Origin: Hyphomicrobiales bacterium
GTDB lineage: Bacteria > Pseudomonadota > Alphaproteobacteria > Rhizobiales > Xanthobacteraceae
Direction: 5' to 3'
NCBI GenBank assembly: GCA_021730985.1
Contig: JAKFYI010000012.1
Coordinates: 62,001-126,000, forward strand
Length of the DNA: 64,000 nucleotides
The translations under genes and the position numbers were made by a program. Shown here one piece after another: positions 1 through 64,000 of the stretch (positions are counted from its first letter, which is position 1; each line of letters opens with the position of its first letter). The notes beneath the pieces are model-generated. The model did no database searches. It was not told the DNA's origin and saw only the letters and a program-made list of their open reading frames with translations.

Positions 1-52
1 GAATCGTTTGCGCGTGTCACATGCGCGGCGGATTGCGAAGAGGGGTACACGA

Positions 53-2212
53 GTGGCAGCGATCTCCGACGGCGAGGCCAACCTTGGCAGCTTGGCCCGC
101 GCGCTGTGGCGCAACAAACGCTCGATCATCGGGCCGTCGCTGATCGCGGCGGCGGCGGCGTTCATCGCCGTCAACCTGATGACGCCGAAATTCAAGTCGG
201 AAGCCCGCGTGCTGTTCGAAGGCCGCGAGAACATCTTCCTGCGGCCCGAGGCCGACAAGACGATGATCGACCGCGGCGCGATCGACCAGGAGGCGCTGGC
301 GAGTCAGGTCCAGCTCGTGCTGTCGCGCGAACTCGCCCGCGAAGTGATCAAGAAGCTCGATCTCGCCGAATTGCCCGAGTTCAACTCCGTGCCGGACGGC
401 TTCTCGGTGATGACGATCCCGCGGATGCTCGGCTTGGTTCGTGACCCAGGCGCGATGTCGCAGGAGGAGCGGCTGCTCGGCGCGTACTTCGAGCGGCTCA
501 ACGTCTATGCGGTCGACAAATCCCGCGTCATCGTGATCGAATTCCAATCGGCCGATCCGGATTTCGCCGCGCGCGCGGCCAACACCGTGGCTGAGCGTTA
601 TCTCGTCATGCAGCAGGTCACCAAGCAGGACCAAGCCCGCTCCGCCGGGCAATGGCTGTCCGGCGAGATCGAAAAGCTTCGCGGCAAGGTGTCCGAGACC
701 GAGGCCCGGGTTGAGGAGTTCCGCGGCAAGTCGAACATCTTCATGGGGGCTAACAATACGAGCCTGGCAGGCCAGCAGCTCAGCGAGCTCAACAGCCAGG
801 TCTCGGCGGCGCGCGCGCAAAAGGCCGATGCAGAGACGCGAGCACGCCTGATCCGCGATCAGCTGCGCTCCGGCCAGTCGCTGGAATCCGCCGACGTCAC
901 CGCCTCCGAGCTGTTGCGGCGGCTCTCCGAGCAACGCGTCACATTGAGGGCGCAACTCGCCGAGCAGTCTTCCACGTTGCTGCCGCAGCATCCGCGCATC
1001 AAGGAATTGCGCGCCCAGATCGGCGATCTGGATCAGCAGATACGCTCCGAAGGCGAGCGGCTGGTGCGTTCGCTGGAGAACGATGCCAAGGTGGCGGGCG
1101 CCAGGGTCGAAACCCTCAACGCTTCGCTCGACCAGCTCAAGCGGCACGCCACGTCGACCAGCGACCAGGACGTGCAATTGCGTGCGCTGGAACGCGAAGC
1201 CAAGTCGCAGCGCGATTTGTTCGAATCCTATCTCGCCAAATTCCGCGAAGCCTCCGCGCGCGACAGCATCGCGGCGGCACCTGCGGATGCTCGCATCATT
1301 TCGCGGGCGGTCGTGTCCAACCTGCCGCATTCGCCAAAGAAGGTTCCCATCGTTCTGATCGCCGCGCTTGGCACGTTCTGCCTGAGCTCCGCCTTCGTCA
1401 TCACCGGCGCATTGCTGGACGGTGAACCGTCCCGGAGCGCGCCCGTCGAATATGACACTGCGCCCGTCATCGTCGATCGCCGTGCAGCGGAACCTCGCGC
1501 GCCGGACGTCCGCAGCCGGGCGACGGATAAGGAACCTCCGCCATTGGTCGAGGCACCCGTTGCCTCTCGGGAAGCGGTTGCACCTGCGGCTGCTCCGGCC
1601 AAGCGGCCGGCCCTGGCACCGGTGGATGAGGCCGCAGCGGTATTGCGGCGCGCCGGCGAGGGCGGACGGCGCGTCGCGGTGATCGGCAGCGCGCGCGATG
1701 TCGGCACCACGCGCACCGCGATCGCGCTTGCTCGCGTTTTGGCCCGGCGGTCGCGCGTCGTGCTGGTCGATCTCGCATTCAATTCGCCCAACATCGACGT
1801 GTTCTCAAACGATCCGTCGGCGCCGGGCATCGCCGACCTGGCACGCGGCGCGGCCTCGTTCAGCGATGTCATCACGCGCGACAAGCACTCGCGCGTCCAT
1901 CTGGTCGCGGCCGGTCATATCGAGGGGGATGCCACGGAGCTTCTGGAGTCCTACGTCCTGCTGTCCGCCGTCGATGCTTTGGGTCAGAGCTACGAGTACC
2001 TCGTCATCGACGCAGGATCGCAATCGGACATCGCCATCGGGCCGATCGCGCAGCTCGCGGCGCGGGCCGTGCTGGTCGCGGGCGAGGCTGCCGAGCAGCC
2101 CTCGGCCGATCTGCGCGATCAATTGCTCGCTTCGGGGTTTGCCGATGTCACGGTGCTGACCGGCCCGCCGCCACAACTCGATCATGCCGCCGGCAGTTCG
2201 GCGGCGGCCTGA
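53..2212 (+). CDS. Wzz/GumC-type polysaccharide chain-length determinant with C-terminal BY-kinase-like (degenerate) domain
   Basis: ORF 8..2212. N-terminal TM followed by Wzz-like region, long coiled coil, second TM (KVPIVLIAALGTFCLSSAFVI), then a MinD/BY-kinase-like fold. GTG at 53 preceded by AGGGG is the likelier start. Confidence 0.8.
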   Translation: MAAISDGEANLGSLARALWRNKRSIIGPSLIAAAAAFIAVNLMTPKFKSEARVLFEGRENIFLRPEADKTMIDRGAIDQEALASQVQLVLSRELAREVIKKLDLAELPEFNSVPDGFSVMTIPRMLGLVRDPGAMSQEERLLGAYFERLNVYAVDKSRVIVIEFQSADPDFAARAANTVAERYLVMQQVTKQDQARSAGQWLSGEIEKLRGKVSETEARVEEFRGKSNIFMGANNTSLAGQQLSELNSQVSAARAQKADAETRARLIRDQLRSGQSLESADVTASELLRRLSEQRVTLRAQLAEQSSTLLPQHPRIKELRAQIGDLDQQIRSEGERLVRSLENDAKVAGARVETLNASLDQLKRHATSTSDQDVQLRALEREAKSQRDLFESYLAKFREASARDSIAAAPADARIISRAVVSNLPHSPKKVPIVLIAALGTFCLSSAFVITGALLDGEPSRSAPVEYDTAPVIVDRRAAEPRAPDVRSRATDKEPPPLVEAPVASREAVAPAAAPAKRPALAPVDEAAAVLRRAGEGGRRVAVIGSARDVGTTRTAIALARVLARRSRVVLVDLAFNSPNIDVFSNDPSAPGIADLARGAASFSDVITRDKHSRVHLVAAGHIEGDATELLESYVLLSAVDALGQSYEYLVIDAGSQSDIAIGPIAQLAARAVLVAGEAAEQPSADLRDQLLASGFADVTVLTGPPPQLDHAAGSSAAA

Positions 2213-2229
2213 AGCCTGGGCGTTCCGCC

Positions 2230-3285
2230 GTGAGCCTCAAGACTGCGATTTTCAAGACGGCGATGGAGTCGCTTTATTTCAGCGGCGCTCATGTGCTGTT
2301 GCGTCCGTGGCTGGGCGGTGTCGGCTCAATCATGACGCTGCACCATGTGCGTCCGCCGCGGTCGGGCCAGTTCCAGCCCAACCGGCTGCTTGAAGTGGGC
2401 CCGGCGTTCTTCGAGCGCGTGATCAGAAGGCTGCGGCGGTCCGGCACCGATCTCGTTTCGCTCGACGAGATGCATCGCCGCATGACCGAGCGGGATTTCA
2501 CGAAGCGTTTCGTATGCATCACGTTCGACGACGGCTATCGCGACAACCTCGATTTCGCCTATCCGGTTCTCAAGAAATATGACGTTCCGTTCGCGATCTA
2601 CGTGGCGACGGGATTTACCGACCACATTGGCGAGATGTGGTGGCTGGCGCTGGAGGCGGTGATCGCCAACTGCAAGGTGGTCCAGTTGCGCCTCGACGGC
2701 GAGGACCGCTTGTTCAACTGCCGCACCGCCGAGGAAAAAAGCGCAGCCTACGAATATCTCTACTGGTGGCTGCGCCGCCGCGAGACCGAAGAGGAACTCC
2801 GGGCGGTCGTGCGCGAACTGGCCGCGCGCTACAACGTCGATATTGCAAAATTCTGCAGCGACCTGTGCATGACGTGGCAGGAACTCGCCACGCTGGCTGC
2901 CGATCCGCTGTGCACCATCGGCGCGCACACGGTGAACCATGTGATGCTCGCCAAGGTTTCCGAGCGCACGGTCCGCGCCGAACTGGAAAATAGCCGCGAT
3001 GTGATCGAGGCGGCGCTCGGCCTTAAGCCGCGGCACTTTGCATACCCCGTCGGTGACCGGACTTCGGCAGGCCCGCGCGAGTTCAAGATTGCGGCCGATC
3101 TTGGCTACAAGACCGCGGTGACAACCCGTCCCGGAGCACTGTTTCCCGGCCACTCCGAGCACTTGCTCGCACTGCCGCGGATTTCCTTAAACGGTGAGTT
3201 CCAGCGTACTCGCTATGCGAGCGTGCTCGTATCGGGTGCCGCCACATCGTTGTGGAACGGGTTCCGTCCGATCAACGTGACATAA
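2230..3285 (+). CDS. polysaccharide deacetylase family protein
   Basis: [36 protein letters not shown] (NodB motif) and [11 protein letters not shown]; follows the Wzz-like gene. Confidence 0.85.
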
Positions 3286-3487
3286 GCGGCCTGCCGTACA
3301 TCCAATTGATCAACGGCATGGCCGGCAGAATCCAGCCGATGCCCGCCACGAAATAGTACAGTCCGGCGACCACAGGATTTTGGAAGATCGGCGGAAACTG
3401 CGCGATGGCCATGGCCAGCAGGGCCCAAACCGTCACCAGGACGAGAAGGCCGACAGCGCCGATCAGCTTGCGGATGCGAATGGACAT
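3272..3487 (-). CDS. DUF2842 family small membrane protein
   Basis: [30 protein letters not shown]...[15 protein letters not shown]; two TM segments; adjacent to heme A synthase. Confidence 0.65.
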
Positions 3488-3550
3488 GGCGCGCCATTGA
3501 TGCGACGGGAAGCGCGGGACTATATGCTCCAATCGTGTTCTCGCAAGCCC

Positions 3551-4650
3551 ATGATTGAAACGCCGGATCATACGCTGCTCGCCACACGCCGCCGGGCCGT
3601 CCGGCTTTGGCTGTTCGCCGTCGCGGCGTTGATGGTCGTGACGCTGGTGGTGGGCGGCGCGACGCGGCTCACCGAATCCGGCCTGTCGATCGTGGAGTGG
3701 AAGCCGGTTACAGGGGTACTTCCGCCGCTATCGCCAGAGGAATGGCAGACCGAGTTCGAGAAGTACAAGACGATCCCCCAATACCGCGAGTTGAATCGCG
3801 GCATGGGCCTGGCATCGTTCAAGACAATTTACTGGTGGGAGTGGTCGCATCGGGTGCTGGCGCGGCTGGTTGGCGCGGTATTCCTTCTCCCGTTTCTTTT
3901 CTTTCTATGGAAGGGCTGGATCGAACCGCGTTTGAAATTGCGGTTGTGGTTTCTGTTCGGCTGCGGCGCGATGCTCGGCGCGGTCGGCTGGTGGATGGTC
4001 TCGTCCGGCCTGACGGCGCGCGTCAGCGTGTCGCAATACCGGCTCGGATTTCATCTGACGCTCGCGTGCGCGATTTATGCCGCGATTTTATGGACGGCGC
4101 TGAGGCTTCCCGGACACCTCGTAACGCCGGCGCCGCTGCGTTTGCGGGCGACCGCGATTGGCCTCGTTGGTGCGGTGATCCTGCAAATTTACCTTGGCGC
4201 GCTGGTCGCAGGACTCGACGCCGGTCTGACCTACAACACATGGCCGCTGATCGACGGCGCTGTGATCCCGTCGGCGGAACGGCTGTGGTTCGAGACACCG
4301 GGCTGGCGCAACCTGTTCGAGAACGCGCTGACCGTGCAATTCAATCACCGCATGGTCGCGTATGCGCTTTGGCTTGCAGCTCTGCTGCATGCGGTGGACG
4401 CCGCAAGGCGCGGTTCAGCCGCCGCGGCCGGCGCGATTGCTTTGGCAGCAGCCATGACTGTTCAGGCCGCGGTTGGTGTTGCGACGCTGCTGTACCAGGC
4501 GCCGATATCGCTTGCGCTCATCCACCAGGCGATGGCGATCGTGGTGCTTACGATCGCCGTCTTTCATGCGGTGCGCATCACCCCGCAGCGGGCTGCCGCT
4601 CGCATTGAACCGGTGCAGCCGCTGCCTTCGGGCGCATCAGGGAGGCCGTC

Positions 4651-4654
<4 letters not shown>
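3551..4654 (+). CDS. ctaA: heme A synthase (COX15/CtaA family)
   Basis: [44 protein letters not shown], multiple TMs; ATG at 3551 within ORF 3380..4654. Confidence 0.92.
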
Positions 4655-5406
<752 letters not shown>

Positions 5407-5536
5407 GCCGTGTACTCATAAATGGACTATGTCCGCTTAGCTCCCAGAAGCGGCAGATAAGCGGATATTCGAAAACCGCCACTTAGTGCCATTAACGACC
5501 GATAGGAGTCATTCGGCACCGCAGCAATCAGCGCCC

Positions 5537-6523
5537 TTATTCGATGACCTCGTCGGCACGGGCCAACATCATCGGTGGAACATCGATACCGAGCGCCCTC
5601 GCACTCCTCAGATTGATGAGGAATTCGAAGCGCGTGGGCTGTTGCACCGGAAGATCAGCGGGTTTGGCACCCTTCAAAATCTTGTCGACATAATACGTAG
5701 CGCGCCCCCACTGATCGAGCAGAGATGGGCCGTAACTCATGAGCGCGCCTGCGCGGGCCATGATGCTGAACTCTGAGGCCACCGGAATTCCCCGCTGCCT
5801 GGCGAGGCCAACAATGCGAACTCGATGTACGACCTGGAGTGCATCCTCCGTGGTCATGATTGTCTCTGCACGGTCCAACTCGGCGGGCTGCAGCATTTTT
5901 TCTATGTCGTCTGCTTCTCGTATCGGCAGCGAGCGGACTTCAATCTTTAGTGATTTGGCGGCAGCTTCAATTTCCTTGAGCTTCAGAACCAAGCTCGCAT
6001 TGTTGGGATTCCACAAAACTGCAACGCGCGTCACGGCAGGCAGCACTTCCTTGAGCTGTTCCACTCGTTTGGCACTCAACTCGGTCGCCTGCAGGCTGAG
6101 ACCAGTGACGTTTCCGCCAGGCCGAGCGAGACTTTCGACAACGCCTGCTGCGACTGGATCGCCGATGGTTGTCATGACGATGGGAATAATGGTGGTCGCT
6201 TTGCTCGCGACTTGAATAGGTTCAGTACCGCCAGTCACGATCAGATCAACACGGGCACGCACCAAGTCGGCGGCTAGCATTGGTAAGTCATCGAGCTTGC
6301 TTCCTGCGTATCTCAATTCAAGTGTGAAACTCTGGTTTTCTGTCCAGCCCCGCTCCTTGAGCCTGGCAAGAAATATGGCAATACGGGCTTGGTTCAGTGG
6401 ATCGTTTTCGGTCGACGTCATTAGCAGGCCAATCCGGCGCATCCGCTCCAGCGGTTGCGCCCGTGCGACCATCGACCATGCCGCAGCACTGCCAACAAGA
6501 CTCAGAAATTTCCGCCGCCTCAT
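5537..6523 (-). CDS. ABC transporter substrate-binding protein (ABC_sub_bind family), Tat-type signal
   Basis: MRRRKFLSLVGSAAAWSMVARAQ leader; RIGLLMTST...LARLKERGWTENQSFTLELRYAG...VTGLSLQATELSAKRVEQLKEVLP. Confidence 0.85.
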   Translation of the reverse strand: MRRRKFLSLVGSAAAWSMVARAQPLERMRRIGLLMTSTENDPLNQARIAIFLARLKERGWTENQSFTLELRYAGSKLDDLPMLAADLVRARVDLIVTGGTEPIQVASKATTIIPIVMTTIGDPVAAGVVESLARPGGNVTGLSLQATELSAKRVEQLKEVLPAVTRVAVLWNPNNASLVLKLKEIEAAAKSLKIEVRSLPIREADDIEKMLQPAELDRAETIMTTEDALQVVHRVRIVGLARQRGIPVASEFSIMARAGALMSYGPSLLDQWGRATYYVDKILKGAKPADLPVQQPTRFEFLINLRSARALGIDVPPMMLARADEVIE

Positions 6524-6774
6524 GTCTGCACCTTTGGCTCAGGAGGCAGCATCGTACTGGCTCGAATGGGCGTTTTGATAGGGGCAGAAATCGGCTTCGC
6601 TGCTGCAACATGGGATGCAGGCCGATGTCGCAGTTGGGTCAAAACCGGAAGAACTCAAAAGTGGACACAACGAGTCCGCTTTCGGGGGTATAGCGACCAA
6701 AAGACTCTATGGCGGGGCGTGTTGAGACTGGCTCCCTAAGCGTGATTCAAGCTCCCAAACCGGAGCCTCGAATT

Positions 6775-6926
6775 ATGCGCTGCGAACTCACTGACTATGA
6801 ATGGTCCGCTATCAAGCCGTTCCTGCCGAACAAGCCGCGCGGCGTTCCGCGTGTAAATGACCGGCGCGTGCTCAATGGCATCTTTTGGGTGCTGCGCTCC
6901 GGAGCACCGTGGCGCGATCTGCCGGA
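6775..6926 (+). pseudogene. IS5-family (IS427-like) transposase, N-terminal fragment
   Basis: MRCELTDYEWSAIKPFLPNKPRGVPRVNDRRVLNGIFWVLRSGAPWRDLPE, then abrupt switch to hydratase sequence; preceding GACTGGCTCCCTAAGCGTGATTCAAGCTCCC resembles an IS5-type left end. Confidence 0.85.
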
Positions 6927-7052
6927 AACTTTCGCCATGACCAAGGCCCAGATCCGCCAGCCGTTGACGGACCGCATGGCCAAGGGTGCGGAGCGCGCCG
7001 ATGCGCTTGCGGAAGTCTTCTGGACATCGCCAAGACGCTCAGGAAAAACTAG
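6921..7052 (+). pseudogene. duplicated 3' end of the enoyl-CoA hydratase gene at 4651-5406 (frameshifted remnant)
   Basis: 6921-6960 is identical to 5241-5280; homology continues with mismatches and a 34-nt deletion to AAGACGCTCAGGAA...CTAG. Confidence 0.9.
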
Positions 7053-7087
7053 AGCGTTAAGCGAATGGGTTGGAAGAAGTTCCGTTC

Positions 7088-7203
7088 GTCCCCGCGTAAG
7101 CGGGGACCCAGGGCCACCAGCAAGACCGCTTATTCAGCCCCTGGATTCCCGCCACAAGGCGAGCGAAGCGACGCCGTCTTCGACGGCTATGCGCGGGAAT
7201 GAG
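7088..7203. repeat. REP-like palindromic intergenic element
   Basis: GTCCCCGC-GTAA-GCGGGGAC ... CCTGGATTCCCGC ... GCGCGGGAATGAGCG layout; related arrangement at 35748-35842. Confidence 0.6.
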
Positions 7204-7250
7204 CGGAGGTGAAAACCGTCGGACGGATTCAACCTCGCGTCATAACTGCT

Positions 7251-8189
7251 TCAGAGCCCGATCTCGCGCAGATATTTCTGCACGCCGGGATGGATGTCGG
7301 TGGGCTTCGGCGCAGCCATCTTGGTGTTTTGCGGTGTCGTCTCGCGGCCCTGGGCCAGTCGCGCGACCAGCGCCGGATGGCCCTGGTGCAGCGCTTTGGC
7401 GAGCCGATAGGCGACATCGTCAGGCAGATCGGTTCGCGCCAGGATGTAGCTCCAGGAGCCGACTGAGTTCACCGGCTCCTTCTGCCCTTCGTATGCGCCG
7501 GCCGGCACCGTGATCGGCTTGAGGAAGTTGTGCTTGGCGCTGACCTTCGCGACCTCGTCGGGCGTGAGGCCGATGAACCGGCCGCCGGCTTTCATGATGG
7601 CGGTGAAGCCAGGCCAGCCGATGCCGCCGCCCCACAATGCCGCAACGCGGCCATCGGCGACCATGACCGGTCCATCGCCGGCCTTCTCAAGGTAGTGCGG
7701 CTGAAAATCCTTTTCGCGATCGAGGCCGAGCCCGTCGGTGACGTAGCGGCCGAGCAGCGTCAGGCCGGATGCCTGCGTGCCCCAGGCGATCGGCTTGCCG
7801 ACCAGATCCCGGATCCCCTTGGCGGGGCTGTCGCCCTTCACCGCGAACATGCCCGGGTTGGAATAGATCGCCGAGATGACCTTCAGGCTTGTGGGCGCGC
7901 GACCGATGCCGGCGAAGGCCTCGTAAGCTGGTTCGCCCGCCACCAGCGCGATGTCCATCTTGCCCTGTTCGAGCAGTCCAATGTTTTCGGCGCTGCCTTT
8001 GGTGTTGTGCGTTTTGACCGCCAGCGATTTGTCGGTCTCATTGATGACGGCAGCGGCGTTGTCGCCGAACAGCGGAAAACCGCCGCCGGGCGTTGCGGTC
8101 GCCATGTTGACGTTGGTTTGCGCGGTTGCGGCTGTCATGATGAGCGGGACTGTAAGCGCGGCAAGAAACGCAAGTCGAGCGAATTTCAT
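7251..8189 (-). CDS. TAXI family TRAP transporter solute-binding subunit
   Basis: signal peptide, TATPGGGFPLFGDNAAAVINE..., NTKGSAENIGLLEQGKMDIALVAGE. Confidence 0.85.
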   Translation of the reverse strand: MKFARLAFLAALTVPLIMTAATAQTNVNMATATPGGGFPLFGDNAAAVINETDKSLAVKTHNTKGSAENIGLLEQGKMDIALVAGEPAYEAFAGIGRAPTSLKVISAIYSNPGMFAVKGDSPAKGIRDLVGKPIAWGTQASGLTLLGRYVTDGLGLDREKDFQPHYLEKAGDGPVMVADGRVAALWGGGIGWPGFTAIMKAGGRFIGLTPDEVAKVSAKHNFLKPITVPAGAYEGQKEPVNSVGSWSYILARTDLPDDVAYRLAKALHQGHPALVARLAQGRETTPQNTKMAAPKPTDIHPGVQKYLREIGL

Positions 8190-8255
8190 TGGGGCCCCCG
8201 GCGGTGATGGTCGCAGGAGGCAGTCTAGCGCAGATGATGCGCCGGTGGGTACCGG

Positions 8256-9539
8256 TCAGGCCGCCGCAAGCCCTTGTTCGAGGTCGGCGATGATGTCGGC
8301 TTTGTCCTCGATGCCGATCGAAAGCCGGACCACATCGGGGCCGGCGCCAGCTTGAGTCTTCTGCGCGTCGGAAAGCTGGCGGTGCGTGGTCGAGGCGGGG
8401 TGGATGATCAGCGAACGCGTGTCGCCGATGTTGGCGAGGTGCGAGAACAGCTTGACGTTGGAGACAAGCTTGACGCCGGCCTCGTAGCCGCCCTTCAAGC
8501 CGAACGTGAACACCGCGCCCGCGCCCTTCGGGCAATATTTCTTGGCGAGGCTGTGATAGCGGTCGTTCGGCAGACCCGGATAGCTGACCCAAGCCACTTT
8601 GGGGTGATTGGCAAGCCAGGCCGACACGGCGTTGGCGTTGTCGCAATGGCGCTGCATGCGCAGCGGCAGGGTTTCGACGCCGGTCAAGATCAAGAACGCG
8701 TTGAACGGCGACAGCGCAGGCCCGATGTCGCGCAGCCCGAGCACGCGGCACGCGATGGCGAATGCGAAGTTCCCGAACGTCTCGTGCAGCACGATGCCGT
8801 TGTACTCCGGCCGCGGCTGGCTGAGCATCGGATAGCGGTTCTCCCGCGACCAATTGAAGGTTCCGGCGTCAACAATCATGCCGCCGATTGAGTTGCCATG
8901 ACCGCCGAGGAACTTGGTGAGCGAATGCACCACGATGTCGGCGCCGTATTCGATCGGCTTGCACAGGTAGGGCGTGGCCAATGTGTTGTCCACGATCAGC
9001 GGCACGCCGGCCTTCTTGGCGATGGCGGACACCGCCTCGATGTCGGTGATGACGCCGCCCGGGTTGGCGATCGACTCGATGAAGATCGCCTTGGTCTTGG
9101 GTGTCACCGCGCGTTCGAAGGTGGCGATATCCTCCGGGTCCGCCCAAACGACGTTCCAGCCGAAGTTCTTGAAGGCGTGATTGAACTGGTTGATCGAGCC
9201 GCCATAGAGCTTGCGCGAGGCTACGAACTCGTCGCCCGGCTGCATCAGCGCGTGCATCACGATCACCTGCGCGGCATGGCCGGAGGCGACCGCGAGGCCC
9301 GCGGTGCCGCCTTCCAGTGCGGCGATGCGCTCTTCCAGCACCGCGCAGGTCGGATTGCCGATGCGGGTGTAGATGTTGCCGAACGCCTGCAGGCCGAACA
9401 GGGAGGCCGCGTGATCGACGTCGTCGAACACGAACGACGTGGTCTGGTAGATCGGCGTCGCGCGCGCCCCCGTGGTCGGGTCGGGCTGGGCGCCGGCGTG
9501 AATGGCAAGCGTCGAAAATCCCGGGACATGTTCGGCCAT
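8256..9539 (-). CDS. metY: O-acetylhomoserine aminocarboxypropyltransferase/cysteine synthase family (Cys/Met metabolism PLP enzyme)
   Basis: TLAIHAGAQPDPTTGARATPIYQTTSFVFDD; PLP lysine region VVHSLTKFLGGHGNSIGGMIVD. Confidence 0.9.
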   Translation of the reverse strand: MAEHVPGFSTLAIHAGAQPDPTTGARATPIYQTTSFVFDDVDHAASLFGLQAFGNIYTRIGNPTCAVLEERIAALEGGTAGLAVASGHAAQVIVMHALMQPGDEFVASRKLYGGSINQFNHAFKNFGWNVVWADPEDIATFERAVTPKTKAIFIESIANPGGVITDIEAVSAIAKKAGVPLIVDNTLATPYLCKPIEYGADIVVHSLTKFLGGHGNSIGGMIVDAGTFNWSRENRYPMLSQPRPEYNGIVLHETFGNFAFAIACRVLGLRDIGPALSPFNAFLILTGVETLPLRMQRHCDNANAVSAWLANHPKVAWVSYPGLPNDRYHSLAKKYCPKGAGAVFTFGLKGGYEAGVKLVSNVKLFSHLANIGDTRSLIIHPASTTHRQLSDAQKTQAGAGPDVVRLSIGIEDKADIIADLEQGLAAA

Positions 9540-9715
9540 GGCTGCGCCCTCCGGTGGTGGCCGTGTCCATGACGGAGGGCCATATTTCAGGAACCCTTAT
9601 CGAACCGCACCCCCCCGTCAAGCCGAGCGGCGGGTGCTTTCGTTCGAGAGGTATGAGGCTGCGACAAGAAAAGGACTTGGAAATCCATTCTCTTGCGAGC
9701 CGCTCTCGCAGCGAA

Positions 9716-10303
9716 CTATTGCTTGGTGGGATCGTCCTGCGCAGCGCGCGTGGCAGCGTCGGTCAGACCGCCGCTTGTGGTGCTGCGGTTGAGCGACATG
9801 CGTTGGACGCCTTTGCCCAACAACGGGGCTCGCTTGGAACTGAGCGTGCGCGAATTCACGCCGATCCAGCCGATCTCGGAGGACAGCCGCCCGTATTCGA
9901 TTTTGGGGCAGCGATTCATCACCACCTTTAGGCCGGCCGCTTCGGCCTTTGCGGCGGCCGCGTCGTCCCGCACGGTGAGTTGCATCCAGATGACCCCGGG
10001 CCTCGGCGTCATCGCCAGTGCTTCGTCGACGATGCCCATCGCGAACTGAGAGCTGCGAAAGATATCGACCATATCCACGGGTTCCGGAATATCGCCAAGG
10101 TTGGCGTAGACCTTCTGGCCGAGAATATCTTTGCCCGCTTGGCCTGGATTGACCGGGATCATCCGATAGCTGCGCTCGAGCAGGTACTTGAAGGCGAAAT
10201 AACTCGGGCGATTGTCCTTCGGCGAAATCCCGACCATCGCGATCGATTTGACGGTGTTGAGGATACCGCGAATGGTGGTGTCGTCGTAAGTGTCGTGGTT
10301 CAT
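9716..10303 (-). CDS. CoA-binding protein (YccU-like)
   Basis: IRGILNTVKSIAMVGISPKDNRPSYFAFKYLLERSYRMIPVNPGQAGKDILGQKVYANLGDIPEPVDMVDIFR. Confidence 0.85.
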   Translation of the reverse strand: MNHDTYDDTTIRGILNTVKSIAMVGISPKDNRPSYFAFKYLLERSYRMIPVNPGQAGKDILGQKVYANLGDIPEPVDMVDIFRSSQFAMGIVDEALAMTPRPGVIWMQLTVRDDAAAAKAEAAGLKVVMNRCPKIEYGRLSSEIGWIGVNSRTLSSKRAPLLGKGVQRMSLNRSTTSGGLTDAATRAAQDDPTKQ

Positions 10304-10331
10304 CGTGCTGAAACACATGATCGCTGTGCGA

Positions 10332-11156
10332 TCAACGGTCTTCCCAGGTCGCTGCGCGCTTGGCGAGGAAGGCCGAGATGCCTTCATCTGCGTCGCGCGT
10401 CATCATGTTCATGATCATGACCTCGCCCGTATAGCGGTAAGCCTCCGGCAAAGTCATGTCGAACTGGCGATAAAACGCCTCCTTGCCCATTTTGATGGTG
10501 AGAGCCGACTTCGCGGTGATCCTGCGCGCCAGCTTGTACGCTTCCTCCATCGCTGTTCCTTGGGCGACTACCCGATTGATCAGGCCAATACGGTGCGCTT
10601 CTTCCGCCGACACCATTTCGCCGGTCAGCAGCATTTCCATGGCGTGCTTGGGCGACACATTCCGCGACAGCGCCACCATCGGCGTCGAGCAGAACAAGCC
10701 GATATGGACGCCGGGCGTGGCGAATTTCGCCGACTGCGATGCGATGGCCAGATCGCAAGTCGCCACCAATTGGCATCCGGCGGCGCTGGCTGGGCCTTCA
10801 ACGGCCGCGATGACCGGCTGCGGCATGCGATGGATGCTCATCATCATGGCGGAGCAGGCCGCCATCAACTCTTTCGTATAGGCGAGCCCGCCGTCGCTAT
10901 CCTTGCGCCGTTCGGTAATTTCCCGCAGATCGTGGCCCGCGCAGAAGCCCGGCCCGTTGGCAGCCATCACAACGGCTCGAACCTTCGGATTGGCGGCGAT
11001 GTCCACCAAGACTTGTGTCAGCGCGCGAAGCATCGCAGCGGACAACGCGTTGCGGGCCTCGGGCCGATTGAGAACGACGAACGCAATGCCGTCGCGGTCG
11101 TCGCGTTGGACGATGGCGGCATCGGTCGCAAGTCTGGCAGGCGAGGGTGCATTCAT
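10332..11156 (-). CDS. enoyl-CoA hydratase
   Basis: LNRPEARNALSAAMLRALTQVL, GPGFCAGHDLREI, EGPASAAGCQLVATCDLAIAS. Confidence 0.9.
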   Translation of the reverse strand: MNAPSPARLATDAAIVQRDDRDGIAFVVLNRPEARNALSAAMLRALTQVLVDIAANPKVRAVVMAANGPGFCAGHDLREITERRKDSDGGLAYTKELMAACSAMMMSIHRMPQPVIAAVEGPASAAGCQLVATCDLAIASQSAKFATPGVHIGLFCSTPMVALSRNVSPKHAMEMLLTGEMVSAEEAHRIGLINRVVAQGTAMEEAYKLARRITAKSALTIKMGKEAFYRQFDMTLPEAYRYTGEVMIMNMMTRDADEGISAFLAKRAATWEDR

Positions 11157-11245
11157 AGGCTTCGTGCCCTTGGCAGCGGCAGCTTCTTCATTGTATCCGA
11201 TCTATGGCGTCGCGCGACCGGCGCAAGCGTGCCGCAGGACAGGCC

Positions 11246-11677
11246 ATGCAAGCACCGGCCATGAACGTCGAACAGCTAGAGCAATTTCTGGCTCTGGAAT
11301 TTTCTCAGTTTTTTCATGCCCAGAGCGGGCTTGCGATCGAACAGGTCTCGCACGCCAGCGCCCGGGTTCGCCAAACCTACAACGCGCAATTCGTTCGCCC
11401 CGGGGGCACCATCTCTGGGCCTACGATGATGGCGCTGGCCGACTTCACGATGTACGTCGCGGTGCTTGCCACGATCGGCCCGGTGCCGCTGGCGGTCACC
11501 ACCAATTTGAACATCAACTTCCTCCGCAAACCCGCGGGCCGGGATCTGATTGCCGAATGCCGGTTGCTGAAAGTCGGCAAGCGGCTGGCTGTTGGGGAGG
11601 TCACGATACTCTCAGATGGCCAGGACGAGGCGGTGGCGCATGTCACCGCGACGTACTCGATCCCCCGCCAATCATGA
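11246..11677 (+). CDS. PaaI-like hotdog-fold thioesterase
   Basis: RPGGTISGPTMMALADFTMYVAVLATIGPVPLAVTTNLNINFLRKP. Confidence 0.8.
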   Translation: MQAPAMNVEQLEQFLALEFSQFFHAQSGLAIEQVSHASARVRQTYNAQFVRPGGTISGPTMMALADFTMYVAVLATIGPVPLAVTTNLNINFLRKPAGRDLIAECRLLKVGKRLAVGEVTILSDGQDEAVAHVTATYSIPRQS

Positions 11678-11750
11678 GTTTATGGCCGGGTATTATTATA
11701 CCTATTTTATAACATATTGATCTTGCTTAAATAAACGGCCCTCCGGCTCG

Positions 11751-11777
11751 TTGACGATGCCTCTGGCCGCGTATAGA
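11751..11777 (+). promoter_or_regulatory. possible sigma70-type promoter upstream of rplM
   Basis: TTGACG-N15-TATAGA about 45 nt before rplM; spacing is short, so weak. Confidence 0.3.
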
Positions 11778-11821
11778 ACCGGCCCTTCAAATTTCCCAGC
11801 GCCCATTTGGATTGAAGCGCG

Positions 11822-12295
11822 ATGACAACGACTTACACGGTCTCCACAAAGTCCGCCGACGTGGAAAAGAAATGGCTGCTGATCGACGCCACCGGCCTGG
11901 TGGTCGGTCGCTTGGCCACGATCGTTGCCATGCGCCTGCGCGGCAAGCACAAGGCCTCCTACACGCCCCATATCGATGACGGCGACAATGTCATCGTCAT
12001 CAACGCTGCCAAGATCGTTCTGACTGGGCGCAAGCGCGAGCAGAAGGTCTACTACCACCACACCAACTTCATCGGCGGCATCAAGGAGCGCACGGCCAAG
12101 TCGATCCTTGAAGGCAAGTTTCCCGAGCGGATCGTCGAAAAGGCCGTGGAGCGCATGTTGCCGCGCGGTCCTCTCGGCCGCGTCCAGCTCGGCAATCTGC
12201 GCGTTTATCCCGGCCCCGAGCATCCCCACCAGGCACAGCAGCCGCAGCCGCTCGATATCGGCGCGATGAACCGCAAGAATAAGAGGAGCGCCTGA
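11822..12295 (+). CDS. rplM: 50S ribosomal protein L13
   Basis: [56 protein letters not shown]. Confidence 0.98.
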
Positions 12296-12297
12296 CC

Positions 12298-12774
12298 GTG
12301 GCCGAATCCATGCAGTCTCTCGACCAATTGTCGACGCTGAAGCCGGTTGCCGCAGAGGCGCCGAAGTATGTCCAGAAGCTCGACAAGCAGGGCCGCGCTT
12401 ATGCGACCGGCAAGCGCAAGAACGCAGTTGCGCGGGTCTGGATCAAGCCGGGTGGCGGCAAGATCGTCGTCAACACCCGGCCTGTCGAAGTGTTCTTCGC
12501 CCGTCCGGTGCTGCGGATGCTGATTCAGCAGCCGCTGGTCGCCAGCAATCGCAACGGCCAGTACGACGTGGTCTGCAGCGTGTCCGGCGGCGGATTGTCG
12601 GGACAGGCCGGCGCGGTTCGTCATGGCATCTCGAAGGCGCTGACCTATTTTGAGCCGGAGCTTCGCAGTGTACTCAAGCGCGGCGGTTTCCTGACCCGCG
12701 ACTCTCGCGTGGTCGAGCGCAAGAAGTACGGCAAGGCGAAAGCCCGCCGCTCGTTCCAGTTCTCCAAGCGCTAG
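12298..12774 (+). CDS. rpsI: 30S ribosomal protein S9
   Basis: [25 protein letters not shown] ... [18 protein letters not shown]. Confidence 0.98.
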
Positions 12775-12798
12775 GTTGGCTGAGAGTTTTCGGATGGA

Positions 12799-12825
12799 GA
12801 GGGGCGCGCAAGCGCCTCTCTTTTT
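12799..12825 (+). terminator. intrinsic terminator after rpsI
   Basis: GAGGGGCGC-GCAA-GCGCCTCTC (9 bp with one G.U) followed by TTTTT. Confidence 0.85.
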
Positions 12826-12992
12826 ATTTGAACGGCTTTTGACTCAATTTTATCGATTGGTTTGGTGCAAACCCAATTGAAAATCGCAAAGCTCCGGAAA
12901 ACTCCGTGAGCGATGCTGCGTGCGCCGGCAGTGGAATTTGGACCGGCGGCCCCAGCGGCGTTTTGCGCGCCACCTGAAGAAATCAGGAACCG

Positions 12993-14246
12993 ATGTCGCT
13001 CGATACGGCAACCCTGCTCACCGTGGCGTCCTGCGTCACGGGATTGCTTGGCGTATTCATCCTGGTGTGCTGGGCGCAGGATCGGGGAACTCGCGCGTTG
13101 GCGTGGTGGGGCGCCGCATATCTCATGGGTGGCTCTGCCGTCGGACTTTGGGGAGCGAACGAGGCTTCGGTCCCGCTGGTTCAATCGTTGCCCAACGCAC
13201 TCCTGTTCGTTGCTTGCGGCATGATCTGGAACGGCGCGAGGCTTTTCCACGGACGCCCGATTCAAGTCCCTGGAATGCTTGTTGGAGCGATCGTTTGGAT
13301 CGCTGCGATGCAGATTCCCGCCATCGCGGAGGACGGGCACCTGCGGATCGTTCTCTCGTCGCTGATCGTTGCCAGTTACGCATTCCTCGCGGCTCTCGAA
13401 CTGCGGCGGGAGCGCCGGCGCTCTCTCGGTAAGGCAGGGTTGTCTCCCTTTGTCCCGCTGTTGCATGGCATCGTATTCTTGTCACCGATACCGTTGGCGT
13501 TGCTGACCCCGCCCGACTCCTCGTCCGACAGTTGGTTCGCGTTGTTTGCGCTGCAGACGTTGCTCTACGTGGTCGGCACCGCCTTCATCGTCATCATTAT
13601 GACCAACGAGCGCACGGTGCTGGGTCACAAGACGGCGGCGATGACCGATCCGCTGACCGGGCTCTTCAACCGCCGCGCGTTTTTCGACGTTGGGCAGCAA
13701 TTGATGGCGCGTCAGGCGAAAACCGCCGGTCCGGTGAGCGTGCTGGTCTTCGATCTGGATCATTTCAAATCGATCAACGATCGTTTTGGCCACGCCGTGG
13801 GTGACGATGCGCTGCGGCTATTCGCGGCCACTGCGCGAGGCAATCTGCGCGGGACCGACGTGCTGGGCCGGCTCGGCGGCGAGGAGTTTGCCGCGATCCT
13901 TCCCGGCGGCCCGATGGAAGTCATGATGATCGGCGAACGGCTGCGTGCGGCGTTCGAGGCCGCTGCGGTCGAGGTGTCGTCGTGCCGACTCCGGGCGACA
14001 GTGAGCATCGGGGCTGTGGCTGCGGTGGCGCCTGCAGACATAGCCAAGCTGCTGGAGCGCGCCGATGCCGCGCTCTACGCCGCGAAGTCAAACGGGCGTA
14101 ACCGCGTTGAATTGGCAGCCAGTGAAGCGTCCGCGAGCGCGTCTGGGGAAGCGGTTGCGTCGGCCGAGCGCACTGTCTGGGCTGCGATCGCGCGGTTCAA
14201 TCCGATGCAGATCTGGAACGCAACCGGCACGTTCATGCGCTCTTGA
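12993..14246 (+). CDS. GGDEF-domain diguanylate cyclase with N-terminal multi-TM region
   Basis: DPLTGLFNRRAFFDVG, DLDHFKSINDRFGHAVGDDAL, intact LGGEEF. Confidence 0.92.
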   Translation: MSLDTATLLTVASCVTGLLGVFILVCWAQDRGTRALAWWGAAYLMGGSAVGLWGANEASVPLVQSLPNALLFVACGMIWNGARLFHGRPIQVPGMLVGAIVWIAAMQIPAIAEDGHLRIVLSSLIVASYAFLAALELRRERRRSLGKAGLSPFVPLLHGIVFLSPIPLALLTPPDSSSDSWFALFALQTLLYVVGTAFIVIIMTNERTVLGHKTAAMTDPLTGLFNRRAFFDVGQQLMARQAKTAGPVSVLVFDLDHFKSINDRFGHAVGDDALRLFAATARGNLRGTDVLGRLGGEEFAAILPGGPMEVMMIGERLRAAFEAAAVEVSSCRLRATVSIGAVAAVAPADIAKLLERADAALYAAKSNGRNRVELAASEASASASGEAVASAERTVWAAIARFNPMQIWNATGTFMRS

Positions 14247-14311
14247 TGGGCCTCATGCCGCTGCAGTCTCGTTGCACCTGCCCCATCGTCGCAATCGCTG
14301 TGCTCAACGAA

Positions 14312-14337
14312 ACAGGGCGCCCCGAGGGGCGCCCTGT
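14312..14337. terminator. hairpin between convergent GGDEF gene and glnA
   Basis: ACAGGGCGCCCC-GA-GGGGCGCCCTGT perfect palindrome; no strong T-tract on either side. Confidence 0.6.
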
Positions 14338-14370
14338 CCGTGCATCGCTTCAGCGAAGTGCGGTGACCGC

Positions 14371-15780
14371 TTACGCGGAGTAGTACATGTCGAATTCGAC
14401 CGGATGCGGGGTGTGCTCGAAGCGGATCACTTCCGTCATCTTGAGATCGATATAGCTGTCGATGAAGTCGTCATCGAACACGCCGCCGACCTTGAGGAAT
14501 TCGCGGTCCTTGTCGAGGCTCGAGAGCGCCTCGCGCAGGCTGCCGCAAACGGTCGGGATCTTCTTGAGCTCCTTCGCCGGCAAGTCGTAGAGGTCCTTGT
14601 CCATGGCGTCGCCCGGGTGGAGCTTGTTCTTCACGCCGTCGAGACCCGCCATCAGCATCGCGGCAAAGCCGAGATACGGGTTGCAGAGCGGATCGGGGAA
14701 ACGCACCTCGACGCGCTTGGCCTTCGGGTTGGTGGTGTAGGGGATGCGGCACGAGGCCGAACGGTTGCGCGCCGAATAGGCGAGCAGCACGGGAGCCTCG
14801 TAGCCCGGCACCAGCCGCTTGTAGGAGTTGGTGGTCGGGTTGGTGAAGGCGTTGATCGCCTTCGCGTGCTTGATGATGCCGGCGATGTAGGACAGGCAGG
14901 TTTCCGACAGATCGGCGTACTTGTTGCCGGCGAACACCGGCTTGCCGCTTTTCCAGATCGACTGATGGCAATGCATGCCCGAGCCGTTGTCGCCGTAGAT
15001 CGGCTTCGGCATGAAGGTCGCGGTCTTGCCGTAGATGTTGGCGACCTGGTGGATGCAGTACTTATAAATCTGCATCCGGTCGGCCATCACCGTTAGCGGC
15101 GCGAACTTCAAACCGAGTTCGTGCTGAGCGGAGGCGACCTCGTGGTGATGCTTTTCGACCACGCAGCCCATGCGGGCCATCGCGGCCAGCATCTCCGAGC
15201 GCATGTCCTGGATCGAATCTTGCGGCGGCACCGGGAAATAACCCTTCTTGGTGCCGATGCGATGTCCCAGGTTTCCGCCTTCGTATTCGCGGTCGGAATT
15301 GCTTGGGAATTCGGAGGAGTCGAGCTTGAAGCCGGTGTTGTAGGGATCGGCCTTGATCTTCACATCGTCGAACACAAAGAACTCTGCTTCCGGCCCGAAG
15401 AAAATCGTGTCGCCGATCCCCATCGACTTGACCATGCCCTCGGCCTTCTTGGCCATGCCGCGCGGGTCGCGGTTGTAGGGCTCGCCCGTGGTCGGCTCGA
15501 GGACGTCGCAGATCAGCACGAGCGTGGTCTCGGCGAAAAACGGATCGATGCAGGCGGACGCCGGATCGGGCATCAAATTCATGTCGGACTCGTTGATCGC
15601 CTTCCAACCGGCGATCGAAGACCCGTCGAACATCTGGCCTTCGGCAAACGTGTCCTCTTCGATCATCGTAACGTCGAAGGTGACGTGCTGCCACTTGCCG
15701 CGTGGATCGGTGAAGCGGAAATCGACGTACTTCACGTCGTTGTCTTTGATCATCTTCATGACATTCTTGGCGGTCGTCAT
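14371..15780 (-). CDS. glnA: type I glutamine synthetase
   Basis: [91 protein letters not shown]. Confidence 0.98.
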
Positions 15781-15834
15781 GGATTACTTTCCCTTTCGTG
15801 GACGGGCGTGAACTAAAAATGAAATGGCTGGTGC

Positions 15835-16260
<426 letters not shown>

Positions 16261-16427
16261 CTAACACTCGGATTTCTCGGGGAATTCGCCTGCTCGCAAC
16301 ACAGGTGCATGATCTTGCGCCAGATTGCCTGCTCGCGGAATAGGCAGGCTGCATAACAAGAGGTCAAGTGTGTTCGGCCCCGGTGCGTTGTGAGGGGGCC
16401 GCGCCGCCGGTTAAGGTGCCTGCTTCC

Positions 16428-17936
16428 ATGATCGAACTGCTGACCCCCACGGAAATGGGTGAGGCCGACCGGCTCGCGATCGCCGGCGGGATCGCGGGTA
16501 TCGAGCTGATGGAGAGGGCCGGGCTGGCCGTCGCCAATGCGACCGTGCGACGCCATCCGGGTGCGCCGCAGATCCGCATCGTGGCCGGACCCGGCAACAA
16601 CGGCGGCGACGGCTTTGTCGCCGCCCGCATTCTGGCCGGCCGCGGGTATCCGGTTCGTGTGCTGCTGCTGGGCGATCGGGCGAACTTGAAAGGAGACGCG
16701 GCCGAAGCGGCGCGGTGCTGGCAGGGTCCGATCGTGCCTGCATCCCCGCAGGGGCTCTCAGGCGCCGGCGTCATCATCGACGCGCTGTACGGCGCCGGTC
16801 TCGACCGCCCGGTCGAAGCCGAGGCGCGCGCCCTGGTAGAGGCGATCAATGCCGCAGGGGCGCCGGTCATCGCCGTGGACCTGCCGAGCGGCATTCACGG
16901 CGCGAGCGGCGCCGTCATGGGAGCGGCGGTGAGGGCTGCGGCCACGGTGACGTTCTTCCGGCGCAAGCCTGGCCATCTGCTGCTGCCTGGACGAACGCAC
17001 TGCGGGGCGGTGGAGGTGGCCGATATCGGCATCCCCGACGGGGTGCTGGAACGGATCGGGCCGCGGCTGTTTGCCAATGCGCCCGGGCTTTGGTCCGCGC
17101 ATTTTCCCGTGCCCAAGGTGGAAGGGCACAAATACACCCGGGGCCATGCCGTGGTCGGGTCAGGCGGGGTGGCGTCGACCGGGGCGGCCCGCCTGGCGGC
17201 ACGGGGCGCGCTGCGGGCGGGCGCGGGTCTTGTGACGATCGCCAGTCCGGCGGACGCGGTGGCGGTCAACGCGGCGGGCAGCCTCTCGGTCATGGTGCGG
17301 CAAGTCGACGATGCCGCGGGGCTTTCGGCCATGCTGGCGGATCGGCGGCTCAATTCGGTTCTGCTCGGGCCGGGTGGCGGCGTCGGAGCGGGGTTGCGAG
17401 AGTTGGTGCTGGCGGCACTGGCCGCCGAATGCGCCGTGGTTCTGGATGCTGATGCTCTGACCAGCTTCGCGGGTGCCCCCGAAACCCTATTTTCTGCAAT
17501 TGTAACAAGAAGTTCAGTGACGATCCTCACACCGCATGATGGCGAGTTCGGCCGATTATTCGGAAAAGCATCTGAACTCACTGATAAAGCGGCAAAATAT
17601 GACCACGTTCGCTGCGCAGCGACGCTCTCCGGCGCGACCGTGCTGCTCAAAGGCGCGGACACCGTGGTGGCGGGGCCGGACGGCCGGGCATCCATCGCCG
17701 AGAACGCGCCGCCGTGGCTGGCGACCGGTGGATCGGGGGATGTGCTGGCGGGCATCGTGACCGGGTTGCTGGCGCAGGGCATGCCGGCCTTTGAGGCCGC
17801 CTCCGCCGCGGTCTGGCTGCATGGCGAGGCCGGAAACGAAGCGGGACCGGGCTTGATCGCCGAGGATCTGCCGGATGCGCTGCGGCCGGTCTACCGGCGA
17901 TTGTTCGCCAGCCTTGGGGCCGGCGCCCCGAACTAG
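16428..17936 (+). CDS. nnr: bifunctional NAD(P)H-hydrate epimerase / ADP-dependent NAD(P)H-hydrate dehydratase
   Basis: epimerase IRIVAGPGNNGGDGFVAARIL; dehydratase ILTPHDGEFGRLFG, PPWLATGGSGDVLAGIVTGLLAQGM. Confidence 0.93.
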   Translation: MIELLTPTEMGEADRLAIAGGIAGIELMERAGLAVANATVRRHPGAPQIRIVAGPGNNGGDGFVAARILAGRGYPVRVLLLGDRANLKGDAAEAARCWQGPIVPASPQGLSGAGVIIDALYGAGLDRPVEAEARALVEAINAAGAPVIAVDLPSGIHGASGAVMGAAVRAAATVTFFRRKPGHLLLPGRTHCGAVEVADIGIPDGVLERIGPRLFANAPGLWSAHFPVPKVEGHKYTRGHAVVGSGGVASTGAARLAARGALRAGAGLVTIASPADAVAVNAAGSLSVMVRQVDDAAGLSAMLADRRLNSVLLGPGGGVGAGLRELVLAALAAECAVVLDADALTSFAGAPETLFSAIVTRSSVTILTPHDGEFGRLFGKASELTDKAAKYDHVRCAATLSGATVLLKGADTVVAGPDGRASIAENAPPWLATGGSGDVLAGIVTGLLAQGMPAFEAASAAVWLHGEAGNEAGPGLIAEDLPDALRPVYRRLFASLGAGAPN

Positions 17937-17950
17937 TGTTCCTCCGGCGC

Positions 17951-18005
17951 TGTTCCAGGCCTGTTCGGAGCTTGTTCCAGGCCTGTTCAGAGCCTGTACG
18001 ACCGG
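17951..18005 (+). repeat. ~11-bp phased tandem repeat (two near-identical 22-bp units plus a degenerate fifth 11-mer)
   Basis: TGTTCCAGGCC/TGTTCGGAGCT/TGTTCCAGGCC/TGTTCAGAGCC/TGTACGACCGG starting at 17951, 17962, 17973, 17984 and 17995. Confidence 0.8.
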
Positions 18006-18012
18006 GCCTATT

Positions 18013-18042
18013 TTGTTGCCGGACAGTGGCACCGTGTTATAA
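18013..18042 (+). promoter_or_regulatory. candidate promoter of tRNA-Leu
   Basis: TTGTTG-N18-TTATAA about 42 nt before the tRNA 5' end. Confidence 0.4.
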
Positions 18043-18083
18043 CCCGCGCCGCTTGCCGACCAGGGTGCTACGCCGGCCTGCGG

Positions 18084-18168
18084 GCGGGCGTGGCGGAATT
18101 GGTAGACGCGCGGGATTTAGGTTCCCGTGACGCAAGTCGTGGGGGTTCGAGTCCCTCCGCCCGCACCA
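18084..18168 (+). tRNA. tRNA-Leu (anticodon UAG)
   Basis: GCGGGCG...CGCCCGC acceptor, encoded ACCA, anticodon loop TTTAGGT, GGTTCGAGTCC T-arm, long variable arm. Confidence 0.95.
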
Positions 18169-18256
18169 CGCCGGAACGCACCGGCGGCTCGCGCCCGCAC
18201 CGAAACGGGTATTGAACTAAGGCGCCGCGTCGCGCGGCCAAAGCAAAGATTGTGTG

Positions 18257-19624
18257 ATGCAAGTAACCGAGACGGCGAACGAAGGTCTGAAGCGCGAATT
18301 CCAAGTGGTGGTGCCGGCCGCCGACCTGCTGGCCAAGGCCGACGTGCGGCTCAACGAACTGAAGGGCCAGGTCAAGCTCAACGGTTTCCGCCAGGGCAAG
18401 GTGCCGGTCTCCCATCTCAAGCGCCTGTACGGGCGCTCGGCGATGGCCGAGGTGATCGAGAACACGGTGCGCGAGGCCAACGCCAAGATCGTGACCGATG
18501 GCGGCTTCAAGCTGGTGCGCGATCCGCAGGTGACGCTGCCGACCGAGGAGAGCGCGGTCGATCAACTCATCAACGGCAAGTCCGATCTCGCCTACACGGT
18601 GGCGATTGAGATCATGCCGCCGATCGAAATCGCCGACTTCAAGGGCGTCAAACTGGACAAGCCGGTTGCCCAGGTCGCCGACGCCGAAGTCGATGAGGCG
18701 TTGCAGCGGCTCGCCGAGCAGAACCGGCCGTTCGCCGCCAAGTCCGAAGGCGCCAAGGCGGAAACCGGCGATCGTGTGCTGATCGACTTCACCGGCAAGG
18801 TGGACGGCACGCCGTTCGAAGGCGGCACCGGCGGCGACGTGCCGGTGCAGATCGGCTCCAACACATTCATTCCGGGCTTCGAGGATCAGCTCGTCGGCAT
18901 CGGCGCCGGTGAGACGCGCCTTGTCACGGTGACCTTCCCGGATAGCTATCCGGCCCAGCAATTGGCCGGCAAGACGGCCGAATTTGACGTCATCGCCAAG
19001 TCGCTCGAAGCGCCGACCCCGATCACGCTCGACGACGAATTCGCCAAGCAGCTTGGCCTCGACTCGCTCGCCAAGCTCAAGGACATCCTGAAGGAGCGCA
19101 TTGCCCGTGAGCATACCGGCATGTCGCGCCAGCGCATCAAACGCCAGTTGCTCGATGAGCTCGACAAGCTTCACAAGTTTGCGCCGCCGCCGTCGCTGGT
19201 CGAGGACGAGTTCAACAACGTGTGGCGGACCATCGACGAGGACCTCAAGGCGCGCAACCGCAGCTTCGAGGACGAGGGCACGACCGAGGAGAAAGCCAAG
19301 GAGGAGTATCGCGCCATCGCCGAGCGGCGGGTGCGGCTTGGCCTCGTGATCGCCGAGATCGGCGAGCGCAACAAGATCGGTGTCACCGAGGAAGAGTTGA
19401 CCCGCGCCGTGACCGAACGCGCCCGCCAGGTGCCGGGCCGCGAGCAGGAGGTCTGGGAGTATTTCCGCAAGAACCCGTCCGCGGTCGCAAGCCTTCGTGC
19501 CCCGATCTACGAGGACAAGGTGATCGACTATATCCTTGAGCTCGCAACCGTCACCGAGAAGCCGATGACGCGCGAAGAACTCTACAAGGAAGACGAGCCC
19601 GAGGGTGCGGCCGCACAGGCCTGA
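18257..19624 (+). CDS. tig: trigger factor
   Basis: [63 protein letters not shown] domain [44 protein letters not shown]. Confidence 0.96.
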
Positions 19625-19965
19625 ACGATCGAGTCCAACGTCGCGCTTAAGATCGATCCGGCCGCCGGCGCGGCGGACGCGAAGCCTTCACACAGGATTG
19701 CAACGGGTGCGTCAGGCCTTGCATCGGGATGATCGGATACCTTGATAAGGGAACCTTCGCCGAAGCAGGGCGGGGCGCTGTCGGCCACACCCGCACTTGC
19801 CCTGGGCATCCGACACGATTATTGGCGGCGGTGACGCCAGTGATCTGCGCGCACGAGCGCGGCGAGTTGTGCATTGTTGATCCCATCGTCTCGCCGGATT
19901 GGGAAACTATATAGTCTTGTTGGATTGCCGCGATTCGAAGCGCGCCGGGGTGTGAGGAGGAATTC

Positions 19966-20595
19966 TTGAAAGATCCTGTTGAGACGTACATGAACCTGGT
20001 TCCCATGGTGGTCGAGCAGACCAACCGCGGCGAGCGGGCCTACGACATTTTTTCGAGGCTCCTGAAAGAGCGCATCATCTTCATCACCGGTCCGATCGAG
20101 GACGGGATGGCGACGCTCGTGGTGGCGCAGATGCTGTTCCTGGAGGCGGAGAATCCGAAGAAGGAAATCTCCATGTACATCAACTCGCCGGGCGGCCACG
20201 TCACGTCGGGCCTGGCGATCTACGACACCATGCAGTTCATCCGTCCGCCGGTTTCGACGTTGTGCTGCGGACAGGCGGCCTCGATGGGCTCGCTGCTGCT
20301 GGCCGCCGGCGCGAAGGATCTGCGGTTCACGCTGCCGAACGCACGCATCATGGTTCACCAGCCGTCAGGCGGGTTCCAGGGGCAGGCGACCGACATCATG
20401 CTGCACGCCCAGGAAATCCTGAACCTCAAGAAGCGGCTCAACGAAATCTACGTCAAGCACACCGGCCAGCCGATCAAGAAGATCGAGGATGCGCTGGAGC
20501 GGGATACCTTCCTGACCGGCGAGACGGCGGTGGAGTTCGGTCTCATCGACAAGGTGCTGGAGAAGCGCCCGGAGCTGGACGCGCCGAAAGCTTAG
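19966..20595 (+). CDS. clpP: ATP-dependent Clp protease proteolytic subunit
   Basis: [58 protein letters not shown] start. Confidence 0.97.
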
Positions 20596-20671
20596 AATCG
20601 GTGCAGCAAGCCCTGAAAAAAGCCATTGTGAACGCCAACGTTATCGTTAATCAAATCTTGATTGTTCCTCC

Positions 20672-20744
20672 ACTAGCGTGCTTCGCTAGTATTCGGAGGG
20701 GTTGGCGAAATATTGAAGTTCCACGCTACGGTTTCTTAGCGTGG
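20672..20744. other. two adjacent hairpins in the clpP-clpX intergenic region
   Basis: ACTAGCG-TGCTT-CGCTAGT (20672-20690) and CCACGCTA-CGGTTTCT-TAGCGTGG (20721-20744). Confidence 0.6.
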
Positions 20745-20796
20745 AGGGCGTAGAGAAGGGGCCTGCCTCGCGCGCCTCGAGGTTACGGAGAGCGGA

Positions 20797-22068
<1,272 letters not shown>

Positions 22069-22277
22069 GTAACCGCCGCGGCACGGGATACCGTCCGCGG
22101 CCCGGTACCTGGTTGAATCTACAGCCTTACTTGACACCCTGGGCTGCTGTATCCACCTAATAGCGTTCGAAGGAACGAAATCAGGCAGATTCGCTTGATT
22201 TCACACGTCCCGGCACTCCGTCGCGGCTGCGCAATCGCGGGCCCTGAGGGAGGGGCACAACAACAAGGACTTCCGCT

Positions 22278-24710
22278 ATGACGCTAGCAAAGCCACGAGC
22301 CCCCATTACGCCAGGCGAGACCCGGGCCTACCCGGTTCTGCCGCTGCGCGACATCGTGGTGTTCCCGCACATGATCGTGCCGCTGTTCGTGGGCCGCGAG
22401 AAATCGATCAAGGCTCTCGAAGAGGTGATGCGCTCGGACACGTTCATCCTGCTGGCGACGCAGAAGAACGCTTCCGACGACGAGCCCGCCACGGATTCCA
22501 TTTACGAGACCGGCACGCTCGCCAGCGTGTTGCAGTTGCTGAAGCTGCCCGACGGCACCGTCAAGGTGCTGGTCGAGGGCGCGCAGCGCGGCAAGGTGCT
22601 TCAGTACACCGACCGCAGCGACTACTTCGAAGCCAACGCCGTCGCCTTGCCGGATGTCACCGGCGAGCGCGTCGAGCTTGAGGCATTGGCGCGCTCGGTG
22701 ATCACCGAGTTCGAGAACTACGTGAAGCTCAACAAGAAGGTGTCGCCGGAGGTTGTCGGCGTGGTCCAGCAGATCGAGGACTACGCCAAGCTCGCCGACA
22801 CCGTCGCATCCCATCTCGCCGTCAAGATTCCGGACAAGCAGGCGATCCTGGAGAACACCTCGGTCTCCGAGCGCCTGGAGAAGGTGCTTGGCCTGATGGA
22901 GAGCGAAATCTCCGTGCTGCAGGTCGAGAAGCGCATTCGCACGCGCGTCAAACGGCAGATGGAGAAGACGCAGCGCGAGTACTACCTCAACGAGCAGATG
23001 AAGGCGATCCAGAAGGAGCTGGGCGACGAGGAGGGCAAGGACGAGCTTGCCGAACTCGAAGACAAGATCAAGAAAACCAAGCTCTCCAAGGAAGCCCGCG
23101 AGAAGGCCACGCATGAGTTGAAGAAGCTGCGGCAGATGTCTCCGATGTCCGCCGAGGCAACGGTCGTGCGCAACTATCTTGACTGGCTGCTCTCGATCCC
23201 TTGGAACAAGCGGTCGCGGGTCAAGAAGGACTTGAAGGCTGCACAGGACACTCTCGATACCGATCACTTCGGCCTGGAGAAGGTCAAGGAGCGCATCGTC
23301 GAGTACCTCGCCGTGCAGCAGCGCGCCAACAAGCTGACCGGGCCGATCCTGTGTCTGGTGGGGCCTCCGGGCGTCGGCAAGACCTCGCTCGGCAAGTCAA
23401 TCGCGAAGGCGACCGGCCGCGACTTCGTGCGCGTGTCGCTTGGCGGCGTGCGTGACGAGGCCGAGATCCGCGGTCACCGGCGCACCTACATCGGCTCGAT
23501 GCCCGGCAAGATCATCCAGTCGATGAGGAAGGCCAAGTCGTCGAACCCGCTGTTCCTGCTCGACGAGATCGACAAGATGGGCGCCGATTTCCGCGGCGAT
23601 CCGTCATCGGCGCTGCTTGAGGTTCTGGACCCCGAGCAGAACCACACCTTCGCGGACCACTACCTCGAGGTGGACTACGATCTGTCGAACGTGATGTTCA
23701 TCACCACGGCGAACACGCTGAACATCCCGGCGCCGCTGATGGACCGCATGGAGATCATTCGCATCGCGGGTTACACCGAGGATGAGAAGGTCGAGATCGC
23801 GCGCAAGCATCTGATCCCGGCTGCGATCGCCAAGCACGGCCTCAAGCCGAAGGAATGGTCGATCGACGACGAAGGTCTGCTGCTGCTGATCCGCCGCTAC
23901 ACGCGGGAGGCCGGCGTCCGCAATCTTGAGCGCGAACTGTCCACGCTGATCCGCAAGGCGGTGAAGGACCTCACGCTCAAGAAGAAGGATCTGGTCAAGG
24001 TCGATACCAAGGGCGTCGCCGACTATCTCGGCGTGGCGAAGTATCGCTTCGGCGAGATCGAGGAGAGCGACCTGGTCGGCGTTGTCACGGGCCTGGCCTG
24101 GACCGACGTCGGTGGCGAACTCCTGACCATCGAAGGCACGCAGATGCCCGGCAAAGGCCGCATGACGGTCACCGGCAACCTGCGCGACGTGATGAAGGAG
24201 TCGATCTCGGCTGCGGCGTCTTACGTCCGCTCGCGCGCGGTCGCCTTCGGCATCGAGCCGCCGCTGTTCGACCGGCGTGACATCCACGTCCACGTACCGG
24301 AAGGCGCGACGCCGAAGGACGGTCCGTCGGCCGGCGTCGCGATGGTTACCTCGATCGTTTCGGTCATGACCGGCATTCCGGTGCGCCGCGACCTTGCGAT
24401 GACCGGCGAGATCACGCTGCGCGGGCGTATCCTGCCGATCGGCGGCCTCAAGGAGAAGCTGCTCGCAGCACAACGCGGCGGCATCAAGCTGGTGCTGATT
24501 CCGGAAGAGAACGCCAAGGATCTGGTCGAGATCAACGAAAGCATCAAGAAGGGCATGGAGATCATCCCGGTGTCCCGCATGGATGAGGTTCTGGCCCGCG
24601 CGCTGGTGCGCGAGCTGAAGCCGATCGAGTGGGACGAGGCGGCGAAGCCGGTCGCGGCTTCGGTCGACGGTGTGGTCGAGGAGGATGCCTCGGGCCTCAC
24701 CGCGCACTGA
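22278..24710 (+). CDS. lon: endopeptidase La (Lon protease)
   Basis: [44 protein letters not shown]; catalytic [11 protein letters not shown]. Confidence 0.98.
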
Positions 24711-24732
24711 CCGGCGCGAGTGAAGACAATCG

Positions 24733-24766
24733 ACGGCGGCGCCGCAGGGCGCCGCCGTTTTCTTTT
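24733..24766 (+). terminator. intrinsic terminator after lon
   Basis: ACGGCGGCGCC-GCAG-GGCGCCGCCGT (11 bp) followed by TTTCTTTT. Confidence 0.9.
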
Positions 24767-24779
24767 GGGCCTTTCTTGA

Positions 24780-26021
24780 CTACCGGGCTTGCGCGCCTTT
24801 GATCCACGCCAGCGCGGCGGCGCCTGCCGCGGCGCCGGTCGAGAACGACGCTTGCAGCAGATAGCCGCCGGTCGGCGCCTCCCAGTCCAGCATCTCGCCG
24901 GCCACGAACACGCCGGGGCGGCGTTTCAGCATATAGCCGTCATCGAACTCATCGAAGGCGATGCCGCCCGCGGTCGAGATCGCGGTCTTGAGCGGCGCCG
25001 TGGCGGTGAGGCGCACCGGCACCGCGTTGATCAGCGCGGCGAGGGCTTCCGCGCTCATGGCGGTGAGCTTCCGCGGCAAAGCGAGCGCGGCCTCGTGCAG
25101 CAACCCGATCGCGGGCGGCGAGAGCTTCGAGGCCTTGCGCAGCACGTTCGACAGCGTCTGCTTGCCGCGCGGCGCTTCCAGCGCGCGCTGCAAGTCGGCA
25201 GTTGAGGCGTCGGGCCGCAGCGCGATCCGCAGAATGGCCTCGCCATGGGCCGCGACCGCCTCGCGCAACGGCGCCGACAGCGCATAGATGCCGCCGCCCT
25301 CGATGCCGTCGCGGGTGATGACGGCTTCGCCGCGGATCGTTTGCCCGCCGAACGAGAGCTCGATGCGTTTGAGCGGCTGGCCCTCGAATCGGTCGCGAAA
25401 AATCGCGGACCACTCCGTCAGGAAGCCGCAGTTCGACGGCCGCAGCGGCGCAATCGCTACGCCCGACCGCGCCAGCATCTCGGTCCAGCCGCCGTCCGAG
25501 CCGAGCCTCGGCCAGCTCGCGCCGCCAAGCGCCAGCACGAGCGCGTCGGCCTGCATCGTCACAGTGCCGTCCGGCGTCTCGAACAGCGCGCCGCCGCTTG
25601 CGTCCCATCCGGTCCAGCGATGGCGAAACGCAAACCGCACGCCCATGCCGTCGAGCCTTCGCAGCCAGGCGCGCAGCAGCGGCGAGGTCTTGAACGAGAC
25701 CGGGAAGACGCGCCCGCTCGATCCGATAAAGGTGCTCTGGCCGAGGCCCTCGGCCCAGGCCCGCACGGCGGCCGGCGGAAACGCCGCGATGGCGGCGCGC
25801 AGCCGCGGTGCGGCCTCGCCATAGCGCGCCAGGAACGGCTCCATCTCCTCGCTGTGCGTGAGGTTGAGGCCGCCGCGTCCGGCCAGCAGAAACTTCCGCC
25901 CGGCCGACGGCATCCGCTCACAGATGGTGACGCGCGCGCCTTGCGCCGCCAGCACATCGGCGGCCATCAGGCCCGCGGGGCCGGCGCCGACAATGGCGAT
26001 GTGAGGTGAGGGCGTGGCCAT
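24780..26021 (-). CDS. NAD(P)/FAD-dependent oxidoreductase (HI0933/YhiN-like, TIGR03862-type)
   Basis: IAIVGAGPAGLMAADVLAAQGARVTICERMPSAGRKFLLAGRGGLNLTHSE. Confidence 0.88.
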   Translation of the reverse strand: MATPSPHIAIVGAGPAGLMAADVLAAQGARVTICERMPSAGRKFLLAGRGGLNLTHSEEMEPFLARYGEAAPRLRAAIAAFPPAAVRAWAEGLGQSTFIGSSGRVFPVSFKTSPLLRAWLRRLDGMGVRFAFRHRWTGWDASGGALFETPDGTVTMQADALVLALGGASWPRLGSDGGWTEMLARSGVAIAPLRPSNCGFLTEWSAIFRDRFEGQPLKRIELSFGGQTIRGEAVITRDGIEGGGIYALSAPLREAVAAHGEAILRIALRPDASTADLQRALEAPRGKQTLSNVLRKASKLSPPAIGLLHEAALALPRKLTAMSAEALAALINAVPVRLTATAPLKTAISTAGGIAFDEFDDGYMLKRRPGVFVAGEMLDWEAPTGGYLLQASFSTGAAAGAAALAWIKGAQAR

Positions 26022-26363
26022 GCGGCGATGGCTTAGCACACCGCCTCGGCCGCGCAGGGCGTATCCACGCTCATGTGCGACTCAGCGCAACCGCACTGCA
26101 GCACAAGCGTCGTCAATGCCAGCGTGACGGCTTCGTGCGCGGATCAGCCACCGCGCGCGATCCACGCCAGCACCGCTGGCGACTCACTTGACGCGCGCGC
26201 GAACGCAGACAGCATCTGCGTTTGCCATGCGCGAGCCTTGGCGATTCGAGGAAATTCCTGCGTTCTTCGTAAACGAATCATTGCAATCGACCGGCGTTGG
26301 GCAGATTTTCCGCGCCGTCAGTGGCAAACGCGCCGCTGATTCGATTGGGAAAGGATCGGTCAG

Positions 26364-26639
26364 ATGACCAAGAACGAGCTCATCGCAGCGGTGGCCGACA
26401 AGGCCCAGATGACAAAGACCGCGGCTTCGGCTGCCGTCGACGCGTGCTTCGACGCCATCACCCTTACCTTGAAGAAGGGCGGCGAGGTCAAGATCATGGG
26501 GTTCGGTAATTTCCGGGTCGTCAAGCGTGCTGCTCGCGAAGGCCGCGACCCGCGCACCGGTGCGCCGGTCAAGATCAAGGCGGCAAAGCGCCCGCGGTTC
26601 TCCGCCGGCAAGGGGCTGAAGGAAGCCGTCAACAAGTAG
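26364..26639 (+). CDS. hupB: HU family DNA-binding protein
   Basis: MTKNELIAAVADKAQMTKTAASAAVDACFDAITLTLKKGGEVKIMGFGNFRVVKRAAREGRDPRTGAPVKIKAAKRPRFSAGKGLKEAVNK. Confidence 0.97.
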   Translation: MTKNELIAAVADKAQMTKTAASAAVDACFDAITLTLKKGGEVKIMGFGNFRVVKRAAREGRDPRTGAPVKIKAAKRPRFSAGKGLKEAVNK

Positions 26640-26742
26640 CGGTTTGCTTTCACATACGGACGCCCTCGCGCCTCGCGCGGGGGCGTTCGCGCGTCCGGCG
26701 CCTGCTTGCACGGGGCACGGCGCGGCGCGATATAGGGGCCGT

Positions 26743-26818
26743 GGGCGGTTAGCTCAGCTGGCAGAGCGCCTCCTTTACACGGAGGATGTCGGCGGTTCGA
26801 TCCCGTCACCGCCCACCA
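26743..26818 (+). tRNA. tRNA-Val (anticodon UAC)
   Basis: GGGCGGT...ACCGCCC acceptor, ACCA, anticodon loop TTTACAC, GGTTCGATCCC T-arm. Confidence 0.95.
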
Positions 26819-27322
26819 ATCGCCGCGCCCCTGGCACTGCGCGCCGCACCCTTACCTCGATATGAGATGGCTGCTGGAATTGCTCAGTAGTTGAAGCGCA
26901 TGGCGCCGTAGATAGAGGGTGCGGCTGGTATTCACCGCCACATCCATCGTCAGATTGCTTCCGGCGCGAACCCAAAATCGAGGCTGGATAGGTGCCATTT
27001 GCCGCGGACGGCAGGCCCAACTTGGCTCTCGGCGCTCACGATCTCGCCGATGAACCGCGCGGATATTGTTCCGATGCGCCGTTCACGGATCGGACGATCG
27101 GCCGCCGGGGGCGTGAACAGGCACGGTTGATTGCGCTTGCGATGTGTACTTATGTCAAAAGCTAAGATCGCATCGAGCAATGTAAACTCTGCCAACGGCT
27201 CGACATATCGGCGGTTACTCGCGTGAGCCGCTGCCGCTTCTACCAAAGTGCTCGTTTGCGAAATACAATCCGGCTTTACGAACCCAGGCAACGGCGGAAG
27301 GACAACGCTGCCGCAATGCGCG

Positions 27323-28561
27323 ATGACTGACTTGACCTATTCCTTCCGCATCAACCGCTTCTCGCCCGTCACCACGTACCGGCAAGAGCCTGACTCGTTG
27401 TATTGGACCGACGGGCGCCGTGAAGGCCGCATCGCCTACGCTGCGGTCGAAAAGGTGCAGGGCTACAAGGTCCGCTATTGGGGCTCCTCGGCGACGTATT
27501 GGCGTTGCGTGCTTCGCGGTAAGGACGGTCCGCCGCTCTATCTGCAGGCCGCGCACTACATCGGATTTCGCAGTTACGAGGACCGTACCGAGGCCTACAT
27601 TCCGTTCGTCCAGCAGCTCGAGGCGCGGGTCGCTGCGGCCAACCCAAATGCAATATTCGAAGGCGGCCGCCATTGGAAAGCGGCGCTGTACACGGCCGCC
27701 AACTGGGCGGTCATCGGGCTGGTCGGTGTTTTGCGCCTGGCCGACTTCGATCGCACATCCCGTCTGGCCGGCTGGGTCATGAGACGCGTCGGGCCAAGGT
27801 TGCGCGGGCACAGGATTGCGCAGGAGAATCTGCGAGCGTCCTATCCGGAGAAGTCCGCCGCCGAGATCGAAGCCATCCTGTCCGGGATGTGGGACAACTT
27901 CGGGCGGATTTTTATCGAGTACGGCCATCTGGAAAAGCTGTGGGACTACGACCCGGACAGCGCGAAGCCAGGCCGCATGGAATTCGACCAGATAAGCCGC
28001 GCGTGCTTTCTGGATTTGCGGGCGGCAAAGGGGCCGGCGCTTATATTCGGCGGGCATCTGGCAAACTGGGAGCTGTTGCTTTGGGGCTTGGGTGAACGGC
28101 ATGGCGAGGCGGCCGTGGTCTATCGCCCGATCAAGACCGGGCCGATCGAACGCGAACTCGCCAAAATCCGCCGCCGCTCTTCGTCCGGTTTGATTCCCGC
28201 GGACGCGCGTGCGTTGTTCAACATCAAAGGCGCGCTGAAGCGGGGCGCCGCGGTCGGCATCCTGGTCGATGAACACTTCCCGCGCGGTGTGGACGTGACG
28301 TTTTTCGGCCGGCCTTGCAAGGTGAACCCGGTGCCTGCGCTGTTCGCAAGACACGCCAATTACCCGATCTACGGCAGCCGCATTATCCGTTTGCCCAACG
28401 GGCGGTTTCGTTTCGATATCATGCCGCCGATCTCGGCACCGCGCGATCAGGCGGGAAAGATCGATGTCGAGCAAACCATGCAGATGATCACATCCATCAT
28501 CGAAGGATGGGTCCGCGAATACCCTGAGCAATGGAACTGGATGCAGCGCCGCTGGCGCTGA
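27323..28561 (+). CDS. lysophospholipid acyltransferase family protein (HtrB/MsbB-like) with extra N-terminal domain
   Basis: GHRIAQENLRASYPEKSAAEIEAILSGMWDNFGRIFIEY; GPALIFGGHLANWELLLWGLG; AAVGILVDEHFPRGVDVTFFGRPC; ~110-aa N-terminal extension. Confidence 0.85.
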   Translation: MTDLTYSFRINRFSPVTTYRQEPDSLYWTDGRREGRIAYAAVEKVQGYKVRYWGSSATYWRCVLRGKDGPPLYLQAAHYIGFRSYEDRTEAYIPFVQQLEARVAAANPNAIFEGGRHWKAALYTAANWAVIGLVGVLRLADFDRTSRLAGWVMRRVGPRLRGHRIAQENLRASYPEKSAAEIEAILSGMWDNFGRIFIEYGHLEKLWDYDPDSAKPGRMEFDQISRACFLDLRAAKGPALIFGGHLANWELLLWGLGERHGEAAVVYRPIKTGPIERELAKIRRRSSSGLIPADARALFNIKGALKRGAAVGILVDEHFPRGVDVTFFGRPCKVNPVPALFARHANYPIYGSRIIRLPNGRFRFDIMPPISAPRDQAGKIDVEQTMQMITSIIEGWVREYPEQWNWMQRRWR

Positions 28562-28658
28562 CTGTGTATTAGCTCCGCAACATGGCGCGAGTAGAGTCGA
28601 TCACGACGTCGGCGTGAACTACTACGGCGCCAAGGTCGGCTATTCGTTCCAGCGCCAA

Positions 28659-29399
28659 CTAGGCACCGGCCTTTTCAATTTCTCTGACAAGCGCGCCATT
28701 CAAAATTTCGTCTATTCGAACCAGCGTGCGCGCCATGCAGGCGCCGTCCATGACGCGATGGTCGAATACGCCCCGAAGATCGATCCATCCGTTGTCGATC
28801 GGGCCGTAGTGGATCAAAGGCGTCACCGGGGACAGCAAAGTCAGCCCTGACGCTCCGAACGAGCCGAAGCTGCTCAGCGAGAACGTGCCGAAATAGTTGG
28901 CGCGCTGGCGTCCCCAATTGAAGCCAAGCGAAAACAATCCGCGCCGCAGCAACCTCGGCAAGCGAGCTATCCGGAGCAGCTTCCGAAATTGCTTGATGTC
29001 GGACAGCGGCGCGGTTTTCGCGTGGTCGATCTGACGCGATATCTCACCAAGCGGGAGGGCTGCGGGATCCTTGATGAGAAAGGTCAAGATGGCCGGCTCA
29101 CCGTCGATGATCCGTTCGATCGCAATTGAGACGGAACTGCTGGGATATTCGTACAGATGCGGAACTGGAAGGGTCAGATAGGCTTGACGCAGTTCCGGCA
29201 TCTCGGTTGCGGCAATTGCAAACGCCTTGGCGACAATCGACGTCCAGCGTGGCCGTTCGTGACATTTCGCAAGTGCGGCTTGCAGCGCGGTGACGTCGAT
29301 GCGCTTCTCGACTGAGATGCCCGGTACCTTTCGCGCGAAATGCATGACTTCAGCCATCAGGCGGCGCGGTGCCGACAGTCTGATCGTTCTCCCTCGCAT
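28659..29399 (-). CDS. stand-alone 2-oxoacid dehydrogenase E2-type acyltransferase catalytic domain protein
   Basis: FDHRVMDGACMARTLVRIDEIL (HxxxDG motif); no lipoyl or peripheral-subunit-binding domain. Confidence 0.7.
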   Translation of the reverse strand: MRGRTIRLSAPRRLMAEVMHFARKVPGISVEKRIDVTALQAALAKCHERPRWTSIVAKAFAIAATEMPELRQAYLTLPVPHLYEYPSSSVSIAIERIIDGEPAILTFLIKDPAALPLGEISRQIDHAKTAPLSDIKQFRKLLRIARLPRLLRRGLFSLGFNWGRQRANYFGTFSLSSFGSFGASGLTLLSPVTPLIHYGPIDNGWIDLRGVFDHRVMDGACMARTLVRIDEILNGALVREIEKAGA

Positions 29400-29471
29400 C
29401 CAACAATTCTCGCTTAGGTCGTGGTTGCCGAGATTGCATTGAAGCAGCCCCTGGCGTGGTTGAATAGGACG

Positions 29472-31055
29472 CTAGGGCTTCAAGTCGTCGATCACCGCCG
29501 CCGCGGCGTTGTGGCCGGGCGCGCCGGTGACGCCGCCGCCCGGATGCGCGCCGGAGCCGCACAGGTAGAGTCCCGCGACCGGCATGCGGTGGTCAGCGTG
29601 GCCCCAGATCGGGCGTGCCGAGAACACCTGATCGTGCGACAGCGCGCCGTGGAATATGTCGCCGTTCGGCAGACCGAACATGCGCTCAAGGTCGCGTGGC
29701 GACAGCACCTGGCGGCCGATCACGCTGGCGCGGAAACCCGGCGCATAGGCATCCACGGTGTCGATCATCAGGTCGGCCACCTGGTCGCGCTTGTCGTCCG
29801 GCAGATCGGGCGAGACATGCTGGCAGAACAGGCTCGCCACATGGGCGCCCGGCGGCGCCAGGCTGTCATCGAGCGTCGAGGGGATCAGGATTTCCACGAT
29901 CGGCACCTGGCTGTAGCCGTGCTCTGCCACGTCGCGGAACGCCCGGTCCATGTAGCGCAGGCTTGGGGCCAGAATGATGCCGGAGGTGTGATGGTCTCCG
30001 ATGGCATTTCCGGGCAGCGCCGAGAAGTTCGGCAGCGAGGCCAGCGCAACGTTCATGCGGAACGTGCCGGAGCCGGCCTTCCAGCGCCGCATCCGCTCGG
30101 CGGCGTGGTGCGGCACCGCGGCGGCCGGCACGAGCTGCTCCAGCAGATATTTCGGATTGACGTTGGCGACCACGGCGCGGGCCCTGATCTGCGTACCGTC
30201 GGTGAGCGACACGCCGGCCGCGCGGCCGCGTTCCAGGATGATTTCTCGGACGGCTGAGCCTGTGTCGATGCGCACACCATGTTCGCCGGCTGAACGCGCC
30301 ATCGCTTGCGTGATGGCGCCCATGCCGCCGATGGCGTGGCCCCAGACGCCCTTCTTGCCGTTCACCTCGCCGAACCAGTGATGCAGCAGCACGTAGGCCG
30401 AGCCGTGGGTGTAGGGGCTGGCCAGGTTGCCGACGATGGAATCGAAGCCGAACAGTGCCTTCACCGCGTCGGTCTCGAACCAGCCGTCGAGAAAGTCGCC
30501 AGCCGACTTCCGGTACAGATCGAACAGCGCGCTCCGGGCCCTGCCGTCGAACTGCATGACGCGCTTGCCGATCGGGGCGAACTTCATCAGTTCGGGCAGC
30601 GAGCGGACCATGTCGCGCCAGGACAGGTTGGGCGGGGCATGGAGCACCAGGTCGCGGAGCAGGCCGGCAACCTCGCTCAAGGCTGCGCTGAACGCCCCAT
30701 AGCGCTCGGCATCGCGGGCGCTGAACTTGGCGATCTCGCGTTCGGTGCGGCCCTCGCCGGTAAGCAGGTAGCGGCCGTCTGGAATGGGCAAGAAGTTCTG
30801 CGCGCGGCGTTCGACGATGCGCAGGCCGTGGCGGGGCAGGTCGAGGTCGCGGATCACCTTCGGCTGCAGCAGGCTCACGGTGTAGGCCGCGACCGAATTG
30901 CGAAAGCCCGGGTGGAATTCCTCGGTGACGGCGGTGCCGCCCACCACGGAGCGCCGTTCCAGCACCCGCACGCTGAGGCCCGCCATGCCCAGATAGGCTG
31001 CGCAGGTCAGCCCGTTGTGACCCGCCCCGACAATAACGACATCGACCTCTGACAT
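29472..31055 (-). CDS. phytoene dehydrogenase-like / PYROXD2-like FAD-dependent oxidoreductase
   Basis: DVVIVGAGHNGLTCAAYLGMAGLSVRVLERRSVVGGTAVTEEFHPGFRNSVAAYTVSLLQP; C-terminal GLYLCGSGAHPGGGVTGAPGHNAA. Confidence 0.88.
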   Translation of the reverse strand: MSEVDVVIVGAGHNGLTCAAYLGMAGLSVRVLERRSVVGGTAVTEEFHPGFRNSVAAYTVSLLQPKVIRDLDLPRHGLRIVERRAQNFLPIPDGRYLLTGEGRTEREIAKFSARDAERYGAFSAALSEVAGLLRDLVLHAPPNLSWRDMVRSLPELMKFAPIGKRVMQFDGRARSALFDLYRKSAGDFLDGWFETDAVKALFGFDSIVGNLASPYTHGSAYVLLHHWFGEVNGKKGVWGHAIGGMGAITQAMARSAGEHGVRIDTGSAVREIILERGRAAGVSLTDGTQIRARAVVANVNPKYLLEQLVPAAAVPHHAAERMRRWKAGSGTFRMNVALASLPNFSALPGNAIGDHHTSGIILAPSLRYMDRAFRDVAEHGYSQVPIVEILIPSTLDDSLAPPGAHVASLFCQHVSPDLPDDKRDQVADLMIDTVDAYAPGFRASVIGRQVLSPRDLERMFGLPNGDIFHGALSHDQVFSARPIWGHADHRMPVAGLYLCGSGAHPGGGVTGAPGHNAAAAVIDDLKP

Positions 31056-31114
31056 GTTAGGATTGTGCCGGGTTTGGCGTGCAGACGCGACGCCGTTTTC
31101 ATCGGGAGGAGGCC

Positions 31115-31471
31115 ATGTTTGTAAGAGTGATTGCCGCCGCGGCAGTGGTACTTTTTGCCGCCAGTGCCGCGCTCGCCAATCCGGTCGGGCGCTACACGGT
31201 TCGCGGCACCAATCCGGGCAGCGGATCGTCCTATTCCGGCGAGGTCGCGGTCACCAAGACCGGCGACACCTACCGGATTGTCTGGAACGTCGGCGGCCAG
31301 ACCTACAGCGGAACCGGCATCGGCTCCGACGACTTCCTCGCGGTGTCGTACCGCTCCGGCAACGAGACTGGGCTTGCGCTGTACGGCCGCCGGCCCGACG
31401 GTAGCTGGCACGGAATCTGGACCTACGCAGGCGGCAACCAGGTCGGAACCGATCGCTGGACGCCGCGGTAG
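31115..31471 (+). CDS. small secreted hypothetical protein
   Basis: signal peptide MFVRVIAAAAVVLFAASAALA then NPVGRYTVRGTNPGSGSSYSGEVAVTKTGDTYRIVWNVGGQTYSGTGIG. Confidence 0.7.
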   Translation: MFVRVIAAAAVVLFAASAALANPVGRYTVRGTNPGSGSSYSGEVAVTKTGDTYRIVWNVGGQTYSGTGIGSDDFLAVSYRSGNETGLALYGRRPDGSWHGIWTYAGGNQVGTDRWTPR

Positions 31472-31591
31472 TTTTTCACAAAGCGTGCGGTCTTTTCGGC
31501 GATCCGGGCGCCGCAACGCCGCTCGAAAGACCGAGACGGGCCGCTATTCTTGACTTGGGAAGGGGCGGGCCTTAAGTCCGTCACGTTCGCG

Positions 31592-31668
31592 GGGGGCGTA
31601 GCTCAGTTGGTTAGAGCGCTGCCCTGTCACGGCAGAGGTCGCGGGTTCGAGTCCCGTCGCTCCCGCCA
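31592..31668 (+). tRNA. tRNA-Asp (anticodon GUC)
   Basis: GGGGGCG...CGCTCCC acceptor, GCCA, anticodon loop CTGTCAC, GGTTCGAGTCC. Confidence 0.95.
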
Positions 31669-31729
31669 GCCTTCGCGGCTGTTCCACCTTGCCGGTCCAA
31701 AACCCGGCACAGGGACAGCCGCGAAGGCT
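31668..31729. repeat. 18-bp inverted repeat abutting tRNA-Asp 3' end, with a nested hairpin
   Basis: AGCCTTCGCGGCTGTTCC (31668-31685) versus GGGACAGCCGCGAAGGCT (31712-31729), 17/18 complementary; inner TGCCGG...CCGGCA. Confidence 0.85.
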
Positions 31730-31851
31730 GTTTCGTATCGACACCGTCCAATTCGCAACCCTGCCATCCGGGCGTCCGTGCCCTCGGCGCGGCGCCGAAA
31801 AGTGTGGCAAGGTGCCGCCACCAAACCACTTCAATTGTTGGGGGAGTAAAC

Positions 31852-32790
31852 ATGAAGCTCGCGTTTTTCGACAATTACAAACTGGGCGTCGTCACCGGCG
31901 ACAAGATCGTCGACGTCTCCGGTGCGGTGAAGGGCATCAAGGCGCTCGGACCGCAGGATGTGATCCGCACCGTGATCGAGCAGTGGGCCAAGTGGAAGCC
32001 GAAGCTCGCCGCCGCCGCCAAGAAGGGCAAAGGCAAGCCGCTGTCCAAGGTGAAGCTGCAGGCGCCGCTGCCGAAGCCCGAGAACATCATCTGCATGGCC
32101 GTCAATTACATGGAAGACGGCACGCTGCCGGAGCCGGCCCCGATCAACGCGTTCATGAAGTCGCCAAGCTCGGTCATCGGCCCGGGCGACGCCATGGTGC
32201 TGCCCGACATGCCTGCCTCGGTGTTCGAGGGCGAGGCTGAGCTGGCAATCGTGATCGGCAAGAAGGCATCCAAGGTCAAGGCCAAGGACGCGATGAAGTA
32301 CATCTTCGGCTACACCAACTTCATCGACGGTTCCGCGCGAGGCGTCGTTCCTCCGACCAACGTCTTCTACCAGATGAAGTCGCGCGACACGTTCGCCCCG
32401 ATCGGCCCGTACATCGTCACCGCGGACGAGATCAAGAACGTCGGCAAGCTGCAGATCAAGCTGAAGAACAACGGCCAGATCATGCAGAACTTCAACACCG
32501 ACGACATGGCGCACAAGATCCCGCGCTGCATCGAGTGGGTGACGGCGATCCACACCCTGTTGCCGGGCGACATCCTGGCGACCGGCACCAACCATCGCGG
32601 TCTCAACCCGTTCATGAACGGCGACAAGATCGAGCTGGAGTGTGAGGGCTGCGGCGTCCTGCACATCACCGTGAAGGATCCGCTGAAGCGCACCTGGGCG
32701 CGCATCACGCGGCTCAAGCACAAGGAGAGCGGCGGACAAGGCGTTCACACCCCGCAAACCGGCGGCAAGTACGCTCCCGGTCAGGCATAG
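31852..32790 (+). CDS. fumarylacetoacetate hydrolase family protein
   Basis: ENIICMAVNYMEDGTLPEPAPINAFMKSPSSVIGPGDAM; FEGEAELAIVIGKKAS; FIDGSARGV. Confidence 0.9.
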   Translation: MKLAFFDNYKLGVVTGDKIVDVSGAVKGIKALGPQDVIRTVIEQWAKWKPKLAAAAKKGKGKPLSKVKLQAPLPKPENIICMAVNYMEDGTLPEPAPINAFMKSPSSVIGPGDAMVLPDMPASVFEGEAELAIVIGKKASKVKAKDAMKYIFGYTNFIDGSARGVVPPTNVFYQMKSRDTFAPIGPYIVTADEIKNVGKLQIKLKNNGQIMQNFNTDDMAHKIPRCIEWVTAIHTLLPGDILATGTNHRGLNPFMNGDKIELECEGCGVLHITVKDPLKRTWARITRLKHKESGGQGVHTPQTGGKYAPGQA

Positions 32791-32801
32791 GAAGCACCAG
32801 C

Positions 32802-33416
32802 ATGCTGACGCTCTACTACGCACCCGGCGCCTGCTCGATGGCGGCGCACATCATCCTTGAAGAGAGCGGCGAGACATACGAGCCGCGCAAAATGGATCTC
32901 GCCAAGGGCGAGCAGAAAACGCCCGAGTACATGAAGATCCACCCCATGGGACGTGTGCCGGCGCTCAAGCTCGACGACGGCGAATGCCTCACGGAAAACA
33001 CCGCCATCCTGCCGTACCTCGGCAAGCGGTTTAACGTGTGGCCGGCCGACCTCAAGGCGGAGGCGAGGGCGCATTCGCTGATCGGCTTTCTGGCCGCGAG
33101 CGTGCATCCCGCGCACGCTCACTTCAACCGGCCGGAGCGCTACGCCACCGATCAGGCCGCGTTCCCGGCCATCAAGGAGCAGGGGCTGAAGAGCTTCCAC
33201 GGCTACTTGAAGGAGCTCGACGGCAAGCTTGCCGGCAAAGAGTGGTTCTCCGACAAGTACTCGGTGCTCGATCCGTACGGCCTGGTGTTCTACGTCTGGG
33301 GCGTGCGGCGCGGCCTGCCGATGCCGGAACTAAAAAACTACACCGCCTTCAAGGACCGCATGGCGAAACGCGAGGCGGTCGGCAAGGTGTGGGAGGACGA
33401 GAAGGTCTCGATCTGA
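32802..33416 (+). CDS. glutathione S-transferase family protein
   Basis: MLTLYYAPGACSMAAHIILEESGETYEPRKMDLAKGEQKTPEYMKIHPMGRVPALKLDDGECLTENTAILPYLGKRF. Confidence 0.9.
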   Translation: MLTLYYAPGACSMAAHIILEESGETYEPRKMDLAKGEQKTPEYMKIHPMGRVPALKLDDGECLTENTAILPYLGKRFNVWPADLKAEARAHSLIGFLAASVHPAHAHFNRPERYATDQAAFPAIKEQGLKSFHGYLKELDGKLAGKEWFSDKYSVLDPYGLVFYVWGVRRGLPMPELKNYTAFKDRMAKREAVGKVWEDEKVSI

Positions 33417-33422
33417 TCGTTC

Positions 33423-33452
33423 TTACCTCTCCCCGCTTGCGGGGAGAGGTAA
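33423..33452. repeat. perfect 14-bp inverted repeat between convergent genes (terminator/repeat element)
   Basis: TTACCTCTCCCCGC-TT-GCGGGGAGAGGTAA. Confidence 0.8.
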
Positions 33453-33470
33453 CGGTGCCTCAAGCGATCG

Positions 33471-34355
33471 TCAGTTGTTCGCACCCAAACCCAATATCGT
33501 CCGCGCATCGCCCGGCGTCGCAACCTCATCGCCCAAAATCTGGATGATCTTGCCGGCCTTCTCGACCAGCGCCGCGTTGGACGGCGCGAGCTTGCCCTTC
33601 TCCAGATAGATGTTGTCTTCCATGCCGACGCGCGGATGGCCGCCGAGCAGCACGGCCTGCGCCACCATCGGGAACTGCCACAGCGAAATGCCGAACGCGA
33701 ACCAAGGCGAATCCTTCGGCAGCAGGTTGCGCATGTAGGTCATGGCCTCGGGCGTCGCCGGCTGCCCCCAGGAGATGCCGAGGCAAATCTGGAACATGCC
33801 CGGGCCCTTGACGTAGCCGTTCTCCAGGAAGCGCTTGGCGAGCAGCAGATGGCCAGTCTCGAACACCTCAAGCTCCGGCATCACGCCGGCATCCTTGATG
33901 GCGAGCGCCATGGTCTGCAGGTGCTTCGGCGTGTTGACGAACACCCGGTCGCCCATGTTGAGCGATCCCATGTCGAGGCTGCAGATGTCGGGCTTGAGCT
34001 CGATGATGTGCTGGACGCGCTCCTCCGGGCCGCGCAATACGCTGTCACCGCCGGCCTTCGAGGGGTCCTTGTCGTCGTGGACGAATCGCGCGCCCGGTCC
34101 GGTCGTGAGGTTGATGAGAACGTCGGTGTTCTTGTTGCGGATGCGCTCGACCGTCTCGCGGTACAGCGCGCGCTCCATGCTGGGCTTGGTGGTCTTGGGA
34201 TCGCGCACATGAATGTGGACGATCGCGGCGCCTGCCTTGGCGGCGTCGAGGCAGGAGTTGGCGATCTGCTCGGGCGTGACCGGAACGGCAGGGTTTCGGC
34301 CCGGCGTGTCCGCCGAGCCCGTCACCGCGCACGAAATCATCACTTTTCGAGCCAT
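33471..34355 (-). CDS. BKACE family (3-keto-5-aminohexanoate cleavage enzyme-like) protein
   Basis: MARKVMISCAVTGSADTPGRNPAVPVTPEQIANSCLDAAKAGAAIVHIHVRDPKTTKPSM; PHVGMEDN-type RVGMEDNIYLEKGKLAPSNAALVEKA. Confidence 0.88.
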   Translation of the reverse strand: MARKVMISCAVTGSADTPGRNPAVPVTPEQIANSCLDAAKAGAAIVHIHVRDPKTTKPSMERALYRETVERIRNKNTDVLINLTTGPGARFVHDDKDPSKAGGDSVLRGPEERVQHIIELKPDICSLDMGSLNMGDRVFVNTPKHLQTMALAIKDAGVMPELEVFETGHLLLAKRFLENGYVKGPGMFQICLGISWGQPATPEAMTYMRNLLPKDSPWFAFGISLWQFPMVAQAVLLGGHPRVGMEDNIYLEKGKLAPSNAALVEKAGKIIQILGDEVATPGDARTILGLGANN

Positions 34356-34469
34356 TTCAACGCCTCCCGCCGTCAACCACATGTCCGGGTTGTTGTTGCA
34401 GTTGTACCGTTGGGCGACATTATAGCCGTGGACTTGTGGCGTTAAGGCCAATCGTCAGGGCGTGAGCGC

Positions 34470-35717
34470 GTGAAGGTCATCATCGCAGGCGGCGGTATCG
34501 GCGGGCTGACCACGGCCCTGATGCTGCATGCGCGCGGCATCGACTGCGAAATCTTCGAACAGGCCGAGACGGTGCGGGAGCTCGGTGTCGGCATCAACAC
34601 GCTGCCACATGCCATCAAGGAATTGGCGCAGCTTGGGCTGCTCGAGCGGCTGGATGCGATCGGCATCCGCACCCATGAACTGATCTACACCAACCGGTTC
34701 GGCCAGGAGATCTGGCGCGAGCCGCGCGGGCTGGACGCCGGCTACGACGTGCCGCAGTTCTCGATCCATCGCGGCCGCCTGCAGGGCACCATTTTCCAGG
34801 CGGTGCGCTCGCGGCTCGGCGAGAGCCGCTTGCAGGCCGGGCACCGGCTCGGCGCATTCCAGCAGGATGAAGGCGGCGTCACCGCCTACTTTTTCGACCG
34901 CAACGGCAGCCATCGGCGCACGGTGCGCGGCGACGTGCTGGTCGGCGCCGACGGTATCCACTCGCATGTTCGCGCGGCGCTCTATCCCAACGAAGGCGCG
35001 GCGCGCTGGAACGGCTCGATGCTGTGGCGCGGCGCGCTGGACTGGCCGCAGTTCCTGACCGGGCGCTCGATGGTGATCGCGGGCGGCATGGCGGCCAAAC
35101 TCGTGGTCTATCCGATCGGCGAGGGCGGGCGGCAGGACCGGCCGCTGACCAACTGGGCGGTTCTGGTGAAGGTCGGCGAGGGCGGCGTGCCGCCCAACAA
35201 GGAAGACTGGTCGAGGCCCGGCCGCTTCGAAGACCTGATGCCGCACGTTCAGCGTTTCCGCATTCCCTACGTGGATGCCAAGGCTTTGATCGAAGCAACT
35301 CCGGAGTTCTGGGAATATCCAATGTGCGACCGCGATCCGCTGCCGCGCTGGAGCCACGGCCGCGTCACGCTGCTCGGCGACGCCGCGCATCCGATGTATC
35401 CGGTCGGCTCGAACGGAGCCTCGCAGGCGATCCTGGACGCGCGCTGTCTCGCGGACCTGCTCAAGAGCGCCGACCACCCGATGCAGGCGCTGTGGGCCTA
35501 CGAGCAGGAGCGGCTGCCGCCAACCGCGCAGATCGTGCGGATGAACCGCGGCGGCGGTCCGGAGGGTGTGATCGACGCGGTCGAGCAGCGCGCGCCGGAC
35601 GGGTTCCAGAACATCGACGAGGTGCTGTCGTTCGAGGAGCGCAAGGCCATCGTGCGCGGCTATGCCGGCGTGGCGGGCTTCGCCCAGGCCCAAGTCAACA
35701 AGGGCAAGGCGGCGTAA
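34470..35717 (+). CDS. FAD-dependent (salicylate hydroxylase-like) monooxygenase
   Basis: MKVIIAGGGIGGLTTALMLHARGIDCEIFEQAETVRELGVGINTLPHAIKELAQLGL; VTLLGDAAHPMYPVGSNGASQAILDARCLADLL. Confidence 0.9.
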   Translation: MKVIIAGGGIGGLTTALMLHARGIDCEIFEQAETVRELGVGINTLPHAIKELAQLGLLERLDAIGIRTHELIYTNRFGQEIWREPRGLDAGYDVPQFSIHRGRLQGTIFQAVRSRLGESRLQAGHRLGAFQQDEGGVTAYFFDRNGSHRRTVRGDVLVGADGIHSHVRAALYPNEGAARWNGSMLWRGALDWPQFLTGRSMVIAGGMAAKLVVYPIGEGGRQDRPLTNWAVLVKVGEGGVPPNKEDWSRPGRFEDLMPHVQRFRIPYVDAKALIEATPEFWEYPMCDRDPLPRWSHGRVTLLGDAAHPMYPVGSNGASQAILDARCLADLLKSADHPMQALWAYEQERLPPTAQIVRMNRGGGPEGVIDAVEQRAPDGFQNIDEVLSFEERKAIVRGYAGVAGFAQAQVNKGKAA

Positions 35718-35747
35718 CGGGTCTTCTGGCGCAATCATTCTCCGCTG

Positions 35748-35842
35748 TCATGCCCGCGAAAGCGGGCATCCAGTACCCGAGAAATTGCCTTAGGTCGCAA
35801 ACGTCAGTGATTACTGGATCGCCCGCTTTCGCGGGCGATGAC
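35748..35842. repeat. REP-like palindromic element
   Basis: TCATGCCCGCGAAAGCGGGCATCCAGTA ... TTACTGGATCGCCCGCTTTCGCGGGCGATGA. Confidence 0.75.
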
Positions 35843-35875
35843 ACCTGTGGTTGAAGCAGCGCAACGCGCGCGCCG

Positions 35876-36328
35876 TCACGCCCCCGGCGGCGGAAGGAAC
35901 ACCACCTCGTGCTTGGCGGATAGTGCCACCACGTCCGGCGGGCTCTGCTCCTTCATGGCGTGGATCGCCCAGAACAGGTCGTAGAGCTTGCGGGTCGGCG
36001 ACACCCAGAACAGGCACTTCACCGCCTGGTCGGTCTTGTTGAAGATGCCGTGCGGGATCTGCTGCGGCAGCCGGATCAGGTCGCCGGCGGTGCCGACGAA
36101 ATCCTTGCCGTCGATCAGCAGGTCGAAGCGGCCTTCCAGCACGTAGATGAATTCGTCCTGGGTCGGATGAATGTGCGGCGGCACGAAGGTGCCGACCGGG
36201 AAGGTGGCGTGCCAGGAAAATGACGCCTCGTTGAGCGATTTCGGAATGTAGGTCTGGCCCAGGATGTTCCAGGCGATCCCGTCCAGGCCGGTGCCGGCCT
36301 TGGTGATGCCTCCGGTGAGTGGCTGCAT
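35876..36328 (-). CDS. cupin domain-containing protein
   Basis: WHATFPVGTFVPPHIHPTQDEFIYVLEGRFDLLIDGKDFVGTAGDLIRLPQQIPHGIFNKTDQAVKCLFWVSP. Confidence 0.85.
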   Translation of the reverse strand: MQPLTGGITKAGTGLDGIAWNILGQTYIPKSLNEASFSWHATFPVGTFVPPHIHPTQDEFIYVLEGRFDLLIDGKDFVGTAGDLIRLPQQIPHGIFNKTDQAVKCLFWVSPTRKLYDLFWAIHAMKEQSPPDVVALSAKHEVVFLPPPGA

Positions 36329-36566
36329 GGCGCGCGTGCTCCCCTGATCTTGCGGCCGCAGCGCATTCAACCATGTTGCAAGCGGCTTAGAAACGATGCC
36401 GAACGGCAAGGCGGGCTCCTGTTGCGGACAGCGTAAACGCAGCCTGCGCCCGTTCGCCAGTCCCAAGGCTGGTGACAAGGCCGGCGACAAATCGGTATTG
36501 AGCCTGGATTAAGCCTGAATCGGCTGTATAGCTTGGGCGCCGCGGCCTTGTGGTAGATTGAGAACG

Positions 36567-36977
36567 ATGAACTTCGGGCTTTCGCCAATGCGGGCCGTTT
36601 GGGCTGCGGTGCTTCTCGCCGCAGCCATGCTGGCGTTTGCGCCGTCGGGGGCCGAAGCCCATGCGGGTCATTCGCATGCCCGCGCGGCTACTTCAGTGCA
36701 ACAGCCGTCACTGGCCTCAGTTGCGGTAGTGGCAAAGGCCACGCAGAACCTCACAGCCGCACCCTCCGTGCCGTCTCCGCTCTCGGCCGACGCCGATTGC
36801 GACGGCAAGGGCTGCTGCGCCAGCGGGCCTTGCACCGGCTGTCACGGGGTCGTCCTCACGACGCTGCCGGTCACGCTGCCGCCGACGTTCAGCACCTTGC
36901 TGGTCGCGCAGGACACCCAGCCGCGCGGCAGCCCCGACGTCGGGCGTCTGCGACGCCCTCCCAAATCCTTCGCCTGA
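36567..36977 (+). CDS. small exported His/Cys-containing hypothetical protein of the metal-efflux cluster
   Basis: signal peptide ...GAEAHAGHSHA; DCDGKGCCASGPCTGCHGV; directly upstream of the RND adaptor. Confidence 0.6.
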   Translation: MNFGLSPMRAVWAAVLLAAAMLAFAPSGAEAHAGHSHARAATSVQQPSLASVAVVAKATQNLTAAPSVPSPLSADADCDGKGCCASGPCTGCHGVVLTTLPVTLPPTFSTLLVAQDTQPRGSPDVGRLRRPPKSFA

Positions 36978-37053
36978 ACCGATTTTGACGTTCTGAGTGT
37001 GCGCCTTCGATGGCGCATGCCCGAACGAATTCAATTCCGTTCCACGCGAAGGG

Positions 37054-38697
37054 ATGCCTCTCATGTCACGTCTCATGGCCGCGCTTGCCGCGGCGCTGCT
37101 GATCGCGATGCTCGGTGCGGGCGCGATCCGGGCGCACGAGGGACACGATCACGGGCCGCAACCAGCCGCGCAGGCTGGCGCTTCGCCGCGCGGTCACGCG
37201 TCGTCCGCGCTGTTCGAACTGGTGGCGATCGCACAGGGCGACGAGCTCGTGTTCTACGTCGATCGCTTCGCAACCAACGAGCCGGTGCGCGACGCTACGG
37301 TCGAGGTCGAGACGCCCGACGGACCGGCCTCCGCGACCGCCGCCGATGGAGCCTACCGCCTCAAGGCACCTTGGCTCGCCAGGCATGGTCATTTCGATCT
37401 GATCGCAACGGTGAGCGCAGGCTCCGACACCGACGTGCTGCCGATCACCATCGACGTTCCCGAACATGCGGCAGCGACGCCCGGGGCCGGCAGCCTGCTC
37501 GCGCGCGCAAGAGATTTTCTTCATCCCGCAGCGGGTCTTGCCGTGGGGTTCGGATTTCTCGCAGGCATCGTGATGATGTCGTTCCGGCGGCCGCGTCACG
37601 CAGCGGCGTTGCTGCTGACCGCCGCGCTGCTTTTGCCCGCGGGCTCTGTCGCGGCCCATGAGGGACATGGCGACGACGCCAAGCCCGCTCAGGCCGGCGC
37701 AGACCGCGCAATGCGTGGGCCCGACGGCGCGGTGTTCGTGCCGAAGCCGATCCAGCGCATCTTCGGACTGCGGACCGTGGTCACCGAAGCGGGCTCGCAC
37801 CCCCGTGCGATCGAATTGCCGGGCCGCATCATTCCCGATCCGAATGCGAGCGGCTTCGTGCAGACCGCAGTCGGCGGGCGGTTGTCCGCGCCTCCGGGCG
37901 GATTTCCCCGCCTCGGTACGCCGGTGCGCCAGGGCGACGTATTGGCCCATGTCACGCCACCGATGCAGCAGATCGACGTGTCCGACATGCGTCAGCGCCA
38001 GGGCGAACTCGACCAGCAGATGTCCATCGTCGAACGCCGCTTGCTGCGTTACGAGCGGCTCGCGCCGAGCGGCGCCATCGCGCAGATTCAGTTGGAAGAA
38101 ACCAAACTCGAGCTGGAAGGACTGAAGGAGCGCCGCGCTTCGCTCGACAAAGTGCGCCGCGAGCCGGAGGTTCTGATTGCGCCCGTCACAGGCGTGATCG
38201 CGGATGGCACGCCGGTCGCGGGCCAGATCGCGCAGCCCAATGCCGTCGTATTCCAAATCGTCGATCCGGCCCGGCTGTGGATCGAGGCGCAGAGCTTCGA
38301 CGCCGTCATAGAGCCGCGCAGCGCAGTGGGCGCGACAGCGGACGGCCGCTCGCTGCCGCTAAATTATCGTGGATCGGGATGGGCGGACCGCAACCAGTCG
38401 GTCGCGGTGCAGTTCGAAATCCAGGGCGAGAGCGCGAACCTGCGCGCCGGCCAGTTCGTCACCGTGCTGCTCGCCTCTAACGACGAGCGCAAGGGCATCG
38501 CCATCCCGCGTTCCAGCGTGGTCCGTTCGTCGAGCGGCCAGGATGTGGTCTATGTCCACACGGCACCGGAACGATATGAGGCAAAGACGGTCCGCGTCGA
38601 ACCGCTCGATGGCGCGCGCGTGCTGGTGCTGGCAGGGGTCGAACCTGGCGAGCGGGTGACGGTCCAGGGCGCCGAACTGCTCGATCATGTGCGGTGA
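37054..38697 (+). CDS. heavy-metal RND efflux periplasmic adaptor (CzcB/CusB-like) with N-terminal HEGHDHG domain
   Basis: HlyD-like core LPGRIIPDPNASGFVQTAVGGRL...EVLIAPVTGVIADGTPVAGQIAQPNAVVFQIVDPARLWIEAQ; His motifs HEGHDHG and HEGHGDD. Confidence 0.85.
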   Translation: MPLMSRLMAALAAALLIAMLGAGAIRAHEGHDHGPQPAAQAGASPRGHASSALFELVAIAQGDELVFYVDRFATNEPVRDATVEVETPDGPASATAADGAYRLKAPWLARHGHFDLIATVSAGSDTDVLPITIDVPEHAAATPGAGSLLARARDFLHPAAGLAVGFGFLAGIVMMSFRRPRHAAALLLTAALLLPAGSVAAHEGHGDDAKPAQAGADRAMRGPDGAVFVPKPIQRIFGLRTVVTEAGSHPRAIELPGRIIPDPNASGFVQTAVGGRLSAPPGGFPRLGTPVRQGDVLAHVTPPMQQIDVSDMRQRQGELDQQMSIVERRLLRYERLAPSGAIAQIQLEETKLELEGLKERRASLDKVRREPEVLIAPVTGVIADGTPVAGQIAQPNAVVFQIVDPARLWIEAQSFDAVIEPRSAVGATADGRSLPLNYRGSGWADRNQSVAVQFEIQGESANLRAGQFVTVLLASNDERKGIAIPRSSVVRSSSGQDVVYVHTAPERYEAKTVRVEPLDGARVLVLAGVEPGERVTVQGAELLDHVR

Positions 38698-38705
38698 GGG
38701 CGGGC

Positions 38706-41700
38706 ATGTTCACCTTCCTCGTTACGCATTCGCTTCGCAACCGGCTGATGGTGCTGGCGCTCAGCCTCGTGCTGATGGTGTTCGGCGCGTTCAGCGTGCT
38801 GCGCCTGCCGGTCGATGTGCTGCCCGATCTCAACCGCCCGACCGTCACCATCATGACCGAGGCCGAGGGGCTGGCGCCGCCCGAAGTCGAGTTGCTGGTC
38901 AGCTTTCCGATCGAGACGCAGATGAACGGCGTGCCGGGCGTCTCGCGAGTCCGCTCGGTGTCGGGTGTCGGGCTGTCGTTCGTCTATGTCGAGTTCGAGT
39001 GGGGAACCGACATCTTCCGCAATCGCCAGTTCGTCGCGGAAAAGCTCAATACGGTTCGCGGCCAGCTTCCGCCCAACGTGCAGCCGCACATGGGGCCGAT
39101 CAGTTCGATCATGGGCCAGGTCGTGATGATCGCCATGACCAGCGAGCGCGCCTCGCCGATGGAGTTGCGCGAGGTTGCGGATTTCACCATCCGGCCGCGT
39201 CTGCTCAGCATTCCGGGCGTCGCCCAGGTCATCCCGATGGGCGGCGAGGTACGGCAATATCGCATCGCGCCGCAACCCTCGGCGTTGCGCGCGCTGGGCG
39301 TCACCTACGAGCAACTGGAAGCCGCGGTGGCGCAGTTCGGCTACAATGCCGGCGGCGGCTTCACCGATCTGAACTCGCGCGAGTACCTGATCCGCAACAT
39401 CGGCCGCACCACCAGCCTCGACGATCTGCGCACCGTGGTGGTCGCCAAGGAAGACGGCCGGCCGGTCTATCTCTGGCAGGTCGCGACCGTGGAGTTCGCG
39501 CCTAGGCTCAAGCGCGGCGACAGCGGCTATATGGGCAAGCCTGCAGTACTGGTCTCGGTCGAGAAGCAGCCCAACGTCGATACCATCGCGCTGACCCAGC
39601 GCGTCGAGCAGGCGCTGGCGGAGCTTGGCCCCAGCCTCCCGCTCGGCATCAAGGCCGATCAGATCATTTTCCGGCAGGCCAATTTCATCGAGTCATCGAT
39701 CCGCAATCTCCGGACCGTGCTGATCGAGGCGGCCGTCGTCGTGGCCGTGGTGCTGTTCGCGTTCCTGCTGAACTGGCGGACCACAGCGATCTCGCTCACC
39801 GCGATCCCGATGTCGATCCTGACGACCGCCATCGTGTTCTATTTGGCCGGGCTTTCGATCAACACCATGACGCTGGGCGGCGTCGCGATCGCAATCGGCG
39901 CGCTGGTGGACGACGCCGTCGTGGACGTCGAGAACATTTTCCGCAGGCTGCGGGAAAATCGCGCCGCCGGAAATCCGCGCTCGACGTTCGACGTCGTGGT
40001 CGCAGCCTCGCAGGAGGTGCGCTCCGGCATCCTTTACGCGACCGCGATCATGGTGCTGGTGTTTGTGCCGCTGTTCGCGCTGTCCGGCATCGAAGGCCGC
40101 CTGTTCACGCCGCTCGGCCAAGCCTACATCGTCGCGATCCTCGCCAGCCTGGTGGTGTCGATCACGCTCACGCCGGTCATGGCCTATTACATGCTGCCGG
40201 GCCTGAAGCGGCTTGATGAGCATGAGAGCGGGCTCGTCCGGATGCTCAAGCGGTTGTACGGCGGGGCGCTGGCACGCGCCTTCGGACATGGCCGCGCCGT
40301 CATGGCGGTCACCCTCCTGGCCATCGTGTTCGCAGGGGCAGGGGCGTGGTTGCTGCCGCGCGCATTCCTGCCGCCGTTCAACGAAGGCACTTTGAACATC
40401 ACCATGATGTTCAATCCGGGCGTCTCGCTGGCGGAATCCTCGCGCGTGGGGCAGATCGCCGAGCGGCTGGTGATGGAGGTGCCGGAGGTGAAGTCGATCG
40501 GGCGGCGCACCGGTCGCGCCGAACTCGATGAGCATGCCGAGGGCATCCACACCAACGAATTCGAGATCGATCTCAAATCGTCCAGCCGCACCAAGAATGA
40601 GATCGTCGCCGACATCCGCTCCCGGCTGAACCTGTTTCCGCTGTCGATCAACGTCGGCCAGCCGATCTCGCACCGGCTCGACCACATGCTGTCCGGCGTG
40701 CGCGCCGACGTCGCGGTCAAACTGTTCGGCGAAGACCTGGGCACGCTGCGAAATTCCGCGGAGGAATTGCGCGCCAGACTCGCTCGCATCCCCGGTTTGA
40801 CCGATCTTCAGATCGAGAAGCAGGTCCAAATTCCGCAGATCGAAATCCGTGTCGATCACCGCCGTGCCGCGCTCTATGGCGTGCAGCCCGGTGCGCTGGT
40901 CGAGCGGCTGAGCCGGCTGTCCAGCGGGCGCGTGGTGTCGCGCGTGGTGGATGGCTATCGCAGCTTCGACGTGGTGATGCGGCTGCCGGACCAGCTTCGC
41001 ACGCCGCAGCGTCTCGGCGATCTCCTGATCCCGACGCCGTCGGGATGGGTGCCGGCGCGGCAGCTCGCCGAGATCAAGGAGACCGAAGGTCCCAACCAGA
41101 TCCTGCGTGAGAACGGGCGGCGCCGGATCGTGGTGTCCGGCAACGTCGAAGGCAACGCCGATACATCGGCTGTGGTCGATGCGATCCGTGGCGAGTTGCG
41201 GAGCCTCAAGCTGCCGGATGGTGCGTTCACCGCGCTCGAAGGCTCGTTTGCGGCGCAGGAGCAGGCCAGCCGCACCATCGGCATGCTGTCGCTGGTGTCG
41301 CTGGCGCTGATCTTCGCCATCCTGTACGGCCGCTACCGCTCGACCGTGCTGGCGCTGATCGTGATGGGCAGTCTGCCGCTGGCGCTGATCGGCGCGGTGG
41401 CAGCGCTGTGGTTCGCCGGTCAGCCGCTGTCGGTCGCCAGCATGGTCGGCTTCATCACGCTCACCGGCATCGCCGCGCGCAACGGCATCCTGAAGATCAG
41501 CCACACCATCAATCTGACGCTGCAAGAGGGTGTGCCGTGGGGCCGCGACCTCGTGGTGCGCGCCAGTCTAGAGCGGCTCACGCCGGTGCTGATGACGGCG
41601 CTGGCCGCGGGCGTCGCGCTGGTGCCTCTGATGATCGATGCCGGAACGCCGGGCAAGGAAATCCTCCATCCGGTCGCGGTGACAATCTTTGGCGGATTGA

Positions 41701-41837
41701 TCAGCGCGACCGCGCTCGACGCATTCCTGACGCCAATCCTGCTGCTGCGGTTCGGACGCAAACCAATCGAGCGGCTGCGTGACAGCCGAACTGAAGGCAC
41801 CGACGGCACTGCAATGCCCGCGACTCCAACCTACTGA
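38706..41837 (+). CDS. heavy-metal efflux RND permease (CzcA/CusA family)
   Basis: 12-TM RND layout; LRLPVDVLPDLNRPTVTIMTEAEGLAPPEVELLVSFPIETQMNGVPGV; AIGALVDDAVVDVENIFRRL. Confidence 0.93.
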   Translation: MFTFLVTHSLRNRLMVLALSLVLMVFGAFSVLRLPVDVLPDLNRPTVTIMTEAEGLAPPEVELLVSFPIETQMNGVPGVSRVRSVSGVGLSFVYVEFEWGTDIFRNRQFVAEKLNTVRGQLPPNVQPHMGPISSIMGQVVMIAMTSERASPMELREVADFTIRPRLLSIPGVAQVIPMGGEVRQYRIAPQPSALRALGVTYEQLEAAVAQFGYNAGGGFTDLNSREYLIRNIGRTTSLDDLRTVVVAKEDGRPVYLWQVATVEFAPRLKRGDSGYMGKPAVLVSVEKQPNVDTIALTQRVEQALAELGPSLPLGIKADQIIFRQANFIESSIRNLRTVLIEAAVVVAVVLFAFLLNWRTTAISLTAIPMSILTTAIVFYLAGLSINTMTLGGVAIAIGALVDDAVVDVENIFRRLRENRAAGNPRSTFDVVVAASQEVRSGILYATAIMVLVFVPLFALSGIEGRLFTPLGQAYIVAILASLVVSITLTPVMAYYMLPGLKRLDEHESGLVRMLKRLYGGALARAFGHGRAVMAVTLLAIVFAGAGAWLLPRAFLPPFNEGTLNITMMFNPGVSLAESSRVGQIAERLVMEVPEVKSIGRRTGRAELDEHAEGIHTNEFEIDLKSSSRTKNEIVADIRSRLNLFPLSINVGQPISHRLDHMLSGVRADVAVKLFGEDLGTLRNSAEELRARLARIPGLTDLQIEKQVQIPQIEIRVDHRRAALYGVQPGALVERLSRLSSGRVVSRVVDGYRSFDVVMRLPDQLRTPQRLGDLLIPTPSGWVPARQLAEIKETEGPNQILRENGRRRIVVSGNVEGNADTSAVVDAIRGELRSLKLPDGAFTALEGSFAAQEQASRTIGMLSLVSLALIFAILYGRYRSTVLALIVMGSLPLALIGAVAALWFAGQPLSVASMVGFITLTGIAARNGILKISHTINLTLQEGVPWGRDLVVRASLERLTPVLMTALAAGVALVPLMIDAGTPGKEILHPVAVTIFGGLISATALDAFLTPILLLRFGRKPIERLRDSRTEGTDGTAMPATPTY

Positions 41838-41859
41838 CTATCATCACAGGAGAGAAATC

Positions 41860-42228
41860 ATGAAAGCAAAGTTCTTGGGCGCGATGCTGGCAAGCGTGAC
41901 GTTCACGTCGGCCGCTCTGGCGCACGATCCGAAGCCGCAGAACGGTGGACGCGCCACTGAAGCCGGCGATTACCATGTCGAGATGGTGACGAAGGCTGGC
42001 GTGGTCGATGTCTATCTCGCCGACCACAACAACAAGGGCATGTCATCCGCCGGTCACAAAGGCATCGCGATCCTGGTGGTGGACGGCAAGAGCCAGAGAA
42101 TCGTGCTGGAGCCCGCCGGAGAAACGCGCCTGTCCGGCAAGGCCGCCGGCGCGCTGCCGGACGCGGCGAAGGGGGTCGTGCAGATCACCCCACCCAAGGG
42201 AAAGACGGTCCAGGCACGCTTCAATTAG
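41860..42228 (+). CDS. small exported hypothetical protein downstream of RND permease
   Basis: MKAKFLGAMLASVTFTSAALAHDPKPQNGGRATEAGDYHVEMVTKAGVVDVYLADHNNKGMSSAGHKG; signal peptide. Confidence 0.7.
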   Translation: MKAKFLGAMLASVTFTSAALAHDPKPQNGGRATEAGDYHVEMVTKAGVVDVYLADHNNKGMSSAGHKGIAILVVDGKSQRIVLEPAGETRLSGKAAGALPDAAKGVVQITPPKGKTVQARFN

Positions 42229-42260
42229 GCCTTGGAACTCATTCCTGGGGACAGCGCGAA

Positions 42261-42306
42261 AAGCGGCTCTGCATGTGCCTTTGAAGCGGCACAAGCGGAG
42301 CCGCTT
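42261..42306. terminator. long hairpin between the metal cluster and the nuo operon
   Basis: AAGCGGCTCTGCATGTGCC / GGCACAAGCGGAGCCGCTT, 17/19 complementary; no strong T-tract. Confidence 0.6.
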
Positions 42307-42470
42307 CCGCCTTGCCACCATTTGTGCACTGCGCTAAGCCTCGGCCTGTCTTTGGAACGAATCCCATCTGGTTGCGGGCGTTTTCGGGGGACTTGCCGGC
42401 ACCTTGGGCGGGGCGGCGGCGGCCAAGGACGGTGATTGCCGGAGCGACGGCCGGCGCAAAGAGGCCACCG

Positions 42471-42836
42471 ATGGGCGCGCTGCTGCAGGACTATCTTCCC
42501 CTTGTCGTGTTCATCGCGATCGCCCTCGGTCTTGGCCTTGCCCTGCTGGTTGCGCCGTTCCTCGTCGCCTACAAAAATCCGGACCCGGAGAAGCTGTCGG
42601 CCTACGAATGCGGCTTCAACGCATTCGACGACGCGCGCATGAAATTCGACGTGCGGTTCTACCTGGTCGCGATCCTGTTCATCATTTTCGACCTCGAAGT
42701 CGCCTTCCTGTTTCCGTGGGCGGTGGCGTTCGGTCACCTTGGCGCCACCGGCTTCTGGTCGATGATGGTGTTCCTTGCGGTGCTGACCGTCGGGTTTATC
42801 TATGAATGGAAGAAGGGGGCGCTCGAATGGGATTGA
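42471..42836 (+). CDS. nuoA: NADH-quinone oxidoreductase subunit A
   Basis: [49 protein letters not shown]. Confidence 0.97.
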
Positions 42837-42843
42837 GCGAACC

Positions 42844-43422
42844 ATGGCGGAGCGTGTCATGAGCACACTCGTCGCGCCGGCCCCCAAAGGCGTGCTCGAT
42901 CCGCGCACCGGCAAGCCGGTCGGATCGGACGACGCGTTTTTCTCCGGGCTCAACGACGAGCTCGCCGACAAGGGCTTTATCATCACCTCGGCCGAGGATC
43001 TCATCATCTGGGCGCGCACCGGCTCGTTGATGTGGATGACATTCGGGCTGGCCTGCTGCGCGGTCGAGATGATGCAAATGTCGATGCCGCGCTACGACGC
43101 CGAGCGGTTCGGCTTCGCGCCGCGCGCTTCACCGCGCCAGTCCGACGTGATGATCGTCGCCGGCACGCTGACCAACAAAATGGCGCCTGCGCTTCGCAAG
43201 GTTTACGACCAGATGCCGGAGCCGCGCTACGTCATCTCGATGGGAAGCTGCGCCAACGGCGGCGGCTACTATCACTATTCGTATTCCGTCGTGCGCGGCT
43301 GCGACCGCATCGTGCCGGTCGACATCTACGTGCCGGGCTGCCCGCCGACAGCGGAGGCGCTGCTTTATGGCGTGCTGCTGCTGCAAAAGAAGATCCGTCG
43401 CATCGGCACGATCGAGCGGTAG
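42844..43422 (+). CDS. nuoB: NADH-quinone oxidoreductase subunit B
   Basis: [71 protein letters not shown]. Confidence 0.98.
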
Positions 43423-43425
43423 GCA

Positions 43426-43755
43426 ATGCGCATCGAGAACATTCCATTTGAGACCACCGACTGGGCAAACGTCGCGCCCACCACCCACAAGGGTGACGCC
43501 GGCGTCGCCACATGGCGCACCCAACAGTTCGGCGATATTCGGGTGCGGCTCGTCGACTACTCGCCGGGCTACGCCGCCGACCACTGGTGTAGCAAGGGCC
43601 ACATCCTTTTTTGTGTGGACGGCGAGATGACGACGGATTTGCAAGACGGCCGTTCGTTCAAACTCCAGTCCGGGCAGAGCTATCAGGTGGCCGACGACGA
43701 TGGTGCGCACCGCTCGCACACCGCTCGAGGCGCTCGGCTATTTATCGTGGACTGA
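43426..43755 (+). CDS. DHCW-motif-like small cupin-fold protein inside the nuo operon
   Basis: MRIENIPFETTDWANV...RLVDYSPGYAADHWCSKGHILFCVDGEMTTDLQDGRSFKLQSGQSYQVADD. Confidence 0.75.
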   Translation: MRIENIPFETTDWANVAPTTHKGDAGVATWRTQQFGDIRVRLVDYSPGYAADHWCSKGHILFCVDGEMTTDLQDGRSFKLQSGQSYQVADDDGAHRSHTARGARLFIVD

Positions 43756-43758
43756 CCG

Positions 43759-44358
43759 ATGGAAGGCACTCTGGAAAAACTCGGTGAGACGGTCGCGAGC
43801 GCGCTCGCCGGATCGGTGCTCGGCCATTGGGTCGCCAACGACGAACTCACGGTGATGGCGCAACCGCGCGACATCGTCAAAGTAATGACATTCCTGCGCG
43901 AAGACGATCGTTGCCAATTCCTGAGCTTCATCGATGTGACGGCGATCGACTGGCCGTCGCGGCCGAACCGCTTCGATGTGGTTTATCACCTGATGTCGCC
44001 AAAGCTGAATCTGCGCATCCGCGTGAAGGCCGAGGTCGGCGAGGACACCGCGGTGCCCTCGATCATCTCCGTATTCCCCGGCGCCGACTGGTTCGAGCGC
44101 GAGGTCTATGATCTTTACGGCGTGCTGTTCTCCGGCCACCCAGACATGCGGCGGATTCTGACCGACTACGGCTTCGAGGGTCATCCGCTGCGCAAGGACT
44201 TCCCGATGACCGGTTTCGTCGAGGTGCGCTACGACGACGAGGTCAAGCGCGTGGTCTACGACCCGGTGCGGCTCGCGCAGGAATTCCGCAACTTCGACTT
44301 CCTGTCGCCGTGGGAGGGCACCGACTATGTGCTGCCCGGCGACGAAAAGAAGAGTTGA
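43759..44358 (+). CDS. nuoC: NADH-quinone oxidoreductase subunit C
   Basis: [54 protein letters not shown]. Confidence 0.98.
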
Positions 44359-44367
44359 GGAGGGCTT

Positions 44368-44805
44368 ATGAGCAAGACGCTTTCAGGCGGCTGCCTCTGC
44401 GGCGCGGTGCGTTTCACCGCCGAACCCGCCAATCGCGAGATCGGCGCCTGCCATTGCGGCATGTGCCGGAAGTGGACGGCCGGGCCGTTCCTGGTGATCG
44501 ACTGCGGCGACACGCTCAAGCTGGGCGACGGCGCGCAAGTCGGTGTCTATCGCTCGTCGGAATGGGCGGAGCGCTGCTTCTGCAAGCAATGCGGCACGCC
44601 GTTGTTCTACCGGCTGGTCGGCCAGAACATGCACTTCGTCTCGGCGGAGGCGTTCGATGACCGAAGCGGCTACGCTCTCACCAGCCAGGTCTTCATCGAC
44701 GAGAAACCGTCCTATTACGACTTCGCCAACAAGACCCAGAACATGACGGGCGCCGAAGTGTTCGCGGCCTTCGCGCCGCCCGATACCGGACAGGCCAAGG
44801 AATAA
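44368..44805 (+). CDS. GFA family protein (glutathione-dependent formaldehyde-activating enzyme-like, CENP-V fold)
   Basis: GGCLCGAVRFTAEPANREIGACHCGMCRKWTAGPF; EWAERCFCKQCGTPLFY. Confidence 0.92.
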   Translation: MSKTLSGGCLCGAVRFTAEPANREIGACHCGMCRKWTAGPFLVIDCGDTLKLGDGAQVGVYRSSEWAERCFCKQCGTPLFYRLVGQNMHFVSAEAFDDRSGYALTSQVFIDEKPSYYDFANKTQNMTGAEVFAAFAPPDTGQAKE

Positions 44806-44808
44806 GCC

Positions 44809-45999
44809 ATGTCCGAACCCGCGCACCGCAACTTCACCATCAACTTCGGACCGCAGCATCCGGCGGCCCATGGCGTGCTGCGCCTGGTGCTGGAGCTCGA
44901 CGGCGAAGTGGTGGAGCGGGTCGATCCGCATATCGGGCTGTTGCACCGGGGAACCGAAAAACTCATCGAGGCCAAGACCTATCTCCAGGCGATTCCGTAT
45001 TTCGATCGGCTCGACTACGTCGCGCCGATGAACCAGGAGCACGCGTTCTGCCTCGCGGCGGAAAAGCTGCTCAAACTCACCGTGCCGCGCCGCGCGCAAC
45101 TGATCCGCGTTCTGTACTGCGAGATCGGGCGGTTGTTGTCGCACCTCCTTAACGTGACGACGCAGGCGATGGACGTCGGGGCGCTCACCCCGCCGCTATG
45201 GGGCTTCGAAGAGCGCGAGAAGCTGATGGTGTTCTACGAGCGCGCCTCCGGCTCGCGCATGCATGCGGCCTATTTCCGCGTTGGCGGCGTGCATCAGGAT
45301 TTGCCGCCGAAGCTGATCGACGACATCGAGGGCTTCTGCGATCCGTTCCTCAAGGTCGTCGATGACCTGGACAGCCTGCTCAGCGAAAACCGCATCTTCA
45401 AGCAGCGCAACGTCGACATCGGCATCGTGAGCCTCGACGACGCGTGGAAGTGGGGCTTCTCCGGCGTGATGGTGCGCGGCTCGGGCGCGGCCTGGGACCT
45501 GCGCAAGTCGCAGCCCTACGAGTGCTACGCCGAGATGGATTTCGACATTCCGATCGGAAAGAACGGCGACTGCTACGACCGCTACCACATCCGCATGGAA
45601 GAGATGCGCCAGTCGGTCCGCATCATGAAGCAATGCATCGCCAAACTGCGTGAGCCCGAAGGGCAGGGGCCGGTCAGCGTCGCCGACAACAAGGTGGTGC
45701 CGCCCAAGCGCGACGAGATGAAGAAGTCGATGGAGGCGCTGATCCATCACTTCAAGCTCTACACCGAGGGTTTTCACGTACCGGCCGGTGAAGTCTATGC
45801 CGCGGTCGAAGCGCCGAAAGGCGAATTCGGCGTCTATCTCGTGTCCGACGGCTCTAACAAGCCGTACAAGTGCAAGATCAGGGCGCCGGGCTTCCCGCAT
45901 CTTTCGGCGATGGACTTCCTGTGCCGCGGTCACATGCTGGCCGACGTGTCCGCCATTCTCGGTTCCATCGACATCGTGTTCGGGGAGGTCGATCGCTGA
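44809..45999 (+). CDS. nuoD: NADH-quinone oxidoreductase subunit D
   Basis: [46 protein letters not shown]. Confidence 0.98.
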
Positions 46000-46612
46000 T
46001 GGCCAACCGCCGCCTCGCACCGCCCGGCCAGCAACCGAAGGGGTTCTCCTTCTCGGCCGACAATCTGGCGTGGGCCAAGAAGGTGATCGCGCGCTATCCG
46101 GAAGGCCGGCAGCAATCGGCGATCATTCCGCTGCTGTGGCGCGCGCAGGAGCAGCATGAGGGCTGGCTGCCCGAAGCCGCGATCCGTTATGTGTCGGAGA
46201 TGCTGGGCATGGCGCACATCCGCGCGCTCGAGGTCGCGACATTCTACACCATGTTCCTGCTCGCTCCGGTCGGCAAGAAGGCGCACGTCCAGGTCTGCGG
46301 CACCACGCCGTGCATGCTGCGCGGCGCGGGCGATCTGTTCGAGGTCTGCCACAGGCGCATCCACCACGATCCACTGCACGTATCCGACGACGGCAACTTC
46401 TCCTGGGAGGAGGTCGAGTGCCTCGGCGCCTGCGTCAACGCGCCGATGGTGCTGATCTGGAGCGACACCTACGAGGATCTCACCGCCGAAAGCTTCGAGA
46501 AGGTCCTCGACGGTTTCGTCAACGGCAATCCGGTCAAGCCGGGGCCCCAGATCGACCGGAAGATGTCAGCCCCGGTCGGCGGTCCGACCACGCTCAAGAC
46601 GGTGAAGGCCTA

Positions 46613-46613
<1 letters not shown>
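45999..46613 (+). CDS. nuoE: NADH-quinone oxidoreductase subunit E
   Basis: [21 protein letters not shown]...[19 protein letters not shown] overlap with nuoD. Confidence 0.97.
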
Positions 46614-47920
<1,307 letters not shown>

Positions 47921-47924
47921 GACG

Positions 47925-50003
47925 ATGACCAAGATCGTCATCGATGGCAAAGAGATCGACGTTCCGCCGGAGTTCACGCTCTTGCAGGCGGTGGAGGCGG
48001 CGGGCGGTGAAATTCCGCGTTTCTGCTTTCACGAGCGGCTGTCGATCGCCGGCAACTGCCGTATGTGCCTTGTCGAGTTGAAAGGCTCGCCCAAGCCGGT
48101 CGCGTCCTGCGCCTGGGGCGTGCGCGATTGTCGCCCGGGCCCGAACGGCGAGCCGCCGGTCGTCAACACCAAAACGCCGCTGGTTCGCAAGGCGCGCGAA
48201 GGCGTGATGGAATTCCTGCTGATCAACCATCCGCTCGATTGCCCGATCTGCGACCAGGGCGGCGAATGCGACCTGCAGGACCAGGCGATGGCCTACGGCG
48301 TCGACTCCAGCCGCTATGCCGACAACAAGCGAGCGGTCGAGGACAAATACATCGGCCCACTGGTCAAGACGATCATGAACCGCTGCATCCATTGCACGCG
48401 GTGCATCCGTTTTTCCGCCGAGGTGGCCGGCGTGCCGGAGCTTGGCGCGATCGGCCGCGGCGAAGACATGGAGATCACGACTTACCTCGAACAGGCGATG
48501 TCGTCCGAACTGCAGGGCAACGTGGTCGATCTATGCCCGGTCGGCGCGCTGACCTCCAAACCTTATGCATTCGCGGCGCGTCCTTGGGAGCTGAGCAAGA
48601 CTGAATCGATCGACGTGATGGACGCGCTTGGCTCATCGATCCGTGTCGATGCCCGCGGTCGCGAGGTGATGCGCATCCTGCCGCGCGTCAACGACGACGT
48701 GAACGAGGAATGGATTTCCGATAAGACCCGCCATGTGGTCGATGGCCTGCGCACCCAGCGGCTCGATCAACCCTACATTCGTGAGGGCGGCCGGTTGCGG
48801 CCGGCGTCCTGGAGCGAGACGTTCTCCGCCGTCGCGGCCAAGGTCAGCCATACGGCGCCTGACCGCATCGGCGCGATCGCGGGCGATCTCTGCGCGGTCG
48901 AGGAAATGTTCGCGCTTAAGCAGTTGATGGCGCTGCTCGGCAGCCCGAACCTGGATGCCCGGCAAGACAGTGCCGCGATCGATCCGTCCGCCGGACGTGC
49001 CGGCTACCTGTTCAACGGCACCATCGCCGGCATCGAGCGGGCCGACGCGCTCCTGATCGTCGGCGCGAACCCGCGCCGCGAAGGCTCGGTGCTGAACGCG
49101 CGCATCCGCAAGCGCTGGCGCGCCGGCAAGTTCCCGGTCGCGCTGATCGGTGAGCGGGTCGATCTGACCTACAGCTACGACTATCTCGGCGCCGGCCCGG
49201 AGACGCTGGCGGAGCTTGCGGCGGGCCGTGGCGCGTTTGCCGAGACGCTCAAGAAGGCCGAGCGACCGATGGTGATCGTGGGCGCCGCGGCGCTGACGCG
49301 CGCCGATGGCGCCGCGGTTCTGTCGCTCGCCGCCAAGGCCGCGGTCGAATTGGGAGCGGTGAAGGACGGCTGGAACGGATTTTCGGTCCTGCACACCGCG
49401 GCCTCGCGGGTCGGTGCGCTCGACATCGGATTCGTGCCGGGCCAGGGCGGCCTGCATGCCGCGCACATGGCCAATTCCGGCGCGCTCGAGGTGCTGTTCC
49501 TGCTTGGCGCGGACGAAGTGGATGCGCCGGCCGGCGCGTTCGTCGTCTATATCGGCACCCACGGCGACCACGGCGCGCACCGCGCCGACGTGATCCTGCC
49601 GGGCGCAGCCTATACCGAAAAATCCGGCATCTACGTCAACACCGAGGGCCGCGTACAGATCGCGAACCGCGCCAGCTTCCCGCCGGGCGAGGCGCGGGAG
49701 GATTGGGCGATCCTGCGGGCGCTGTCCGAGACGCTTGGCAAGAAGCTGCCGTATGACTCGCTGGGCGCGCTTCGCCGCGTGCTGTTCGCGGCGCATCCGC
49801 ATCTGCAGCGCATCGATCAGGTGACGCCGGGCGACGCAGCCGACATCCGCGCGCTCGCGGGCAAGGGCGGCACGCCCGACAAGGCGCCGTTCCGCCAGGC
49901 GTTCGACGATTTCTATCTCACCAATCCGATCGCGCGCTCGTCCGCGGTGATGGCCGAATGCTCGGCGCTGGCCGAGGGTCGCACCATGAGCGCTGCGGAG
50001 TAG
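47925..50003 (+). CDS. nuoG: NADH-quinone oxidoreductase subunit G
   Basis: [81 protein letters not shown]. Confidence 0.98.
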
Positions 50004-50006
50004 GGC

Positions 50007-51041
50007 ATGATCGAACTTTTCACCACCTACGTCTGGCCGGTCGTGATCATCGCGGCGCAATCGCTGTTGCTGCTGGTGCTGCTGCTGGTCGGCGTCGCCT
50101 ACATCCTGCTTGCCGACCGCAAGATTTGGGCCGCGGTGCAGTTGCGGCGCGGCCCGAACGTGGTCGGGCCATTCGGCCTGCTGCAATCGTTCGCCGACCT
50201 TCTCAAGTTCGTGCTCAAGGAGCCGGTCATCCCCGCGGGCTCGAACAAGGGCGTGTTCCTGCTGGCGCCGCTCGTCACCGCGACGCTCGCGCTCGCGGCT
50301 TGGGCTGTGATCCCGGTCAATGCCGGCTGGATGGTCGCCGACATCAACGTCGGCATCCTCTACATTTTCGCGATCTCGTCGCTGATGGTCTACGGCATCA
50401 TCATGGGCGGCTGGGCGTCGAACTCGAAATACGCCTTTCTGTCCGCGATCCGCTCCGCGGCGCAGATGGTGTCGTACGAAGTCTCGATCGGCTTCGTCAT
50501 CATCACGGTGCTGCTGTGCGCGGGCTCGCTCAAGCTGTCCGCCATCGTCGCGGCGCAAGACACGCCTTACGGCATGCTCGGCTGGTACTGGCTGTGGCTG
50601 TTGCCGATGTTCGTGATCTTCTTCATTTCCGCATTGGCCGAAACCAACCGGCCTCCCTTCGATCTGGTCGAAGCGGAGTCCGAACTGGTCGCGGGCTTCA
50701 TGGTCGAGTACGGCTCGTCGCCCTACATGATGTTTATGCTGGGCGAGTACGTGGCGATCGTCACTATGTGCGCCATGGCCACGATCCTGTTCCTGGGCGG
50801 CTGGCTGCCGCCATTCCCGATCGCGCCATTCACTTGGGTTCCCGGCGTCATCTGGTTCGTACTCAAGATATGCTTCATGTTTTTCCTGTTCGCCATGGCC
50901 AAGGCGATCGTGCCGCGCTACCGCTACGACCAGCTCATGCGATTGGGCTGGAAGGTGTTCCTGCCAATTTCGCTCGCAATGGTGGTGATTGTGGCCGCCG
51001 TCCTGCAATTCGGCGGCCTCGCTCCCGGGAGGATGCCATGA
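50007..51041 (+). CDS. nuoH: NADH-quinone oxidoreductase subunit H
   Basis: [61 protein letters not shown]. Confidence 0.98.
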
Positions 51042-51265
51042 CCTTCTCCATGCCTGGATTGATCGGTGCCGCGATCGGGTTGTTGTGTGCGCTGGGCGCC
51101 TACGTGGCGATCATGCCGCTATTGGCACGCCGCGACGCGGACGGCGGCACACCGGCCGCTAGCGGTGACGCCAACCCGAACGTCGCCGTCATTCGTGCAA
51201 TTCTGCTCGCTGACTTCGTCGTGCTCGCGGCGATCGGCTACTACGTCGGCCAATTGGTCGGTTGA
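51038..51265 (+). CDS. 75-aa putative two-TM protein between nuoH and nuoI
   Basis: ATG at 51038 overlaps the nuoH stop (ATGA): [75 protein letters not shown]. Confidence 0.75.
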
Positions 51266-51278
51266 TCGGATTGATGAC

Positions 51279-51767
51279 ATGAGACTCGATCAGGCTGCAC
51301 GTTCGATCTTCCTGCAGGAGTTCCTGTCCGGGCTCGTGCTCGCCATGAAGTATTTCTTCAAGCCGAAGGCGACGCTCGATTATCCGTTCGAGAAGGGCCC
51401 GATCTCGCCGCGCTTCCGGGGCGAACACGCGCTGCGCCGCTATCCCAATGGCGAAGAGCGCTGCATCGCATGCAAGTTATGCGAGGCCATCTGCCCGGCG
51501 CAGGCCATCACCATCGAGGCGGGCCCGCGCCGCAATGACGGTACGCGGCGGACCACGCGCTACGACATCGACATGGTGAAGTGCATCTACTGCGGACTGT
51601 GCCAAGAAGCTTGCCCGGTAGACGCCATCGTCGAAGGCCCGAACTTCGAGTTCGCCACCGAAACACGCGAGGAGCTCTACTACGACAAGGAACGCCTGCT
51701 CGCGAACGGCGACCGCTGGGAGCGCGAACTCGCGAAGAACATCGCGCTCGACGCGCCGTACCGGTGA
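51279..51767 (+). CDS. nuoI: NADH-quinone oxidoreductase subunit I
   Basis: [24 protein letters not shown]...[27 protein letters not shown]. Confidence 0.98.
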
Positions 51768-51780
51768 GGCAGGCGCCGCG

Positions 51781-52389
51781 ATGATCCTTCCCGCTCTGTT
51801 CTTCTATCTCTTCGCCGGTGCGTGCATCGCGTCCGCCTTCATGGTGATCGCGGCCAGGAACCCCGTGCATTCGGTGCTCTATTTGATCTTTGCCTTCGTC
51901 AACGCGGCCGGATTGTTCGTTCTGATGGGCGCCGAGTTCCTGGCGATGATCCTGATCGTGGTTTATGTCGGCGCCGTCGCGGTGCTGTTCCTGTTCGTGG
52001 TGATGATGCTGGACGTCGATTTCGCCGAACTACGCCAGGGCGTGCTGCAGTATCTGCCGTTCGGGGCGCTGATCGGCGTCGTCATGCTGGCCGAACTGCT
52101 GCTGGTGGTCGGGGCCTGGGTCATCGGGCCGGGCGTGCCGCGCGCCATCACCGCGCCGATCCCGGCCGACATCACCAACACCGAGGCGCTGGGCCGCGTC
52201 CTCTACACGAAGTACATCTACTACTTCCAGGCCGCGGGGCTGGTGCTGCTGGTGGCAATGGTCGGCGCGATCGTGCTGACGCTGCGTCATAAGGCCGGGG
52301 TCAAGCGCCAGAACATCGGCGATCAGGTCGCGCGCACCAGAGACACCGCGATCGAAGTGGTCAAGGTCCGGCCGGGGCAGGGACTATGA
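51781..52389 (+). CDS. nuoJ: NADH-quinone oxidoreductase subunit J
   Basis: [53 protein letters not shown]. Confidence 0.97.
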
Positions 52390-52694
52390 CCATCGGGCTC
52401 GGCCATTATCTCTCGGTTGCCGCGATCCTGTTCACGCTCGGGATCTTCGGCATCTTCCTGAACCGCAAGAACGTCATCGTCATCCTGATGTCGATCGAGC
52501 TGATCCTGCTCGCGGTCAACATCAACTTCGTGGCGTTCTCGACCCATCTCGGCGACATCGTCGGCCAGGTGTTCGCCATGCTGGTGCTGACCGTCGCCGC
52601 TGCTGAAGCCGCGATCGGTCTCGCCATCCTCGTCGTCTATTTCCGGAATCGCGGCTCAATCGCGGTCGAGGACATCAACCTGATGAAGGGCTGA
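52386..52694 (+). CDS. nuoK: NADH-quinone oxidoreductase subunit K
   Basis: [31 protein letters not shown]...[26 protein letters not shown]. Confidence 0.98.
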
Positions 52695-52695
52695 G

Positions 52696-54756
52696 ATGTA
52701 TCAGGCGATTGTCCTTCTTCCGCTATTGGGGGCGATCCTTGCGGGCGCGATTGCGATCTATGGCGCGCGCAAACGGTTTCCAGGCGCCGAACCGTCGGAC
52801 GATCACCACGCGCACGCGGATCATGCCCATGCCGCGCACGCGACACATGATGCGCATCACGGCGATCACGGCCCCACCGAACCTGCCGCGGAAGGGTCCC
52901 GCGCTGCGGAGGTCATCACCACCGCGTTCCTGATGGTTACGGCGGTGCTGTCATGGATCGCTTTCGTCCGGATCGGATACGGCCATCACGACGAGCGCAT
53001 CACGCTGTTTACCTGGATGCTGTCGTCGGACTTCAAGGTGGATTGGGCGCTGCGCATCGACACGCTCACTGCCGTGATGCTGGTGGTGGTGACGACCGTA
53101 TCGTCGCTCGTTCACCTCTATTCCATAGGGTACATGGCGGAAGATCCGTACCGGCCGCGGTTTATGGCGTATCTATCGCTGTTCACCTTCGCGATGTTGG
53201 CGCTGGTGACGTCCGACAATCTCGCCCAGCTCTTCTTTGGCTGGGAGGGCGTCGGTCTCGCGAGCTATCTGCTGATCGGCTTCTGGTACCACAAGCCGGA
53301 GGCGAACGCCGCCGCGATCAAGGCGTTCGTCGTCAACCGCGTCGGCGATTTCGGCTTTGCGCTCGGCATCTTCGCCGTATTCATGATGACGGGATCGATC
53401 GATCTCGACACCGTGTTCGCGCAGGCCCCGGCGCTGACCGGCAAGACCATCAACTTCTTCGGTTGGCACGCCGACGCGCTGACGCTGATCTGCCTGCTGC
53501 TGTTCATGGGCGCGATGGGCAAGTCGGCGCAGTTCCTGCTGCACACATGGCTGCCGGACGCGATGGAAGGCCCGACACCGGTCTCGGCGCTGATCCATGC
53601 CGCGACGATGGTGACGGCGGGCGTGTTCATGGTGGCCCGCCTGTCGCCGCTGTTCGAGCTTTCGCCGACCGCTTTGACCGTGGTGACGATCGTCGGCGCG
53701 ACCACGGCGTTCTTCGCAGCGACCGTGGGCCTCGTGCAGAACGACATCAAACGGATCGTTGCCTATTCAACCTGTTCGCAGCTCGGCTACATGTTCGTTG
53801 CGATGGGCGTCGGCGCTTACTCGGTCGGCATGTACCACCTGTTCACGCATGCGTTCTTCAAGGCGCTGCTGTTCCTCGGCTCCGGCTCGGTAATCATGGC
53901 GATGCACCACGAGCAGGACATCCGCAACATGGGCGGCCTGCGCAAGAAGATCCCGGTCACCTACTGGACCATGGTGATAGGGACACTGGCGCTGACCGGA
54001 TTTCCGTTCACCGCGGGGTACTTCTCCAAGGATGCCATCATCGAGGCGGCGTTCGCCGGAAAGAACCCGGCCGCGGCCTATGCCTTCGTGCTGACCGTGA
54101 TCGCTGCCGGACTGACGGCGTTCTATTCGTGGCGCCTGATCTTCAAGACCTTCCACGGTGAGCCGCACGACCGGCACCACTACGACGAGGCGAAGGAGAG
54201 CCCGCTGGTGATCCTGATCCCGCTCGGCGTGCTGGCGCTGGGCTCGATCGCGGCCGGTTTCCCCCTCAAGGAATATTTCGCCGGCCACCACGTCGAGCAT
54301 TTCTTCCGGCAGTCGCTCAAGCAGAGCGCCGCGGTGATCGACGCCATCCATCATGTACCGTTGTGGGTCGCGCTCACGCCGACGGCGATGATGTTCTTAG
54401 GGTGGGGCATCTCCGCCTATTTCTATCTGCTGCGGCCCGACATCCCAGTCGAGATGGCCCGTCAGCAGGACATGCTGTACCGTTTCCTGCTCAACAAGTG
54501 GTACTTCGACGAAATCTACGACTTCATCTTCGTGCGCCCGGTGCTCTGGCTCGGCCGCGTGCTCTGGAAGGGCGGCGACGGCTACGTGATCGACGGGTTC
54601 GGGCCTGACGGCGTCTCCGCGCGCGTGCTCGACGTCACCCGCAACGTGGTGCGGCTGCAGAGCGGCTATCTCTACCACTACGCCTTCGCCATGCTGGTCG
54701 GCGCTGCCGCGCTGGTCACCTGGTTCATGTTCGCTTCTCCCGGAGGAGCGCACTGA
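52696..54756 (+). CDS. nuoL: NADH-quinone oxidoreductase subunit L
   Basis: [46 protein letters not shown]; His-rich N-terminal loop. Confidence 0.97.
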
Positions 54757-56267
54757 TGGCGAGCTGGCCCATTCTTTCCGTCACCACATTCCTGCCGCTC
54801 GCGGGCGTGCTGTTCATTCTGGCGCTGCGCGGCGAGGACGAGGCTGCCAAGCGCAACGCGCGCTGGGTCGCGCTGTGGACCACCGCCGTCACGTTTGCGG
54901 TGTCGCTGGTCATGCTGTCGCGCTTCGACGCGACCACGGCCGAATTCCAGTTCGTCGAGAAAATGGCGTGGCTCGGCAATTTCGGCACCTACCACATGGG
55001 CGTGGACGGCATTTCCCTGCCGCTGGTGATCCTCACCACCGCGATCATGCCGCTCTGTATCGTGGCAAGCTGGCTGTCGGTCCAGGTGCGCGTCAAGGAG
55101 TACATGATCGCGTTCCTGGTGCTGGAAACGCTGATGATCGGCACGTTCTCGGCGCTCGACCTTGTGCTGTTCTATCTGTTCTTCGAGGGCGGCCTGATCC
55201 CGATGTTCCTGATCATCGGCGTGTGGGGCGGCCCGCGCCGGGTGTACGCCAGCTTCAAATTCTTCCTCTACACGCTTGCCGGTTCGGTGCTGATGCTGCT
55301 CGCCATCATGGCGATGTACTGGCAGTCCGGTACGACCGACATCACCGTGCTGCTGCGGCATGCGTTCCCGCGCGAGATGCAGCCGTGGCTGTGGTTTGCG
55401 TTCTTTGCCTCGTTCGCGGTGAAGATGCCGATGTGGCCGGTCCACACCTGGCTGCCGGACGCCCACGTCGAGGCGCCGACGGCGGGATCCGTCATCCTCG
55501 CCGCAATCCTTTTGAAGATGGGCGGCTACGGCTTCCTGCGGTTCTCGCTGCCGATGTTCCCGATCGCGTCAAACGAGTTCGCCATGCTGGTGTTCGCGCT
55601 GTCGGTCATCGCCATCGTCTACACATCGCTGGTTGCGATCGTGCAGGAGGACATGAAGAAGCTGATTGCCTATTCGTCGGTCGCGCACATGGGCTTTGTC
55701 ACCATGGGCATCTTTGCCGCGACCGCGCAGGGCGTGGCGGGCGGCATATTCCAGATGATCTCGCACGGTGTGGTTTCGGCCGCGCTGTTCCTGTGCGTCG
55801 GCGTCGTCTACGACCGCATGCACAGCCGCGAGATCGCGACCTATGGCGGCCTGGTCAACCGCATGCCTGTGTATGCCGCGGTGTTCTTGCTATTCACAAT
55901 GGCGAACGTCGGACTGCCGGGCACATCCGGTTTCGTCGGCGAATTTCTGACTTTGCTCGGCACCTTCAAGGTCAACATCGTGGTGGCGTCGCTGGCGACG
56001 CTCGGCGTGATCTTCTCGGCCTGCTACGCACTGTGGCTTTATCGAAAGGTCGTGCTGGGCAAGCTTGAGAAGCCCGCGCTCGCCAACATCAGCGACATGA
56101 GCTGGCGCGAGATCGCGGTGTTCGCTCCGCTGATCGTGCTGACCATCCTGTTCGGCGTCTATCCGAAACCGGTGCTCGACATTTCGGCCGCGTCGGTGAC
56201 GGCGCTGCTGCAGAACTATCATGCCGCGCTCGGAGCGGCCGCGAAAACCGCCGCGCTGGTGCATTGA
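54756..56267 (+). CDS. nuoM: NADH-quinone oxidoreductase subunit M
   Basis: [57 protein letters not shown]. Confidence 0.98.
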
Positions 56268-57694
56268 TGACCGCCGCCACATACCTCCCGCTCTATCCGG
56301 CCATCCCGGAAATCGTCCTCGCGATCGGCGCGATGGCGCTGCTGATGCTCGGGGCCTATCGGGAAAACAGCACGCAGGTCGTCAACCTGGGCGCCGTGAT
56401 GCTGCTGATCGCAGCGGCCTTGATCGTGCACTGGCTGCCGAACGGCGTCACGTTCGGTGGCAGCTTCGTGGTCGATGGCTTTGCGCGCTTTCTCAAGGTG
56501 CTGGCCTTCCTGGCCTCGGCGGTGGCGATCGTGATGTCGCTGCACTACCAGGCGGCCGAGAAGCAGCGGATGTTCGAGTATTCGATCCTGATCCTGCTGT
56601 CGGCGGTCGGCATGGGGATGATGATCTCCGCCGCCGATCTGATCGCGCTGTACCTCGGGCTCGAACTGATGAGCCTTGCCCTCTACGTGGTCGCGGCATC
56701 GAACCGCGACTCCGTGCGCTCGACCGAGGCGGGCCTCAAGTATTTCGTGCTCGGCGCGCTATCGTCGGGAATGCTGCTCTACGGCTGCTCTCTGATCTAT
56801 GGCTTCACCGGCACCGTGGCGTTCACCGGCATCGCCAAGGCGACGCAGGGCGGGGCAGGGATCGGGCTGATCTTCGGTCTGGTGTTCGTGTTCGCAGGCC
56901 TTTGCTTCAAGGTCTCGGCAGTGCCGTTCCACATGTGGACGCCGGACGTCTACGAGGGCGCGCCGACGCCGGTCACGGCGTTCTTTGCGGCCGCGCCTAA
57001 GATCGCGGCCATTGCCCTGTTCATGCGGCTCGCGATCGGAGCATTCCCAGGCATCGTCCCGCAATGGCAGCAGATTCTGGTGTTCGTCGCCATCGCGTCG
57101 ATGACGCTCGGTGCTTTCGCCGCGATCGGGCAGCACAACATCAAGCGGCTGATGGCGTATTCCTCGATCGGTCACATGGGCTTCGCGCTGGTCGGGCTTG
57201 CGGCCGGGACCGCGGAAGGCGTCCAGGGCGTGCTGATTTATATGGCGATCTATCTTGCAATGACGCTCGGCACCTTCTGCTGCATCCTGGCGATGCGGCG
57301 CGCAGGCGGTGCGGTCGAGAACATCTCCGACCTCGCGGGCCTGTCGCGCACCAATCCCGCGCTGGCGTTTTTCCTCGCGCTGTTGCTGTTCTCGCTGGCC
57401 GGCATCCCGCCGCTCGCCGGCTTCTTTGCGAAGTACTACGTGTTCCTCGCCGCCATGCAGGCCGGGATGTTCACGCTGGCCGTGATCGGCGTGCTGGCCA
57501 GCGTGGTCGGCGCCTTCTACTACCTGATGATCATCAAGACGATGTACTTCGACGAACCGGCCGAGGGCTTCGTGCCGATGCCGGGCGAACTCAAGGCGGT
57601 GCTGGGCGTCACCGGCCTTTTTAATCTGCTGTACTTCATCTATCCCGCGCCGCTGCTGCAAGCCGCGAGCGCTGCCGCCAAATCGCTATTCTGA
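56267..57694 (+). CDS. nuoN: NADH-quinone oxidoreductase subunit N
   Basis: [54 protein letters not shown]. Confidence 0.98.
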
Positions 57695-58437
57695 TGGCAT
57701 CCGCTCCCGCTGACGTGCGGGTGATCGCTCACGACACGATCGGCTCAACCAATGCCGACGCGCTGGAGCGCGCGCGAGCAGGCGAAGTTGGACCGCTCTG
57801 GGTCACGGCCAAACGGCAGACCGCTGGGCGCGGGCGCCGGGGGCGCACCTGGGTGTCCGAGCCGGGCAATCTCTACGCAACGCTGTTGCTGACCGATGCG
57901 GCGCCGCCCGAACGGGCGGCAGAGCTGTCGTTCGTCACGGCGCTCGCGGTTCACGATGCGGTGGGCTCTCGCATCCCAGGTCTTGCGCGGCGGTTGGCCC
58001 TGAAATGGCCGAACGACTGCCTGATCGACGGTTGCAAGTTTGCGGGCATCCTGATCGAGGGCGAAGGGCGCGCGCTCGCCATTGGGATCGGCGTCAACTG
58101 CGCGCATCACCCGGCAGGCACCACGTTTCCTGCGACCGACCTTGCCGCCGCTGGCGTCCGCGCCACGCCCGGCACCGTATTCGAGGCGCTCGCCCAGGCC
58201 ACGATCGGGCGTATCGTGCAATGGAACCGCGGCGCAGGCTTTGCCGTCATTCGGGACGAATGGCTCCGGCGTGCCTTTGGCGTCGGCAAGACCATCCGGA
58301 TCGCGATGCCGGAGGGCGAACGTGAAGGCCGTTTCGAGACCATCGACGACACCGGCCGGCTGGTGCTGCGGCGCGCCGACGGCACAATTGAAACCGTGAC
58401 CGCGGGCGACGTCATGCCCGCGCTGGTAAAGGGTTAA
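57694..58437 (+). CDS. birA: biotin--[acetyl-CoA-carboxylase] ligase
   Basis: STNADALERARAGEVGPLWVTAKRQTAGRGRRGRTWVSEPGNLYATLLL; KWPNDCLIDGCKFAGILIEGEG. Confidence 0.93.
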   Translation: MASAPADVRVIAHDTIGSTNADALERARAGEVGPLWVTAKRQTAGRGRRGRTWVSEPGNLYATLLLTDAAPPERAAELSFVTALAVHDAVGSRIPGLARRLALKWPNDCLIDGCKFAGILIEGEGRALAIGIGVNCAHHPAGTTFPATDLAAAGVRATPGTVFEALAQATIGRIVQWNRGAGFAVIRDEWLRRAFGVGKTIRIAMPEGEREGRFETIDDTGRLVLRRADGTIETVTAGDVMPALVKG

Positions 58438-58441
58438 AGTT

Positions 58442-60109
58442 ATGGCCGCACAAGGCGAGCTTGTGTTTGCGCCGCTCGGCGGCGTCGGCGAGATCGGCAT
58501 GAACCTGTCGCTCTACGGATTGGGCGAACCGAACCGCCGCACCTGGCTGATCGTCGACGTCGGCGTGTCGTTCGCCAATGAAGATCACCTGCCAGGCATC
58601 GAGCTGGTGTTCCCCGACATCAAGTTTCTGGTCGCGGAGCGGCGCAACATCGCTGGCATCATCCTCACCCATGCGCACGAGGACCACTACGGCGCGATGC
58701 TCGACCTATGGCCGAAGCTGCGCGTACCGGTTTATGCCACGCCGTTCACCTCGGCGCTGCTCACCGCCAAGCGGCTCGGCGAGTACGGCGCGCCCGAAAT
58801 CCCGATCACTGAGGTGGCGCTTGGCTCGCGCTTCGACATCGGGCCGTTCGACATCGAGCTTTGCTCGGTCGCGCATTCGATCCCGGAATCTAACGCGCTG
58901 ATCATCCGCACCCCGCATGGCACCGTTCTGCACACTGGCGACTGGAAGCTCGATGCAACGCCGGTGATCGGCCCGCCGACCGATGAGGCGAAACTTCGCG
59001 CGCTGGGCGAAGCGGGCTGCCTGGCGCTGATTGGAGACTCCACCAATGCGGTTCGCGAAGGCCGCTCTCCGTCGGAATCCGACGTGGCGCGCACGATCGC
59101 GGAACTGATCGCACAGGCGCCCGGTCGCGTCGCCGTCACCACCTTCGCGTCCAACGTGGCGCGAATCCGCGCCGTGGCGGACGCGGCCAAGGCCGCCGGC
59201 CGCGAGGTCGTGGTGGTCGGCCGCGCCATGGAGCGGGTCAACCAGGTTGCGCGCGAGACCGGCTATCTCGACGGCGTTCAGGAATTCCGCGGCATGGACG
59301 TTTACGGCCATCTGCCGAACGACAAGGTGGTGGCGCTGTGCACCGGCAGCCAGGGCGAGCCGCGCGCCGCGCTGGCCCGAATCGCCAAAGACGAGCATCC
59401 CGAGGTCACGCTGACCAGCGGCGACACGGTGATCTTCTCGTCGCGGCCGATCCCCGGCAACGAGAAGTCGATTTCCACCGTGATCAACGGCCTGATCGAC
59501 CAGGGCGTGCGCGTCATCACCGACCGGACGCATCTGGTTCACGTTTCCGGCCATCCGCGGCAGGAGGAACTCGCCGAGATGATCGGATGGGTGAAACCGC
59601 AGCTCCTCATTCCCGTGCATGGCGAGGCACTGCATCTCAACGAACACGCCAACCTGGCGCGGCGCCTCGGCATTAAAGTTGGAATGTGCCGCAACGGCGA
59701 CCTCGTAAAGCTCGCGCCGGGCGATCCCGGTATCATCGACGAAATTCCGGCGGGGCGGCTTTACAAGGACGGCAACCTGCTGGTGGATGCGCAAGCGCGC
59801 ACCATTGCCGACCGCAAGCGGTTGAGCATTTCCGGCATCGTGTCGGTGGCGCTGGCACTGACCGACAAGGGTCAGCTCGCCGCCGATCCCGAAATCGAGA
59901 TGGTGGGCGTGCCGGAGACCACAGCCAGCGGTGAATCGATGCTGGAGATCGCGCTCGATGCGATCGCCGACACGGTCGATAACCTGCCCAAAGCGCGCCG
60001 CCGCGACCCGGACTCGATCGGCGAGGCGGTGCGCCGGAGCGTGCGGGCCGCGATCGCTCAGCAGTGGGGCAAGAAGCCCCTGGTTCAGGTCCACTTGTTG
60101 CTTGTGTGA
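58442..60109 (+). CDS. rnj: ribonuclease J
   Basis: LGGVGEIGMNLSLYGLG, ILTHAHEDHYGAMLDLWP, VHVSGHPRQEELAEMIGWVKPQLLIPVHGE. Confidence 0.95.
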   Translation: MAAQGELVFAPLGGVGEIGMNLSLYGLGEPNRRTWLIVDVGVSFANEDHLPGIELVFPDIKFLVAERRNIAGIILTHAHEDHYGAMLDLWPKLRVPVYATPFTSALLTAKRLGEYGAPEIPITEVALGSRFDIGPFDIELCSVAHSIPESNALIIRTPHGTVLHTGDWKLDATPVIGPPTDEAKLRALGEAGCLALIGDSTNAVREGRSPSESDVARTIAELIAQAPGRVAVTTFASNVARIRAVADAAKAAGREVVVVGRAMERVNQVARETGYLDGVQEFRGMDVYGHLPNDKVVALCTGSQGEPRAALARIAKDEHPEVTLTSGDTVIFSSRPIPGNEKSISTVINGLIDQGVRVITDRTHLVHVSGHPRQEELAEMIGWVKPQLLIPVHGEALHLNEHANLARRLGIKVGMCRNGDLVKLAPGDPGIIDEIPAGRLYKDGNLLVDAQARTIADRKRLSISGIVSVALALTDKGQLAADPEIEMVGVPETTASGESMLEIALDAIADTVDNLPKARRRDPDSIGEAVRRSVRAAIAQQWGKKPLVQVHLLLV

Positions 60110-60154
60110 CCCGAACGTTAAAATCATCATCGGTTGGAATGAAGGATTGCTGAT

Positions 60155-61153
60155 GTGACCGATTTGAAAATGACTCTGGCTTGCTGGAATTATGACCGCA
60201 CTCGCGCGCTGATGGACGGCAGCGTCAAGCCCGACGGCATCGAGCTGAGCTACCACACCTCGTTTCCAGCCGCGACTTTCCACCGCATGATGGGCAAGCA
60301 GGAGTTCGAGGCGTCAGAACTCGGCCTGACCTTCTATCTCGACACGCTGCACTGGGACGATCCGCCGTTCGTCGCCATTCCGGTCTATCCGATCCGGGTG
60401 TTCTCCCACTCGGCGATCTACATCAACACCAGCAAGGGTATCCGCGAGCCGAAAGACTTGATCGGCAAAAGGATCGGCGAGTTCTTTCTCTACGGGCATG
60501 ACGCCGGCACCTGGTCGAAGGGCATCCTGCAGGATCACTACGGCGTGCCGATCGACAGCTACGCCAACTACATCGGCGGCGTGGAACGGCCGACGCCGCC
60601 GCTGCCCTGGTACCAGGAGAAGCCGCCGGCGCACATCAAGGTGCAACACATCGGCACCGAAACCACGCTCGACAAGATGCTCGATGCCGGCGAGGTCGAT
60701 GCGCTGTTCTCGGCGCTGGTACCGCCGTCAATGGCGCGCGGATCGAAGAACATCCAGCGCCTGTTTCCGGATTTCGAGACGGTGGAGCGCGACTATTTCA
60801 AATCGACCGGCATCTTCCCGATCCAGCATGTGGTCGCGATCCGCAAAGACGTCTACAAGGCCAACCCGTGGGTCGCGACATCGCTGTACAAGGCCTTCAA
60901 CGACGCGCGCGACAAGGCCTACGAGACCTACAGGCATCAGGCCGAGAACATGCACCGCATGTTCATGATCCCCTGGATGACCCATCACATGCGGGAAATG
61001 CAGGATCTGCTGGGCGAGGACTGGTTTCCCTACGGTCTGAAGCGCAATTACAAGCCGCTCGACACATTCCTGCGCTATCACCACGAACAGGGGCTTTCCA
61101 AACGGCGCTTCAAGCCCGAAGAATTGTTCCTGCCGGAATTGCTCGATACCTGA
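60155..61153 (+). CDS. 4,5-dihydroxyphthalate decarboxylase / ABC substrate-binding-like protein
   Basis: LKMTLACWNYDRTRALMDGSVKPDGIELSYHTSFPAATFHRMMGKQEFEASELGLTFYL; GTG start. Confidence 0.75.
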   Translation: MTDLKMTLACWNYDRTRALMDGSVKPDGIELSYHTSFPAATFHRMMGKQEFEASELGLTFYLDTLHWDDPPFVAIPVYPIRVFSHSAIYINTSKGIREPKDLIGKRIGEFFLYGHDAGTWSKGILQDHYGVPIDSYANYIGGVERPTPPLPWYQEKPPAHIKVQHIGTETTLDKMLDAGEVDALFSALVPPSMARGSKNIQRLFPDFETVERDYFKSTGIFPIQHVVAIRKDVYKANPWVATSLYKAFNDARDKAYETYRHQAENMHRMFMIPWMTHHMREMQDLLGEDWFPYGLKRNYKPLDTFLRYHHEQGLSKRRFKPEELFLPELLDT

Positions 61154-61185
61154 TCCACACCCTGCCGGGCCGCTGGAGGAATGGC

Positions 61186-61590
61186 ATGATCGGACGGCTC
61201 AACCACGTCGCCCTCGCGGTGCGCGACATCAAGAAGGCGTCGGACCTCTATCGCAAGTCGCTTGGGGCGGAGGTATCCGCCGCTGTGCCGCAACCCGCGC
61301 ACGGTGTCACCACGGTGTTCATCACGTTGCCCAACACCAAGATCGAACTGCTGGAGCCACTCGGCGACAATTCGCCGATCGCCAAGTTCCTGGAGAAGAA
61401 CGCCGACGGCGGCATGCACCACGTTTGTTACGAGGTGGACGACATCATCGCGGCGCGGGACCGCCTCAAGGCGGAAGGCGCGCGTGTGCTTGGCGACGGC
61501 GAGCCCAAGATCGGCGCGCACGGCAAGCCTGTGCTGTTCCTGCACCCGAAGGACTTCTTCGGCACGCTGGTCGAACTGGAACAGGCTTGA
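61186..61590 (+). CDS. mce: methylmalonyl-CoA epimerase
   Basis: LNHVALAVRDIKKASDLYRKSLGAEVS...GGMHHVCYEVDDIIAARDRLKAEGARVLGDGEPKIGAHGKPVLFLHPKDFFGTLVELEQA. Confidence 0.95.
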   Translation: MIGRLNHVALAVRDIKKASDLYRKSLGAEVSAAVPQPAHGVTTVFITLPNTKIELLEPLGDNSPIAKFLEKNADGGMHHVCYEVDDIIAARDRLKAEGARVLGDGEPKIGAHGKPVLFLHPKDFFGTLVELEQA

Positions 61591-61856
61591 TGGCCACCTC
61601 GACCGCGATCGCCATCTATTTTCTGATCTGGTGGCTGACGCTGTTCGCGGTGCTGCCGTGGGGCGTGAAAGCTCAAGGTGAGGAGGATGCCGCGCCCGGT
61701 ACCGATCCCGGCGCCCCGCGCGTGCCTCATCTCAAGGCCAAGCTGGCCTGGACCACGGTGGTGGCCAGCGTGATTTTCGCGATCGTCGCAGTCGTCTACG
61801 TTTACCGGCTGGTCACGCTTGACGGGCTGGCGGCGTGGATGGGCTTCCCGGCCTAG
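61590..61856 (+). CDS. DUF1467 family small membrane protein
   Basis: MATSTAIAIYFLIWWLTLFAVLPWGVKAQGE...PHLKAKLAWTTVVASVIFAIVAVVYVY; ATGA-type overlap with mce. Confidence 0.88.
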   Translation: MATSTAIAIYFLIWWLTLFAVLPWGVKAQGEEDAAPGTDPGAPRVPHLKAKLAWTTVVASVIFAIVAVVYVYRLVTLDGLAAWMGFPA

Positions 61857-62092
61857 CGGGGCAGCTTGCGCGGGGGCCTTGCGGGATATGGGGCGCGATA
61901 GGACGGGTTGGGAGCGCAGAAGCCACCGACCCCGGACACGGTTGCCCGGCACTGTTCCAGCGTCGTGAAACCGCAATTGGTGGCGCCGATGTCGTGGCCC
62001 ATGTTGGCGCACCAGGGATAGTCCTGCGCCGACGCCTTGTCGGTGGCGAACGCAGCCAGCAGAAGGCCGAGAGTCGCGAGCGCAATTCGCAT
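61853..62092 (-). CDS. DUF3551-like small exported Cys-containing protein
   Basis: MRIALATLGLLLAAFATDKASAQDYPWCANMGHDIGATNCGFTTLEQCRATVSGVGGFCAPNPSY. Confidence 0.75.
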   Translation of the reverse strand: MRIALATLGLLLAAFATDKASAQDYPWCANMGHDIGATNCGFTTLEQCRATVSGVGGFCAPNPSYRAPYPARPPRKLPR

Positions 62093-62192
62093 TGTGAAAC
62101 CTCCTGGTCGATCGCCCGCAGTTATGAACACCGGAGCGGTTTAGATGTTTCGGCCAGCGAAAACTAGGCGTGCGAAAGAATATGGAATTGGA

Positions 62193-62222
62193 AAAAAATG
62201 AGCAGGGCCAATGCCCTGCTCT
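62193..62222 (-). terminator. strong intrinsic terminator on the minus strand with no annotated upstream gene
   Basis: minus strand GAGCAGGGC-ATTG-GCCCTGCTC (9 bp perfect) followed by ATTTTTTT. Confidence 0.85.
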
Positions 62223-62357
62223 GGTCGGCGAAACCTGTTCCTTAGCCCTCGCGACCCGGTACGATCCTCGAGGCATGGGCGCAGTTGGCGCGCTTTGGAT
62301 TTTCTTCCCTAGACTCAGGCCGTAGCCGCCAACCACTGTCAGCCAGCTCCGCAACGC
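62193..62357 (-). ncRNA. candidate small RNA of unknown family (~165 nt)
   Basis: minus strand: ATGACA-N17-TAGATT promoter-like boxes (62392-62364), closing stem GGTTGGCG/CGCCGACC (62335-62328 with 62231-62224), terminator immediately after. Confidence 0.35.
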
Positions 62358-62548
62358 AGCGCAATCTAACCGGGTGTTTTGGTCTTGTCATTCATGCACC
62401 GCAGCAAAATGACCAGCTTGGCGGGCGCAAAGGCGGCGCGCGAGCCCGTCCATATCCCTCGGCCATGCCCTTGCCGCGCTTGTGTTTTCCCCTTTGATCC
62501 GGTTTCACTGCCGACGCATCCCGGGACGCCCCTCTTCAGAGACCAGCA

Positions 62549-63871
62549 ATGCGATTGACCCGATTTTTCCTGCCAATCCTGAAGGAGGCCCCCCGGGAGG
62601 CGGAGATCGTCTCGCACCGGCTCATGCTGCGCGCGGGCATGCTGCGGCAGCAGGCCGCCGGCATCTATTCGCTGCTGCCGCTGGGGCTGCGCGTCCTCAA
62701 CAAGGTCAACGCCATCGTGCGCGAGGAGCAGAACCGCGCCGGCGCCATCGAACTTCTCATGCCGACTGTTCAGCCGGCCGATCTGTGGCGCGAGAGCGGA
62801 CGCTACGACGACTACGGCAAAGAGATGCTGCGCATCCGGGACCGCCACGAGCGCGACATGCTCTATGGGCCGACCAACGAGGAAATGATCACCGAGATTT
62901 TCCGCGCTTACGTGCGCTCGTACAAGGATCTGCCGCTCAACCTCTATCACATCCAGCTCAAGTTCCGCGACGAGGTGCGGCCGCGCTTCGGGCTGATGCG
63001 CGGGCGTGAATTCTTGATGAAAGATGCGTACTCGTTCGACATCGACCAGGCGGGCGCTCAGCACTCCTACAACAGGATGTTCGTCGCGTACCTGCGCACC
63101 TTCGCGCGGCTGGGCCTGAAGTCGATTCCGATGGTGGCCGACACCGGCCCGATCGGCGGCAACCTGAGCCACGAGTTCATCATCCTGGCTTCCACCGGCG
63201 AGTCGGAGGTGTTCTGCCACAAGGACTATCTCGATTTCCCGGCGCCCGGCGCCGACGTAAATTTCGACGACCGGGCTGCGCTCCAGGGCGTTGTCGATAA
63301 ATGGACGTCGCTGTATTCGGCCACGTCCGAAAAGCACGACGCGGCGGCATTCGGCCAAATCCCCGCTGACAAGCAGGTGTCGGCGCGCGGCATTGAGGTC
63401 GGGCACATCTTCTATTTCGGTACCAAGTATTCCGAACCGATGAAGGCGGTGGTGGCTGGCCCGGACGGCGCCGACCATCCGGTTCACATGGGCTCCTACG
63501 GCATCGGCCCGACGCGGCTGGTCGCAGCCCTGATCGAGGCGAACCACGACGAGGCCGGCATCAAATGGCCGGAGGCCGTGGCCCCCTTCAAGGTCGCCAT
63601 CCTCAATCTCAAGCAGGGCGATGCGGCAACCGACGGCGCCTCGGAACGGCTCTATCGTGAGCTCACCGCCAAGGGCATCGACGTTCTGTACGACGATACC
63701 GAACAGAGGGCAGGCGGGAAATTCGCCACCGCCGACCTAATTGGTGTGCCCTGGCAAGTCCTGGTCGGCCCGAAGGGGCTCGGTGCCGGCACACTAGAGG
63801 TGAAGAAGCGTGCCGACGGCAGCCGGGAAAACCTCAGTCCCGAGGCCACGTTGGACCTACTGTCGCGATAA
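62549..63871 (+). CDS. proS: prolyl-tRNA synthetase (short alphaproteobacterial type)
   Basis: [79 protein letters not shown]. Confidence 0.96.
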
Positions 63872-63954
63872 CCTGTGCGCTTCTCCCGCTTTGGGTGCCC
63901 GAGGCTGGCTTGAATCCGCCAGAATCGGATGAATTGGGTACCTAAAGGGGAATA

Positions 63955-64000
63955 ATGAGCGAGCCTGTCGGGACCCGTCCCTTTGCGCCATTCGAGTGGA
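63955..64000 (+). CDS. start of lipoprotein-releasing system permease (LolC/E-like), truncated by window end
   Basis: MSEPVGTRPFAPFEW..., position after proS; only 15 residues visible. Confidence 0.45.
   Translation, partial: MSEPVGTRPFAPFEW

Follow-up and report, generated by a model that had tools for sequence, protein, structure and literature searches.

The small RNA alpha-r9 goes by several names: SmrC9, sra32, sm12 and SmelC289 in Sinorhizobium meliloti, and ReC25 in Rhizobium etli. In S. meliloti its gene lies between SMc01933 and proS in the orientation < < >, and the RNA, 149 nt in length, has been seen as bands on Northern blots and has had its 5' end mapped; homologues have been detected in Agrobacterium and R. 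etli (PMC2245857, PMC2573895, PMC2780559). Its promoter is gaTGAC-n17-CTA.AT, and the targets offered for it, fliM and smc01800, are computational predictions only (PMC2245857). The RNA is recovered by co-immunoprecipitation with Hfq (PMC2848018). A survey of 2011 collected 29 relatives of alpha-r9, from Rhizobiaceae, Brucellaceae and Phyllobacteriaceae only (PMC3927594).

I propose that positions 62356-62193 on the minus strand of the window (the whole stretch of DNA analysed, 64,000 nucleotides) are an autonomous sRNA gene orthologous to alpha-r9 (RF02343), with a sigma70-type promoter and an intrinsic terminator of its own. The probability that this reading is correct may be put at about 0.9. 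The sRNA is a real and unannotated gene, of a kind that is already known.

A transcription unit divergent from proS

The sigma70-type promoter, ATGACA-N17-TAGATT, would start a transcript of about 160 nt, running away from proS and ending at an intrinsic terminator with a U tract. From its 5' end the RNA would consist of a variable leader, a conserved GUCUnGGGAGGA core and a central domain whose two hairpins are as a rule enclosed by a co-varying helix; the terminator comes last. Sequence, conservation and covariation support this predicted layout and transcription unit, whose parts and neighbours are the following:

61853-62131, minus strand: DUF3551 gene, Pfam-confirmed, on the same strand as the sRNA and starting about 60 nt downstream of it
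62192..62199, minus strand: ATTTTTTT tract, directly after the terminator hairpin
62193..62356, minus strand: sRNA gene of about 160 nt, probably a divergent orthologue of alpha-r9/SmrC9, from covariance model R1 and a weak Rfam ar9 match (5' end deduced from where the promoter lies, 3' end placed in the U tract)
62200..62221, minus strand: intrinsic terminator hairpin, a perfect 9 bp, GAGCAGGGC-ATTG-GCCCTGCTC
62223..62230, minus strand: 3' arm, CGCCGACC, of the closing stem put forward by the sequence-only reading, ending one base before the terminator
62247..62273, minus strand: second hairpin of the central domain, CCTCG...CGAGG (helices 5 and 6 of A4)
62279..62293, minus strand: first hairpin of the central domain, GCGC-GCCAACT-GCGC, from sequence (its equivalent is helix 4 of A4)
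62303..62314, minus strand: core, GTCTAGGGAAGA, counterpart of the family's nearly invariant GTCT(T/C)GGGAGGA
62327..62334, minus strand: 5' arm, GGUUGGCG, of the same closing stem
62363..62368, minus strand: -10-like box TAGATT of the sRNA promoter, from sequence and conservation in relatives
62386..62391, minus strand: -35-like box ATGACA of the sRNA promoter, from sequence and conservation in relatives
62549..63871, plus strand: proS, with Pfam domains tRNA-synt_2b and HGTP_anticodon, the divergent neighbour

An earlier reading of the sequence by itself had pointed to the GC-rich 9-bp hairpin with its U tract, which is exact at 62221-62192 on the minus strand, and to the promoter-like boxes, which are likewise present and form the sole sigma70-like site in the 3.5-kb stretch scanned. 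Taken singly, promoter, terminator and folding energy do not rise above chance. A simple scan finds one promoter-like site where 0.7 are expected and three terminator-like sites where 2.6 are expected, and the 166-nt RNA, folded as a single sequence and compared with shuffles, gives a z of -1.57, which is not significant. The reality of the locus rests on conservation.

A search of 100 related genomes by DNA sequence matched 12 others, most of them aligned just over the terminator. Reading upstream from there, one comes in the window and its near relatives to a second conserved block, GGTCCAAGTCTTGGGAGGA, which precedes the terminator by about 90-100 nt, and nearly all such loci adjoin proS and DUF1467 (tblastn); the DUF1467 and prolyl-tRNA synthetase genes near the locus are Pfam-confirmed. 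DNA upstream of proS was taken from about 170 loci, and 98 of these (94 distinct) had core and terminator, the core being recognised by a pattern of its first nine bases with one mismatch allowed. NTGAC-N17..19-TA stands at a similar distance from the core in 88 of the 98, where shuffled sequences give 2.8 on average and never more than 9. Because the pattern recurs at a fixed range upstream in so many loci, the ATGACA-N17-TAGATT of the window is very probably a real promoter.

One locus from the window's own genus (L127, in genome G002) lacks the usual terminator after its core. The sequence there changes character near the end of the contig, and the absence may be an artefact of assembly.

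Might the RNA instead be a small message, in which GGGAGGA is the ribosome-binding site of a short peptide? The core does resemble a Shine-Dalgarno sequence, but an ATG, GTG or TTG follows within 14 nt of it in only 18 of the 98 relatives. It had been claimed that the sole reading frame through the region runs on across the terminator. A 308-aa minus-strand ORF with a TTG start does so, but there is a second, of 49 aa with an ATG start (62242-62391, minus strand), that stops short of the terminator at 62242. Neither has a match in Pfam, and the portions of both that lie inside the RNA show no conservation at the protein level among the relatives compared; the matches of the 308-aa ORF to relatives fall chiefly in the part that runs antisense to DUF1467 and the genes next to it. 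Coding potential in the RNA region was rejected on the absence of Pfam matches and of protein conservation within the RNA, and a small mRNA is scarcely credible.

Then there is the DUF3551 gene, which begins some 60 nt downstream on the same strand, as it would if the RNA were its leader or attenuator and the terminator controlled read-through into it. It is too rarely there to make this anything but highly improbable. Among the nearly 90 family loci searched, DUF3551 accompanies the sRNA in only four (L125, L128, L138 and L139), yet RNA and terminator persist, and in many other loci a convergent DUF1467 stands in its place. It would seem that DUF3551 is a lineage-specific insertion, placed between the sRNA and DUF1467. 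A free-standing minus-strand sRNA, which the sequence-only reading had suggested, is strongly supported by conservation, by synteny and by homology to an sRNA that has been detected experimentally.

Kinship with alpha-r9

Ten relatives, and not the window, went into the covariance model R1. Applied to the window, it scores 46.4 bits (E=1.2e-10) at 62193-62347, minus strand, and applied to the 4.45-Mb genome it finds the same locus as its sole credible match (E=8.4e-9). The next-best match in the genome, at 14.5 bits (E=1.2), comes from reading the palindromic terminator on the opposite strand. That the terminator alone earns 14.5 bits in this way means that most of the 46.4 bits arises elsewhere in the RNA. 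In the family at large R1 recovers the RNA in 72 of 101 genomes.

Rfam, proposed beforehand as a check, gives an answer that depends on the threshold. At the gathering threshold a scan of the window returns tRNAs only; under a permissive threshold ar9 (RF02343) appears on the right strand, in a match that runs as far as the terminator, with 18.3 bits and E=2.6, below its cut-off of 45 bits. Taken alone that score would be noise. The claim is one of homology to alpha-r9, not of a match to the Rfam model. 6S RNA (RF00013), which had been named as a candidate, was rejected, having no match in either Rfam scan at any threshold tried, with E up to 10 on the region. Also set aside were sbrA, SorX and BSnc120, whose matches in relatives are weak and fall either within the half of the RNA that holds the terminator or just past it.

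It is the close relatives that bridge the gap between the window and alpha-r9. One of them (L003) scores 49.3 bits with Rfam ar9, above the cut-off, and 82.7 with R1, and from the other side R1 was tested on 30 Rfam-ar9 loci and matches the same place and strand in every one, with E<1e-4 in 22. Other relatives score 26-37 bits with Rfam ar9, and when relatives are placed in the Rfam alignment the CAAGUCUUGGGAGGA core falls in register, as do terminator and central hairpins. A search with RF02343 finds matches in 50 of 199 genomes of the order, 27 of them over the cut-off, and none in 14 control genomes. Rfam's ar9 I take to be SmrC9, from the alpha-r naming and from the shared position beside proS, promoter form and size.

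Position tells the same story. The proS gene marks the alpha-r9 locus throughout the order and adjoins all 30 Rfam-ar9 loci examined, and every one of the 68 R1 matches that share a contig with proS lies upstream of it on the opposite strand. Such constancy is what one would see if the RNA regulated proS in cis through a shared divergent promoter region. But the distance between the two, less than 1 kb in 42 of these 68 genomes, is 1.3-8 kb in the other 26, and there the RNA is conserved nonetheless; nor do the RNA and proS overlap. Because the RNA stays conserved 1.3-8 kb away, a role in trans is favoured and a cis tie to proS is very unlikely.

Three loci of one genus of the family (L231, L236 and L237), and a further genome (G277, at C7:115229-115385), have an alpha-r9-like RNA 3.5-8 kb from proS. 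These RNAs are below the Rfam cut-off where scanned, and their lineages lie outside the coverage of the 2011 survey (PMC3927594).

Fold, core and divergence of the window copy

A plain sequence alignment misplaces the helices, and pairs were counted on 43 sequences aligned to R1 (alignment A4). On this alignment, which, being fitted to a model, leans towards the structure used, two-sided changes occur in 24 of 31 pairs; with the partners shifted by 1-3 columns they occur in 9-13. The covariation score, 0.198, drops to 0.040-0.067 under such shifts. Helix 4 of A4 changes on both sides in 6 of 6 pairs, as do helices 5 and 6 (6 of 6). In helix 7, the terminator, pairing stands at 97.9%, and 5 of the 8 pairs show two-sided changes. 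Variation in the core helix is so slight that it offers no evidence from covariation. The central hairpins and the terminator are well supported by covariation, and the window retains them all.

The conserved closing helix, which co-varies in relatives, is formed by GAAAAGCC/GGCUUUUC in three relatives of the same genus (G003, G004 and G007), and the window's closest relative, G010, is able to form it as GAAAUC/GAUUUC. The window has only GAAA(AU)CC/GGUUUC, a weak version that R1 leaves unaligned; in the register of R1 most of its pairs are non-standard.

The sequence-only reading had closed the RNA by a different stem, of 8 bp. The arms, GGUUGGCG and CGCCGACC, exist, and the stem they can form is strong, but several of the closest relatives have no counterpart: in G003, G004 and G007 the terminator follows directly on the conserved inner helix, and there is no space between them for the 3' arm. 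The 5' arm can alternatively pair inside the 5' half of the RNA, as it does in the minimum-energy fold. A best-helix search for pairing between leader and pre-terminator in 94 relatives gives 12.2 against 11.1 for shuffled sequences, the window being exceptional at 23.6, and the same search gives 12.9 against 10.9 for the inner helix. Helix-forced folding in ViennaRNA did not enforce all pairs, and the constrained energies are only indicative. Since a short CGCG/CGCG helix occupies the corresponding position in the Rfam ar9 consensus, the 8-bp stem may be a local substitute, or chance.

As for the core, one element (GUCUnGGGAGGA) is nearly unchanged across the order; the Rfam ar9 consensus has it as gUCuUGGGAgGA. 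GTCT(T/C)GGGAGGA is found in 77 of the 94 distinct loci, but these were pattern-selected on the first nine bases of the core, so the counts are uninformative on more diverged copies. The window's GTCTAGGGAAGA agrees with the commonest form, GTCTTGGGAGGA, at 10 of 12 positions and occurs, among the loci compared, in the window only. Its first part is intact and its end is GGGAAGA, where the family has GGGAGGA. G010 also has an altered core. Elsewhere, L014:1380-1534 has a core-like segment twice (GGTCCAAGTTTTCAGGG and GGCCAAGTCTAGGGAG), possibly through an internal duplication.

The altered core and weak closing helix are the only unusual aspect of the window's copy, and they could reflect drift, decay or retargeting. 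By decay is meant that the locus descended from alpha-r9 and the copy in the window no longer works, which would explain both the altered core and the missing closing helix. That the core has changed in G010 as well, and that the RNAs of G010 and the window are just 55% identical despite 90% identity between their proS proteins, speak in its favour. Against it, the window has its promoter, its 9-bp terminator and the two central hairpins intact, along with the opening part of the core, and of the genus relatives all eight whose complete locus can be read keep promoter and terminator. Decay is therefore quite improbable. It is conceivable, though doubtful, that the window's lineage, perhaps together with G010's, has a retargeted variant of alpha-r9, with a changed core and with the inner closing helix swapped for the outer stem; if true, such a variant would regulate a different set of mRNAs.

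Probable role and likeness to described sRNAs

What, then, would a working alpha-r9 do in this organism? I lean towards a trans-acting regulator of mRNAs that pairs with them with the help of Hfq, the invariant core being its likely recognition element. The part given to Hfq comes from the S. meliloti orthologue, SmrC9, which binds the protein. Pairing with mRNA would take place through the core. Structure prediction makes the core no more single-stranded than other parts of the RNA, so it is conservation that argues for it as the recognition site, and an element so little changed over the order is the obvious place to look for target recognition. Expression in the source organism, binding of Hfq and pairing in trans through the core are what I infer from the orthologue and from conservation.

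The gain is one of annotation, not of surprise. If the proposed orthology is right, a known sRNA family, functionally uncharacterised, is extended to Xanthobacteraceae, where the Rfam model mostly scores below its cut-off.

Two other described RNAs invite comparison. 6S RNA (RF00013) is similar in size, and a long closing stem could be imagined for the window's RNA, but the window has no Rfam match to it. SmelC291/EcpR1 (sra33), about 13 kb from SmelC289, is like it a conserved, chromosomal, stand-alone trans-sRNA of S. meliloti (PMC7143759), but it differs in its flanking genes, celR2-rpmG, and in its loop motifs (PMC2245857, PMC3927594).

Against alpha-r9 itself the window's RNA differs in scoring below the Rfam cut-off, in the GGGAAGA end of its core, in a weak closing helix and in the possibility of an alternative 8-bp outer stem; it also falls in a family, Xanthobacteraceae sensu GTDB, beyond those in which the 2011 survey found its members. 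Both RNAs lie beside proS and diverge from it, both have a sigma70 promoter of the TGAC-N17-CTA type (with a predicted start site in the window), both are about 150-165 nt long with a U-tailed intrinsic terminator, and both have a GUCU-n-GGGA core and two hairpins in the middle domain.
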